Of a stretch of 64,000 bases of DNA, positions 1-64,000 are shown in pieces. Below the pieces are notes generated by a model. It saw only the letters and a program-made list of their open reading frames with translations. It made no database searches and was not told where the DNA came from. A program made the position numbers and the translations under genes. Source of the DNA: Grammothele lineata (Eukaryota; Basidiomycota; Agaricomycetes; Polyporales; Polyporaceae); the NCBI GenBank assembly GCA_002150815.3, contig NDFF03000091.1, positions 124,001 to 188,000 on the forward strand, read 5' to 3'. The first letter of the stretch is position 1. Each line of letters begins with the position of its first letter.

Positions 1-48
1 TGTTCTCGTTCACTCGATTGGACGTCGGTCCACTGACCCGTCCTATAG

Positions 49-354
49 AGCAGGGCCAGTACCAGCCTCTCGCTATGGAAATCCAGGTTCCGATCATCTA
101 CGCCGGTGTCAACGGTCTTGTACGTCTCTGCCGCTCTATGTGCGCCGTTCCGAGCACCGTTCTAATCCCGCTGTTCCCAGCTCGACCCTATCCCCGTCGA
201 CCAGATCACGCGCTGGGAGGGTGAGTTCCGTGCTCACCTTACCGCTACCCAGGGTTCTCTCCTCCAGGAGATCTCGAAGGGTAACATCACCCCTGAGATC
301 GAGGCGCAGATCAAGAAGGTGGTCGAGGACCACGTCTCGTCGTTCTCCTCGTAA
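49..354 (+). CDS. ATP1: ATP synthase F1 subunit alpha, C-terminal end (partial)
   Basis: This is the last part of the alpha subunit of mitochondrial F1Fo ATP synthase, in the matrix-side catalytic head. Visible exons are 49-119 and 181-354, with an intron at 120-180 (GTACGT...CAG); bases 1-48 look like the end of a further intron ending in TATAG. The reading QGQYQPLAMEIQV followed by IIYAGVNG matches the conserved C-terminal helical region of the family, and the protein ends in SSFSS before TAA at 352-354. The first visible exon start was chosen because it restores the family sequence LLKQ before QYQPLA. The gene continues off the left edge. The next gene, at 1110, is on the opposite strand and convergent. 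Family identity is clear; only the upstream intron boundary is uncertain. Confidence 0.93.
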
Positions 355-1109
355 GCTAGACGGTAGATCGGGAACAAAATGTTGCTAGCCCTACCTTATT
401 CTACTACCATCGTGTCTCTCAATGAGGACGTCTCTATGGTTGCTTAATCGCGACAACTCGACGGTGTGCCTCGTGACTCTAACCCAAAATCATTATGACT
501 TGCTCGTCAGGAGATTGACCTATGATGCATGATGTTCAACTATTATTGTGCGAGAGTAGTGGATTCGACGCAGCGCTTGGTATATACTAGTCGAGTCTGA
601 GAGTGTCTATTCGGTCCCTACGACCGTTGTGACTTAGAGGTGCCGGTGTTAGCTAGTAGAACCGTATACGTGATGCGACACTCACTTGCTACATTTCAGC
701 GCGTTAGAGTCCAGATGCAAAGCCTACAGACAGGTAGTGCCAACTTTTCTGGTGTTTAATAGCTCGGTACCGCCGTACTCGAACAATTAACGGGAGCACC
801 TATTTGAATCCCCTGGGCATGCCATTAAGAAGATGCACTAAGAGAATAACGGATACCAGCGCTATCGAAACGGCCAGAGCACGCGATTTCCGTCGAAAAA
901 ATATCGAAAGACTACTCCGTTTACCCGTTCTTACTAGAGAAGAAAATGTCATAAATCGATCGACACTCCCAGAATTTATGGACACCTCTGGAAAATCACC
1001 ACTCATGCCATTCACACTAATCGCATGTTGACCTTCATCAGGAAGATAGTATTGCATCGTTGTATCTTACATGGGCTCCCCCCGTCTCTTGCTTCGATAC
1101 TCGAGAACC
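355..1109. other. Convergent intergenic region, no gene seen
   Basis: This 755-base stretch lies between the stop codons of ATP1 and the UCH hydrolase and should hold both 3' untranslated regions. Short open frames at about 800-1057 on both strands have no family signature and no good splice context. I see no repeat or RNA gene. Confidence 0.5.
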
Positions 1110-2187
1110 TCATTCTAGAGCCGGCCCTCCTGAGAGAGCGATCAGGCTGAACTGCATGCTTGCGGTTTGCGACATGTACTGGTCCCGCACCACCTTAGCT
1201 ACGTCCTACCAGCCGTGAACACAATGTTGATCAGCGGTTTGTGCCTCCGCGTCTGCAACGAGGGTGACCTGCTTACTTTCAAGAAGTCCGTGCATGCTCC
1301 CCTGTCGATAGCTCCGTTGCGACGACCATCGAGTTCAATCAGGCGCATCTGGTCTGGGTCAACAGGCAGACCCTCGTCGCGTGCTGGCGGACTTGGGGCC
1401 TGGACGAAGCACGTGAAGTGCAAGTCAGTGTCCAGGTTAGCGGGGATGGAGGACTGGCCATCCGACGCTGCGTCGGCGTGAATGTTGGCGAATAGCTCCG
1501 TAGTCTCGAGCAGCTTCGCACGCTCTAGCGGAGTCTTGTCTATGTGGGAATGTATAAGGCCCGTTAGTTCGGCATTGACGGTGTAGAACGGTACACCTTG
1601 CCTTTACAAAGGTCAATGAACTTCTCAATAGGACTCTCCGGGGAGAAGGTCACGTCCGACTAGGATAATCGATCTCAGCCTCGTCAATTCAAGGCAATCT
1701 GTTCTGTCCGCTTACATTGATCAAAGCGTGCAGGAGAGCCATTGTGCCGCAGGCATTGGAGATCTATCATAAAGCCAGCATTAAACAAGAATTGTGGAAG
1801 GAAAGGCCCATGATAAACCGTTTGCTTCATCCAGAAGACTGTGGGATCGACAGGGTACTGCCCCTGATTTGCGATCCTTGTGTCTTCCTCACGTCTCCTG
1901 GTTTCGTATGGCTCGGTGATCGGAAACAGCAAGATAACTGCCTTCGCTGGTTGTGATACCATTGCGAGAAGCTGTATGGAAGAATGCGATGTGAATAGCG
2001 GGGCGTTTGCGCGGGGTAGTACGCTTTCTACCCTCGCCAGACGTACCTCAGGATCTAAGCCATAGATGTCTTCGAAATGGGCCTGGCTTAGGACAAGGCC
2101 TGCGCTGACCGCCCATTTGGTCAATACCTCTGGATTGCTCTCGAGAGGGACCCAGCGGCCGATGTTTGTGTTTCGCTCTTGGGACAT
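1110..2187 (-). CDS. YUH1: Ubiquitin C-terminal hydrolase (UCH family, UCHL3/Yuh1 type)
   Basis: A cysteine protease that removes small adducts from the C-terminus of ubiquitin or NEDD8/Rub1, in cytosol and nucleus. Exons in transcript order: 2047-2187, 1819-1971, 1716-1763, 1608-1659, 1277-1539, 1110-1205, giving 250 residues (human UCHL3 is 230). It opens with RWVPLESNPEV, the UCH signature. The catalytic cysteine is C103 in SNACGT, the oxyanion glutamine Q97 is in MKQT, the histidine is H172 in DLHF and the aspartate D202 in ELDGRR. The histidine-aspartate spacing (30) is about twice that of the human enzyme because of a Pro-rich loop insertion. All introns are GT-AG and 55-75 nt. Start chosen at MSQER because the two upstream codons lack an ATG. 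Very likely functional. Confidence 0.93.
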
Positions 2188-2465
2188 AGTCAATGTACAG
2201 GTCAGGTCGTGCTCGACGCTCTAGCAGGCCTGTTGCAGTGGCTGCGACGCGTCATCTTGCCCCCGGCGCTCGCACGATAGGTGACATCACTGCCCAACGT
2301 TCTTGCAACGTTCACTACTGCGCACTCGACAGCACACGCATGATTGCTTAGAGCGCGTCCTAGCAATTACACTATGTTACAGCGGCGGTACTCGTACGAG
2401 GTAGCTACACACAATGTACTTTAGCTTCTATGAACTTCGTCACTGATAGGTCCATCTAGAATGCA

Positions 2466-4305
2466 TTAGGGAGACGGTGCTGCTCCAGGTGCTGACTCTG
2501 CTGCCTCCTTGGTCTCCTTCGCTGGCTCCGCATCCTCCTCATAGTTCTCTACCTTCATGTCGTTGAGGCCGAGCTGCTCATTCTGATCCCATGTGCGGTC
2601 GTACGATTCGATCGTCATGTTCGGGTCCACATCGGGTGCGTACAGATTTTGCAGATACGAGTTCGCAAGGGGGTCGTCGAGGATGAGCGTGAATGGATGC
2701 TCCGCGTTTTTTACCTGTAAGTGCATCATCCGTAAGCGCCAGCGCAAGAGCGAGTCAGGGATAACAACGCACGGCTTTCAATTTCTTAAGGAAGTTCTCA
2801 AATGCGTGATGGTCATCTGCAGCATCACCTGAAGCGAACACCTTCTCCGAGAGCTCCTCGTATACTTGATCAAGTATACCTTCCAGCGTAGTGAAACGAC
2901 CTCCGAGAGTGCCAGCCTGTAGCACAAGCTCAATTTCTGGTATGCTCAGCCCACAAGACTCGCTCTGTGGTAGAACGTTAGACGTGCCTATGAGAACATT
3001 TGTATTAAAAACAGCCAACTTGCCTTCAAGATGTCACGGCTAAGATCTTCGCGATCTTCGACTTTCAGGGTGATGCGCTTTCCCTGTGCCGAGATCGCAG
3101 CGCCCGACTTGACCTCGTTGTCGCGATACCCACACCTATCACAATTTGTCGACATAATCAAGATATCCTGCGCGAGTAAATTAATACCAAGGCCTCAATG
3201 TTTTTCTGTCAAATATGTAATTTTCACTGACTTTGAAGTATGGAATGTTGACCTTCTTGATCAGCGTGTCGGACGGGTGACCACAACTTGAGCATGTCCC
3301 AGGGAACCGGAAAATCTCCTCATTTTCCTGCTCTCCGCCGCCACCGAGTTGCTCCGCGTCGACTCCACCCTTTTGATCCACCGGTGCAGAAACCTCCTTC
3401 GGAGCATCAGGAGCAGGCTCGTCGGGAGCGACAAGCCCGAGTTCAATATTCTGCTGGCGTGTACGGTGATATGTGCGCATGTTCCATTTGGGGTCGGCCA
3501 TACTTCCAATGAACTCAGCGAAAGAGTTCCCTGCAGGATCGTCGAGCTTAATCGTGAATACTTTCATGGGCGCATCACTCTCAGAAGCTTTTTTCGGAGT
3601 TTTCATGGGACCTGTCGTGTTCTCGTCGGGTTTGTCATCGTCATCGTCTGGAACGATCTCGCGGCAACGCTCGAGAATGGACTCGATTTTTTGATACGCC
3701 GCTGGATTCTCCACGCGCCGTAACGGCTGGTCTGTACCGAGATCGGTGATGATGTCGCGGATGAGCCCTTCGATCGTTGTGAGTTGCCCGCGACCCGGAG
3801 GGATGGTAAGCTCGAATTCGGGGATTATAACGGAGCAGGAATTTGACTTGACGATCTGGCGGTCAAGGTCATCCCGAGACAGAACGCGGACGGTATAGAT
3901 TGCTCCTTCGGCTAGTCGCATCGTCGGTCGTTTTAGATACTGTGGCTACGTCGGAAGTTAAAATGAACTTACGTCGGATAGAGCCGGCTGACTGGACTTC
4001 GTTATTTGAGAACCCGCAGTGCTCACATCGAAAAGACATCACGATAACTTCGCGAAAGTACGGGATTGATGTCAGGAGCAGCCGGGTTACTCCCTATAAG
4101 TCGCGGGGGAGCCTCAGTAGATACAAGGACAACGCATCGAGTATATGCACACCTGCTCCTCACATCGCATACAGAGGGACTCTATCTCCTGCACTGGCCG
4201 TTCTTCGTCTAAGGTGACTTCCACGGTCTGGGCCTCGACTGGGAGTTTCTCAGTCTGGTCGGCGACGGAGCCAATCGCAGGGAACAGGTCTGGGTTGATA
4301 GACAT
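2466..4305 (-). CDS. ZPR1: Zinc finger protein ZPR1
   Basis: ZPR1 is an essential zinc-binding factor of cytoplasm and nucleus that binds translation elongation factor eEF1A and acts in its folding. Exons: 4153-4305, 3973-4093, 3232-3911, 3024-3167, 2773-2964, 2466-2714, encoding 512 residues. The duplicated family architecture is plain: two C4 zinc fingers (CMRC...CEHCGF near residues 45-85 and CSSCGH...CDRCGY near 295-335), each followed by a beta-rich ZPR1 domain with the DDPxxNSxxE-type motif ([28 protein letters not shown]) and [16 protein letters not shown]. Intron 4 (2965-3023) starts with GC rather than GT (AAG|GCAAGT) and ends CCACAG; using it gives the conserved DILKSESCGL. Divergent from NUP53 with 320 bases between start codons. 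Confidence 0.96.
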
Positions 4306-4625
4306 TATAGGCCGTAAGGTGGCGGGTCGTGTCGTGAAGGGAGAGCTCTGGCGGTGACAATAGCGTGGCGGCGGGTGAGGGTGGTTTAGATGAACGATGG
4401 GGTCATATATACAGGGGCCGACGGACCCGTCTGAAGCCTTACGAGAGATTTCTCGAGAGCAGTGGCTGCAGAGGAGCAGATCTCGACGGCGCCGATCGCA
4501 TAGATTGCATCACGTGCACCGCGTGTGCCGCTCGAACCCTGCACGCTCCTCTCCCGGCCTCTCCTTCCCAGTCGCGTTGCGTTCGGGTCACCCTTGTTTC
4601 TTCCAGTTTCTCCTCTTCGAGCATC
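4306..4625. promoter_or_regulatory. Shared ZPR1/NUP53 divergent promoter
   Basis: These 320 bases separate the two divergent start codons and must carry both promoters. An ATATATA stretch at about 4405-4411 is the only TATA-like element. CT-rich sequence at about 4540-4620 just upstream of the NUP53 ATG resembles fungal transcription start regions. Confidence 0.4.
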
Positions 4626-6127
4626 ATGTTCCCGAGCAGCACATCATTTCAATCGAGCTCCGCGGGGGGAAACAACCAGGAACAACGCACACCCTTTCAA
4701 CACTCACACTCGCATCCTGTCCAGTACAATGGCTCGCCCTTCAGTGTCGCTGGCATGTCCATGTCAAATCTCAACCAGTCCACTTCAAGTCCAAGTCTGC
4801 GCGGAAGCTCCATGGGGATGAGTATGGGCTCGTCCTTGGGTATGAGCTCGCCTCTCAACGAAGGCTTGTCTCAGTCTAGGAGTCACTACCAGCCTGGCTA
4901 CCTGATGGTGCGTACGCCACGCTAGGTTGCTCAGGGTCACATCTTAACATACTGCTCGTAGTCAGTCAACCAAAGCAGTGTGAGAAATCGTCTTCTTGTT
5001 GCTTTGTGCGTACATATAGCTCATGGGGCATCTGCAGTCCTCGCCACCAGGTCCTCGTGACGATCCTCCCCTGGTCCCCACCAAGGCTAAAATGAACCAT
5101 TCGTTCTCCGGAAGGCCTATTTCTGACTTTGGTATGGACTCCATGTTCGAAAGCTCAAGGTCTGTTTTCTGGTTTGTGCTGCATTATGTGTCATAACATC
5201 GAGAACAGGCAAAGGACCAGGCAGACACTAGACGATGAAGACGCGCCACCCATGGCATCTGTCAACGACATCGTCAATGAAATGCCTGAATCCACGTCGG
5301 CACGTTTTTCACAACGAGAACGAGTAAGTGTTTACCTATAAACCCTCTAGCTCAGTGCTGAAATTCGACAATGAAGTTCGAACCCTCGCAAAGCCGCGCC
5401 TCGTTGTTCCGTTCAACACATCCTACCCCTCCGAAGCCTGCCCAGCCCTCTCCTTCGCAGAACGCTCAACCCCTCCATATCATCGTATTCGGATACCCTC
5501 CAGACAAATACAGCTTGACCGTGGAATACTTCCGCTCGCTCGGAGAGACAACAGAAGCGGAGCAGAGCACCGAGCTCCAGAACTGTTTCCGTATCGGCTA
5601 TCTCCACCCTGCTGAGGCCATCCGGGCAATCCGTAAAAATGGAGAGATTATCAGCGGGTCCTTCATGGTTGGAGCGAAATGGGCTGTACGTCCTTGAGAG
5701 AGCATCTTTTCGCACTCAACACTGACTACATATACATCCTCGGCTGGATATCCAGGACCCAGCGCAGGCTGAAGCGATACTCGGTATGCAACTCTTCCAT
5801 GGCTCTGCCTCCCCGGAGTTCCCTGCGTCATCCCCAGGAGAGGCTGCAAGCCCCACCCCTGCGTCAAACGCGTTCACGGGATTCACTACATCCGTGTCGC
5901 GCATGAACGTCGACGAACTCGGTGCCCCCGCGACTCCGACCGTTGGCACACCTATCAAGCTAGCTCCCTCCACGTCTGCGTTCCGCCGACCGGGAGTGGG
6001 TGGTCCTCCCGTGGCACCTGCAGGATCACAGCCGAAAGGGCTCATCGCCCCTGCCGCGCCGGGTGTGCAGCAGTCCCCCTCGAAGGGAATGATAGGTCAG
6101 GTGTCAGACCTGATCTTTGGGTGGTAG
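4626..6127 (+). CDS. NUP53: Nucleoporin NUP53/NUP35 (MPPN/RRM-like domain)
   Basis: A structural nucleoporin that links the inner pore ring to the nuclear envelope membrane. Exons 4626-4907, 5020-5159, 5209-5323, 5377-5685, 5756-6127 encode 405 residues. The low-complexity Ser/Gly/Met N-terminus contains QPGYLM, comparable to LPGFLM of human NUP35. The middle carries the RRM-like MPPN dimerisation domain (about residues 195-280: HIIVFGYPPDKY... GSFMVGAKWA), and the protein ends in DLIFGW, the amphipathic membrane-binding tail typical of Nup35/Nup53. The acceptor at 5376 was preferred because the earlier AG sites put a stop in frame. The 112-nt first intron could conceal another exon, so the region around residue 94 is the least certain. 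Confidence 0.88.
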
Positions 6128-7407
6128 CCTACTGGATTCGAGGGTACTTGCTCCTGCCCGGCACTCGATTCGCTTCTTTCACCGTCTTGTCTGCCTGGTT
6201 ATTTGCGAGGCCTGCGTTGCAGTAGACTGTCACGGATGTTATGCGCTTCTGATGCTATGGAAATGATCTTGCAGGAGGCGTATGTTTCCTATGCAAAATG
6301 ATTTGTGCTTACCGGCTTCTGGCCCCGGAAATTCGTCGCTCCTTAATGCGCTTACGGGTGAGATAGGCACTTAAGAAGAGATGCTTTATCTTGAACCCTT
6401 CGTGATCTCCCACGGTAACGGAAGTCTTCGAAGGTAGCACAAATGAAGGTCACTGTTTTTGGCATGATGTCTCTCATCGTCGGACCCTTCTGCAAGTTGA
6501 ACGGTACACTCGAGCATGGAACAATTGGAGCACAAACTACCTATGTCCTAGGTGTTGCGGGGCGCCCGGCGGCGCGCATCCTGTCACCAAGCGTGTAAAC
6601 CTGCTACCAGTCATGATATCAGGTGAGCCTCGTTCTCAATATTGCCATTGCTTCCGCCGGCGACTATGCGCATTTCGCACGCAGAACTCTTCCTATACTT
6701 CGAGCGCTCTATACGTCGCGGCGGTCTCGCAGGACGGTCTGCGTCTGTGCTGGTTCCCTACGCATTCAAGTCAGCATGACGTCTCTGACACTGTGCTGGT
6801 TAATGTTAAACTGTTTGGAAGACGTCGGTTATAATGCAGTGGGGACGGCAGTACGGATGATTCCATCACGGACATGATTTGGCGCCAATCGCCCGTCGTC
6901 CATCTCCTTATAACACCCGAAACGATCTATACCCAATGCGACGGACGGCAACGGTGCCTCCTCGCCCTCCGCTCGTCTTGTACCCGTCCTTACGCCCCTC
7001 TATTTTCTTGTATATCCCTCACACCCTCGGTCCCTGCTTCCACTCTTCGAGCGCGAGCTAGCTCGTTCTAACTACAGCCACTTCTCTTGGGTTTGTGCAA
7101 GGCACTGTACAGCCGCCGGAGTTAACTGAATCGCAGCAACCACAGGTCCGAGACGCATTTCTTGTTGGCAAAGTTTGTTCCCTCGTGCAGAGCAACATGC
7201 ATGGCCTTGCCATGCTGTCCCCAATCAAAGAAGACCAGGAGTTGAGCCCGTACAGGACAAAGTTCGCGTATGCGCGCTTACCAGGGCCGAGGTCTCCAAG
7301 TGAGTGTTTCCTTTCGTCGGCAGGCAAATGCGGTTCTCAATGAAGGGAATCATTTGGCAGTTGGGAAGAAAGGGTCACCTTTCAACCCCCCATATGTGCA
7401 GGACGCT
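6128..7407. other. Intergenic region and 5' leader of the next gene
   Basis: No coding frame with family similarity is visible in 1.28 kb. Pyrimidine-rich sequence at about 6960-7060 is a plausible transcription start region for the gene starting at 7408. A good donor at 7300 (GTGAGT) and acceptor ending 7401 suggest a leader intron: joining them does not leave an upstream frame in phase with the ATG, so the upstream exon is likely untranslated. Confidence 0.4.
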
Positions 7408-9233
7408 ATGGGTAGCCCTCGGAGTGCTGAGGTAACGATGGACGATATGTGGATATATGACTGTTATGTCTCCGAAGATCCGGCTTCACCAGGAGGATAC
7501 CCTCGTTCCCCATCTACGCCCAGTCATAATCGCACAGTCTCTCTACCCGTCTCCACAGTCAACTACGTTCCTCCAAATAACCCTCCCCTTATCCGAGAAC
7601 CACACCAATCACGCCGCGGAGCCCCGCCCCCTCTCAACATGCCCTATCGTTCAGAGCCGCAGATGCTGGACCCCGACGTAGCCATGGCAGACGACGCTTC
7701 TGAGGTTCTTGAATATCTGTCTGGCGACCTTCCAGAGATCAACACCTCCGTGTTCAGCCCTGCAGAATTCCAAGAATACTCGCCCCTTGAACAAGAGGTC
7801 CTCAGCATATGGGAAGTCATTGACCAGCTGACCGCGGCCGCATTGCAGTTCGAGCACCTCGAAGATGTGCTCTCGCTGGTGTCCCCATCATCACCACCGC
7901 CCGGCATGGATGACGACGTCTCATTCTGGTTCGTCGAGGCGCTCAACATGCTCGTCAGCGACTGCACCGAGGTTGCCGCGGAGCTCGCGCAGTTCGGCGA
8001 GTTTGTCCAGGCGCTGCTCGTGTCTGAGCACGACAGGACATTCCCGGTGGTGCGCACGTTGCCTCGTGCGTCGTTTTCGGAGCGCGACATGAAAGAGGTC
8101 ATGGAATCAGCGGCGAAAATACCCGACGTCGAAGTGAAGCAGGCGCTCGCGGCGCTAGAGAAGACGCCGCCCCCACCGCAGCGTCCGAAGGAACGGCCGC
8201 CTTCGTTGCGGCTGTCGACGAATGATGCGGTGTTACTCCAGGCTCGAATGCAGCCAAGGACACGAATGGAGAGTGTGGGCGCAGTGGGCAGGTTTTCGGA
8301 GGGTGCTGAGGCACCGGTTCAGGATCAGGGACATAGTGCTGTGCTCAAGAAACACCGTGCATATGTCATCTATGGAGACGTGAGTTCTCACGAGTTCAAT
8401 GCGAGCTGGCTTCTAATGCTCATTTTTAGCAAACGCCCATCGAAGACAACTGGTCAGCGAAGAGCATCGTGGATTATGGCGAGGATGAGTTCCCCTTCGA
8501 CGATAATGGGAACCTACGACAGGTGAGTGCTATCACTTCAGTTGTCCCCGCGCATGGCTAACATGCAACTGCGACGCAGAGATCACCTGTTGCCCGTCCA
8601 CGACCACCGTCGGGTCAGAGCACCATACCCCGTCCACTCTCTTCTCCAGTGACGTTCGGTGGGAAATCATCAGGCCGGCGACCACCTTCGCTTGCTCTTT
8701 CCGATCCACATTCGCCTCGCTCCAGCTCAGGTCACGGCCACTCTTCTTCCAGCTCAGTCTCCTCCCTCTTCTCTGCCCTCCCTCGCTCCTCCTTCACCTC
8801 AAGTACTTTCTCGCCCAATACATCGCCTCGAATGTCTACCTTTGACAACAAAGGTGACTTGAAACCTCGCTTCCCGACATCTTCCGGAAACTTCAAGAAG
8901 ATGTTCTCCAACATCTTCAAAAAGAAGGAGAAGGAAGGTAGCTCACGCGGCTCTGGTTCTTCAAGATCATTCGGGAAACGGATGGCGGGCACCGGCTCAA
9001 TTGATGCGACCCTCTCCGCTCTCGCCCTCGGTGGTCCTCCCGAGAAGGATCCATTTGCTGCCTCCCCGCCGCCATCCGCTGCGATGCTACCTCCCCCTTC
9101 CCTGTCTCAACGTTCCCCACAGTCAGCAACAGAGGTGGCCATGGAGGGCTACTCGAGCATGTTCAACCCACTCAAGGCCGCTTCGCGATTTCCCGCGCAG
9201 CCTCGCTTCGGGGTGGAGGAGCCACCTCGATGA
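7408..9233 (+). CDS. Unrecognised Ser/Pro-rich protein
   Basis: I do not recognise this gene. Exons 7408-8379, 8430-8522 and 8580-9233 join in frame to give 572 residues. Residues about 90-250 form an acidic, helix-prone region (LEQEVLSIWEVIDQL, FWFVEALNMLV, CTEVAAELAQFGEFVQALL) that looks folded. The rest is Pro/Ser/Arg-rich and probably disordered. A basic patch, KKMFSNIFKKKEKEG, lies at about residue 440 and could bind nucleic acid or acidic membranes. No signal peptide or membrane segment is seen. The start at 7408 is the first ATG after the probable leader intron; MDDMW eleven codons later is an alternative. Intact frames across three exons argue for a real gene, probably conserved in related mushrooms. 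Confidence 0.7.
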
Positions 9234-9715
9234 GACTTTTATGTCACTGTGTTTTCTCCGGTTGCTCTATCTATGACTTCGCATTCTGTCACATCTCGCA
9301 TGTAGTAGTACTGTTCACCTCACCCATTGGTCGTGCTTCACGCCTATCATCGCTCTTTACCATTTGTGCATGTTGTATCTCTATCAGCGTCGTAAATTAA
9401 CCACCCAGTGGGATGCAGCCCTGTTGATTTTGGCTTGCTCTATCTCGCACCTTTAGAGTGACTCCAGAATTTAGATGCCGGTGAGCACTTGCTCACAATG
9501 ACGTTGCGATGCGCCGCGCCCAATCGCTTGGCATGTATCTGTCATCCACGTGACGCGGTACTGGCGGGCCGGGATCTGGGAGATGATCTGGCAGACCCGT
9601 CCTGCTCCGTCACGTCCGCGAATTTCGTCCTTCCGCCTCAGCCACCACCGTCCAGCGGACGTTCAGCTCTCGCCGTTTCCGCATCACCTTTTTGTTTCAA
9701 AACTCGCTCCTTGCC
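9234..9715. promoter_or_regulatory. Upstream region of cytochrome c heme lyase
   Basis: The 482 bases between the previous stop and the heme lyase ATG contain a palindromic CACGTG E-box core at 9547-9552, about 165 bases before the ATG. This is a possible bHLH site and only a motif match. No coding frame is supported. Confidence 0.3.
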
Positions 9716-10651
9716 ATGGGTCAGGCTGCCTCTCAGTCCGTTTCTGCTCCATCCTCCTCCCCCGCGCGGTGTCCGATCGACCACTCAGCAGCGGGACAGG
9801 CACCCCCTTCCTCCAACGGCCCCGCCAAATGTCCCATCTCCCATGACAAGCCCGCTGTCCAGACTCCCGCTCAATGTCCTATTAGCCACGACTCCTCCGC
9901 TGCCTCTTCCGCAGGCCTGAATCCGCTGAATCAGATGCCTTCGCTCTCTCAGGATCGTGCAGTGCACCAGCAAGCAGAACTTCCGACAGAGCGCGAGACG
10001 TCGACCATTCCTCGCGATGATGGTGCGCGCTGGGAGTACCCTTCCCCACAGCAGTTCTACAACGCGCTTGTGCGCAAGGGGTGGGAGACCCCGGAGGAGC
10101 ACGTCGAGATGATGGTTCAAATTCACAACTTCCTCAACGAGCAGGCGTGGCAGGAGATCCTCAAGTGGGAGAGCAAGGAGTATCCGTACGTTATTTCTCT
10201 AGGCTGTGGTTGCACATTACAAGCGATCTAACGGAGCCTCGTTTCAGTGGGAGCGTTCCTCAGCTAGCACGCTTCAAGGGTAGGCCAGGAGAGCTGTCAC
10301 CCAAAGCCCGGTTCTGGCTGTTCGCTGGATGGCTGCTCCCTCAGCGGTTCAAGTGTGTATCACATTCCTGACGCCGCATTCACCACTTCTAATCTCATGC
10401 ATAGCACCGAGCCACCGTTCGACCGCCATGACTGGATTGTCCGGAGGCAGGGTGGTGATGAGGTCCGCTACGTGATTGACTACTATTCCGCACCCCCAGA
10501 ACCGGACGGGTCCCCTGTCTTCTCCTTGGACGTTCGTCCGGCTTTGGATAGCGTCGGCAGCATCAAGCAGCGGATAGCTGCGGCCACTGAGGAGACGTGG
10601 GCGGCGTTCCGCGAGAACAATGTTCGGAGTAGCTCCCGGAGTGCACATTAG
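9716..10651 (+). CDS. CYC3: Holocytochrome c synthase (cytochrome c heme lyase)
   Basis: This intermembrane-space enzyme attaches heme covalently to the CXXCH motif of apocytochrome c (or c1). Exons 9716-10185, 10248-10352, 10405-10651 encode 273 residues. The N-terminus carries three Cys-Pro heme-regulatory-type motifs (CPIDH, CPISH, CPISH, residues about 20-60). The conserved core follows: WEYPSPQQFYNAL, the IHNFLNEQAWQEILKWE helix holding the family's heme-ligand histidine, LARFKGRPGELSPKAR, and FNTEPPFDRHDWIV. Both introns are short GT-AG introns whose removal restores these motifs exactly. MGQ at the N-terminus could be myristoylated, which I only infer. Whether it serves c, c1 or both cannot be told from sequence. 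Convergent with TIM44. Confidence 0.93.
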
Positions 10652-11006
10652 TGCTCCGTACGCGGCGAGTTATTCCTGCACTTCCTTTCCGGCTTACCCA
10701 CTTCCCCCCATTCGAGCCATATTGATGATCTATACGAGACCTTCTTCAGCTCTTAGATGTACTGTAGAGATGAATTCTATATAATGCATTATCGTAATTT
10801 CCGATACCATGAAGGACTGGCTACCGCGCACCGTCTGACATTACATGGCTCCAGAAAGTACTCGTAAATAATCTATCTAGATGTGAGCGGGGTGGGGAAT
10901 GGGGAATGATACCTGTGATCATTAGCAATACACGAGGATTAGCAGGTAGTAACGATGGGACTTTTACGACCAATGTTCAATGCGGAGATGGGGGGGGAAG
11001 AGACGA
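10652..11006. other. Convergent 3' intergenic region
   Basis: The 355 bases between the stops of heme lyase and TIM44 hold both 3' ends. Apart from a run of G at about 10990-10997, nothing stands out. Confidence 0.4.
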
Positions 11007-12686
11007 CTATAGATACTGCCGTGCTGATCTCCGGCCCATCTCGACAATCTTCCAGCCTCCGGTAAGCTCGTTATCGAGCTCCTCCTCCAAGCGGGTGATG
11101 ACAGCGGCATAATGACATTGCTCGACGCGGTCTTCGGCGCCCACGACGATCTCACCGGTCTTGGCGTTCCGGAAGATGAGCATCTCTTGTGTTGCGAAGG
11201 TAATGACGAACACAGGGATGTTGTTCTCCAGGATTTTGCCCGTCGAGACCTGAGCAGCGAATATAAGTTTGCGATGCGGGGGGTGCAGTCTATACTCACA
11301 TCGACTTGGCGGATATCGAGAACCTTGCTGTCACTGACAAGGCCCTGCTTGAGGTATTGCTCCATAGTTGCCCACAGGACATTGTAGGTCTGCCACACCG
11401 AGGTTCCATTCACATCTCGAGCAGCCATAAATGCTGGAGAAACTTACCGCCTCGCCACACCATGCCTCTAATGCTTCCCGATCCGCACTCAGGTACGCGT
11501 CGACAACTTCAGGCACGATGTATTCCCTGAGTTCGCGCTCGAAACTCTCCATATTAAACGTGGGGTCCATCGCCTTCATGAGCCTCTGTACCTGGGCGCT
11601 CTCGTTCTCGTCGAACCAGCCGCCGATGGTCTGCGTGACAGAGCGCATGGACATGACGAAAGGGTGCTCGCTCTCGTCGTACTGCTGCCTGAGCTCTGAA
11701 AACTGACGGAGGAGAGGGTTCGTTTCCTTGAGTCGGTTCCAGCGCTCCTGTTTAGGCGAGTCCTTGTGAAGGACCATGGCTTGGCCAGCACTGTGCACAT
11801 GAACGAAAGGCAACGAATCAAAACATGAACGGGCGCATAGGAGGGATTGGTACGTACTCAGGATTAGCTTTGGTACGAATACCAATGCTATTCCTGCCAG
11901 CCTTTTCGAGCCGAAGCTGTCGCCGCTTCCGGCGCGCCTCCTTCTCCTCGAAGCCAGCGTGCTTCAGGCTCCCACTATCGTCAAGTGCATCGGCGATAGT
12001 TTCCGACAACGTCTTGTACGCGGCAGTGTTCCGGATGGGCTCGGTTGTCCGCTCGATGGTTGATGACACTGCAGCGGAGGCGCGCGAAATCTATGTGTAT
12101 GAGTCGTCAGCATGACAGCAAGAGAAGAGGTGTATAGTGAACGCACCGCTCGCGCTATTTCGCTCTCTTCCATGGACTTCAACGCCTCGCCTACCGCGTC
12201 GCCGACCTTTACACCGGCCTTCTTGAGCTCCTCCGCGGCCGCTCGTAGTCGAGGGTTCTCCTTGATGCTTGACGTCAGCTGCACAGGAGGGTTAAATTAA
12301 CTGCGTAAGCATGGAGCAAATATGTGCGTGAAAGAACATACCCTTGCACGCTCATACGCCTCCCTCGCGCGCTTCATAGCTTCCGAGTCTTGGAACTTCT
12401 CGACATCGCCCTGAAGCTGTTTCACGTTGTCCTGTAACTCCCTGTTCTTCCTGAGCTCCTCTTTCAGCACCTCTACAAAGGTTGCGAACGGGGATTTTGG
12501 CGGCTCATTATTCTGGCGGCGGGCAGAAGAGTGGAATAAGGCGGAGGACGCGCCAGCTCCCACTCGAGAAGCTGGATGGAGCGCAAGAGGAACGGGACGG
12601 AGTGCCTGTCTGCTGAGCAGTAGTGCGCGAATTTGTGCGGGAGCAGCAGGAGTAACAACCGCACGGCGGAGATGACGCGGCAGCAT
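11007..12686 (-). CDS. TIM44: Mitochondrial import inner membrane translocase subunit TIM44
   Basis: TIM44 tethers mtHsp70 to the TIM23 channel on the matrix side of the inner membrane and is part of the import motor. Exons: 12342-12686, 12147-12278, 11858-12090, 11448-11790, 11300-11389, 11007-11249, encoding 461 residues. The first 50 residues are rich in Arg, Ala, Leu and Ser and lack acidic residues, as in a mitochondrial presequence. A helical charged segment (FATFVEVLKEEL, KENPRLRAAAEELKKAG) is followed by the C-terminal Tim44/lipid-binding domain (GWFDENESAQV, MKAMDPTFNMESFERELREYIVPEV, VLDIRQVDVSTGKILENNIPV). All introns are GT-AG, 50-67 nt. The start lies 230 bases from the divergent ETR1 start, so the two mitochondrial genes probably share a promoter. 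Confidence 0.95.
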
Positions 12687-12916
12687 GGCAGACGAGGAGA
12701 GCAAGGACGAGGTGGCCAGACGGAGCGCGAGGTGGCAGAGAGCGACCTCTTGCGTAGCGTTCTGGCAAAGATTCTGGACATAGACGCCCACGTTTTTGCA
12801 CGTGACGCAAGGGCGCTTCTGGCGCCGCGCGCCGCGCGTCATAGGTGAGAGAACCCGCACAGTTGCCGTAGTCGATCACACTTGCAGCCTGGCCTGCTCT
12901 GTGCGCGACGTCCACC
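12687..12916. promoter_or_regulatory. Bidirectional promoter TIM44/ETR1
   Basis: Only 230 bases separate the divergent start codons of two genes for mitochondrial proteins. No TATA element is visible; the stretch is GC-rich, as in housekeeping promoters. Shared control is an inference from spacing. Confidence 0.45.
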
Positions 12917-14399
12917 ATGTTCCTTCGGCCATATTGCGCTATGCGCCTGTCCCGGCCCTCGGGCGTGCTCTATCCGCGTGCTCACGCGTTCTCGACTACC
13001 AAAGCTACTTCGGGCCGGGCTGTCGTCTTCAGAGAGAACGGCGAACCTGCCAAGGTCCTCTCGGTCCAAACATACGAACCATTGCCTCCGCCCTCTCCCG
13101 GGTCTCTCAACATTCGCTTTAGGCTGTCGCCCATTAACCCATCCGACATAAATGTTGTACAAGGCGTATACCCGGCGAAGCCGGCGCAGCTCAAAATCTC
13201 CAATGATGAGGTCTTCATTCCTGGGAACGAAGGCCTCGCGGAGGTAGTCGAGGTCGGTGCCGACGTCAAGGGCTTTCAGAAGGGCGATTGGATCATCAGC
13301 GGGAGACCTCAAGTGGGTACCTGGTCCTCGACTCGTAACCTGCGTGCGGACGACGCTATCAAACTTCCGTCGGAGGGACTGAGCGAAGTGAATGCTGCTA
13401 CTATTGCAGTAAGTTACGGCGTATCTTCCGTCTGCACTTCGGGAGCCACGCTCATAATGTCCAGGTAAATCCTGCGACCGCGTTCTGTATGCTGCATGAG
13501 TTTATAGAGCTCAAGGAGGGCGATTGGGTGGTCCAAAATGGTGCAGTGTCCTTCTCACAGTCCAATCCATCTCGGCTGAACGCCATGATTGCAGGTGCGA
13601 ATAGCGCTGTATGCTCACCGCGCTATGAAGACTTAGCGCTTGTGCTTAAACAATATATGCTGTAGGTTGGTCAAGCCGTGATCCAAATCGCAGCACGCAA
13701 GGGCATCAATACCATCAATTTCATCCGCGACAGGCCTAGGCATGTTTTCCGCACCCCACCTTGAATGTCATCTGAGTGAATACCATAGGCCCGACTTGGA
13801 CCTCTTGGTCTCCTCACTGACCGAACTCGGCGCCACTCACGTCTTCACCTATGAAGCCTTGGAGGACAAGAGTCTCACCAAGCATATTAAGAAGTTAACC
13901 GCAAGTAGCGTATGTCCTCATCATGTCGTCTTCTTATTTCAGCTATTCCGTCTCTAATCCCCGCTGGAAGCCCATCCGACTGATGCTCAACTGCGTGGGC
14001 GGACCCGCTACCACCACAATGACGCGTTTCCTGGGTGAGAACGCACACCTCGTCTCCTATGGTGCAATGTCCAAGAAACCCCTCAAGCTCTCAACTTCGG
14101 CGTTCATATTCAAGAACCTCAAAGCCCACGGGTACTGGCAAAACCGCTGGTACACCGACCACAGCCGACAAGATCGCGAAGACCTCATGGAGCTCATCAC
14201 TGCTCTCAAGGTATGCGCCTGGTTGTCCCGGCGCGACTTACGGCTGACGGAGACTGCGTATAAACAGCTCAAAGAGCCGGAACACGAGATTCTAGATCTA
14301 TCGAAAGAGGAAAGCGACTCGGAAGCAACCACGAAGCTGCGGAAGGCGCTTGCGAGGATGGAACAACCATTTGCGAAGAAAGTACTCTTGCGGATGTAG
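12917..14399 (+). CDS. ETR1: Mitochondrial trans-2-enoyl-thioester reductase (MECR/Etr1)
   Basis: An NADPH-dependent medium-chain reductase that performs the last step of mitochondrial type II fatty acid synthesis, needed for lipoate production. Exons 12917-13408, 13465-13540, 13595-13608, 13666-13739, 13789-13909, 13971-14210, 14268-14399 give about 382 residues. The N-terminus is an Arg/Ser-rich presequence. [14 protein letters not shown] contains the family's catalytic tyrosine; GNEGLAEV and the Rossmann motif [15 protein letters not shown] follow, then LNCVGG and the C-terminal EHEILDLSK. Exon 3 is only 14 nt and is needed for GANSAVGQ. Intron 4 must begin with GC: either GCATGT at 13740 or GCCTAG at 13734 (two residues shorter), both in frame; the first is the better donor. 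Confidence 0.92.
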
Positions 14400-14571
14400 A
14401 TTTTATCGGCAGCGACCTGCAGCTGATCTATATGAGCGTTGACGCTAGTATGGTTGCTGCTTCGCGAGCGGGAAATTCACCGAAAAACGCCAAGCATGAA
14501 CCAGCATGACTATGATGCGGAGGACCATCCCAATAAAATATAGTCGTATGGACGTCACGAACATTAGCGCA

Positions 14572-15462
14572 TTAGTGCATTTTCCTATCCTCGAAGAACC
14601 GCTACAGACCTCCACGTCAGCCTCGGTAAATCATACGAATGTAAAAGCGTTGCATACCTTGAGATGCCTCATCTGCCATATACACGTCGCAATCAACACC
14701 CCGATCTGCGCGACGGTGTACCACACAGCGCGAGAATTGGTGGATTCACTGAGGTCGCGGAAGGACGCCTCGCGTTCGCGCTGGTATTGCTGCTCGCGGC
14801 GGATGTCCTCGAGCTTCTGGTTGAGGTCACGAAGCTTCTGAGAGAGCTCCGAGACATGTGAGCGGTCGTGCTCCGCGTCCGCCTTGGTGCTCCCAATGAC
14901 AATGTCGAGGTGCAAACGGATATGTGTCGTCGTGAACCAGGACGTGCCGTAGTTGCTCGAGAGGCAGATGGTGTGGTCTCCAGAGTCGTGCGAAGTGAAT
15001 GTGAAACGGCTGTCTGACGGCCCCCGAGTCTTCACGACATTGTGGCCTGTCTCCACCTCCTATAAACGTAGATAGGCCATGGAAAGTATGCAGCGGGCGA
15101 GTAAGTGTAGGGGGAGAGGGGCATGTTCAGCGCATACCCGGAATGTGTGGATTCGGGCACGTTACTCACGTCAACTTCTACCAGGACGCCCAGGTTGGGG
15201 TTCTCGACGTATTTCTGCTCCGTCTCCGACCATTCAAGGGCTCTGTAGTGTCCTGAGTCGTGGCGGCGTATGTCAGCTATTGGCGTGCAAGCATGCCGTG
15301 TGCCACATTACACGTACCCTCCACCACTGTGTCCGTCGGGAGCTCTTCAATGAAACATCGTTTTTCGTTCGTGTCGAGATAGAAGTGGAGGGCGTTTGTA
15401 GCAGCAGCGAACAAGAGGAGGAGGCACAGCGGGATAAGCGAGGGTCTGCGAGGAAAGGCCAT
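14572..15462 (-). CDS. p24 family cargo receptor (TMED/Erp alpha-type)
   Basis: A type I membrane protein of early secretory vesicles that helps select cargo (such as GPI-anchored proteins) between ER and Golgi. Exons: 15318-15462, 15170-15252, 14658-15059, 14572-14601, encoding 219 residues. Residues 1-24 form a signal peptide with a run of leucines. The lumenal GOLD domain follows (LHFYLDTNEKRCFIEELP, GRFTFTSHDSGDH-like region, ICLSSN with the paired cysteines), then a coiled coil (LSQKLRDLNQKLEDIRREQ), one membrane helix ending IWQMRHLK, and a short tail RFFEDRKMH. The FF pair fits COPII binding; a classical KKXX COPI signal is absent. The last coding exon is just 30 nt including the stop. 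Alpha-type (TMED4/9, Erp1) is inferred from CFIEELP. Confidence 0.92.
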
Positions 15463-17071
15463 GGGGGACCTTGTCGTGGCCGGCGTCGGGTGTCACAGTC
15501 GTGGCGAAATGGGATCTGGCGTGGGAATATCCTTCAATGGGAAGACGACTGTAGCACTCGAGCGCTTGAACGCGTAAGCTCATGATCGGGGTTTCCTCCG
15601 TTCCCTGTCCAGACATCCTCGAGACGCAGCGACTTGCCGGTTTGCGGCTCCCTGCTGTAACCTAGCTACAGATGCTTCGAATACCCAAACCATTGAACCG
15701 TGCCTCGTTCACTTTCGACTCTCAAATGATCTCGACAAGCCTCAACGTTGCTACCGCTGGTACCTCTGTATAACGTACCACTCAGTTTCTGTACAGGTCG
15801 ACACTAGGTTGCTCATGTGGTTAAAATACACAGTTGCCTGTAGCCGTCTCACTTCGTTTTGCCTTGTAGTAATCGGAAGCCAAATGGCTTACGATCTATA
15901 ACAAGGACTCCTCCGAACTATCTTTAAATCTCGCGAACGGCTCTAAGATGTTTCTCCTATGCTGCACGATTCAGAGATTGTAATCTCATTTCTATCCTTT
16001 CCTCAAGGAGGGCGAAGGCAGAGATCCCCCGGTATCGGTCAGATATCCTGATGCTTTTCTTACTTGCAGAATATCGCATTAATCCCGATACGAAACGGAC
16101 ATTCGCCTTTGCTTGGGAACCGAAATATTTTACAGCTCCTGAACTCTGCGGCTGGTTCTGTTGTCGCGATGTTTTGCTTTGTTCAAACACTTGGAAGGTG
16201 CATGCCTCTAGTAGGTTCACTGTGTGAGGCACTGACCGAAGATAACCTAAAACTTTGCAAACTACGAATATGCATTTGCTCGCCTTCCTCCAAGTCACCA
16301 CGACTATCAAAGCAAGGGTCCAATCGAAGTTCTATACCGAATTTGCGTCTTGACCATCTGAGATGCCGAGTAGGACTACTAGCCATGTCTAATTATTTGG
16401 GAGCCATACCCAGCCCCTGAATAGCAACATTAAGACAGCCTGCTCGCGAGTGAGGGTGAAAATGAAGCTAGACACAACCTCGATTGGGGGGATGCCTTGG
16501 TTATCATGGCGCACTTGAAAGGCGGGTGATCCTCAGTCTACTCTTGGGGAAGCTGCAGCGTGGGCCGATGGGCAACTCGAGTACTTAGCCGGGTACCAAT
16601 ACAGCGTTGCGCAGTGCGCATAAAGGCTATGCAATGTATCTCGGTGACGAGCTCTCTTTGAGGGCGAGGCTCGGTACTGCTCAGGGAAGGAGGTCGCGTG
16701 GTTGACCATGTAGTTGACGACGTAATGTTGAATGTTAGGTGGGCAAATCAAGTGGAATCAAGAGATATTACTGGAGGACGTCTCGAAGAGGCGGATGGGG
16801 TTAAGGCGAGCAGTCGAACAGAGGCCGACATTACTTAGTCTCCGGTGCCGACCATATCGAAACGGATGACAGTCGACCCGTTTATAGGTGGTTTTGTTGA
16901 GCGATACTACATTCGAGTTTGACTGGCTCACCCGGTTGACGCCGTCTGACGTCAATGAGAGCGTGGGAATACCAAAGTGCATAGTTTTGGTGTTTTCTCG
17001 GTGGACAAATCTAACAACCTTTTTCTTGGATTCCCGACTCCGCCCCTTTGACAGATAGCAACTAGATAGTA
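15463..17071. other. Long intergenic region, no gene seen
   Basis: This 1.6-kb gap between two divergent genes is the longest gene-free stretch of the window. Open frames at about 15957-16420 on either strand show no family motif, no biased composition and no convincing splice pattern. It contains CpG at ordinary density, so it does not look like a decayed methylated repeat. A noncoding transcript cannot be excluded. Confidence 0.45.
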
Positions 17072-18495
17072 ATGCCTGCGGCTCGGCTTAATGCGTTGTC
17101 TATCAAGAACAAAATCAAGCGCGAGGAGATTGCCAATAAGCAGAAGAGGGAGAAACGGCAAGACAAACTGAAGAGGAGACTAGCGCAGGCTAAAGCAGAG
17201 GCGAATGATCCTCTGGCGAAGAAGGTATGTAGCTGAACACTTGTCATGCATATTCATATCCAAGCCTCCTTTGTCCAGAAACGCTTGGCCCAGAACGTCC
17301 CGCGCACGTTGGACAATACACGCGAGTATGACCCTTCCTTCCTCACCGCAAACCCGGCTGCCGAGTCCGAGGCGGGACCGTCCACCCTTTCCCCCGACGT
17401 TCCTTCATCGGATGCAGCGAGTGGTCGCGATCAGCAGCCACAGGATGAATCCGCTGCCGACATTGCCTCGGATCCTTTTGCTGCATACTTCTCTGCAGCA
17501 TTCGACCCGAACATACCGCCAAAGGTCCTCATTACGACTTCGCCAAAGGCTACTCGTACGACGTACAACTTTTGCGACGAGATAGTAGGCGTGTTTCCCG
17601 GCGCGGAGTTCATCAGACGCAAGAAGGGCAAGGGATTTGAGGTGGGGCGTATCGCAGGCTGGGCTGCAAATCGTGGTTACAGTCATCTCATCGTCGTGAA
17701 CGAAGACATGAAGAAGCCGAGTGAGTCGTTCCCGAATGCCAAGCACCAATGTGCTACATGCTGATTTCTGTAGATGCTATCACTATGGTCCATCTACCCG
17801 AAGGACCAACGGCCTACTTCAAGCTAACATCTATTGAAACTTCTCAAAAAATCTCGGTATGATTGCTACTTCCCCTGAATATCAGGCGAGCTGCTTAGTG
17901 TGTGCTTTCTAGGGCCACGCACGCTCAACGGCACACTTTCCCGAACTCGTTCTGAACGGTTTCGTCACTCGGCTTGGCCATACGGTCGGCCGGCTCTTTC
18001 AGACGCTCTTCCCCCCGATACCCGAGTTCCAAGGTCGGCAGGTCGTCACGCTGCATAATCAGCGAGACTTCCTCTTCTTCAGACGGCACAGGTACATCCA
18101 TATCCTGGCGTTCTTGCTCCAGGGAGGCTGACGGATATCGTATAGGTACGCCTTCCGTTCACCAGAGAAGGTAGCACTACAAGAGATCGGACCTCGCTTC
18201 ACGCTCAAACTCCGGTACCTAAAAAAGGGTCTTCCCGCCGTCAAGAATATCGGAGCGCCGAGCAAACCACTGGAGTTTGATGCTGGAGGCGACGAGGAAC
18301 CGGAACCCGCAGACGGGGAAGTTCAAGAGGGAAACGCGGAGACGATCGTACGGCAGGAGGTAGTTCCTCCAACGGAAGACGAGTACCTTTGGATGTGGAA
18401 GGTGAGCTCTTTCTTTGTGATCATCGATGGCTGCGGCTGACGCGTTGTAAATGAAGCCTGAACTAGAGACCACGAGGCGGACGTTCTTCCTGTAA
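17072..18495 (+). CDS. RPF1: Ribosome production factor 1 (Brix domain)
   Basis: A nucleolar 60S assembly factor needed for processing of 27S to 25S pre-rRNA. Exons 17072-17224, 17279-17720, 17774-17856, 17913-18091, 18146-18401, 18457-18495 encode 383 residues. A basic, helical N-terminus ([24 protein letters not shown]) precedes the Brix domain at about residues 150-345: [80 protein letters not shown] and the closing [16 protein letters not shown]. The C-terminus contains the acidic linker and ends [16 protein letters not shown]. All five introns are GT-AG of 53-56 nt. The final exon is 39 nt. Assignment to RPF1 rather than other Brix proteins rests on the [10 protein letters not shown] and C-terminal motifs. 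Confidence 0.94.
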
Positions 18496-19232
18496 ATGGA
18501 CTTCGCCCAACTTGTGCATCGGGGCGTTCGATAGTCTATCTATGCGTGACCATCTCAAATGATAGACCGCTCACCGGATTTGCCGGCTCTTTTCAAGTCT
18601 GGAGAATCGTGTTGGGCGGTACAACCATGTCTCGTAGTAAGGCATTTCAACCCCAAGAGCAGGGTGCTCGCTCACAGGTGTTTCGGCTCGACAAGTTAAC
18701 TCATCGGCCAGCGCATGCGCTGGTTCTGAGGGCTCATGTGGTGCGGGGTGCTCGTCCGCCACGATATACTCCAGACAGTGACTCGTCACTTTGAGTGATG
18801 CATGAGTAGTATGTAGATGCTTGTTGAAGTGGACGGAGGTGACACACGAAGGCCGATCGGGAATTCATGTTGGTTACCGGCCCCGAAGCCAGCTGAACGC
18901 CAGACACCGAGGAGTCAGAACTCAGAGCTCGCATGTATAGATGGCGAACCCGAGAGACGGTCGGATTTGCAAGTGGAGATGTTGAGTGACTGCCCGTCGC
19001 CTGTAGCCCGCAGACGACCGGCAAACACGGGGGGATGTGGCTGAGGACGCGTCGCGTTGGGCGGGCCGATGCCGGGAATAATGACGTTAGTCAGACAAAC
19101 GGTTAGGGACGCGCAGAGCGCGAAGACGGTTAGTCACCAGCCGCTCGACAAAGTTGCCTCAAGAAGCCCTCGAGTGCGCCATTGTCGCCCCGTAGTGCGT
19201 GCTCGCTGTCGCCATCTACCCCGCAGCCCAGA
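18496..19232. other. Intergenic region upstream of the ABC transporter
   Basis: These 737 bases lie between two genes in the same direction. They include the RPF1 3' end and the promoter of the transporter. I found no coding frame, TATA element or repeat that I would defend. Confidence 0.4.
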
Positions 19233-25225
<5,993 letters not shown>

Positions 25226-25933
25226 GGGAAAAAATAGAGGCCTACTAGATATTTAATGACCTAGAATACGATGAATAATGCGCACGTCAGTTTGGTAGAA
25301 AAGCGAGTGTCTCGGCCGAGTCGATTTGCCACGCGAGCAGGAAAGGGAGGGGAGGTGCTGCGCCAGGAACGGAGAGAGTGCGGGGCGACGGATGACGTCA
25401 GGCCGAGAGAGGGGACAGAGGCGGATCTTGATTCATCACCGAGCTGTACCCGCGCCTGATGCAACTCTGACCCTTTCTTCATGATTTTGTTCTCCGTCGC
25501 GCGCGCGGCCGTTCCTCGTCGTTCCGCGCCCTTCGAGCGGCCTCTGGACGGCGCGCGGGGCCAAGCACAAGAGGACGACACGGAGGACTGCGAGCGCGCT
25601 GCGAGCGGGCTGAGGCGCGACGCCACCGGGGCTGGTAACAAGAAAAAAAGAAATGGGGCGCGGGGGAAGGGCCAGTGCGGGGAGCGGGTTCGCGGCCGGG
25701 GAGAATGATATAGACCTCGCCGCGGGTCGCCTCTCCGCCAATTGGCCGCTAAGCGTTCATCCGGCCCCCTGCACCGCCGGTCCTCGTCCTTCTCCCTCGC
25801 CTCGACCGTCCGCCACCGTCCTCCGCGGCAAGCCACTGCTCCTTGGTCTCCACCACGTCCCACTTCCCGTCCACACTCTTTACTCCCCCGACCCCTCCGT
25901 CCACGCCCCCGTCCACGCCCACGCTCATGAGCC
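25226..25933. promoter_or_regulatory. Upstream region of the MscS channel gene
   Basis: The 708 bases hold the transporter 3' end and the channel promoter. A palindromic CCAATTGG at 25738-25745, about 190 bases before the ATG, contains a CCAAT box in both directions. The last 150 bases are C/T-rich, as in a fungal transcription start region. Confidence 0.35.
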
Positions 25934-28550
25934 ATGCCCGCCTCTAGGCCCGACCCCGAAGACATCGACCTCGCACCCATCGACCGCAAGGACCCTCGCC
26001 CGTTCGAGGACCGCGTCGTCCCCGAGATCATCCACCCGCCACAGCAGAACATCAACCGCGACAAGCTCGTCGACCCCAACCCCAATGACGACGACACAGA
26101 CTCCGACGACACCGTCACCGACACTGAGGACGAGTTCGACTGGGACGCAGAGGACGACGCAAAGTCTGCACACGTCGCAGCCTCCATCAAGGCTACCCGC
26201 GGCCGCGCCGTATACCGCGCCTTCCTCAAGCTTCCCAAAATCATCCGCGTCCTCCTCGTCGGCATCATTGGCGCGGGTATCCTCATTACTCCCCTCCTCG
26301 TCGTAGAACTTCGCTTCAAGACATCCGTTGTTAAGAAGCACGCCTATGTCTGGTCGCTCTGGCTCACTATCACTTGGGCTGTCGGCGTCGGTACCTACAT
26401 CATCGTCGACGCCATTCCTCACCTCGTCCTGGTCATCCTCCGTCTTTCGAATTACAAGGTCGAGCGCCTCCGCGTAACCGTCGAGGTGAACGATGCCCGC
26501 CTTTGCAAACCCGCGTACGAATTTCCGCTCATCGCGTGACCCTTTCTGCAGCTCATCGCCGCCATTCGAGGATGGCTCAAGCTTGCGCTTGACATCGCTT
26601 GGATGTGGATCGCGCTCTCCGTCATCCGCTCCGCGATCGACCCGCCGGGGTCGTACTGGGTTATCATCAACCGGGTTATGCAGGTGTGTTTCGCCGTATA
26701 CCTCCGGCCTCGATTCGTAGTCGCTTAGCCACCCTCGCTGCCGTATTCCCGCAGGCCGCGTTCGCTGGCGGTATCCTCGTGCTCGCAGAGAAGGTCTTCT
26801 TGCGCTACGTCGCTATCAACTTCCACCGCAAGGCGCTCGCGGACCGTCTTACCGAGAACAAGCTCGGCCTCCGCGCGCTCGATCGCCTCTCCAACGCCCA
26901 GCCGGCCCCGAAGAAGAACCCCTATGCGGGCAAGAAGGGCCACCGCTCGCGCGGCTCGAGCCTCGACATTCTCGGCATGGGCGGCCACGGCGAGAAGGCG
27001 AACGGCAACGGCAGCGGCGCGGGCTCCTCCGGGGCGTCTTCCCCAGTGGGGAGCAAGAAGGAGGAGCGCAAGCGGAACAAGAAGCAGCGAAAGAACATCG
27101 TCGCGACCGTCATCGTTGACCAGCTCGGCGGCGCTCTGGGCACGGTCACGCAGGACCAGTTCGGGAGCCTGGACAGCGCGGGGAAGCTCGCGCGCAAGCT
27201 ATTCAGCACGCTCAGCGACGTGCACCCTCCTCGGAAGTACCTCATCGTGGAAGGTGCGTCCTGCGAATGCTACGCCGCTTCGTAAATCGATTCTCAATGG
27301 GTACCATCATAGACTTCTACCCCTACTTCCCGACTACTGCGGACGCGGTATGTGTTTTTCCTTCGCACCCGACGGCTGCCCCTAAATTCGTATTCTGCTC
27401 CGCAGCACGCTGCATTCGCGCTCTTCGACAAGGATGGCAACGGCGACATCTCCAAGAAGGAGATGCGCGAGGCCGTCCGGCGCATTTACCGCGAGCGCAA
27501 GGCGCTCACCGCCAGTTTGAAGGTAACGTCCCGATATCCCCGCGTCGTGGCGTTTGCATTAACGTTCCTTCAACGCCCCTTAGGATGTCGGTTCCGCGGT
27601 CGCGAAGCTTGACGCGGTGCTACTCTCGGTTGTCGCCTTGATCTTCATCTTTATCTGTCTGCTCATCTTCAACCGGAGCAACACGCTCGCGTCGCTCGTG
27701 CCGCTGGCCACGATCATCGTCGGTTTCTCGTTCATCTTCGGTAACTCGGCCAAGACGCTCTTCGAGTCGCTCATCTTCATCTTCTCGACGCATGTGTTCG
27801 ACGTCGGAGATCTGGTTATGATTGACGATCAGGTGTGTTATCCCCCGCGGGTCGGTCGTTGATGCCGCAGCTGACAATCTATTGCAGCCGCTGTTTGTGA
27901 AGGAGTTCGGTCTGTTCTCGACGACCTTCCGTCGTGTGGACGGCATGGAAATTGTCGCTCCCAACGCGCTGCTCTCGTCTTCTAAGCTGGTTCACAATCT
28001 GCGCCGCAGTAATTCGATGTATGTCCTGTTTGATTGCATCCTTGTCGTGCACGCACTGACAAATTGTAGGTGGGAATCTACGACTCTCATGGTCGCGTAC
28101 GACACCCCGCTTGAGCTCATTGAGCAGCTCCGGATTCGGATCCAGGCCTACGTGAACGCCAACTCGCGCGAGTGGTCCAACAGCGCGGTCAACATCGACA
28201 AGATGGAGTACCAGAACGCCATCCACCTCACCGTCGCGATGGAGCACCGCCCGAACTGGCAGGACTGGGGCGGGCGTTGGGGGCGCCGCACCGCGTTCAT
28301 GCGGAACCTCAAGGGCGTCCTCGAGGACCTCGACATCCGCTACACCAAGCCCGTCCAGCCCCTCCTCGTCCCCCGCCCGCTCGGCCAGGGCTTCCTCGAC
28401 GTCCCGCCCTCGCCGCGCTCCACGGGCGGCCCGCTGCGCCGCGGCACGAACGAGAGCCGTGAGACGCTCGGGAACGCCGGCTTCTTCGAGGCGGGCGAGC
28501 TCGGCCGCGCGCCGTCGCGCGGTCTGCGGCCCGGTGGGGACCGGTTCTGA
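25934..28550 (+). CDS. MscS-family mechanosensitive channel with EF-hand (Msy1/Msy2 type)
   Basis: A predicted tension-gated channel of ER or plasma membrane; the fission yeast homologues Msy1 and Msy2 control calcium under hypo-osmotic shock. Exons 25934-26485, 26552-26683, 26755-27253, 27313-27347, 27406-27522, 27584-27832, 27888-28018, 28070-28550 encode 731 residues. An acidic N-terminus is followed by several membrane helices (IIRVLLVGIIGAGILI, WSLWLTITWAVGVGTYI, LDIAWMWIALSVI), a basic linker, and a single EF-hand whose loop DKDGNGDISKKE (residues 414-425) has every canonical ligand. The MscS pore region follows (AVLLSVVALIFIFICLLIF, LATIIVGFSFIFGNSAK), then the beta domain (FDVGDLVMID, VKEFGLFSTTFRRVDG, IVAPNALLSSSKLVHNLRRS). 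The Pro/Arg-rich tail is probably disordered. Start at 25934 chosen because the ATG at 25927 is out of frame. Confidence 0.93.
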
Positions 28551-29498
28551 GATCTGAGCCCGCCCCAGGCTGCTACGGCGTGGAGCGCGGCGGACGGGTA
28601 ACTGAAGGAGCCCGGAGTCGGTGTCGGTGGGAGTGTGGCGGGAGGAACGACTGTGACATAAGTTGACCTAGTGGTGCACATAAACTCGTTTTGCGTTGCT
28701 TTTTCTTGGCTTTCTGGCTTTCTCTCTCGACTCTCGCGCACATCATCATCATCTACTACATACTACTCTGACTTACCTCGCTGTGGCTCGCGCGCTCGGC
28801 CCGGTCCCGTGCGTCGCATCGCAAAATTCCCTTCTGCTCCTGTCTCCTCCACGCGCATCGTCTCTCTGCCCGTGTTAATCGGGTCCCCAGGCGGTCCCCG
28901 CGCCCCGCACGTATATATTTCACATCAATCACACGTAGAATATCCACACTGCTCCACGCCCGCTCGCATATCTTAGATGTCCCCGCTACGACTCGTCCGG
29001 CACCCAGCTAACCACCTGCTGCTCTCTCAGTACATATTCTTGTGTTCACGATGTAGACGTAGACGCGTGGGTCATGCTCAATGGACGTTCTTGGTAATCG
29101 CACGAACAGCCTTTACGATGACGACATGATATCTACTCCTCTACCACGCGAAGGCGATCTCGATCACATCGGCTGATGTTCGCGATCGAGTGGTTATCGG
29201 TACATATTGTACTGGGTGGCTGAGAGCTCGCGGCTTCTTTCTATGATTTTAAAGGAGATGAGCATGTTGCCCTGTTGTGGCGGTATGATACAGAGCGGGA
29301 AATACTAGACAGCATAAAGTAAGCCTCGCGTCGGCCAGGTACAGTTACAACAGTACAACCATACTATGAATGGAGCGGTGGGTGTGTGGATGAGTGGCAG
29401 ATCTGATCTGAGATACAATGTGCGAGCAGGCATACGACAACTACGTCGCGATGAAAAAAAACGTCCCCAACTCTCCCATCATAGAGAGAGAAGACACA
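28551..29498. other. Convergent intergenic region with a CAT microsatellite
   Basis: The 948 bases between the stops of the channel and the zinc-finger gene hold both 3' regions. A short trinucleotide run (CAT repeats) sits at about 28742-28756. No coding frame with recognisable features was found. Confidence 0.4.
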
Positions 29499-31867
29499 CT
29501 AGCCGCGCAGCGCGGGCACGGCGGGCGCGGCAGAGGTGGGCGAGCTCGCGGCGGACTCGACGGACGCGGCGCGCTCGGCCGCCTTGCGCTTGTGGATGTT
29601 CGCGTGGCGCGCGAGCTGGTCGGGTCGCGCGAAGGACTTGTTGCACCCCGGCTCCGTGCACGGGTACGGCCGTGCGCCCGTGTGCGTGCGCAACTGCGTC
29701 GAGCGCGACTGTCAGTATCGTGTGTGTAGTGATGGGGAAAGGGGACATACATGCTTGGAGAGGTTGGAGGACTCGGAGAAGGCGCGGTCGCAGTACGAGC
29801 ACTTGAACGGCTTGCTGCCGTTGTGCGTCCGCTTGTGGATCGTGAGCGCGCCCGCGATGGCGAACGCCTTACCGCATCCGGGGAAGTCGCACGCATACGG
29901 CTCTGTCCGGACGGTGCGGCGATAGCGTACGTTAGCTACTCGTGACAACAACATGAGACGAGAGAACTAGACGCACTTTCTTGTGTGTGCCGGCGCATGT
30001 GCTGCGCGAGCGTCGCCGCCTCGGAGAAGTTCTGGCTGCATACCTTGCACTGGAACGGCCGGTGGCCTGTATGGCTCTAGAATCCTGCGTCAGCATCACG
30101 ACTCCAGACGCTCGGCCGAAACCACGGTAACCATCCGCACCCGGCGTGCCCCCAAAGCTACGCCGCGTAACTCGACGGGGGCCGCCTCGGATGGGTGGAT
30201 GGACCGACTTTACGGTCGTAGAGACGACAAACGAGGGAGACACACCTGCATATGCCGCGAGATCTTCTGCTTGCTCGCGAAGCCAGCGTCGCCGTTGCGC
30301 GCGCAGCCCTCCCAGAAGCAGTCGTAGTGCGCGCGCCCGCCGCCGACGTGCGCGGCCGCGATGTGCTCCGTGAGCGCGTCGCAGGACGCGAAGCTGCGCC
30401 CGCACCCGGTCCAGCGGCACGCGTGCGCCGCGGGCGCGGAGCAGTCGTGTTCGGGCGTCGGCGTGGGGGGCGCTCCGTCCGGACCGGCCGCCGACGGGGG
30501 CGGGGTGGAGGACGACGACGACGAGGGGCAGGCCGGGTCGGTCCCGTGGGAGGGTGGGAAGACGCCGTGGGTGAGGAAGTGCTGGGTGTCGGCGGTCATG
30601 GAGGGTGGTGGGACGGGGATGCCGAGGTGGTCGCGGAGGAGGTGGCTCGCGAGCACGTCGATCATCGTGAACGGATCGCTGGACGAGGGGCCCGGGACGG
30701 GGTGAGCATCTGGGTACGTGTTGCAGTCGCTCCAGAGACATGACATCGAGCTGTCGAGGGCCGAGGAAAATGGCTGCTGAGAATTTTGAGAAAGGAACGC
30801 GGCGGCATCGAACGGCGCGGGCGACGTCTGTGGCGCTGTGCCGGAGGCAGATGGCAGACGGAGATGCTGCAGGTTGACATGGCCAACGAGATCGTTCAAG
30901 GACGAGAAGGTTGCGAAGCAGCCCGCCCACTTGCACTGTATGAGCGGCGATTGGTGATGAGAATGGAGCGACGGTGAGGGGAGGTTGGACATGCTCGGGG
31001 ACGAAACGCCGTTATTCGACTGTTGGTGGGTAAACGGGGAAGGCGACGCTTCAAACGCGGGGCTGGGGACGAGCTGAGGTGTGGAGGAGGCAGAGTCGAG
31101 CGGTGGGAAGACCAAAGACTCGGAGATTTGAATGTGGTGATTTTGTGGATGAGGGTGAGAGTCGTGGGCGAGATAGGGATCGATGGGACGTCCATCGGGC
31201 ACGAATGGAGAATCTATAGCGGCGGCACCCTCGCCATAGAACCTGCAGTCAGAGCTATGGAAGGGGTGCTCATTACGGCACCGGAGCTGGGAGACATGTG
31301 TTAGTGGGGGGTACTCGAGGCGAAGTGGGACGGCCTCGAGGACGAGGGGAACCGGAGGGTACTCACGAACTCGTCTACAAAGTCGAAGTCGGCGGAGCAG
31401 TCCTTCCCGCATGGAAGATCGCCGGAGAACTGTTCACAGGGATACTGGCCGTGATGGGCGTCATTGCAGGCGACGATGACGCACTGGTCGGTGCATTGGG
31501 AGGTGAGCTCAATGCTGCAGGACGCGTCCTCGCACTGCTGTGCGCACTCCTCGCAGCCGGTGTAGGAGCCGTCGGAGGCGAAGCCGCACTCGTCTTGGCC
31601 GGTGCAGACCGGCTGGAACATGGTGTCTGGAGTGTCCGATTGAGCGTAATGGGTGCTTCTGACGGCGGAGAAGAGCTCGTAGGAGGACGGGCCGGGTTGG
31701 AGATCTTGGGAGGAGGAAGAGCGGTGGCAATCGCAGACAGCGGTCGAGGGGTGTTGTGGACGGCGAGGAGGGCAGGCGGGAGACGGCCTGGGCGAGGAGG
31801 CTTGAGATAGAACGGGGCTGGCGGCGTTGCGGGGCGGCGTTGGCTTGGGCTGGTGCATGGACGGCAT
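29499..31867 (-). CDS. ZAP1-like C2H2 zinc-finger transcription factor
   Basis: A nuclear regulator resembling zinc-responsive Zap1. Exons: 31367-31867, 30246-31286, 29977-30076, 29751-29902, 29499-29693, encoding 662 residues. Residues about 85-185 hold some sixteen cysteines with histidines (motifs such as [18 protein letters not shown]), spread over exons 1 and 2. Degenerate fingers follow (CKWAGC, CLWSDC). The C-terminus holds an array beginning [10 protein letters not shown] and CFWEGCARN, then consecutive fingers linked by [28 protein letters not shown] and [10 protein letters not shown]. The layout of paired CxWxxC fingers, long gaps and a C-terminal array, together with a cysteine-rich N-terminus, is that of Zap1-type zinc sensors; the specific role is inferred. 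The tail is Ala/Ser-rich. The frame is intact and all introns are GT-AG. Confidence 0.82.
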
Positions 31868-32033
31868 CTTTGACTGAACGGATGCGGACCTGGACGAGTA
31901 CCGCCCCAGTCCCTCCCACTCCCTTCTTGCTTATCTAACTCCCCCGCTCTGCCCCCTCATTGGCCAGCCGCCCGGCGCCCTCGAAAGATTATCTGATAAT
32001 TGCACCACCGCGTCGTATCAGATCTACAGCCAA

Positions 32034-33098
32034 TCAGCGCAGCCCGCCCTCGTCCCGCTCATATACGAGCTCGACTCCCAGACGCCTGCAGAATTTCTTC
32101 ATCCTCGTGAAGGCCACAGGGTCGGGCGTTCCAGACCGCAGGATTATCCGCCCGTGTTCGCCCGGTCCGCAGGTAAAGAGCCCAGCCTCGACAGCATGCC
32201 CCATCCGCCACCAGTCCACCTGCTCCTTTCCCAGCACCGTCCCTGGCACACGCACGACCACCGTCCGCACGCTCGGTGGGAGCGGCACCAGCACATGCAG
32301 CCGCGTCTCGTGTACCTCTACCGTCTCCGTCCGCGCGCACACCCTAAGCATGTCCGCAACGAACTCCATCGGCGCACCAAACACCGTCAGATGGCGCACG
32401 CCCTCCACCGTCGTCCGCGGCTCCCGCTGCCGCCCGTAGAGCGCCTTGAGGTACACCGCGAGCGGCTTGAGCGCGGGCGCGCAGAACGTGTACTCGATCG
32501 ACAGTCGCGTCACCTGCGGCGGGAACGCCGCGCCCTCGAGCTGCGCGAACGCGTCCTCGAAGCCCCAGTCCGTGTACTTGAGCGCGACGTGCCGCAGGTG
32601 CGGGAGGTGGTTCAGCGCGGAGACCATGTAGAGCACGGTCGACACCGCGCCCGCGTCCTTCTCCGAGTACAGCTTGATCGACGGCGACGCGGGGGCTTGT
32701 TCCGCTGTTCCTGCTCCTGCTCCGTGTCCTTGTTCGGCCGAGGGCCCGCCGTCCGAGTGGCAGCTCCCGTCGATGTCGAAGGTGATCGCCCGGCACATCT
32801 TGTTCGCTAGGCACGACGCTTCAGCCGTGTACGCGTCCGTCTCCCCGTCGGCGCTCGTCCTTTCATGCAGGAGCCGAAGCAGCTCCGACGCCTCCAACGG
32901 GTGCGGAACGTGGATGTGTCGCAGCGCAACTCGCAAGAAAAGGCCGAGCCACGCGCGGTTCACGACACACGCATTCTTGTAAACTGACGTGCGTTCTTCG
33001 GCCGTGAGCGGGGATGCCCAAAGTTCCTCGAGGATCTGGAAGACGAGTTCTGGTGGAAGTCGGGGCATGGAGGATTTCAGAGGTTGGAGCGAATCCAT
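32034..33098 (-). CDS. F-box-like protein, intronless
   Basis: A single open frame of 354 residues without introns. The N-terminus reads PRLPPELVFQILEEL... ACVVNRAWLGLFLRVALRHIHV, which fits an F-box-like fold (LPxEL...hxxILxxL, then VxRxWxxLxxxxLxxxI). F-box proteins recruit substrates to SCF ubiquitin ligases through Skp1. The remainder has leucine-rich irregular segments (HLPHLRHVALKYTDW, QVTRLSIEYTF, VRHLTVFGAP) suggestive of a degenerate leucine-rich repeat; mushrooms carry large families of such proteins with unknown targets. It lies in the same orientation as the zinc-finger gene, whose start is 167 bases away. Substrate unknown. Confidence 0.75.
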   Translation of the reverse strand: MDSLQPLKSSMPRLPPELVFQILEELWASPLTAEERTSVYKNACVVNRAWLGLFLRVALRHIHVPHPLEASELLRLLHERTSADGETDAYTAEASCLANKMCRAITFDIDGSCHSDGGPSAEQGHGAGAGTAEQAPASPSIKLYSEKDAGAVSTVLYMVSALNHLPHLRHVALKYTDWGFEDAFAQLEGAAFPPQVTRLSIEYTFCAPALKPLAVYLKALYGRQREPRTTVEGVRHLTVFGAPMEFVADMLRVCARTETVEVHETRLHVLVPLPPSVRTVVVRVPGTVLGKEQVDWWRMGHAVEAGLFTCGPGEHGRIILRSGTPDPVAFTRMKKFCRRLGVELVYERDEGGLR

Positions 33099-33704
33099 GG
33101 CTAGTCTGTCGTCGTTCTGTGGGTAGGCTGGGGGTTGTGGGGATGAAGAATGAAGTACGGCCGCGCCAACATAACCCCTTTATACCGCCCAGGCCCCGCC
33201 CGTAGGGGTGACGGATGTCATGCTCGGATGTACAAAGCGGGTCGGCGAGCCTCCATGCTTTCTTCCGACGTGCGATAGCGTCGCCTCCTCAAAGAGACCA
33301 CATTTTTCTGCAATCCAAAGCACATAGAGTGTTCAGCGAACGCGCAAGAAGTGAGACTTGGCCAGAAGGTCCTGGGTCTCGGAAGCCACGGTTCCGCTGA
33401 AGCTGTGATTCCGTCATAGCGAGCGCCCCGCCCGGGGGCTCCGGCCCGGATCGCTTAAGTTTCAGGCCCAGCGCGCCCTGGCCGCGACCACTGTATACCC
33501 CGCTGCACCTCGTCTTGTCTTGGATTCCTGTTTCCGCTCTTTTCTCGAACTCCTTCCGTAACATCCATTGCACATTAGTTTATAATACATGATCATGAAG
33601 AGATAGGCTGAAGGCATAGAAATCCCTACATCGGTCAAGAATCCACGCGTTTCCCGTGCACTCTACAGAGGGGGCGGCCGTGCCAGTGGCGACGTCAAGA
33701 CGTC
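33099..33704. other. Intergenic region
   Basis: The 606 bases between two minus-strand genes contain the F-box promoter and the 3' end of the cytidylyltransferase-like gene. No coding frame, repeat or RNA gene was seen. Confidence 0.4.
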
Positions 33705-34825
33705 TCAAACGCCGTGTCCGGTGCCAAACTCATCTATCTTTGGCTCCTCGAAGGGGGTTGGGTCTGACGGCTCCTCGAAAGGCGTCCCGATAGCGTCTTG
33801 CAATTCCGCCGCTGTCGGCTTCTCGTACGTATTCTTTCTCTCGACCTCGGGCGTGCCCCTTATTGTCCCCCTCGCTGAAGCCGACTCCTTTTCTACGCCC
33901 TTCTCCCCTTTCTTCTCTTCTTCCTTCTCTAGTGATGACGACTTGAACGGGTTGTGATGTTTGGGCATAGGAGTCGACACGTTCGTCCTCCGCGTCGGGA
34001 TTGCTTTCCCTGTCGATAACACAACCTCAGCCTCCACCCTGGTCCCCCCCTCCTCGCACTCATTCCCCCTGGAGTTCAAGAAAGAAAGGACTCACGCAAG
34101 CTCTTCGCAAGATCATACCCCTTCAGCCTTTCCCTGTCGCAGTCAGGGTCGACGCTGGAGCCCTCGTCGATCGCGACGTAGTCTATCTGGCGCGTAAGCA
34201 GGAACTTGTCGTATATTGTCCACGGCGCGTCGGGCACGACCTCGTCCACCCACCGGCAGTGCCGCAACACCTCACACCGGTCGGCGTGCGCCATCCCCGG
34301 CAGCTCAGGGGGCGGCACCGCGCCGTGTTCCGCGCACACCTCGTCCGAGAACACGCCCACGAGGAGGTGCACGGACGGAAAGGAAAGCTTCGCCTGGCGG
34401 AGCTGCAACACATCTCTGCGCCCCCGCCCCGGGTGAGACGTGAGTTTCTCTCGCCACCCGTACCATCCACAACAGCCGCAGCGCACGCACCTCGGAGTCA
34501 GTGGCCCAAACCCCCCGTCCACATACACCCGCCACACCCGCGCAGGCTCGTCCGCGCCCCTACCGCCCGCGAGGCTCGCGTTGAGCGAGCGCTGGACGTA
34601 CGCCTGGATCTCCTCCGCCGTCGCCGCGACCGCGTCCCCGAACCGCTCGCGGGCCGCGGGGAGCGGAGCGGGCTCCGCGCCCGCGCCGCTGCCGAAGAAC
34701 CGCACCGCGCCGAGGTCGGCGATGCTCGACTCGAGCGAGCGCGGGCCGTCCGAGATGACGTCGTAGTCCGCGAGGTCGTCCGCGGAGAGGACGGAGAGCG
34801 CGTCGAGGGAGCGGCGCATCGTCAT
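33705..34825 (-). CDS. Cytidylyltransferase-like protein (PCT1 paralogue) lacking the HxGH catalytic motif
   Basis: Related to choline-phosphate cytidylyltransferase, the CTP-dependent step of phosphatidylcholine synthesis. Exons: 34491-34825, 34096-34415, 33705-34009; 319 residues. The fold is recognisable: VYVDG at 100-104, LQLRQAKLSFPSVHLLVGV, SDEV, ADRCEVLRHCRWVDEVVPDAPW, IDYVAIDE, and IPTRRTNVST. The segment between VYVDG and LQLRQAK has the same length as in active enzymes, but HFGH is replaced by TPRD, the preceding YDLF by FGPL, and YVAHDE by YVAIDE. These residues bind and activate CTP, so activity as CCT is unlikely. The RTxGxST motif is also altered and the C-terminal membrane-binding helix is replaced by a charged Glu/Lys/Pro tail. 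Frames and splice sites are intact, which argues for a maintained pseudoenzyme rather than a dead copy. Confidence 0.8.
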
Positions 34826-35246
34826 GCTTGCAGCTGCTGGAGAGCCGTGCCTGCGCCGGGCGTCCGTGGAGTGTGTGGGGCGTTCGGTGGCGGTAAGTAG
34901 GTTCGTGGGGACGCGAGATTGTGTGCGGCGCACGAGTGAGAGAGGAGGGACTTATGTACTGTGCGCACGGGGCGGGAGTAGTAGAAGTGGTCGTTCCCAA
35001 CAAGCTTTAAGGAAGGCTGGGACGTCGACCGGGGAGGGGCGAGGCCTGTCGTGATGGGATATGTGCCTCGTGCTGGTCGGACTCAGGCTGAGCTACAAAT
35101 ACTCCCGTTCGCTGCTCCGGAATCCTCTCTTGCGCTCCCACCAGCGATATGACTCGCCTTATCCATGTTTGGACCTCGATCGCTGTCATTAACAAAAGTC
35201 GCGCGCGTTACTTTGGCACATGTACGCCGGGGACTCGAGTCTGGGG

Positions 35247-35252
35247 TATATA
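35247..35252 (+). promoter_or_regulatory. TATA-like element
   Basis: TATATA about 90 bases upstream of the OHCU decarboxylase ATG at 35341, a suitable distance for a core promoter with a short leader. Confidence 0.4.
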
Positions 35253-35269
35253 CGTAGGTGTGGGGTAAT

Positions 35270-35275
35270 CTTATC
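35270..35275 (-). promoter_or_regulatory. GATAAG motif (possible nitrogen-regulator site)
   Basis: The reverse strand reads GATAAG about 65 bases before the OHCU decarboxylase ATG. AreA/Nit2-type GATA factors activate purine catabolism genes in fungi through HGATAR sites, so the motif suits the gene. A single six-base match can occur by chance. Confidence 0.35.
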
Positions 35276-35340
35276 AGATTCAATGACGCTGCCACAACTG
35301 TGCGTACTGCGGGACCTCGTCTTTCCGCCTCTCTGTCACG

Positions 35341-36045
35341 ATGCGTAGCTGGATACACTCCGTCAAGCCCCTCGGCGACTTCAACGCCCTCAAGCCCGCC
35401 TCTGCCGAGCAGAGTTCCTCCGAACCTGCACTCCCACCACTGCTCCAAGCGCTCTCCGACACCTCAGGCGAGAAGGACGGTCCACTCGCCCGCGCGCTCG
35501 CCCTCCTCTTCGAGCCCTCCCCCATCCTCTACGAGACCCTGGTGCCCGCCGTCGCAGCCCGCCTCCAGCCTTCCGCCTCCACGCCCCCGATCCTCTCCTA
35601 CTTCGCCCTCATCGACGCCGCGCTCGCCTCCATCGCCACTTGGCCCTCCTCCTCCCGCGCCGCCTTCATCGCAGGCCACCCGCGCATCGGCGAGGTGAGC
35701 GGGCTCTCCGCGCTCAGTGCACGCGAGCAGGCCGCCCGGGCGACGCCCCCCGCGGTCCTCGCGAGGCTGGCGCACCTGAACGCGTGCTACGAGCGCGCGT
35801 ACCCGGGGCTCGTGTACATCACTTTCGTGAACGGGCGTTCGCGCGCGGAGATCAAGGACGAGATGGAGGACAAGCTGGGGCTTGGGCATTCGGAGAGCGC
35901 GGACGAGCCGCCGCTGGAGAGCGTGGAGAGCGTGGAGGTCGGCGGCGAAGCGTGGACGGGTGAGTTGGACAGAGCTGTCGCAGACGTGGGCAGGATAGCG
36001 AAGGGTCGGCTGAGGGCGTTGGGGACAGAGACGGAAGGCGAGTGA
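35341..36045 (+). CDS. OHCU decarboxylase-like protein (uric acid catabolism)
   Basis: 2-oxo-4-hydroxy-4-carboxy-5-ureidoimidazoline decarboxylase converts the second uricase-pathway intermediate to S-allantoin, usually in peroxisomes. This intronless frame gives 234 residues, longer than the typical 160-170 because of an N-terminal and an acidic C-terminal extension. The family signatures are present: a helical domain with AAFIAGHPRIGE (the HPxIG motif), LSAREQ (SxxEQ), LNACYERAYPGLVYITFVNGRSRAEI (LNxxYxxxFGxxFV...xxGRxxxEI). The catalytic histidine would be that of GHPRIG. No peroxisomal SKL is at the C-terminus (ends GETEGE-like acidic residues), so its compartment is unclear. It is the only purine-catabolism gene seen here. 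Confidence 0.85.
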   Translation: MRSWIHSVKPLGDFNALKPASAEQSSSEPALPPLLQALSDTSGEKDGPLARALALLFEPSPILYETLVPAVAARLQPSASTPPILSYFALIDAALASIATWPSSSRAAFIAGHPRIGEVSGLSALSAREQAARATPPAVLARLAHLNACYERAYPGLVYITFVNGRSRAEIKDEMEDKLGLGHSESADEPPLESVESVEVGGEAWTGELDRAVADVGRIAKGRLRALGTETEGE

Positions 36046-36340
36046 GCATAGCGCAATTCTCAGCAAAGTCGCTAACAAGCTGTTCGTGCGGTGCTGAAGC
36101 TGGGGCATAACAGCAATGGACATATTCCGGGGGTATACAGATGGATCTAAGGCAATTACTGTACCACTGATGTACACGTTACGCTCGTGCGTAGTAGTGG
36201 TGGCATTGCTGGCGCTGACGACGGCGGTATTGGACCCAGCATACATCAAATAGAGACGCGTTAAATATCCGAATAAAAGCCTAGAGGAAACAAGACGTGA
36301 TGAGACATATAGCACATGGGAGGCGGTCTTCTCCCTTTCG

Positions 36341-37290
36341 TCACGGTGCCGTCTGTACAGACACCTGACTCTGCGTCCGCCCTGCTTCTTTCTATACCAG
36401 TGCGTGAGCTCTGCACGCGTCTCTGAGGACATATCCGCAACTCACCTTCATCACCTTCTGTCGCCTCAGCTCCCATTCTGGACACCGTCTCCGCAGATCA
36501 CTGAGCATCTCGTCGGCGAGAGTGTACTGGCCTTCGGGCTTCTCGACCTCGACCGCACGCTCTGCCTCGCGTGTCATTCGCAGCTGCTCCGCGACGACCT
36601 TCATCTTCTCCTGGTACCGCAGCTCCGCCTGCGCGCAGTTCTCCCGATACCGCTTCTGGCTCGCAAGAATCTCCTCTTGGAGGGCTCGCATGCGCTCCAG
36701 ATGCCGGAGCTCCGCTTGCCGCTGCCATTCGGCGCGCTCCCGTGCGAGCCGGGCCTGCACGTCGTCCGCGTTCATGCGCCGGCGGAGGAAGTCGAGGCCA
36801 TTGTCGTACGCCTGTGGGGGGTACGTGGCGCCGGGTGAGCGACCACAGAAGGTCCGTGTGGAAGAATCGAAGACGGCCCACCTTGCGCTTCGCGGGGTCG
36901 CTGAGGACGTCAAAAGCCGTGCGCACCTGCATGCCACGAGGCGGGTTAGCTCGCGAGGGTATGTCTTGTCGCGAAATCGAGCCGACGCACGTCTCTGAAT
37001 CTCGCTTGAGCCGCCTCAATTTCTGCCTCGTCGGAACCAGGTGGCAGCTTGTCTGAAAGAGATCAGTGAGACCATCAATCGGACGCAAAATTACCACCCC
37101 ACACGCACCTGGATGCGTTTCGAGTGCCTTGATCTTATACGCTTTCCTTACTGCCACGCCAAATTCGTCCATTTCAACGGCGCTGCTCGATCCGCAGTAA
37201 TGTAGGGAAAGCCATACCATCGTCATTGGAGGCTCCTTGTGGGACGTCCAGGATATCATACAGGTTACGTACTTCGGCCTTATGGCCCAT
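36341..37290 (-). CDS. J-domain co-chaperone with charged coiled-coil tail
   Basis: A type III DnaJ-like protein that would stimulate an Hsp70. Exons: 37218-37290, 37109-37150, 36991-37052, 36882-36926, 36446-36811, 36341-36391; 212 residues. The J-domain covers residues about 8-75: NLYDILDVPQGASNDD, VRKAYKIKALETHPDKLPPG, RFRDVRTAFDVLSDPAKRKAYD. The essential HPD is encoded across an intron (CCA G / AC). A long Arg/Glu-rich helix follows (RLARERAEWQRQAELRHLERM..., about 90-185), likely a coiled coil. No glycine/phenylalanine region or zinc finger is present. The last exon, ending QTAP, is the least certain because only one acceptor and a short frame support it. Specific client not known; some resemblance to DNAJC17-like nuclear proteins is only by layout. 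Confidence 0.82.
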
Positions 37291-37580
37291 GAACGCTATG
37301 AACGATCCAGCCTGGTAAGGATGGAATGGAGAGGTGGAGGTAGCGCGAGAACAGCGTGGGGCGTCGCGCGGCCGACGGCGCGGGCATGCATGTTCGATTG
37401 CGAGTCGGTCACGTGGTCGCGCTTGGACGCGACGGGGCGCTTACGCGTAGCTCATTAGAAGATATCAAGCGCATCCACAATGTGTCCGCCTTGTTCCCGC
37501 TGTCTTCGACTTGAACCACTACTGCGCCCGCCGCAAGTACTGCGTACACTACAGAGATGGTCCACTGGGTGATCATATCG

Positions 37581-38122
37581 GAGTAGTCCATTGCTCAACA
37601 CTGACCTATGGCACTGAGACAATTGAAATTACTAACTAGAGATTGTAAATGAGCTCCAAGCAGTGTGTATGGGGTCCAAAGACCAGGTGGCCAGGGGAGC
37701 CTGTGTAGCATTTACCTGTGTGTCGGCGCATTCCATGCTGTGACACTTCTCATGCGACAGAAGGTCGTCGCTGCAGCACCTCTTGTCACATGTGGGGTCA
37801 CCACCAGACTGCATGCTCTTTCCTCCCCTCCACATTGTCTCTTCAGTTTCATGTCAGCTCTTCCTATCATACTGCCTTAAGGCTCTATCTGCACTATAGC
37901 AAGAGGCCCTGCAGATGTTTCACAGGTCAGGCATGCTATGCAGAGTATGTGAGCCTAGGAACAGAGTGAATAAGTACTGACTATAGCATTGTCATAGTTG
38001 CCCTTGCTGGCCTCTTTTGAACTTGCTTTGGCATGGGTCCTTGTGCTCTTTGCACCATGCACAGAACAAATGAGTAGGCATGCTATTCATTGGGCACCTT
38101 GCCAGGTGCCCAATGAGTTGCA
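37581..38122. repeat. CpG-depleted segment, probable decayed methylated element
   Basis: Only five CG dinucleotides occur in 542 bases, and none in the 352 bases from 37771 to 38122, although the base composition is near even. Flanking DNA, like the rest of the window, is full of CG. TG and CA are common, as left by deamination of methylated cytosine. No open frame, long terminal repeat or inverted ends could be recognised, so the element class is unknown. Confidence 0.5.
38087..38116. repeat. Perfect 13-bp inverted repeat with 4-nt loop
   Basis: Arms 38087-38099 and 38104-38116 are exact reverse complements around TGCC, centred on GGGCACCT/AGGTGCCC. It marks the right edge of the CpG-poor segment. 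It may be a terminal structure of the decayed element or a hairpin; function unknown. Confidence 0.55.
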
Positions 38123-38545
38123 CGCCTGCTCGTTTGCTCGCTGCACACTGTGCAGCCCTTACCTGCCAAGAAAGGCGTCTTCGACACTCCGGACGACCTT
38201 CGCGCGGCGCCGCGAAACGCCGTCCATTCGCAGAACCGGCTCCGCGAGAGTTGGACCTGAAGCTTAAGCTTGGTCACTCATGGACGTCTGCGTTGAAGAT
38301 AAGTAGCAAGTTCGATTACCCTTGACGCGCCCTTCTCACGGGGCGTATCGGGTAGCGACCGCGTTGCATTGAACAGCGATGTACGTACGATCCCCTGTTC
38401 TAGCGAGATCCGCCAGCGAATCGCGAGGCGTACCGCGCTTAAGGTCTTTCAGCCCGCTTTTCTTTCTCCCTGCTTTCTTTCTCCGCTAAGACGCGTCGAA
38501 CGCGCGTTTTAACCCTCCTGGCCAACCTTTCTGTCAACGCTGATC

Positions 38546-40031
38546 ATGACCCGTGTCCGCAAAATCCCCGACTCCGCCGTCAAGGTGAAATTTACCCCCG
38601 AAAAAGCTGGCAAGCCGCGCCCTAAGACGGTCAATATCGCAGATCTCAAGCTACACACCACCGAAGTCCTCGACACATTCTTCAAGTTTGTGGTAGAGCG
38701 TCACGCGATACACTATCGAAGACTTCGCGGCGGCGCTCAGCCATGGACGGACGACGCCATTCTAGCAAGTTATCCATTCACGAATGTCTTTCGCGTCTTC
38801 GACCGCGTCACACAGTACATCCTACACAATGTCATCAACCGTGGTGACCCGTCCCTCGAAGAGCAATGCTTTCGGGTCATGCTTTTCCGGTCTTTCAACA
38901 AAGAGGAGACGTGGGAGGCACTCGAAGAACACTTTGGCGAGCTTACCTGGCGTGACTTCGACCTTGCGGAATATGAGGACGTGCTGCTGGAGCGACAACA
39001 AGATGGCCACGCGCTCTACAACCCGGCGTACATCATACCCTCTCCCAAGCTTGGAGGGCAAGCGGCCGCATCCAACCACCTCCGTCTCATTGAGATGATG
39101 ATGGACGAGGGCTTGCCCGCACAACTGCGGAAACTGGAGCACCTGCGCGACGCGCACGGGAGGATCACCTTGTACCCGGGGATGGGGGACTTTACGGCGC
39201 TGCAGTACGTTAATCCACCTGCCGATTCCACGATGCTTCCATCACGGGGACACTCATCTGGCCGCCTTCTCCCCGCGCTTCGCTTCTAGACTGCTGCTCG
39301 ACCTGAATATGACCCCGCATTTCAACTTCTCCGAAGACGAATGGGTCGCCCTCGGTCCTGGCTCGCTCGAATGCCTCCGCAAGATGTTTGGCCAGTCAGT
39401 GCGCGGACACGAGCTCGACGCGCTCCGGTACCTTCACCGCACCCAGCACGCCCACTTCGCGCGTCTCCGCATCCCGCCCGGTCGCATCCCACGCCTCGCG
39501 TCCGGCTTCGTCGGCGGGCTCTCCATGGTCGACATCGAGCATGCACTCTGCGAGTGCGAGAAGTACTCGCGCGCGGTGCACCCCACCATCCAGGGCCGCC
39601 GCCAAAAAGTTGGCAAGCGCGTGTTCGTGCCCCGCCCCGGGCCCATCACCGCCGACGTCCCCGCGCACTGGCTGGACCCGAACAGCAAGCGGCAGCATAC
39701 CTACACTTTCCCGCCACCAGACATCGTTGACGGCCAGGAGGTCTACGAGGTCTCGCACATCGTCGCAGAGAGGCCGTCCGCCAAGACCTCGGGCGACCCG
39801 TCCTACCTCGTCCGCTGGGTCGGGTACGGGCCTGATGATGACACCTGGGAAAAGCGCAGTCTCTTGGAGGACGCGCCGAAAGTACTCGCAGCGTGGGAGA
39901 GGCTGACGGAGCGCATACAGAGACGCACGTCGGAATACCAGGGCATGGGCGCAACATATCGGCGCAAATCTCATGCTCAGTCTGCGATCCGGCGAACTCC
40001 CACGAGGGTTCGGGGCCGCAAGACGCTCTAA
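38546..40031 (+). CDS. 5-hmdU kinase-helical/aGPT-PPlase-type domain fused to a chromodomain
   Basis: Two exons, 38546-39204 and 39290-40031, encode 466 residues. Residues about 45-300 match from memory the helical, DNA-glycosylase-like domain of alpha-glutamyl/putrescinyl-thymine pyrophosphorylases and 5-hmdU DNA kinases (PF18723-type): RHAIHYRRLRGGAQPWTDDAIL, YPFTNVFRVFDRVTQYI, FRSFNKEETW, LYPGMGDFTALQLLLDL, ALGPGSLECLR. Those enzymes hypermodify thymine-derived bases; what the fungal branch does is not established. Residues about 369-427 form a chromodomain: VYEVSHIVAE, SYLVRWVGYGPDDDTWE, with the three cage aromatics (Tyr, Trp, Tyr) present, so methyl-lysine reading is plausible. The tail is Arg/Lys-rich. 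It would act in the nucleus at chromatin. The 85-nt intron restores LQLLLDLNM. No kinase P-loop is present. Domain name moderately sure; chromodomain sure. Confidence 0.72.
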
Positions 40032-40335
40032 GGGAGCATCAGTGATAGACATAAGTCTTGTGATGCGTCTCATGTTGGTCCAGGTCCCCTCGTTAATTGT
40101 CGATTTGCTTTCGTCGTATATGCTCTCGATGTACTGTTTCGTCTAGCTTTTGGATTAGTACGCACCTTTAATGGCCATGACAGGCCTTAGTGTTTATACA
40201 TTACTCCTGATTATATCTGCGATGTCCGGGTTTCTGACGATGCTCGTAGGTAGACTTTCCGAAGGATGTGCATAAATTACATGATGTGCTGCAGGGAACG
40301 AGCTAGCTTAAAGAAGATACACCACATTCGAAAAC
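40032..40335. other. Convergent 3' intergenic region
   Basis: The 304 bases between two stop codons are relatively AT-rich and carry presumably both polyadenylation regions. Nothing else is seen. Confidence 0.4.
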
Positions 40336-43300
40336 TCACAGCCCCTCGAAAAACGACAAATCCTGCGCCGACAGCCCGCTCTTCTGTATCCCGTTCGTTC
40401 CTGCCGCGGGCTTAGCAGGCGCTGCGAACGTGTTCTGCATGGGAGGCACGCTCGCTTGCGGCGACGGCTCATCCCAGCCCTGCAGGAGTGACTGCGACGA
40501 GTTCAAACTCGACGCCGCCGCCGTGCTCGTGCTTCCCGAGCTGGGGAACACTCCAAGTCCCGCGAACCCGTTCCCAGCACCCATCGCGCCCTTGTTGGGC
40601 ATCCCCGTACCCATCACCGCTGGACTCGAGAACGACGGCGCGAGGGGCGCTGCGGAGCTTGCGACGGGGCTCTCCTCTTCGTCCGCCTCGTCCAGGAAGT
40701 TCCACGCGGCCGCGACCGCCGAGGGCGCACGCAGCCCACCGGCGGGGCCCGGGATCGCCGCGGGGAGAGGGGAGGGCGGCGCGGGCCACTGCTTGCCGGA
40801 GCGTGCGGCGGCGCGCTCGACGAGATTGAGCGTGTGCAGGTGCTCGGCCGCGTGCGACTTGCGGCGTTTCGCGAGAGAGGACGAGCGGTCGAGCGAGGTC
40901 GTGGAGGCTGGAGTGGAAGATGAGGAGGACGGGAGAGCGGGCATGGACACGGAAGACGTGGGGAGCTGCGTCTGGATCGGGCGAGGGAACTTCGACGCCG
41001 ACACTTGGGACGACGGGGCGGGGGACTGCGAGGGTGGCAGTCGGAGCGGCGGGGGCTGCAATGCTGGGGATTGCGACGGAGGGCGTAATGGCGGAGGGTT
41101 GAGCGTCGCCGGCTGCGAGGGAGGACGTAGTGGAGGAGGCTGTAATGGCGGAGGCTGCAACGCCGGCGGTTGCGGTGAAGAGCCCGTAGACGTTACCCCA
41201 GGCTTTGCGGGCACGCGCGGCGGCGATACCGGCGTTGCGAGCCCTCCGCCGCTGAAGAAGTCGTCGAAACCCGCGTTGAAACTCATAGAATTCTTCGGGG
41301 TGAGGAGTGCATTGGCCGAGGTGCTGTTCGCAAACAGCGAGGAACTCGAGGAGGCACTATTCATGCTAACAGCGCTACTGGGGGCCCCGACCGGCGATTG
41401 TTGGAAGTCGGCGAAGTCGTCGCTGTCGAACGCAGAGAATGACGTCTGTCCCACGGTGGAAGGCCCACTCGCTCCTGAAAAAGCTCCCGAGGGTGGTGGT
41501 ATGGCGAAGGGAGAAGACGAAGCTACGCCGACCTTGAGCGACCCGCGCAATGCTGCATTTGCAAGCGTCCGGGGCGATTTCGCTACAGGAGGAGGGGCGG
41601 GCGTACCATGAGTCTTGTGTTCCGTCGGCGACTGGAAGTCAGCAAAATCGTCGTCGTCGAACAAATTGGACGTAAGCGGCGCCGCGCTTGGGGAAATCGC
41701 GCCCTTCTGTGCAGAGGGCGGCGGAATGAGGGACGGCTGGGCGGCCGAAGGGAATGCGCTGGCCAGCGGCGTCTCAAATCCGAACCCTGCTGACTTATCG
41801 CTGCCTGGTACAAGGGCCTGCGCGGAAGACTGAGGAGGGCTTAGAGGCTTCGAGACAAGATGCGGGTACAGCTGGCCCAGAGGCAACGAGGACGTTGGGG
41901 AAGGAGGCGAATCCTCATCGGCCGTCTGATACGAAGTAGACGTGGTGGACGAAGCCGACAGAGGCTGCGAATCCGCTCGTGGTCGTACCGACGCTGGCGG
42001 CAGGGGGAACGTCAGCTTCGGTTTCGCCTTAGCGGCTACGGAAGACGGCGCCATAGACTTGAATGATGGGGGCGGGGGCAAAACAAACCCTGAGGTAGAA
42101 GCTGGAGGAGGTGAAACGGTCTGCATGCGCGACGCCGGCCGCGAGGACGGTGCTGAGCCAGCCGCAGATATATGCGAGCCTACTGCAGGTCCTACCCCCG
42201 GCGTGCTCGACGGCGTCATCGGCCGTGAAGGGACCATTGGAGGCGCTAACGCCGGGACCATTGGCGATCGGGCAACGTTGCCCGGCGCCGACGATGCACT
42301 TCCCGCAGAGTCGAAAGAGCCGAAAAGGATGTCGAGGTCATTAATAGCCCCAGTGGGAGAAGTCGACTTCGCGCCCACCGACCGCGACGATGATTGACTG
42401 GCGGCGCTGAAAGGCCGAATAGGGGGAGCTACGGGAGGAGGGGCCAACGGCGGAGGCAGCGCTGGGACGGCAGGTTCCCGCTTGGCATTGACGAACTGCT
42501 CTAAAGCGTCGGCGGACGTGTCCTCGTCGACGTCGTCATTCGCACTCGGAACGATGTCCGAGAGGAACTCAAGGTCATCCGAAGATAGCGCGAGAGAGCT
42601 GCGGTGGCTTCCGCCGCTAGTCGTCCCACGGCGTGAGAACCGGTTAAGGAAGCGGGACACGGCGGAAGGGGCGGGAGGTGTCCCGGTACGGTCTGACACG
42701 GGATCGGGCGCGGAGGCGTAGGATGATATTGGAGGGGGGGAGGCTGCGATAGCCTGCGTGGGTTGTGTGGATTGGGGCGATATGAGGTCGTTTGCAGGAG
42801 ATGGCAGCTGGACGCCGCTGCCAGTCATTGATGAGCGGACACTATCCTGACTGGGGCGTCTCGACTCCGCCTTGATCTCAGTGACTACTGGACTCTTTGG
42901 TTTCTCCAACGACGATGGACGGCTATCGCTCTCGCCAGAAGTAGCGGAAGCAATCGGAACCTGAGATTGTCGGCGTCCCCAGAACGAGAATAGACCGCTG
43001 GACTTCTTGTCCTTCGACGGGTCCGTCGTAGCTGTCGCTGGTGCCTTCTCCACTATGCGCCAACCAACAGGCACATCATCCTCTACGACTTCCTTGCGCT
43101 CCTTGACTGAGGTCTCCCAGGCCGTAGAGCCCTTCGCAGCAAGGTAATGCGACATGGGGCTCCCTCTCGTAAGGGGTAGATTCTTGGTCAATTTGACGGT
43201 AGAAGCCATCCTCTTCGCAGCCAGCGTTTGAGAGAACCGCACAGATGGTTGCAGTGTGAGAGGAGGTAAATAAGACTCCAAGAGAGTGTTCCTATATACG

Positions 43301-44286
43301 ACAGATGGCAACATTACACGGAGTTCAGTCTAGCGTTACCCTAACTGCAAGGCGCACTCACAGGCCCGGGACGCCCTCCATGCCACTGCGCCGGTCGTTA
43401 AGCCACGCGTCCTTCTCAGGAAGCGCGCCACCATCTTCGGCTGGGGGAGGGCAAATCGTGACAGCAAACTCGTCACTCTGACTCAGAATGCTAGCAAGTA
43501 GTTCGGGAGGCTATGAGCAGAGTGAGTTACGACACGGTGAGCTAGGCGGGTAATGTTACGTACCACTTTCCTGTCCTGCTTGGCCTTCTCTTGCTTGGCC
43601 CTCTCCCATTCATCCGCAGGTTCGTCTTCCTCCAGCTGAGGTCTGGCGTCCGCCCAGGCGGAGCCCCAAGGATCAGATTCAGTGCTGTCTACGGCGAAGC
43701 CTGGGGAGGGAACAGTTTCCTCGGGCAACCCGGACTCGAAGCTACCAAAGCCATCAGGACTTGCCGGAACTACGCCCACAGGATTCACGGATTCGATGTC
43801 GTAGTCGTGCGTAAGGATAGGTGCTGGGGTTTCCGGAGGTGGAGACGGAGTGGCTGGTGGGGGCGGAGATGAAGGAAGGGGTTCGAACTTTGGGGACGGC
43901 GTACTGGATACGGATTCGGTGCTAGACGGAACGTGTTCAATGTCATCGTCGCGTTGCGTTTGATCAGACACAGGTGATTCATGATGTACGTGAGAAGGCT
44001 CCTCGGGATGAGCTGAATGCTTGCCGAGGGTGATTCCTTCATAGGTACTCGCACCCCAGCCGGCATCGTCTTCAGAGGGCGCCCAGGAGAAGCCAGGGCT
44101 GCTGGAGGGCTCATCCCAGCTAATGCCAGCACCAGTGGACCAAGAAGGAGCGGCGAGGTCGGCCTCCTCGCCATAGGAAGCAGTCAGCTTGCTCTGTGCA
44201 GGCCATGTCGGAGGGGGATCATCGGCGAAGGCGTGGTGGGAAGGTGCTGCTGATTCACTCCATGCATTTTCGTAGAGATCGTCCAT
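40336..44286 (-). CDS. Large disordered protein with DFADF/FGxF adaptor-ear-type motifs
   Basis: Exons: 43564-44286, 43362-43510, 40336-43291; 1275 residues, almost wholly low complexity (Ser, Pro, Ala). A conserved-looking core at about 235-380 reads PPELLASILSQSDEFAVTICPP, SVRFSQTLAAKRMASTVKL, HYLAAKGSTAWETSVKERKEV and DDVPVGWRIVEK. Acidic-aromatic motifs recur: GFGSFES near the end of exon 1, DDDFADF near 836, DDFADF near 913 and GFDDFFSG near 964; the protein ends LSAQDLSFFEGL. Such motifs bind the ear domains of AP-1 and GGA adaptors, as in aftiphilin, so a role in clathrin trafficking is my inference. A Pro-rich imperfect repeat lies near residues 985-1045. I do not recognise an orthologue. 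Divergent from STE50 with 420 bases between starts. Confidence 0.7.
41036..41170 (-). repeat. Imperfect Pro-rich coding repeat
   Basis: Within the large disordered protein, PPPLRPPSQ-like units recur about five times with variations (LQPPPL, LNPPPLRPP, LRLPPSQ). Imperfect units of about 27-30 bases suggest slippage-driven expansion and a site of length polymorphism. Confidence 0.6.
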
Positions 44287-44706
44287 GGGCGTGGGGGGTC
44301 GTAGGCATTAGACTCTGCGACGAGGAGGGCAGCGGAGAGGTCGTGAACGCGGGAACGGTGGGCCCAGGAACACAGTGCACACAGCTGGGACCTGTCCAAC
44401 CGAGCTCGGCTGAGTTCCGAGTCGCAGCACGGAGCGAGCGCGTACCGCGGCGGTGGCTGGTGTCCGGCCGGAACGACGGAGCTCGCGTGGCCGAGCGAGG
44501 CCCCGGGACACGCCTGAAGGCGCCCGAGGGGAAAAGGAGGCTAAGGCGCGGGGTTGCCGGGAAGGCGCCCGGAGCCGGCGCTTGGGACTGGCGGGCGTCC
44601 AACGGGCGTCGCCCAAACGTCGCCTCTCGAGTCCGCTGCACTCGCCTCCGCTTGTCCACCTCCTCCCCTGGCCCGTCCCGGCCATCCCTCCGCCCCCTCA
44701 CCCGCC
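44287..44706. promoter_or_regulatory. Divergent promoter, adaptor-like gene/STE50
   Basis: The 420 bases between divergent starts are GC-rich in the half near the minus-strand gene and C/T-rich in the last 80 bases before the STE50 ATG. No TATA element was found. Confidence 0.4.
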
Positions 44707-47064
44707 ATGGACGCGTCGTCCATCGAGCACAGAACAAGCATCCTAGAATGGGACCACTCCGACGTCCACTCCTGGCTCTCCGCTCTCGGCTATCCGCAGT
44801 ACGAGCAGCAGGTCAAAGGTCTGTCTCCGCTTCCCCCTCATCATCCGACCACCCGCAAACAGCCCTCCAGAACACAGCATCTCTGGCGACGTCCTCGTTC
44901 TCCTCGACCAGGAGGCCCTCAAGGAGATTGGCATTGCGACTATCGGCCAGCGACTAGCCATTCTCAAGGCCGTCTATAACGTCAAGCTAGCACAGAACAT
45001 CCCTATTAGCCGCGACGATTATGTCCCGCCCTGTACGCCCTCCCCCCGTTGCCATCTCCACTCACCCCTGACAACAGCTTGTAGCTGAAGCCGAGGATCG
45101 CCAGGAGAACATCAGTGTTGAGAAACTCTACGACCTCCTCAAGAATCAGGGTACGCGCCCCCTCTGATCCCTGTGCAGCTCGTGTTCATGTTGATGTCAG
45201 GCGAGCGGCTCCGAGCCTTGGAGGACGACAATCGGAGGTTGGGCGATGCGTTGGAGAGCTGCCTTGAGGACCTGCATCACGTCCGTAATGGACCCGCGAG
45301 ACCACAAGCTGTAAGGTTAGATGATTGTCGCCCACCCCGTCTGCTCAACTTGTTTTATAGGCTGAGGCTGAGAGTCCTTCTCGATCTCATTCCTTCAAGT
45401 GGGCCTCGTTCGTCAAACCCTCCAAGTCGCCCACCAAAGTCGCCCCTGAAGTCGAATCCCCCCAGGCTTCCCCGCAGCGCATGGAGCACGACATCCACAG
45501 CAACCCTGCTCGCCAGCAGTCACTATTCTCTGACAAGTCAAGGAATACTGCTTCAACACTCGTCGGCAGTGAGCCCTCGACCAGCGCGCACACGTCTTAC
45601 TCAACGGCGAGCACCCTTCAACCCAATCCGAATCCACCTCGGCCCCAGCGCCAGGATAGTCAGGATAACCTCAAGAGCTTCAAAGTCAGCCTCGACGACC
45701 CCGCATGGAAAGTCCTGCCCGCTGCCCTCAAGAAGTACAAGATCAACAACGACGACTGGCAGAATTACGCTATGTTCATCTGCTATGGGGCGCCGGGTAC
45801 GTCATGTGAACGGCCCTTTGTCCAACAAACTCGTCTAACCCCGCTTCCAGGCAACCGCATCGAACGTTGCTTGAGTTACGACGAGAAGCCTTTGCTGCTC
45901 TTCCAAAAGCTCAAAGATGCGAAGAAGAATCCTGTTTTCATGCTCAAGCATATCAAGGACATTCGTTCCCCTATCGCTGTTGCGCAGCAGAAGCAGGCGG
46001 CACGCAAGGCGTCGGCAACCGAAGGTGGTTCCGCCAAGTCAACGCCTACCCATGGTGCCACACTATCACCAGGCCAAGACCGCGGACGCCCGCCGAAACT
46101 GCAGGTCAACAGCCAGTTACCGAACCAGACGCCGGGTCTCCTCACCAGCGTTCCGAATGGTCAGTCGGGGTGGCCAGAGCTACTGTCCCCGATGGTGGAG
46201 AACAAGAACGACACCGGCGCGGATGCATCGAAGGGGCAGGATGGAGGCTCGGGAGCAGCAGAGGAGAGCGCCCCTCCACCGGTGCTCAGGGAGATGCCAC
46301 CAGCGACAGAGGTGTCGTATGCTGTCGCTATCTACCCTTACATGGCGGAGCAGGAGGACGAGTTCGATGTCGTGGTGTGCGTACGCTCTTTTCATCGTGC
46401 CTGTGCTATACTGACCCCCATAAAGAGGCGACACCTTCATTATTGTATCGCGGGCACGAGGTTGGTGGGTCGTGCAACGCGACCCCGCCGGCGCCGGGCA
46501 AGTCGAACAGGATCCATCCAAGCAAGGTTGGGTGCCCGCAGGGTGCTTGCTTGAGACGAAGGTGCCTGTATCAGTCGCCATTGCAGAGGCCACGGCACGT
46601 GGGGGTGTTGTGTCGCCGCCATCAACGCCACCGGGCACGACGCCCATCCTACCGCTGAGCATTCTCTCGACGAGCTTCCCCGGAATCGCGTTGATGGACT
46701 ATAAGAAGAAGGGCGATGAGGAGTTGGACCTTCAGAAAGACGATTGTCTGCGGGTATTCAAACGATATAATCATTGGTCATATGTAGGTGGCCTATTATC
46801 ATGCCAGCACGCTACAGCACTCACCGCTCGATCTGGCAGGCCGTTAAGGAGGAGTCAGGGGACCGAGGTTGGGTGCCATCATGGTTCATCGGCAAGGTTC
46901 CTTCATCATCAGGAACGCCAGCGACGCCAAGCGTCGCCAACGCCCCGAACCTCACCGCGGGCGATCAGGACGCTTCCTACCGCGACCTCAGCCAGCAGGC
47001 CCAGGTCTCGCCCATGTCGTCCGCATTCCCACCTATACAGACGCGGACGACGGCGGTCATCTAA
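44707..47064 (+). CDS. STE50: STE50/Ubc2-type MAPK adaptor (SAM-RA-SH3-SH3)
   Basis: An adaptor that brings the Ste11-type MAPKKK to the membrane or small GTPases in mating, filamentation and osmotic signalling. Exons 44707-44818, 44871-45032, 45085-45150, 45201-45310, 45361-45796, 45851-46376, 46426-46783, 46840-47064; 664 residues. Order: SAM domain (about 12-80: LEWDHSDVHSWLSALGY, DQEALKEIGIATIGQRLAILKAV), short coiled coil (ERLRALEDDNRRLGDALE), Ser-rich linker, Ras-association domain (about 254-335: KSFKVSLDDPAWKVLPAALKKY, DEKPLLLFQKLKDAKKNPVFMLKH), and two SH3 domains (AIYPYMAEQEDEFD...GWWVV...GWVPAGCL; ALMDYKKKGDEELDLQKDD...GWVPSWF). Yeast Ste50 has no SH3; the C-terminal SH3 pair matches basidiomycete Ubc2. 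All introns are GT-AG, 49-56 nt. Confidence 0.93.
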
Positions 47065-48149
47065 AGCCGACCGTAGTCTGGCCGCTTCGGACATGCCCCC
47101 TGCTCCTTTCCCCGATTCTCCTCGTAACGACCTCTCACGACCAGCATACTCGCATAGTCAGTCTCCTGTAGACCACCGTCTCCCTGGCCGCTCTTATTCG
47201 TTCTGCACTGCATTCTCACTCGATCGCACCGCCGACCACGCCGCTCGTTAACATATTAGGTTTTTCCTTCTCCCTCTCATCTCCGCACCCTCGCCACCCA
47301 CCGCATAGCCCTGCTAATCTCCAGCGACGACCTGCATTCATCACGCGACCGTCACCGTCGCCTTCACCTTCGTCGTCGTCTCCCCCTCCCCCTTCCGCTC
47401 CCTCTTCCCACCACCGTACACAGTTTCAATGCCTCACCCTCCGAATCGTGTTCGCCGTCACTCCCTGGATTCTGTTCATTGTGTCGCATCGGTTTATCTA
47501 CCCTCTCTCATAGTCTCGCCGTGTCCGCCCCTCTCTGGACCCCCTCCTTTGCTCGCTGCTCTGAGCATCGCATCGACCGCATGTTACCGTTTCGCCTAGT
47601 TACTGTACAAGTAGTATATATTCACAGTTTCAAAAGGTCTCATCCCAGATCTATGTGTGCCAATTGTGCTGAACGTGGATTTGTTATGCCGGAGGTACGT
47701 ATGAGGGGCGGATTCAACAATTCACATGCTCCTGAGCTTGACTTTTAGTAGTGTAGTCTGCAAGATTCAAATTCAACGAGATAACTGAGAACAGCGAGAG
47801 CGATACATGGTTCAAGTGATAAGTGAAGGATGCGAGTGGGACAACATGCGATAGAGAGGGAGAGCGATATATGGGCTACATAAGAATGGAGAATGCAGGA
47901 ATATAACTGTGACGGGGAACAGCATGAGCCTCATTCCTTACAGGTTACGAGCGCGTACGTTCAGGACGAAGCTCGCATCTCGGGCAAACATCAACTTTGC
48001 TTATGGTGGTTACGGTTCCGGAACGGGTGCAAGAACGAACTGAACCTGCAATAAAAACAAGGACGAAGCCCGTCAGCACCGTGCACAAGCGTCGGAGGTT
48101 TCGAGCTCACGGCACTGGCACATGCTCCGCCGGGCCGACACGGTCACGC
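47065..48149. other. Convergent intergenic region with pyrimidine tract
   Basis: The 1085 bases between two stop codons contain a long C/T-rich stretch at about 47265-47410 with several TCG and CCTCC units. A short frame at 47479-47748 has no family motif. The rest is unremarkable. Confidence 0.4.
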
Positions 48150-49917
48150 TCACCATCCGCGCCAGCCATGCTGCGGCTGCTCCCTCGCGTGCGCCGCCCT
48201 CTCGCGGTCGCGGTCGCGGTCACGGTCGTTAGAAGAGCGATGGCTGCCATGGTGCTCGCGGTCGCGGCGCAGCTTGCTGTCGTGCCGCTCGTGGGCCTGA
48301 GGGTAGGCGTAGTCCCGCACCTGTGGGTTGGTGTGGCCCGGCGCCGCAGGGGTCGTATGCCCGCTACCACTGGAGACGTGGCTGGTGTGCCGCTGATCAC
48401 GGTCGGACTGGACATCTGTGTGGAACAAGTACGGGGTCCATAAGCACCCACCAGTTCCTGTTATTCTAAATAAAGAGGAAATACACGTACGGGATACAGC
48501 GGGCATAGTATAGCTCCTCCGCGAGTCTTCAGCTGCTGCCGCGCGTTCGCGGTGACTATGGTGTGAAACGCGACGATCCGGGCGAGTATCGACATTAGGT
48601 GGTCGAGGTGGCACTACGGGTGGAGCGTAGGCTTGTGCCTGAGGTTGAGCATACGCACTGCCATGCGAGGAGCCTACAAAAGTAGCAAGGCAAGCGTTTG
48701 CAAATCATCAATTGAGTATATCAAGACAGACGTACCAGAAGCGATAGGAACAGTGTAGGCCTGAGTCTGGTTGACAGACTGGGGTGGGACAGTGTTGCGC
48801 ATAGATGGGTGCGGCCTGTCTGTGATCGCGGGAGGTGGCTGCCCGGGTGGCGCCCCCCCCGTGCGACGCGGGGCTTCAAGGGATCCGGCACGAGGCTGCT
48901 CTACTCCGTTGATAGTATATCGTTCACCATCCGGCGACGAATATGTAACATGTTCATTTCCCTGCCGTCACGGAACTCGTCAGCATTCGACCACTGGTGG
49001 AAGGACACCTCGCAAAACCCACATTGGCGTCGACGCGCTTGGTGATGGTCTCGGTACGTCCATTGATCGTGCGTGTCATCTGGCTGCGCGAAACCCACTG
49101 CCCATTTGACCCAACTGTTTGTGTGGCCGAGCTATACACCTTGCTGGTAGAAGAGTTCGGCCCCGCCATGTCTTCAATCGCAGGGAACATGGATCCACGA
49201 AGCATTCCACCAAACGGAGAACGTCCAAACATGGAACCGCCGAACGGATCACGCCCGAACATAGACCCACCGAACATCGATCCGCCCCAAGGACCTCCCA
49301 TATTCCCAGGCCCAAAAGGGTGGCGGAAGAACGGATCGTCGAAGGGTGATCGAGTGAAGGGAGTACCAGCAAAGAACGGATCGTGCTCAAATGCGGCATG
49401 GAGGTCTCCGATGATAGCGTTGAAAAGCTCGAAGGGGTCGGTGAAGCCGAAAGGTTGACGAGTGCCTCGACCGAAGGGGTCACGGAAGAACGAATCGTTC
49501 GCGAATGGATCGTGCATAAAAGAGTCGCGGTCCCTGCGCCCGAAGTCCGGCGTAGGTTGTTCTACCGGTGGAGGCCAGACTCCGTGCTTGTCATAGAGCT
49601 GAAGGTGTGGACGGTCAGTATAAGAAGGGCCGAGACGAAGGGCCGTGTGCTCACCTTTCTATTCTCCGTGTCGTTCAAGACCTCATACGCATTGTTGACC
49701 AGCCTGAACTGTTCCTCTGCCGCTTTCTTCTCCTCTGGGGTGACGTTCTGAGGAAGCCGGTCTGGATGGGTTTGAAGAGCCATCCGCCGATACGCCTTCC
49801 TCACTGCCAGGATGGCGCTGTGAGCTGCAATATACCGCTGGGAGCGCTGTAGGACATACCCTCCTCTGGCGTGCAATCATGTTTGAGATGAAGGACCTCG
49901 TAGAGATTAGAGGCCAT
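48150..49917 (-). CDS. DnaJ (Hsp40) protein, DNAJB6-like
   Basis: A J-protein co-chaperone of Hsp70. Exons: 49860-49917, 49655-49803, 49023-49598, 48736-48961, 48491-48673, 48150-48415; 485 residues. The J-domain covers 1-75 (NLYEVLHLKHDCTPEE, VRKAYRRMALQTHPDRLP, FRLVNNAYEVLNDTENRKLYDKHG) with HPD intact. A long Gly/Phe-rich region follows, dense in DPF (HDPF, RDPF, TDPF) and with GGSMFGR-type repeats, then a short beta-type segment ending TKRVDANGNEHVTY. That last segment resembles DNAJB2/B6 C-termini, which suppress aggregation. The tail is His/Arg/Asp-rich (repeated DRDRDR), probably disordered, without a CAAX box. Introns are 56-75 nt GT-AG. The function as an anti-aggregation chaperone is inferred from layout. 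Confidence 0.88.
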
Positions 49918-50436
49918 TGCTCAAGCGTGTGAGCGAGCGACGTAGAGGTTCGGACTTGGATAGTAGGCTAGGACAGACTAATGAGGCGTGAGCTTATGTG
50001 GAGGTACGCGGTTTAGACGCGTGGAGCACACGATACTCGGAAGACATGTGTCGGGATTCGGATGTGTCGTGAGATGAGCGGCAACGGAGTCGAGAAAGTC
50101 CTCGAAAGCCCATCCGAGCAAGCCGACTCCGACCATCCAGCCCAACGCCCCGCTTGCCCGCCTCGGCCCGGCCGCCATGACGTCTCCTCGTCCTCGGCAC
50201 AGCCACCAGGCCTCCCACGTGGCCTAGATTTCTTCCAAGCGCCCGGCGTTTCATGCCACAGGCATTTTAACTTGCCAGGCTGCGTAGGGCCGCCCTCTCT
50301 GAGTGCAGGAGCTCACTCTACCTCACCTGCGTATTGGCCACCAACAAACCGTCGTCCACTTCTTGCTCTGCATCTGTCGTCCTTGAAGCAACAATATCTC
50401 TGTCTCCCCAACAAAAGCTCGGATCTAGTACACTTC
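49918..50436. promoter_or_regulatory. Divergent promoter, DnaJ/IPI3
   Basis: The 519 bases separate the divergent starts. An open frame runs upstream of the IPI3 ATG from about 50062 without ATG or similarity to the family, so I treat it as leader or promoter sequence. No heat-shock element (repeated nGAAn) of convincing quality was found. Confidence 0.35.
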
Positions 50437-52330
50437 ATGCATCTTCACGAAAGTATTCTATGCGCAACCGCGCCCTCTGCTTCAGGAGTTGGTCCTGGTA
50501 CACTAGCTCTTCACGACATCCAGACCGGCACCTCGTTGGCGACATGGAAGCAAAGCTCAGCTGGTTCCCACTGCACAGCAGTTGTGCAGTCAAGACACGG
50601 GCAAGGAGGGTTCATGCTTGCGGCTCAGCAGGATAAGTCCATCCTGAATGTTTATACCTTTCAAAAGGTGTGTTCCGTGCACAATGGAGCATATAATTGG
50701 TGTGAACACATTTCTACTTTCTCTGCATTAGGACCAGCTTGCTCTCAAGGTCGTGCTCCCCGAAAAGCTCTCTGCACTTGCGGCGGACCCGAGCGGGAGG
50801 TACTGTGCAGGGGCGACTGCTCAGGGACGAATATTCCTATGGGAGGCGCGTACCCGTGCACATCGCGCACAAGTTTCTGTCATGACGTCAGAACTCAATA
50901 TAGTAGATTGCCTCTGGGATCATGTACAACTCGTGGGATGCGCACTACCGACAAATCAACGTCTTGCGTTTCTCTCAAGATGCTGCTGCGTTGTTCGCTG
51001 GAAGCGAAGACTCTGGAGTTAGCGTTTGGTCGATAGAGAGGTAAGGCTCGTGCTCAGCTGTTTGTTCAACATGCCTCTAATCTTGACGATGCTGCCAGGC
51101 TCCTTGATGATACTCTACAAAACGAGTTACCGACCCCATATTGCAGCTTCACTGACCATACGCTCCCCGTAACAGACATCGTTTGCGGAGTCGGCTCCTT
51201 CCCCTCCTGTCGCGTCCTGACAGCCTCTCAGGATCACACAGTAAAGGTAAAGTCGGCGCTCTCCCCACCGTCCCCGGTCGTTGAGCCTCTCTATCAGCTG
51301 TGGGATCCATCTTCAACATCCCTCCTTACAACGTTCCATTTCCCCCACCCCATTTCCTGCGTGACTTGGGACCGCACGGAGCGCCTCTTCTTCGCCGCAT
51401 CGTCGAATGGCTCAATACACCAAGTCAACCTCTTTCGCCAAAGAGAGGACAAGTTCAGCCGAGCTGCCATGGAAGCTGTCGGTGGTGCGGGCGTGAGCGA
51501 CGTCATCCGCATTAACGAGCTCGATTCCGGCTCAGCGAAGAGGCGACTCATATCCGTTGGGTACGCTCGAGACTATCACAGCTGACAGCATTCCAGACTG
51601 ACTTGACATAAACCGATAGCGAACCGGTGTCAACGCTGACGATGTCGCTCACGTCGTCCCTGCTCCTCGCGGGTACCGCGACCGGCCTTGTCCACGTCTA
51701 TGACGTTGCGTCGCACCAGCTCATGCGCACTGTGTCGACTCACAAGGGCATGGCTATCACGCATCTGGCAACGATGCTCCGACCGCCAGACCTCGTTGGA
51801 CATATCAGCCTCACGCTCGCTGCAGGGGGAGCGAGTGATGGAAAGGAGAGCATCCCGGTACAGCCTGTCGCGCCGTTTCAGCGTATACGGGATGCAAAGG
51901 CGAAGGAAGCCCATGACGTTTCGCTGCTTCTGCCTCAGACAGAGGTACATCCCAGGCCAATTCGCTCTTGCGTCACAACCGGTGGACTAACATAATGCGA
52001 TTGTAGACATCCACGCCTGCGTTCTTCACTTACTCAAAGGCAGAACTGATTGAGGACCACTCCTTCTTTGTGAAACAGCCGTCCACGAAGTCGGAAGCAA
52101 CAGGAGTTGCATTACAATCTCGCGTCGCAGAGTTAGAAGACGAGGTGACTCGCTTGAAGGAACAACTAGGAAAGGCGAAGGGCATCAATGATGCTATGTG
52201 GGAGTCTGTCATTCAGCGTCTAGTTGCAGAAGGCAAAGAGAAAGAGCAGCACAAAGAAAGCGACGTTGCGATGGAGGACAGTGCGAGGCAAGACGGAGGC
52301 GGACGCAGGAGGAAGCGAAATCGCACCTAG
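50437..52330 (+). CDS. IPI3: Pre-rRNA processing WD40 protein IPI3
   Basis: IPI3 (human WDR18) belongs to the Rix1-Ipi1-Ipi3 complex, which recruits Mdn1 to pre-60S particles for ITS2 removal; homologues also act in replication licensing. Exons 50437-50667, 50732-50845, 50907-51040, 51099-51246, 51298-51560, 51620-51944, 52007-52330; 512 residues. Repeats are visible as TLALHDIQTGTSLATWK, LAADPSGRYCAGATAQGRIFLWE, SWDAHYRQINVLRFSQD, FAGSEDSGVSVWSIER, SCRVLTASQDHTVKLWD, LFFAASSNGSIHQVNL and LLLAGTATGLVHVYD. A C-terminal coiled coil (RVAELEDEVTRLKEQLGKAK) precedes a basic tail. Intron 2 (50846-50906) begins GC (GAG|GCGCGT) and ends TAG; no GT donor keeps the frame RIFLWE/IASGIM. Ends 90 bases from the convergent NUXM stop. 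Confidence 0.88.
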
Positions 52331-52420
52331 TTTTGATTACATCCGATCAGCGCACCCAACGTATGATATGTGATTTCCGGTGTATTGAGCGCAAGGGACG
52401 AGAAGTGCAGGCTACAAAAT

Positions 52421-53137
52421 CTACGATGACTCTTCCTTCGGCTTGTACTTCTCCGGGTCCGTCCCGTGGTGTGGGTGGTTGACCAAGTTGAACCTGTAAG
52501 ATGTGAGAATATGGTACGCAAGTAGAGCATGGTAGCACTTACATGGGGAAGAGGTCTAGGGCGTGACGTTAATACGAGCATGTTTCGAAGACTAGATAAA
52601 TCAACTCACGCATCTTGAGCTGAGAGAAGGCGGAGTTGCGGTACGCCACGCCCTGAATCCACTCCGGCTGGTCCGACTCGCCGTAGAGAGGAAGACCACG
52701 CCTGGCACGGTCAGAGAGCTCCGCAAAGTCCTTTGCCTCCTCCCTCTTGTTCTCAGACCAGCCCCAGAACCGGACTTTTACGTCCACCAATCATGAGTCG
52801 TAGTTTTGGCATACGCAAGGCGACACAACTCACAGCTTGACCTCTGGTAGGCCATCAGGAATCCGCCGACGAAACCGAGAAGACCTCCAAAGCGGAGCTG
52901 CGTCCTAATCCTGAGTTTGGAGGGGTCCCACTTGTCTATAGGAATAGTCAGTTCCGAAGCTCCATAAGTTGAGAACAATGGCAAGGACGCACCCCACAAG
53001 TACAACGCGCCGGGGAAGGCGGCTGTTGCGCCGGCCCAGACGGCGAGGTCAGAGGGGCGCATGTAGCGAATTACACGGCCAGCATGGGGGTCCGCGTCGA
53101 TGAGCGGATAGGGGTGGTCGACCACCTTGTTCGGCAT
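52421..53137 (-). CDS. NUXM: NADH:ubiquinone oxidoreductase 21 kDa subunit (NUXM)
   Basis: A fungal accessory membrane subunit of respiratory complex I. Exons: 52993-53137, 52834-52935, 52610-52774, 52543-52555, 52421-52493; 165 residues. The N-terminal family block (PNKVVDHPYPLIDADPHAGRV) is followed by two membrane helices (AVWAGATAAFPGALYLW; LRFGGLLGFVGGFLMAY) and the C-terminal block FRFWGWSENKREEAKD, YGESDQPEWIQGVAYRNSAFSQLK, FNLVNHPHHGTDP. Exon 4 has just 13 nt and supplies HLFPM; skipping it breaks the frame. The gene shares a 270-base intergenic region with the divergent nucleoporin gene. Name given after the Yarrowia subunit; identity rests on the 21 kDa N- and C-terminal family motifs. 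Confidence 0.92.
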
Positions 53138-53407
53138 TGTCGTCTACGACGGCGGCGGCGACGAGGACGATAGTGAGAGGAGTGCTGGTGTGCTTGAGCG
53201 CCCGGGTGCCGAGAATGGCAGGCGATGGGCGTGACCGGAAGGCTTTAGGGCAGGCTCAAAGCGTGTGGTCACTGGGCCGGGCAGCGCGAGGCAAGCGCGA
53301 TCACCTCTCTTCTCTCTTCTTCGCTCCTCCTTCTCCCGCCCCGCCACTCTCTCGCCTTGTTCCACTTGGGGCGCTCGTAGCTACGCTCCCGCAGCCACAC
53401 GACCACC
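53138..53407. promoter_or_regulatory. Bidirectional promoter NUXM/nucleoporin
   Basis: Only 270 bases lie between divergent starts. Purine-pyrimidine asymmetric runs (CTCTCTTCTCTCTTCTTC at about 53305-53325) are the only notable feature; no TATA element was seen. Confidence 0.4.
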
Positions 53408-55970
53408 ATGAGCACTGGCGCTATCCGTTCAAGCAATGCTAGGCGACATACTCGGAACAATAACGCGTCTCCGTACGCGCGCCCTGCGGGGAAGAAAGAC
53501 TCTCAGGTATGCTCTTTACCCCTTTGCTATCTTCTGGCCTCCAACTTACTAGTCTTCACCCAGAGCTGGTCTATAACTGGGTTCCTAAGCTACCTCAATC
53601 CTCTCCGTTATACTTCGCCGCGGGCCGAAGAAGCCCCGTCAGCGCCGCAGGTGGATGCTGCAGAGCGTTTAGTCACTAGAGGCCGTATGGTACGTCCCCG
53701 TCTGTGATATAAGCAGTCTCAATGCTTCAACGTCGTGCTCGGATAGATACAATCTCAGGCTCTGGGTGGAAACGTGAACAATCTACCTGGCAATCCATCA
53801 ACCTCCATCCAGCCACCACCACCACCAGCCACCCAACCCAACTCTCAGTCTCCACCCACCTCTTCTGTGAACGGCGACCACCGCACCTCACCCCGCAGTG
53901 ACGATTCACAGATGTCTTCCACGGCCAACCTACAAAAGGTTCAGGAGTTCCTCACCGAGAAAGGTGGCCGTCCTCTCAACCACGTCGAACTCGCCGGCTT
54001 GGTGCATCTCCTCCAAAACAGCGTGGAAGGTAATTGTCTTGCTAGGCCCGCTTTGTACGTTCACTCATTGATCACCTAACGACTAGACGACGATGAGCGC
54101 CCCGAACCTTTCCGGTTCTCCAGAAGTCCCAGTACTCGTGCCAACACTCCCGTACCCAATTTCCCCTCCACCGGCCTGGATTCCGCCGGATCTGCTTCTA
54201 CCACATCCGTATCCAGCACGCGCAAGACGTTGTCGAAGAACCCTATGGGTGTTTATCGTTGGCAAGGAGGTGGCAGCGCTCGTCCCCGCAATCGCTTTCA
54301 ATCACCGAGCTTTGGGTCGGCCGCTCCCCGTCCTACCATGAAGATCGTTACTGAGAAGCCCAAGGCGGATAATAAGCGACGGCGTGTTGGAGACGATGCC
54401 TCGTCTTCCTCACCACAACGTGCAGGCCCTACGTCGACTACAGGGTCGTCGATCTCATCATCGGCGTCTGCCCCGGCCGCCCTCAACGGTACCGGATCTA
54501 CGAGCAATACCCGACCAAATGGCCTGGCCCCTCCATCTACCCCCCGTATCCGCACAAACGGCGTCAAGCCCACCGCTCCTGCCATCCCCTCACCGTTGCG
54601 CCAGACTTGGCAAGCGGACTCGCCGCCACAACAACCCTCCCCACCTCAAAAGACTATCAAGCCAACTCGCGCCGCTAGCTTCATGACTGAATTGATCAAA
54701 GAGGTCACACCTCCGAAGAAACCAGCATTCGCGAACCCGTACGAGATGGCAAACCCAATGATCAAACCCGCCGCCAAGAAACAGCCAGTGCGCAGAACAC
54801 GTGCGACCGCCAGGGTTAAGGCTCAGGAGCAAACTCAGAAGGAGCAGGAATTGACGCCTCAAGCTATCATCGAAGCTACAGTGCCGAAAGTTTGTATCGC
54901 CCCGATTGTTCCCCCATTCATTCATTCATTAATATCTCGTATAGGGAAGCAAGCGATCCCGACCACCGCCGGAACTTGTCGGGGCGAAGTCCCCCGAGAA
55001 GAGGGTTACCTCCCCGGAGTCGGCTCCTCGGCGCAGTACCCGTTTGAATGGTGTGGAGCCAACGACAAACGGCTTGAACGGCCAGACGAAGGTGGCTACA
55101 GAAGAGGCCTCCGAGGAGGAGCAGCCTTCTCCCAAGAAGCAGCGTACAGTGAAATCGCCGCCGACAGCTTCTCGCAAGCCTATTATCACTGTCGAGGACG
55201 ATGACGTCGAGATGTCCTCCGCGCCTTCGGCGAAGATCCAGTCGTCAGAAGTCACCGAGCTCGGAGACGAGAAGAAACGTGCCACCTCACCAACGTCCGT
55301 TCTCCCCAGTCTTCCCCGTTCCGGTTTCGGTCAGGTGAAGACTTCTGCTCCCAAGGCTCCCTCAAAGCTTCGCTTCAGCATTCAAGCTGAACGAGAGGAT
55401 GCTCCAACCTCGGTCCCAACGCCCTCCACATCCTCGTCCACACCTGCTGTAGAGAAACCGAAGGATGCCCGCACGCTTGTGGCTACCATGGGTGAAGACG
55501 AGTTGCCAAGGTACACCTTCATACCTCCCTGGCCGTCTACCGATGATGTCCGTGGTTTTTTTGCCCGACCGGTCGCGTTGGCGGCTCCCGCCACTTCCCT
55601 TCCCACCTTCGACTTCTCCAAGGATCCTGTGCCTGCTCCCGCCTCTCAGTCCTCTGCATCCAAACCCGCTTCTGGTGGGTTTGACTGGGCAGCTGCGGGC
55701 ATGAAGCCTCCGCCGAAGCCCTCCTCAGACAACTGGACGTGCTCGGTGTGTATGCTGAGCAGCCCTGCTTCCGTGGATAAATGCGTCGCGTGCGAGTCGC
55801 CGCGGGCGGACAAACCCAAGCCCGCTACTACCTCAGGAGGTTTCAATTGGGCAGCTGCGGGGACCAAGCCTCCATCGCAGGCTGACGGGGGTCAATGGAC
55901 TTGCTCGACGTGTATGCTCAAGAATGCCGTGGATGCGTCGAAGTGTACGATCTGCGATACACCGCGGTGA
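53408..55970 (+). CDS. Nuclear basket-type nucleoporin with two RanBP2 zinc fingers (Nup153-like)
   Basis: Probably a nuclear-side nucleoporin. Exons 53408-53506, 53564-53689, 53759-54029, 54087-54889, 54945-55970; 774 residues. Near residues 34-52 WSITGFLSYLNPLRY looks like an amphipathic membrane-binding helix as in Nup1, Nup60 and Nup153. The middle is Ser/Pro/Lys-rich and disordered, with NPMGVYRWQGGGSARPRNRF, bipartite basic clusters (KRRR, KKQR) and FG-poor composition. Two W-x-C-x2-C-x10-C-x2-C fingers close the protein (NWTCSVC... CVAC at about 696-720; QWTCSTC... CTIC at 749-774), each preceded by GGFxWAAAGxKPP. RanBP2-type fingers bind Ran or RNA. Intron 4 uses donor GTTTGT, weak but required by frame. 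Start of exon 3 could be 12 bases earlier. Confidence 0.8.
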
Positions 55971-56442
55971 CCGCTCACTGTCGCGTCTTACTTCTGGGCT
56001 TGTTTCGCACGTACCTCTTGTTGTCGCATATTTGTGTTCTCATAGCATTTTCTTTGTACATCGATCCCCGTTGCTCCTGTCATTGTCGTGTTCCATATCG
56101 ATTCCTCAGTCGTGTTCCTCCCGTGTCATCTGTCCCGTATTTCCGTCGAATCGTGCGAGCGAGCCGCCGATTACACATCCGAGTCGATTGCAGTCATTAT
56201 CTTACATCCGGTAGCTACCTACTTGTACAGACAGTCCATGTGATGTGGTGCAGTAGGGCAGAGTCGCTGCCGTCGCTATCGCTGAACAAGATTGAGACAT
56301 GCACGCTCCACCGGACCGTGCATGTCCCGCTTTTCCCGCAGGGTTGCCACGTAGACCCTGCAGGACCCTCCCACCCCCCCGAGTGCAACTGTGAACCACC
56401 TGTTCTCCATCGGAGACTCTCCAGACTTCACAACCGCTGAGT
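55971..56442. other. Convergent 3' intergenic region
   Basis: The 472 bases between two stops are T-rich in the first 120 bases, as expected of a fungal 3' untranslated region. Nothing else was recognised. Confidence 0.4.
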
Positions 56443-58120
56443 TCACTTGGTGAAGTCCAACCGCCTTGCAACGGGTCTGCCCGCAAGCTCGTCTGCAGAA
56501 TGCTTGCGCTTGAGCTTGTTCGGCGGGTTGGCCTTGACCCCGGGCCCGGGCCCGCTGAGATCGACGTTGCCGTCGACCTCCTCTAAGGGCACACCGCTCT
56601 CTTTCTTGGCCGGCTCGGGGAGTTTGGACGGGTGCGAGGGGTACGGGAGCGCAAAGAAGTATGGGTGGTTAAGGGCCTGCGAAGGTACGATTCATACATC
56701 AGCTTCGAGTCTGTACTAGGCGGGCGAGCGGGAAAGGGGACGAAAGGAAGAGCGACACGCACGTCTTTGGCGGAGATGCGCCGGCGAGGATCGTAAATGA
56801 GGCACTTGCCGAGCAGGTTGAGGCAGTCGGCGCTCGCGGCGGTGAAGAGGTCGCGCAACGGCGTCTTCGGGAACTGCCCCACGGGCACGTAGTCGGGCAG
56901 CTTCGTGTGGCCCTAAAAACGTGAAGGTGTCAGTGCTAGCCTGTTTGACTGCGGCGCACGCCGCGGACACCGAAGATAGAGATGGAGAGGCGCGCATGCG
57001 GGTGGACGGGCGTGCCGCCGCATCGATCGAACGGAGAAGAGGAATAGCGACGCACGGGCCAGTCCTCCTCGGTCGGGGTGCCGAGCGCGCGGAAGATCGT
57101 CTTGAGCTGGTCCATGTCTGTCTCCCCAGGGAGGTAGGGAGTGCGGAGCATGAGCTCTGCGAAGATGCAACCCACGGACCAGATATCGACCGCAGTGCTG
57201 TAATACCGGCAACCCCACAGAAGTTCGGGGGGTCGGTACCATCTGTTATTAGTACATGGGCCAGAGAGAGACGGCGTAAGCGCGTGAACCTCCGGTGGCG
57301 TCAAAGCCGCAAGAACGGAGGGCGGGGACGCACCGCGTGATGACCTGGCAGGTCATCTTGTAGCCGGGATCTGCGAAGTCGCGAGCGAGACCGAAATCCG
57401 CAATCTTAAGCTGGCCATCTGACGCAATGAGCAAATTGTTGGGCTTGAGATCCTGCAGAAGGGCAGTCAGCAGCGGTGGTGTGGTTAGTGCCGAGACAGA
57501 CGACGCCGGCGTGCGCTCCGGCGCGGAATGAGGGGAGAAGGTTGGTGCGCACCCTGTGGAGGATAAAATTTCTGTGACAGAACTCAAGCCCGCGGAATGT
57601 CATGGCCATCCAGCTCTTGATGTCCGCTGGCAAGAAGACGAGAGAGCGGTCTTTGATAACGAGCTCGAGGTCGGTGTCGAGGAATTCAAGGACCAAGTTG
57701 AGATTTTTCTTTGACGAGAATACGTCAAGTAGCTAACCGGACGGCGTTAGAACATCTTTCGAGGGCAGTCATTACACGCATGCGCATACTTCGATGACAT
57801 TTTGGTGTTTCAGCTCGCGAAGGAACTTGACCTCGCGAATGGCAGACATGTCGAGGCCATCTTTGAATTGGCCAACCTTTATTTTCTTGATTGCAACCTT
57901 CCGCCCGCTGGATATCTGCCTCCCTAATTTGAAGTTAAGCTAAGATATTAACCAGAACTAGGAAATCTGCAAATACCTCGGTACACGACGGCGTAGGCAC
58001 CCTCACCAATCTTCTGATCCTTAGCCCTACCAGCAGACGTAAGAAGACATCATGAGTGGAAGCAGCACACGTTTACCATTGACGCTGTCGTTCTGCATTG
58101 GCTTTTTCTACTGCGTCCAT
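56443..58120 (-). CDS. KIN28: Cyclin-dependent kinase CDK7/KIN28 (TFIIH kinase)
   Basis: The kinase of TFIIH, which phosphorylates the RNA polymerase II C-terminal domain and, in many organisms, activates other CDKs. Exons: 58077-58120, 57977-58026, 57790-57923, 57553-57732, 57334-57452, 57056-57242, 56763-56912, 56443-56676; 365 residues. Kinase domain about 17-305: [35 protein letters not shown] (C-helix glutamate; RE in place of PSTAIRE), [33 protein letters not shown] with the T-loop threonine, [43 protein letters not shown] and [11 protein letters not shown] are typical of CDK7. The C-terminus holds a short Pro/Lys tail. Introns are 50-143 nt; the 143-nt one (56913-57055) is the longest. 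Assignment to CDK7 is firm. Confidence 0.94.
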
Positions 58121-58823
58121 TGAGACAGCACGCGGGGCGGTGTCAATGTGGCTAGTCTATGTAGTATCCCGGACCGTGGCCACTGAGTCAGTGCACCGGC
58201 GGGACCAGCGCGGCGTCTCGTAGGGGTGGACGAGCGGGCGGTCTAAGGTTGAACAAGCGTGCAACCTGTATGTTGGCTGATGCAGCCCGACGTGAGCGCA
58301 AGGCGAGGCCGGTTCGTGCGGGTTGATGTGTGGATGTTGTGTCCGGCGTCGGGCGACAAGACGGAGACGATGACGCTTCCATTCTGGGACTGGCGGGGAT
58401 GTGGCGGGCGCCTGATGGCCCGCGTGCACGCGTGATGGTCGCGGTTGCCGAAAGCGGCAGTCCAAGCAGTGCAGATGAGCTGGGTTCAGCCACTCGCGTC
58501 GCGGCTGTCGCGGTCGTCGCACCTGTGTTGCGCTCAAACTACGGGCGGTGGCACTTATCATCCTGCCCTGATGGTCCCTGCGGACACGCTCGCCCTGTCA
58601 GCGCTCGCAGATACCAATCCACAGATAGGCATGCTCCACCATGCCCGACGCCTCTTGGCAGCGGTCCACCCGCCCCCGTCCTCTCTCTCCATCTTCGACC
58701 ACTCTTCGTCTTCATTTCGCGCCGCAGGCGGCCCCGATCCTTCTTCGGATACCTTTCTGTCGTTCTGTGTATATATAGCGTCCCTTGACGGCACGTATAC
58801 CCCACGCGTTCAGCTCAGGCCGC
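58121..58823. promoter_or_regulatory. Divergent promoter, CDK7/seven-helix receptor
   Basis: The 703 bases separate the divergent starts. A TATATATA element lies close to the receptor gene. CG-rich sequence adjoins the CDK7 start. Open frames crossing the region show no family features. Confidence 0.4.
58770..58777 (+). promoter_or_regulatory. TATA box of the receptor gene
   Basis: TATATATA lies 47 bases upstream of the receptor ATG at 58824, implying a very short leader if this ATG is used. Confidence 0.5.
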
Positions 58824-61171
58824 ATGGCGTCCTATTACGACGGCTCTGCCTCTCTGTCCGACGATGTTCTCGCCACCTTGCCCAACGGTCATAGCTTCGT
58901 TCTCAGCAGGCCATACACTTCCGGTGAGACCAACGGGGTTTTAGTAAGTCAAATTCAGCGCTCCGAGCTCTTCCATGTCCTTCTCATCAGCAAATTCGCA
59001 GGTTCTCGTGATAGTATCGTGTGCTTCTGCGGCCGCAGTCATATGCCTGCTCCTGGCCATAGCGGTAGGTACATTTCAGTTACTTAACCCATAAGCAAAG
59101 CTCATGTGCACAGATTTCCGCCTGGAACACGCGCAAGTCCAAGTCGAGGAACTTATTCGTACGGAGCCATGTTGCTGCGTACTTTATTTCTCTCCTCCTT
59201 TGCGAGGTTGCCCAAAGTACGTGGTGCATTCACCGGTCTTAGACTCTTGACAGCGACTCAACGGTCCATACCTCTTCAGCCATAGGATCTATCATGAGCA
59301 TTCATTGGGTGACATCTCGTGCTGTTTCCTACGAACCTTATTGCACCGTGCAAGGCGTAGTGAAACACATATCTGACGTCGGCACAGCGTACTGGTTCGT
59401 CCCCAAATCCGTTGAACTTTCATCGTGGCTGATTTTTTGCCTCTTTCTAGGTCAACGATCATAGCCATCAACACCTTCTGGATCCTCTTCTTGCAATGGA
59501 AGTTGAGAGTCTATGTGTTGCTGGCCGCAATGCTGGGTGGGTGGGCTACAATTGGCGCCATCATTACCACCGGTCCGGGTGCTCTTCAAAAAGAGGAAAC
59601 AGGACCGTTCTGTGAGTGAACGCGTAAGACCGAAGCCCCATCTTGCGCTCATTTCTCGTCCAATTGTAGATGCCATCTCTGGGTACTGGTGCTGGATTTC
59701 TGACGAGTATCCGTCAGAGCGCATCACGTACGTCGCGGAATGCTTTTGACCATCGCCCTTGACTGGACTGACGCGTAGTCTTCTACATCCAGGTTAGACT
59801 ACATGATCGTGAGGTCCTCTACCATTCGCCTGCTCTTCCATCTAACTGTTCGCAGATGTTCATTTCAGCGGGACTCTGCTTCCTCATGTATACACTGGTC
59901 TTCCTCAAGCTGCGGGGCAACATCCTGGTTCACGGATGGCGCTTGACCTTTCGCTTCCGCCCTAGCACGTTTGATCATGCCCCGAAAAGCGTTGATACTC
60001 ATGTCATCAGCATTGCGAAGGGAATGCTACTGTGAGTGCTTGAGGCATCACCGTTGCCGGGTAGCTAATATTCGCTGTCCCCAGGTATCCGGTATGGGTA
60101 TCACTGTGGGCAGTGTCTGGGCGTAGCGCTTACCTTTCATCATCGATAGGTGGCATACACAATTCTCTTGTTGCCCATCGCTATCTGCCGTTTCGCCGAT
60201 TGGACCGGTCACACAGTTCCATTTGCCGTTACGGTCTTTAGGTGAGCTCCTTCTCTCCTCTTTCTAGCCCCCGATCAGTCAAAATGCTCAATTGTACCTT
60301 AGTGACGCTATCTTCCTCCTCTCCGGTATGTTGCACTCCTCGTGCTCCCCTTCATCTCTCCTAATATTATCTCTGACATCTACCGGCGTCATTCATCGCT
60401 GATCCTGTATTCCTAGGATTCGTGAATGTTGTGCTATTCCTCACCACCCGGCGTGTCCTCCCCGTGCACAGCGTTGTCCCACGCTCTGTCTCCCGCCTCT
60501 TCCGCCGCTCGATGTCCGTGGACACGCGAGCGAGCAGCTATAGTGGGAGTAGCTTGTCCTCCTCCAGCACCTTCGCCGCCACATACCCGGCTGACGTCGA
60601 GAAGTCCTCTGCACGGTTCAGCGCCCACTCTTACGACGAGACCGTCCTGCCTCGTCCCGAAGGACCTCTATCTGCTCTCGCGAGCGCCGCCCCCACTCCC
60701 TACACTAACCGAGGACCTGCGTTCGCCATCGGCTCTGCCAAATCGGAGACATATTCCGACGTGGCTCTCAACAGCGCACCCCTCCCCTCACAGGCGGAGG
60801 AGCTCCTCCCCACGCACGGCATGGGCCGCTCAAGGTGCTCACTAGATGCCCTGGACGACCGGTCTCGACCGGAGAGCTCTGTACTCGACGTCGACATCTC
60901 CAGCGCGCGGTACTCCGCCTCGTATGATGGCCGCCCCGAAAGCGTCTTCGACGCATACGCGGAATCCCCGCCGCCCAGTCCGGACTCGAGCCTCCCGCCG
61001 CTCCCACGCGTGGCGCCGCTCCGTATCGAACCCCGCGGGCCACGTTCGCGCTCGGAATCACCAACGATCTCGGTAGACATCCCCTCAAGCGCGCTGAGTC
61101 CGGTCCTCCCATCACCGCATCCTCGTGCGCCTGGCTGGAGTCCCGCGTCGCGCGCGCCCGATACTAAGTGA
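58824..61171 (+). CDS. Seven-transmembrane receptor, fungal cAMP/glucose-receptor-like GPCR
   Basis: A plasma-membrane receptor of the Git3/cAR-like class. Exons 58824-58943, 59002-59064, 59114-59216, 59280-59394, 59451-59611, 59670-59727, 59793-59808, 59856-60031, 60085-60091, 60150-60241, 60303-60325, 60417-61171; 562 residues. Seven hydrophobic segments appear in order, including VLVIVSCASAAAVICLLLAI, VAAYFISLLLC, AYWSTIIAINTFWILFL, YVLLAAMLGGWATIGAII, IMFISAGLCFLMYTLVFL, YTILLLPIAICRFADW and FVNVVLFLTTRR. The extracellular cysteine in EPYCTVQG and that in YWCWISDE could form the usual disulphide. Two exons are 16 and 7 nt and needed for frame. The cytoplasmic tail of about 250 residues is Ser/Pro-rich, suited to phosphorylation. 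Ligand and G protein are unknown. The stop at 61169-61171 overlaps a donor-like GTGAGC, so a further exon cannot be excluded. Confidence 0.85.
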
Positions 61172-62163
61172 GCGGTGGGCCGCAACCCCTGGCCATCTTT
61201 GGCTGGGGTGCGCGGACGCCCATGATTCTGCGATGGTTGTTACGAATGCCAGGACCCTGACTTATCGTGTAGTTATATCGGCTGGCGGGTCTAGCCTGGA
61301 CCCCCATCACTGAGTGTAGTGATCCTAGTGATCGTTCTGGCTCATTTCTCCGTCTGGATGTCGTAGTGTATTGATCTATGGGAGCTGTATCTGTACATAG
61401 GCGCCGCACAAGCTGCGGGAGCCTCTCTCTTGTCCTGACCTGAGTCAAGCGATAGAGGCACGCACATGACGCGCACGAGCGCGGAAGTGGGCGAGGTACG
61501 TTCGAGGACGTGACCAAGACGTGTCAGTAGAGCCGAACCCGAGCGCCGACTCGTAGCCGTACGGCAAACGGTCATCGAGTCTTGTCGACAGGTACACTTT
61601 CTAGAATGTACATATTACTCCATGCGCTGAACCTCAGCTCAGCGAGTTAAGGTGTTCTGAAGTTCTGCTCGGATGTGGTTTAACCAAAGCATTGGCCATA
61701 GCTTGAACATGTTACCGCACTCTTCCTCGGGTATTATTCGAGGCACGGTGCGTAGAAATCGTACACTTTGCGATCGTTGTTCAGGTTAGTCGCATAGCTT
61801 CTCAGGACTTACTGTCTAGCCATTGAAACGGTGTCCTATCATAACCCGGCAAGCCCTCGTGAAGTTGTTCGAGTTTTAATGTCGCATGCCATTCATCATT
61901 GATTCATAATAGAACAGCTACATTTGTACGGCGTTATTGTAACTTGAGCTTCGAACCTGGCAGTTCCGTCAGACGCGATAGCTTCTCAGTTTAAGGCTTT
62001 CAAGCTGTGGTGGTTCAACTGGTATTACGCGCTCAAACATGGCACGTGGCTATGACGCTATGCGCGGCTCACGATCGTGGCAGCGCAATCATAGGAAGAT
62101 CGTGAGTCCGTGGCACACCGTCGTCAGCTGTAGTAAGAGCCTTAGCAAGCATCCAGTAATGCT
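61172..62163. other. Intergenic region
   Basis: The 992 bases between two genes of the same direction hold the receptor 3' end and the MsrB promoter. Short frames at 61164-61575 show no family motif. No tRNA A/B box pair was found by eye. Confidence 0.4.
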
Positions 62164-62965
62164 ATGCCCTCCTTCTCCCACCTCCTAACAACACTCACTG
62201 CCATCCCCATAAAGTCTGTCTTGTTTCTCCGCACAGCCCTCAGAGGAACGAGAGACGTTAAAGCCTACGTTCACGCGCGTTCGACAAGAACACCAATCAG
62301 CATCCTCAGCCCCTCATCCCCTTACTTACGGCATCGGAACATTCACGCAAGCGCGATAGCCATGGCCGACTCCAGTCAGAGCAAGAGTGAGAGCGAATGG
62401 CGGGCGATCCTTACGCCCCAGCAGGTGCGTGCCCCAAAGCGGTCGATGCTCGCTCAGTCCTGACGATCCTTGCGGATTCTGAGTGCTGATCGCGGGCCAC
62501 AGTTCCGTATCCTCCGCGAGAAGGGCACGGAGCCCGCGGGGACCGGCAAGTACGACAAGCATTACGAAGAGGGCGTGTACGCCTGCGCCGGCTGCGGCAC
62601 ACCGCTCTACAAGAGTGCGACCAAATTCAAGAGCGGCTGCGGCTGGCCCGCATTCTTCGACGGTACGCGCTCTCCGATAGGAGCGGGATCGCCCAGGCGC
62701 GAGATGATATTGATCTATTTGGGCACAGCTATTCCTGGTGCGGTGAATCGCCATGAGGACCGCACACTGGGCATGGTGCGTACGGAGATTACTTGCGCTG
62801 CGTGCGGTGGGCACCTCGGACACGTTTTCAAGGGCGAGGGCTTCCCAACTCCCAGTACGTCATTTAGCTCGCATAGCGATATATATTCTGATGCGTGACG
62901 GTGCAGCCGATGAACGACACTGCGTGAACTCCATCTCGCTCAACTTCGTCGATGAGAAGAACTGA
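62164..62965 (+). CDS. Peptide-methionine (R)-S-oxide reductase (MsrB)
   Basis: Reduces methionine-R-sulfoxide in damaged proteins. Exons 62164-62424, 62503-62662, 62729-62854, 62907-62965; 201 residues from the first ATG. The core contains FRILREKGTEPAGTGKYDKHYEEGVYACAGC (shown here as family blocks EPAGTGKY and YACAGCGTPLY), SGCGWPAFFD, DRTLGMVRTEITC, GHLGHVF and the catalytic RHCVNSISL with C188. Zinc is held by CAGC and CAAC. An in-frame second ATG at 62362 would remove 66 residues that are Arg/Ser/Leu-rich and almost free of acids, as in a mitochondrial presequence. Two protein forms, mitochondrial and cytosolic, are therefore possible. Convergent with tropomyosin. Confidence 0.93.
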
Positions 62966-63261
62966 CTGGGTAGTGGATGAGGCTCTTGACTTGAGACACT
63001 GTCATGCATTGATTTGAGGTGTCGTAATGACGATGGACGATTCAATCATCTGATCGCGTGCAAGTATCGAGACTGATTCCGTTCATTGCGCTCACTATAC
63101 ACATGCAGAATGGCCTATGAAATCGACGTGTAGGATAAATGTGAGACGTAGGAGATCGTGACTGCCGCCATGACGTACGAAGCGCGAGCGTATGAGAAGC
63201 TGGCCGGCCTCGCCGGTCCTCCAGAAAGATGCTGTATGGTACATTGGAATCATCGCGGGTA

Positions 63262-63953
63262 TTAGAGGCCTTCCATACTCGAAACGAGCTCGTCGAGCTC
63301 TCTCTTGGAGTCCCTGTACTTCGCTTCGGCCTCCTGCGAAGTAGGGCATGAGCGACCAGGAAACCCCATTCCAGCCAGCAGCCAATACAAAGCAGGTGGC
63401 AAGAGTCAGGAAACTAACCTCGTACTTCTTCTCCCATGAATCTCGTTCCTGTTCCAGACGAGTGACCTGCCGCTCGAAGTGCTCCGCCTTGACATCCACC
63501 TGTCGTAGCCTGAGAGATGTTATGATCCGTTTGAGAGGGAACGATATAGGTGAGAACAGGCCACATACTTCTCCATGGCTTCCTTCAGGTTCTTGTCCGC
63601 AGCATCCAACTCCTCCTCGAGTAGCTGGATCTTCCGCTGAAGACCCTCGTTAGCGGTCTTGCTTGTCTCCCCATCCTCTTGGGCATGTTTGAGGTCGGAA
63701 AGCTTCGCTTCTGCCTTCTCGAGGTCGACCTCAGCAACATTCACCTTGTGCTGAAGGGAGAGAATCGCCTGGTCTTTCTCAAGAATGATTTGCTCGAGCT
63801 TCTTGTTCTTCGCTTCTGCCTCCTCCGCGCGCTCAACAGCGGCGTCGACCTCGTTGCGGAGGGATGTCAAACGCTTTCGTCCCGATCTTGTGAGCAGATA
63901 TGCTAGAGACAACGAGATCATAAGATGACGCGTACCTCCTTGATCTTCTCCAT
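63262..63953 (-). CDS. Tropomyosin
   Basis: A coiled-coil protein that lines actin filaments, here of the short fungal kind (161 residues, the same length as fission yeast Cdc8). Exons: 63936-63953, 63569-63873, 63419-63509, 63262-63333. It starts MEKIKERLTSLRNEVDAA and continues as an uninterrupted heptad pattern (VERAEEAEAKNKKLEQ, LHKVNVAEVDLEKAEAKL-like blocks) to LDELVSSMEGL. The first coding exon is just 18 nt; the acceptor at 63874 was chosen because earlier AG sites do not keep the frame. It supports actin cables, polar growth and cytokinesis by stabilising formin-made filaments. An N-terminal acetylation site (ME) is present. The gene's promoter runs off the right edge of the window. 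Confidence 0.93.
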
Positions 63954-64000
63954 GGGTGATGACAGCGATTGCGGTGGGGACGGGGTTGGTGTGGAATGGA

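What the first reader, a model, noticed from the sequence alone, without database searches (positions are those of the whole stretch)
38546..40031. Base-modification-type helical domain fused to a chromodomain
Seen directly: one gene of two exons whose first two thirds carry the PWTDDAIL / FTNVFRVFDR / GDFTALQ / LGPGS pattern, and whose last third is a chromodomain with cage residues Tyr, Trp, Tyr in place. From memory of the family, the first pattern belongs to the DNA-glycosylase-like helical domain found in 5-hmdU DNA kinases and alpha-glutamyl/putrescinyl-thymine pyrophosphorylases, which act on modified thymine in phage DNA and occur in mushrooms that carry TET/JBP genes. A chromodomain would bring it to methylated histone H3, suggesting a nuclear system linking base modification (or removal) to heterochromatin. 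The kinase half is absent.
Basis: partly seen in the sequence, partly recalled or inferred. Interest (0 to 1): 0.8.

Follow-up and report, generated by a model that had tools for sequence, protein, structure and literature searches.

The report
Base-modification-type domain joined to chromodomain
A mushroom gene joins a DNA-base-handling domain, known from phages and bacteria, to a reader of methylated histones, and many basidiomycetes keep the pair, which points to an untested chromatin-targeted base-processing protein.

The parts
38546..39204 (+). exon 1: start codon, basic N-terminal tail, first part of HMUDK_hel domain
   Evidence: translation; Pfam on the exon-1 frame alone E 1.1e-72
39205..39289 (+). 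intron, GT..AG, 85 bp
   Evidence: sequence and spliced translation; 218 of 228 relatives keep the same length across the junction
39290..40031 (+). exon 2: end of HMUDK_hel, linker, chromodomain, basic tail, stop TAA
   Evidence: Pfam on the exon-2 frame alone finds both domains
38660..39596 (+). HMUDK_hel (5-hmdU DNA kinase helical domain / aGPT-PPlase clade 1), aa 39-322, interrupted by the intron
   Evidence: PF18723 E 3.7e-111, 281 of 281 profile positions
38741..38806 (+). conserved N-terminal motifs PWTDDAIL (aa 66-73) and FTNVFRVFDR (aa 78-87), including W67, N80, R83, D86
39531..39572 (+). C-terminal motif DIEHALCECEKYSR (aa 301-314); E-H at 303-304 in the fungal group, Q-N in the bacterial group
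   Evidence: E 169 and H 169 of 172 fungal-group rows (3 gaps); Q 55 and N 54 of 55 bacterial-group rows
39660..39671 (+). PAHW (aa 344-347): end of the part shared with bacterial relatives, so the fusion point lies between about aa 348 and 370
   Evidence: P and W in 40 of 40 bacterial-group rows and 58 of 59 fungal-group rows of A1
39744..39902 (+). chromodomain aa 372-424; cage Y372 (39744-39746), W396 (39816-39818), Y399 (39825-39827)
   Evidence: PF00385 E 4.6e-12; positions; cage conservation

Best explanation
This is a nuclear-type protein, one locus in its genome, in which a DNA-base-directed domain with an HhH-glycosylase-like predicted fold (HMUDK_hel), related to bacterial cassettes of modification/conflict type and to phage thymine hypermodification enzymes, is tethered to a methyl-lysine-reading type of chromodomain. 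Shown: both domains, the conserved fusion, the conserved polar core and aromatic cage, and the company of TET/JBP and DNMT matches in the genome. Inferred: the chromodomain docks on H3K9me-type heterochromatin, and the helical domain flips out and processes a 5-substituted pyrimidine (5-hydroxymethyluracil or a TET/JBP product) in transposon-rich DNA, serving genome defence.
For: Pfam. Homologs in many basidiomycetes (listed rows). 167 chromodomain-bearing full-domain sequences plus 5 others are separated from 55 bacterial-type ones with support 0.997. Of 77 positions at least 95% conserved in the bacterial group, 57 have the same majority residue in the fungal group and 32 reach 90% there; R52, W67, F78, N80, R83, D86, L147, G214, F216, G242, G244, C307, E308, K311, Y312, R314 also agree in two phage proteins. 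Against the window, helical identity exceeds chromodomain identity in 166 of 166 pairs. Fold neighbours of relative P0003 are PUGT, queuosine salvage enzyme DUF2419, AGOG, OGG and AlkA, and among viral models the SP10 5-hmdU DNA kinase at E 1.5e-11. Cage aromatic in 164/166, 171/171, 171/171 rows. Genome: 10 of 17 Tet_JBP matches over cut-off, 6 DNA_methylase matches on 3 contigs.
Confidence: 0.45

Rival explanations
1. Double reader without catalysis: the helical domain recognises (flips) an oxidised or hydroxymethylated pyrimidine and the chromodomain a methylated histone, so the protein is an anchor or recruiter.
For: No kinase or transferase partner of the phage pathways was recognised in the genome (limited searches); the region of the HhH Asp is variable in the fungal group; many chromodomain proteins are non-enzymatic (general knowledge).
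Against: A set of polar residues (R83, D86, R110, E303, H304, C307, E308, R314) is almost invariant among the ungapped fungal-group rows, which looks more like an active site than a binding surface alone.
Confidence: 0.25
2. DNA glycosylase that excises TET/JBP products (5hmU, 5fC, 5caC) in heterochromatin and so feeds base excision repair.
For: HhH-glycosylase fold neighbours AGOG, OGG, AlkA. [quoted passage not shown] cinerea. PF03167 gave no match at E <= 1e-3 while 13 of 14 controls rang.
Against: No HhH-GPD Pfam match at E <= 1. No invariant Asp in aa 229-241. A relaxed search gives weak UDG matches, one pair over the cut-off only with its neighbours and with stops inside, so UDGs are not shown to be absent; ordinary HhH-GPD matches exist (4).
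Confidence: 0.13
3. Targeting and base-presenting subunit of a 5-hmU DNA kinase whose catalytic P-loop subunit is supplied in trans.
For: In phage SN1 the domain lies directly beside a P-loop nucleotide kinase gene; kinase-helical fusions exist (P0107; one open frame in loci L089, L095, L096, L098).
Against: Only one Thymidylate_kin locus in this genome, presumably dTMP kinase; 70 of 80 bacterial loci show no such kinase nearby. SN1-type kinases were not searched for in the fungus.
Confidence: 0.07
4. Enzyme on free nucleotides or RNA bases, like the queuosine salvage enzyme DUF2419, merely located in the nucleus.
Against: The chromodomain fusion and the phage DNA-modification relatives point to DNA.
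Confidence: 0.05
5. Artefact of joining two genes.
For: None found.
Against: Both domains lie in the exon-2 frame and a chromodomain match is found in 171 of 242 collected sequences.
Confidence: 0.005

Closest known systems
HMUDK_hel / aGPT-PPlase clade 1 proteins of phages (SN1/M6 type, SP10 5-hmdU DNA kinase, phiW-14)
   Same: Same domain by sequence (SN1) or predicted fold (SP10, phiW-14); universal residues including F-x-N-x-x-R-x-x-D and C-E-x-x-K-Y-x-R in the two phage proteins compared; SN1 shares the E-H pair at 303-304
   Different: About 24-26% identity over the domain for SN1 and CBA120; SN1 places it with a P-loop kinase and other modification genes; CBA120 has E-N at 303-304; no chromodomain in SN1 or CBA120
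Bacterial HMUDK_hel proteins, named 'nucleotide kinase domain-containing' by NCBI, in TS-like/MazG_C/ImmA-IrrE/HTH cassettes
   Same: Closest non-fungal relatives, 43% (unnamed metagenomic P0067) and 42% (Nocardioides P0074) identity; shared C-terminal extension to W347
   Different: Q-N in place of E-H; cassette partners (54 of 80 loci have all four); no chromodomain match in the 55 of the bacterial group
Phage PaMx11 gp46 PUGT and amino acid:DNA transferases (ADDT, PF18724; PDB 8z2m, 8z2n, 25qc)
   Different: No significant sequence-profile relation (hhalign E 0.04-0.16); different invariant residues
Chromodomains of MPP8, CDYL, Chp1, Clr4
   Same: Best sequence matches of the C-terminal domain in the PDB, MPP8, Chp1 and CDYL also by structure; aromatic cage
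   Different: C-terminal position behind a base-directed domain; specificity unknown; of 19 other chromodomain matches in this genome (35-40% identical) 7 lie in open frames of 1300-1340 aa, probably chromovirus polyproteins by length

Membership tests
HMUDK_hel (PF18723) | profile match over the curated cut-off along the whole domain | tested here: met
   371.4 bits against cut-off 25, 281 of 281 positions
HMUDK_hel (PF18723) | same predicted fold as phage members | tested here: met
   Foldseek to SP10 5-hmdU DNA kinase E 1.5e-11 and 8 further viral models at E <= 1e-3, using relative P0003
5-hmdU DNA kinase (complete enzyme) | P-loop kinase domain in the protein | tested here: not met
   only HMUDK_hel and Chromo at E <= 1
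Amino acid:DNA transferase (ADDT, PF18724) | profile match | tested here: not met
   no PF18724 match at E <= 1; hhalign not significant
HhH-GPD DNA glycosylase | PF00730 profile match | tested here: not met
   no match at E <= 1
HhH-GPD DNA glycosylase | catalytic Asp after the HhH motif | tested here: inconclusive
   no invariant Asp in aa 229-241 of the fungal-group rows; the residue correspondence is low-confidence
HhH-GPD DNA glycosylase superfamily fold | structural similarity | tested here: inconclusive
Chromodomain | profile match and three-aromatic cage | tested here: met
   46.1 bits against cut-off 25.1; Y372, W396, Y399
Chromodomain | binding of methylated lysine | not testable with these tools
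   needs peptide binding

The most novel reading that the evidence does not exclude
Basidiomycetes turned a base-modifying or anti-phage enzyme domain of bacteria into a transposon defence: the chromodomain holds it on H3K9-methylated repeats, where it detects and chemically processes hydroxymethylated pyrimidines that transposon-encoded TET/JBP enzymes make while erasing silencing marks. It would be a eukaryotic hypermodification or excision step directed by a histone mark.
Probability: 0.17. Interest if true: 0.88.

Novelty: new variant of a known kind. Interest (0 to 1): 0.62.

Why it matters
If the inference holds, a eukaryote directs a thymine-hypermodification-type enzyme with a histone mark, which would tie two epigenetic layers together; if it excises, it would fill the gap stated in PMC8889193 (passages seen), that no excision mechanism for oxidised methylcytosine has yet been discovered in fungi. 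It is testable, since the model mushroom Coprinopsis cinerea has a homologue with both domains (CC1G_11207, P0180).

Tried and rejected
Gene-fusion artefact: rejected. Sequence-profile link to ADDT: not significant with whole and trimmed alignments. Link of HMUDK_hel with TET/JBP in viruses: 0 of 47 records; many are fragments and the control was silent, so absence is not proven. Absence of uracil-DNA glycosylases: first search empty, relaxed search gave weak matches, so I make no such claim. MazG_C and ADDT in the fungus: no match, controls silent. Rooting the tree with phage SN1 failed because of a branch of length 3; I used an unrooted split without the two phage rows. Hydroxymethylase among extra fungal thymidylate synthase copies: they look like tandem copies of the ordinary gene by eye. 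A chromovirus origin of the chromodomain is only hinted at. PADLOC: P0003 and P0069 had no match; the kinase half of P0107, the kinase of L056, and the L044 and L094 neighbours did. Phage kinase of SN1 type: no match in the 80 bacterial loci.

Papers: Iyer 2013 (gkt573), Lee 2021 (gkab781), Iyer 2014 PNAS and a DOI that I tried from memory for the PUGT structure paper are not held. From recall only, the Iyer 2013 abstract says that some such systems occur in basidiomycetes, so the fusion may already be mentioned there. Searches (listings, the long ones cut at 10 or 20 rows; no paper) listed none that I recognised from title or abstract start as describing the fusion. Passages of PMC13297926, PMC7066317 and PMC10799480 were seen and held nothing on it.

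Full report
What is there. The finding's coordinates are exact. Exons 38546-39204 and 39290-40031 (+), separated by an 85-bp GT..AG intron, give 466 aa without internal stop. Pfam finds HMUDK_hel at 39-322 (all 281 profile positions, E 3.7e-111) and Chromo at 372-424 (E 4.6e-12), and nothing else at E <= 1. The exon-2 frame alone contains the end of HMUDK_hel and the chromodomain, so the fusion is not made by splicing. Across the junction 218 of 228 aligned relatives have the same length. It is the only HMUDK_hel place found in the 41.8-Mb assembly (two exon matches).

A conserved family. One search listed 120 of 230 matches, a second with a profile of 12 members 120 of 228; one protein is in both lists, so 239 are distinct. 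The fungal names among the listed rows are basidiomycetes, from Polyporales, Agaricales, Boletales, Russulales, Gloeophyllales and Hymenochaetales to Pseudozyma flocculosa of the smut group (placements are from my own knowledge); Coprinopsis cinerea CC1G_11207 is P0180. Of 242 sequences (239 plus the window protein and two phage proteins), 229 had at least 240 residues of the domain; 13 shorter ones were dropped. A chromodomain profile made from 25 family members matched 171 of 242, and 167 of the 229. Without the two phage rows, one split of the tree holds all 167 plus five more (four named fungi, one unnamed metagenomic protein that carries a precomputed Pfam chromodomain) against 55 bacterial-type ones, support 0.997. 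This fits one fusion. Below I call the 172 the fungal group and the 55 the bacterial group; both contain unnamed metagenomic proteins whose origin I did not check one by one.

What is conserved. Of 292 positions, 77 are at least 95% conserved in the bacterial group; 57 of these have the same majority residue in the fungal group and 32 reach 90% there. Near-invariant in both groups are R83, D86, Q90, R110, T122, F216, Q220, G244, D301, C307, E308 and R314, though Q90, R110, T122, Q220 and D301 differ in at least one of the two phage proteins. Residues 303-304 are E-H in 169 of 172 fungal-group rows (three gaps), Q in 55 and N in 54 of 55 bacterial-group rows; phage SN1 has E-H, CBA120 E-N. The Glu after the HhH motif, invariant in the 55, is Glu in 81 of 172 fungal-group rows, which speaks against a plain HhH-glycosylase Asp mechanism. 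The bacterial similarity runs on to P344/W347, so the chromodomain was added behind a complete bacterial-type protein. Identity to the window is higher in the helical domain than in the chromodomain in 166 of 166 relatives (medians 0.40 and 0.32). The cage is aromatic in 164/166, 171/171 and 171/171 rows; these rows came from a profile search, so strongly decayed chromodomains would have been missed.

Context elsewhere. In phage SN1, which is M6-like, the domain lies beside a P-loop kinase within a modification cluster (PMC9476957, whole text read). PMC6449724 (passages) mentions, as an unpublished result, that purified M6 5hmdU DNA kinase modifies 5hmdU DNA; PMC6457204 (passages) reports that 5-HMUDK phosphorylates hmU, not hmC. 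In 80 bacterial loci (the best 80 of 566 by similarity to P0069, not to the fungal protein; mostly Actinomycetota; some truncated) MazG/MazG_C is near in 64, a TS-like protein in 63, an HTH in 59, a Peptidase_M78 in 59, a thymidylate-kinase-like protein in 10, and the first four together in 54. Pfam of representatives is; the representative of the main TS-like cluster scored below the cut-off (E 0.0091), another TS protein beside the domain (L098) well above it (E 1.3e-21). PMC13092281 (section 5 and passages) lists a 5-hydroxymethyluracil kinase and a thymidylate synthase among domains of experimentally validated anti-phage systems, and aGPT-PPlase and MazG among predicted ones; I could not check whether those are the same proteins as here.

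Context in this genome. There are 17 Tet_JBP matches, 10 over the cut-off, and 6 DNA_methylase matches on 3 contigs; a single Thymidylate_kin locus; no ADDT or MazG_C match, though their controls were silent. Of 19 other chromodomain matches, 35-40% identical, 7 lie in open frames of 1300-1340 aa, probably chromovirus polyproteins. [quoted passage not shown]

Interpretation. Membership in HMUDK_hel and in the chromodomain family is tested and met. It is not a complete 5-hmdU kinase, not an ADDT and not an HhH-GPD by profile. It works, most likely, like the base-flipping half of those systems, addressed to methylated chromatin. The conserved polar core argues for catalysis or tight base recognition; the evidence does not decide between transferase/hypermodification, excision and pure reading. 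The TET/JBP link is circumstantial, and 0 of 47 viral records had a Tet_JBP match.

Novelty. The domain combination is already in databases (precomputed Pfam domains), and a 2013 survey that I could not open may mention basidiomycete members (recalled). No paper that I recognised in my searches describes the function of the fusion. I rate it a new variant of a known kind.

Noticed in passing
bacterial loci among L020-L099 (e.g. L054, L044), and L124: A recurring bacterial cassette of HMUDK_hel, thymidylate-synthase-like protein, ImmA/IrrE-type peptidase, HTH and MazG+MazG_C (54 of 80 loci have all four partners; plasmid example L124).
   Followed up: partly
L051:9462-9752, L124:7704-7964, L125:851-1240: An acyl-carrier-like protein cluster occurs in 9 of the 80 loci (PP-binding in the representative; annotated in L124), and a Rhizobium locus has a holo-ACP synthase: a possible carrier-bound group for base modification.
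   Followed up: no
L125:1-702: A pYEATS domain gene lies several genes from a Rhizobium HMUDK_hel protein that its record names 'putative DNA base hypermodification protein'.
   Followed up: no
L094:1080-3134 and similar loci: TIR + SLOG-cluster proteins (one representative by Pfam) match by profile in 8 of 80 bacterial loci, a sign of conflict or defence context.
   Followed up: no
G000:C219:226933-231717 and 246887-247831: Besides an apparently complete thymidylate synthase gene, two further copies within about 20 kb, one nearly complete and one decayed.
   Followed up: partly
haloarchaeal plasmids, H78-H80: HMUDK_hel relatives at 26-31% identity on plasmids of Natronomonas, Haloarcula and Natrinema.
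   Followed up: no
window 37174-37440 (-): Short frame that looks J-domain-like by eye (NLYDILDVPQGAS); Pfam gave no match for the fragment.
   Followed up: no
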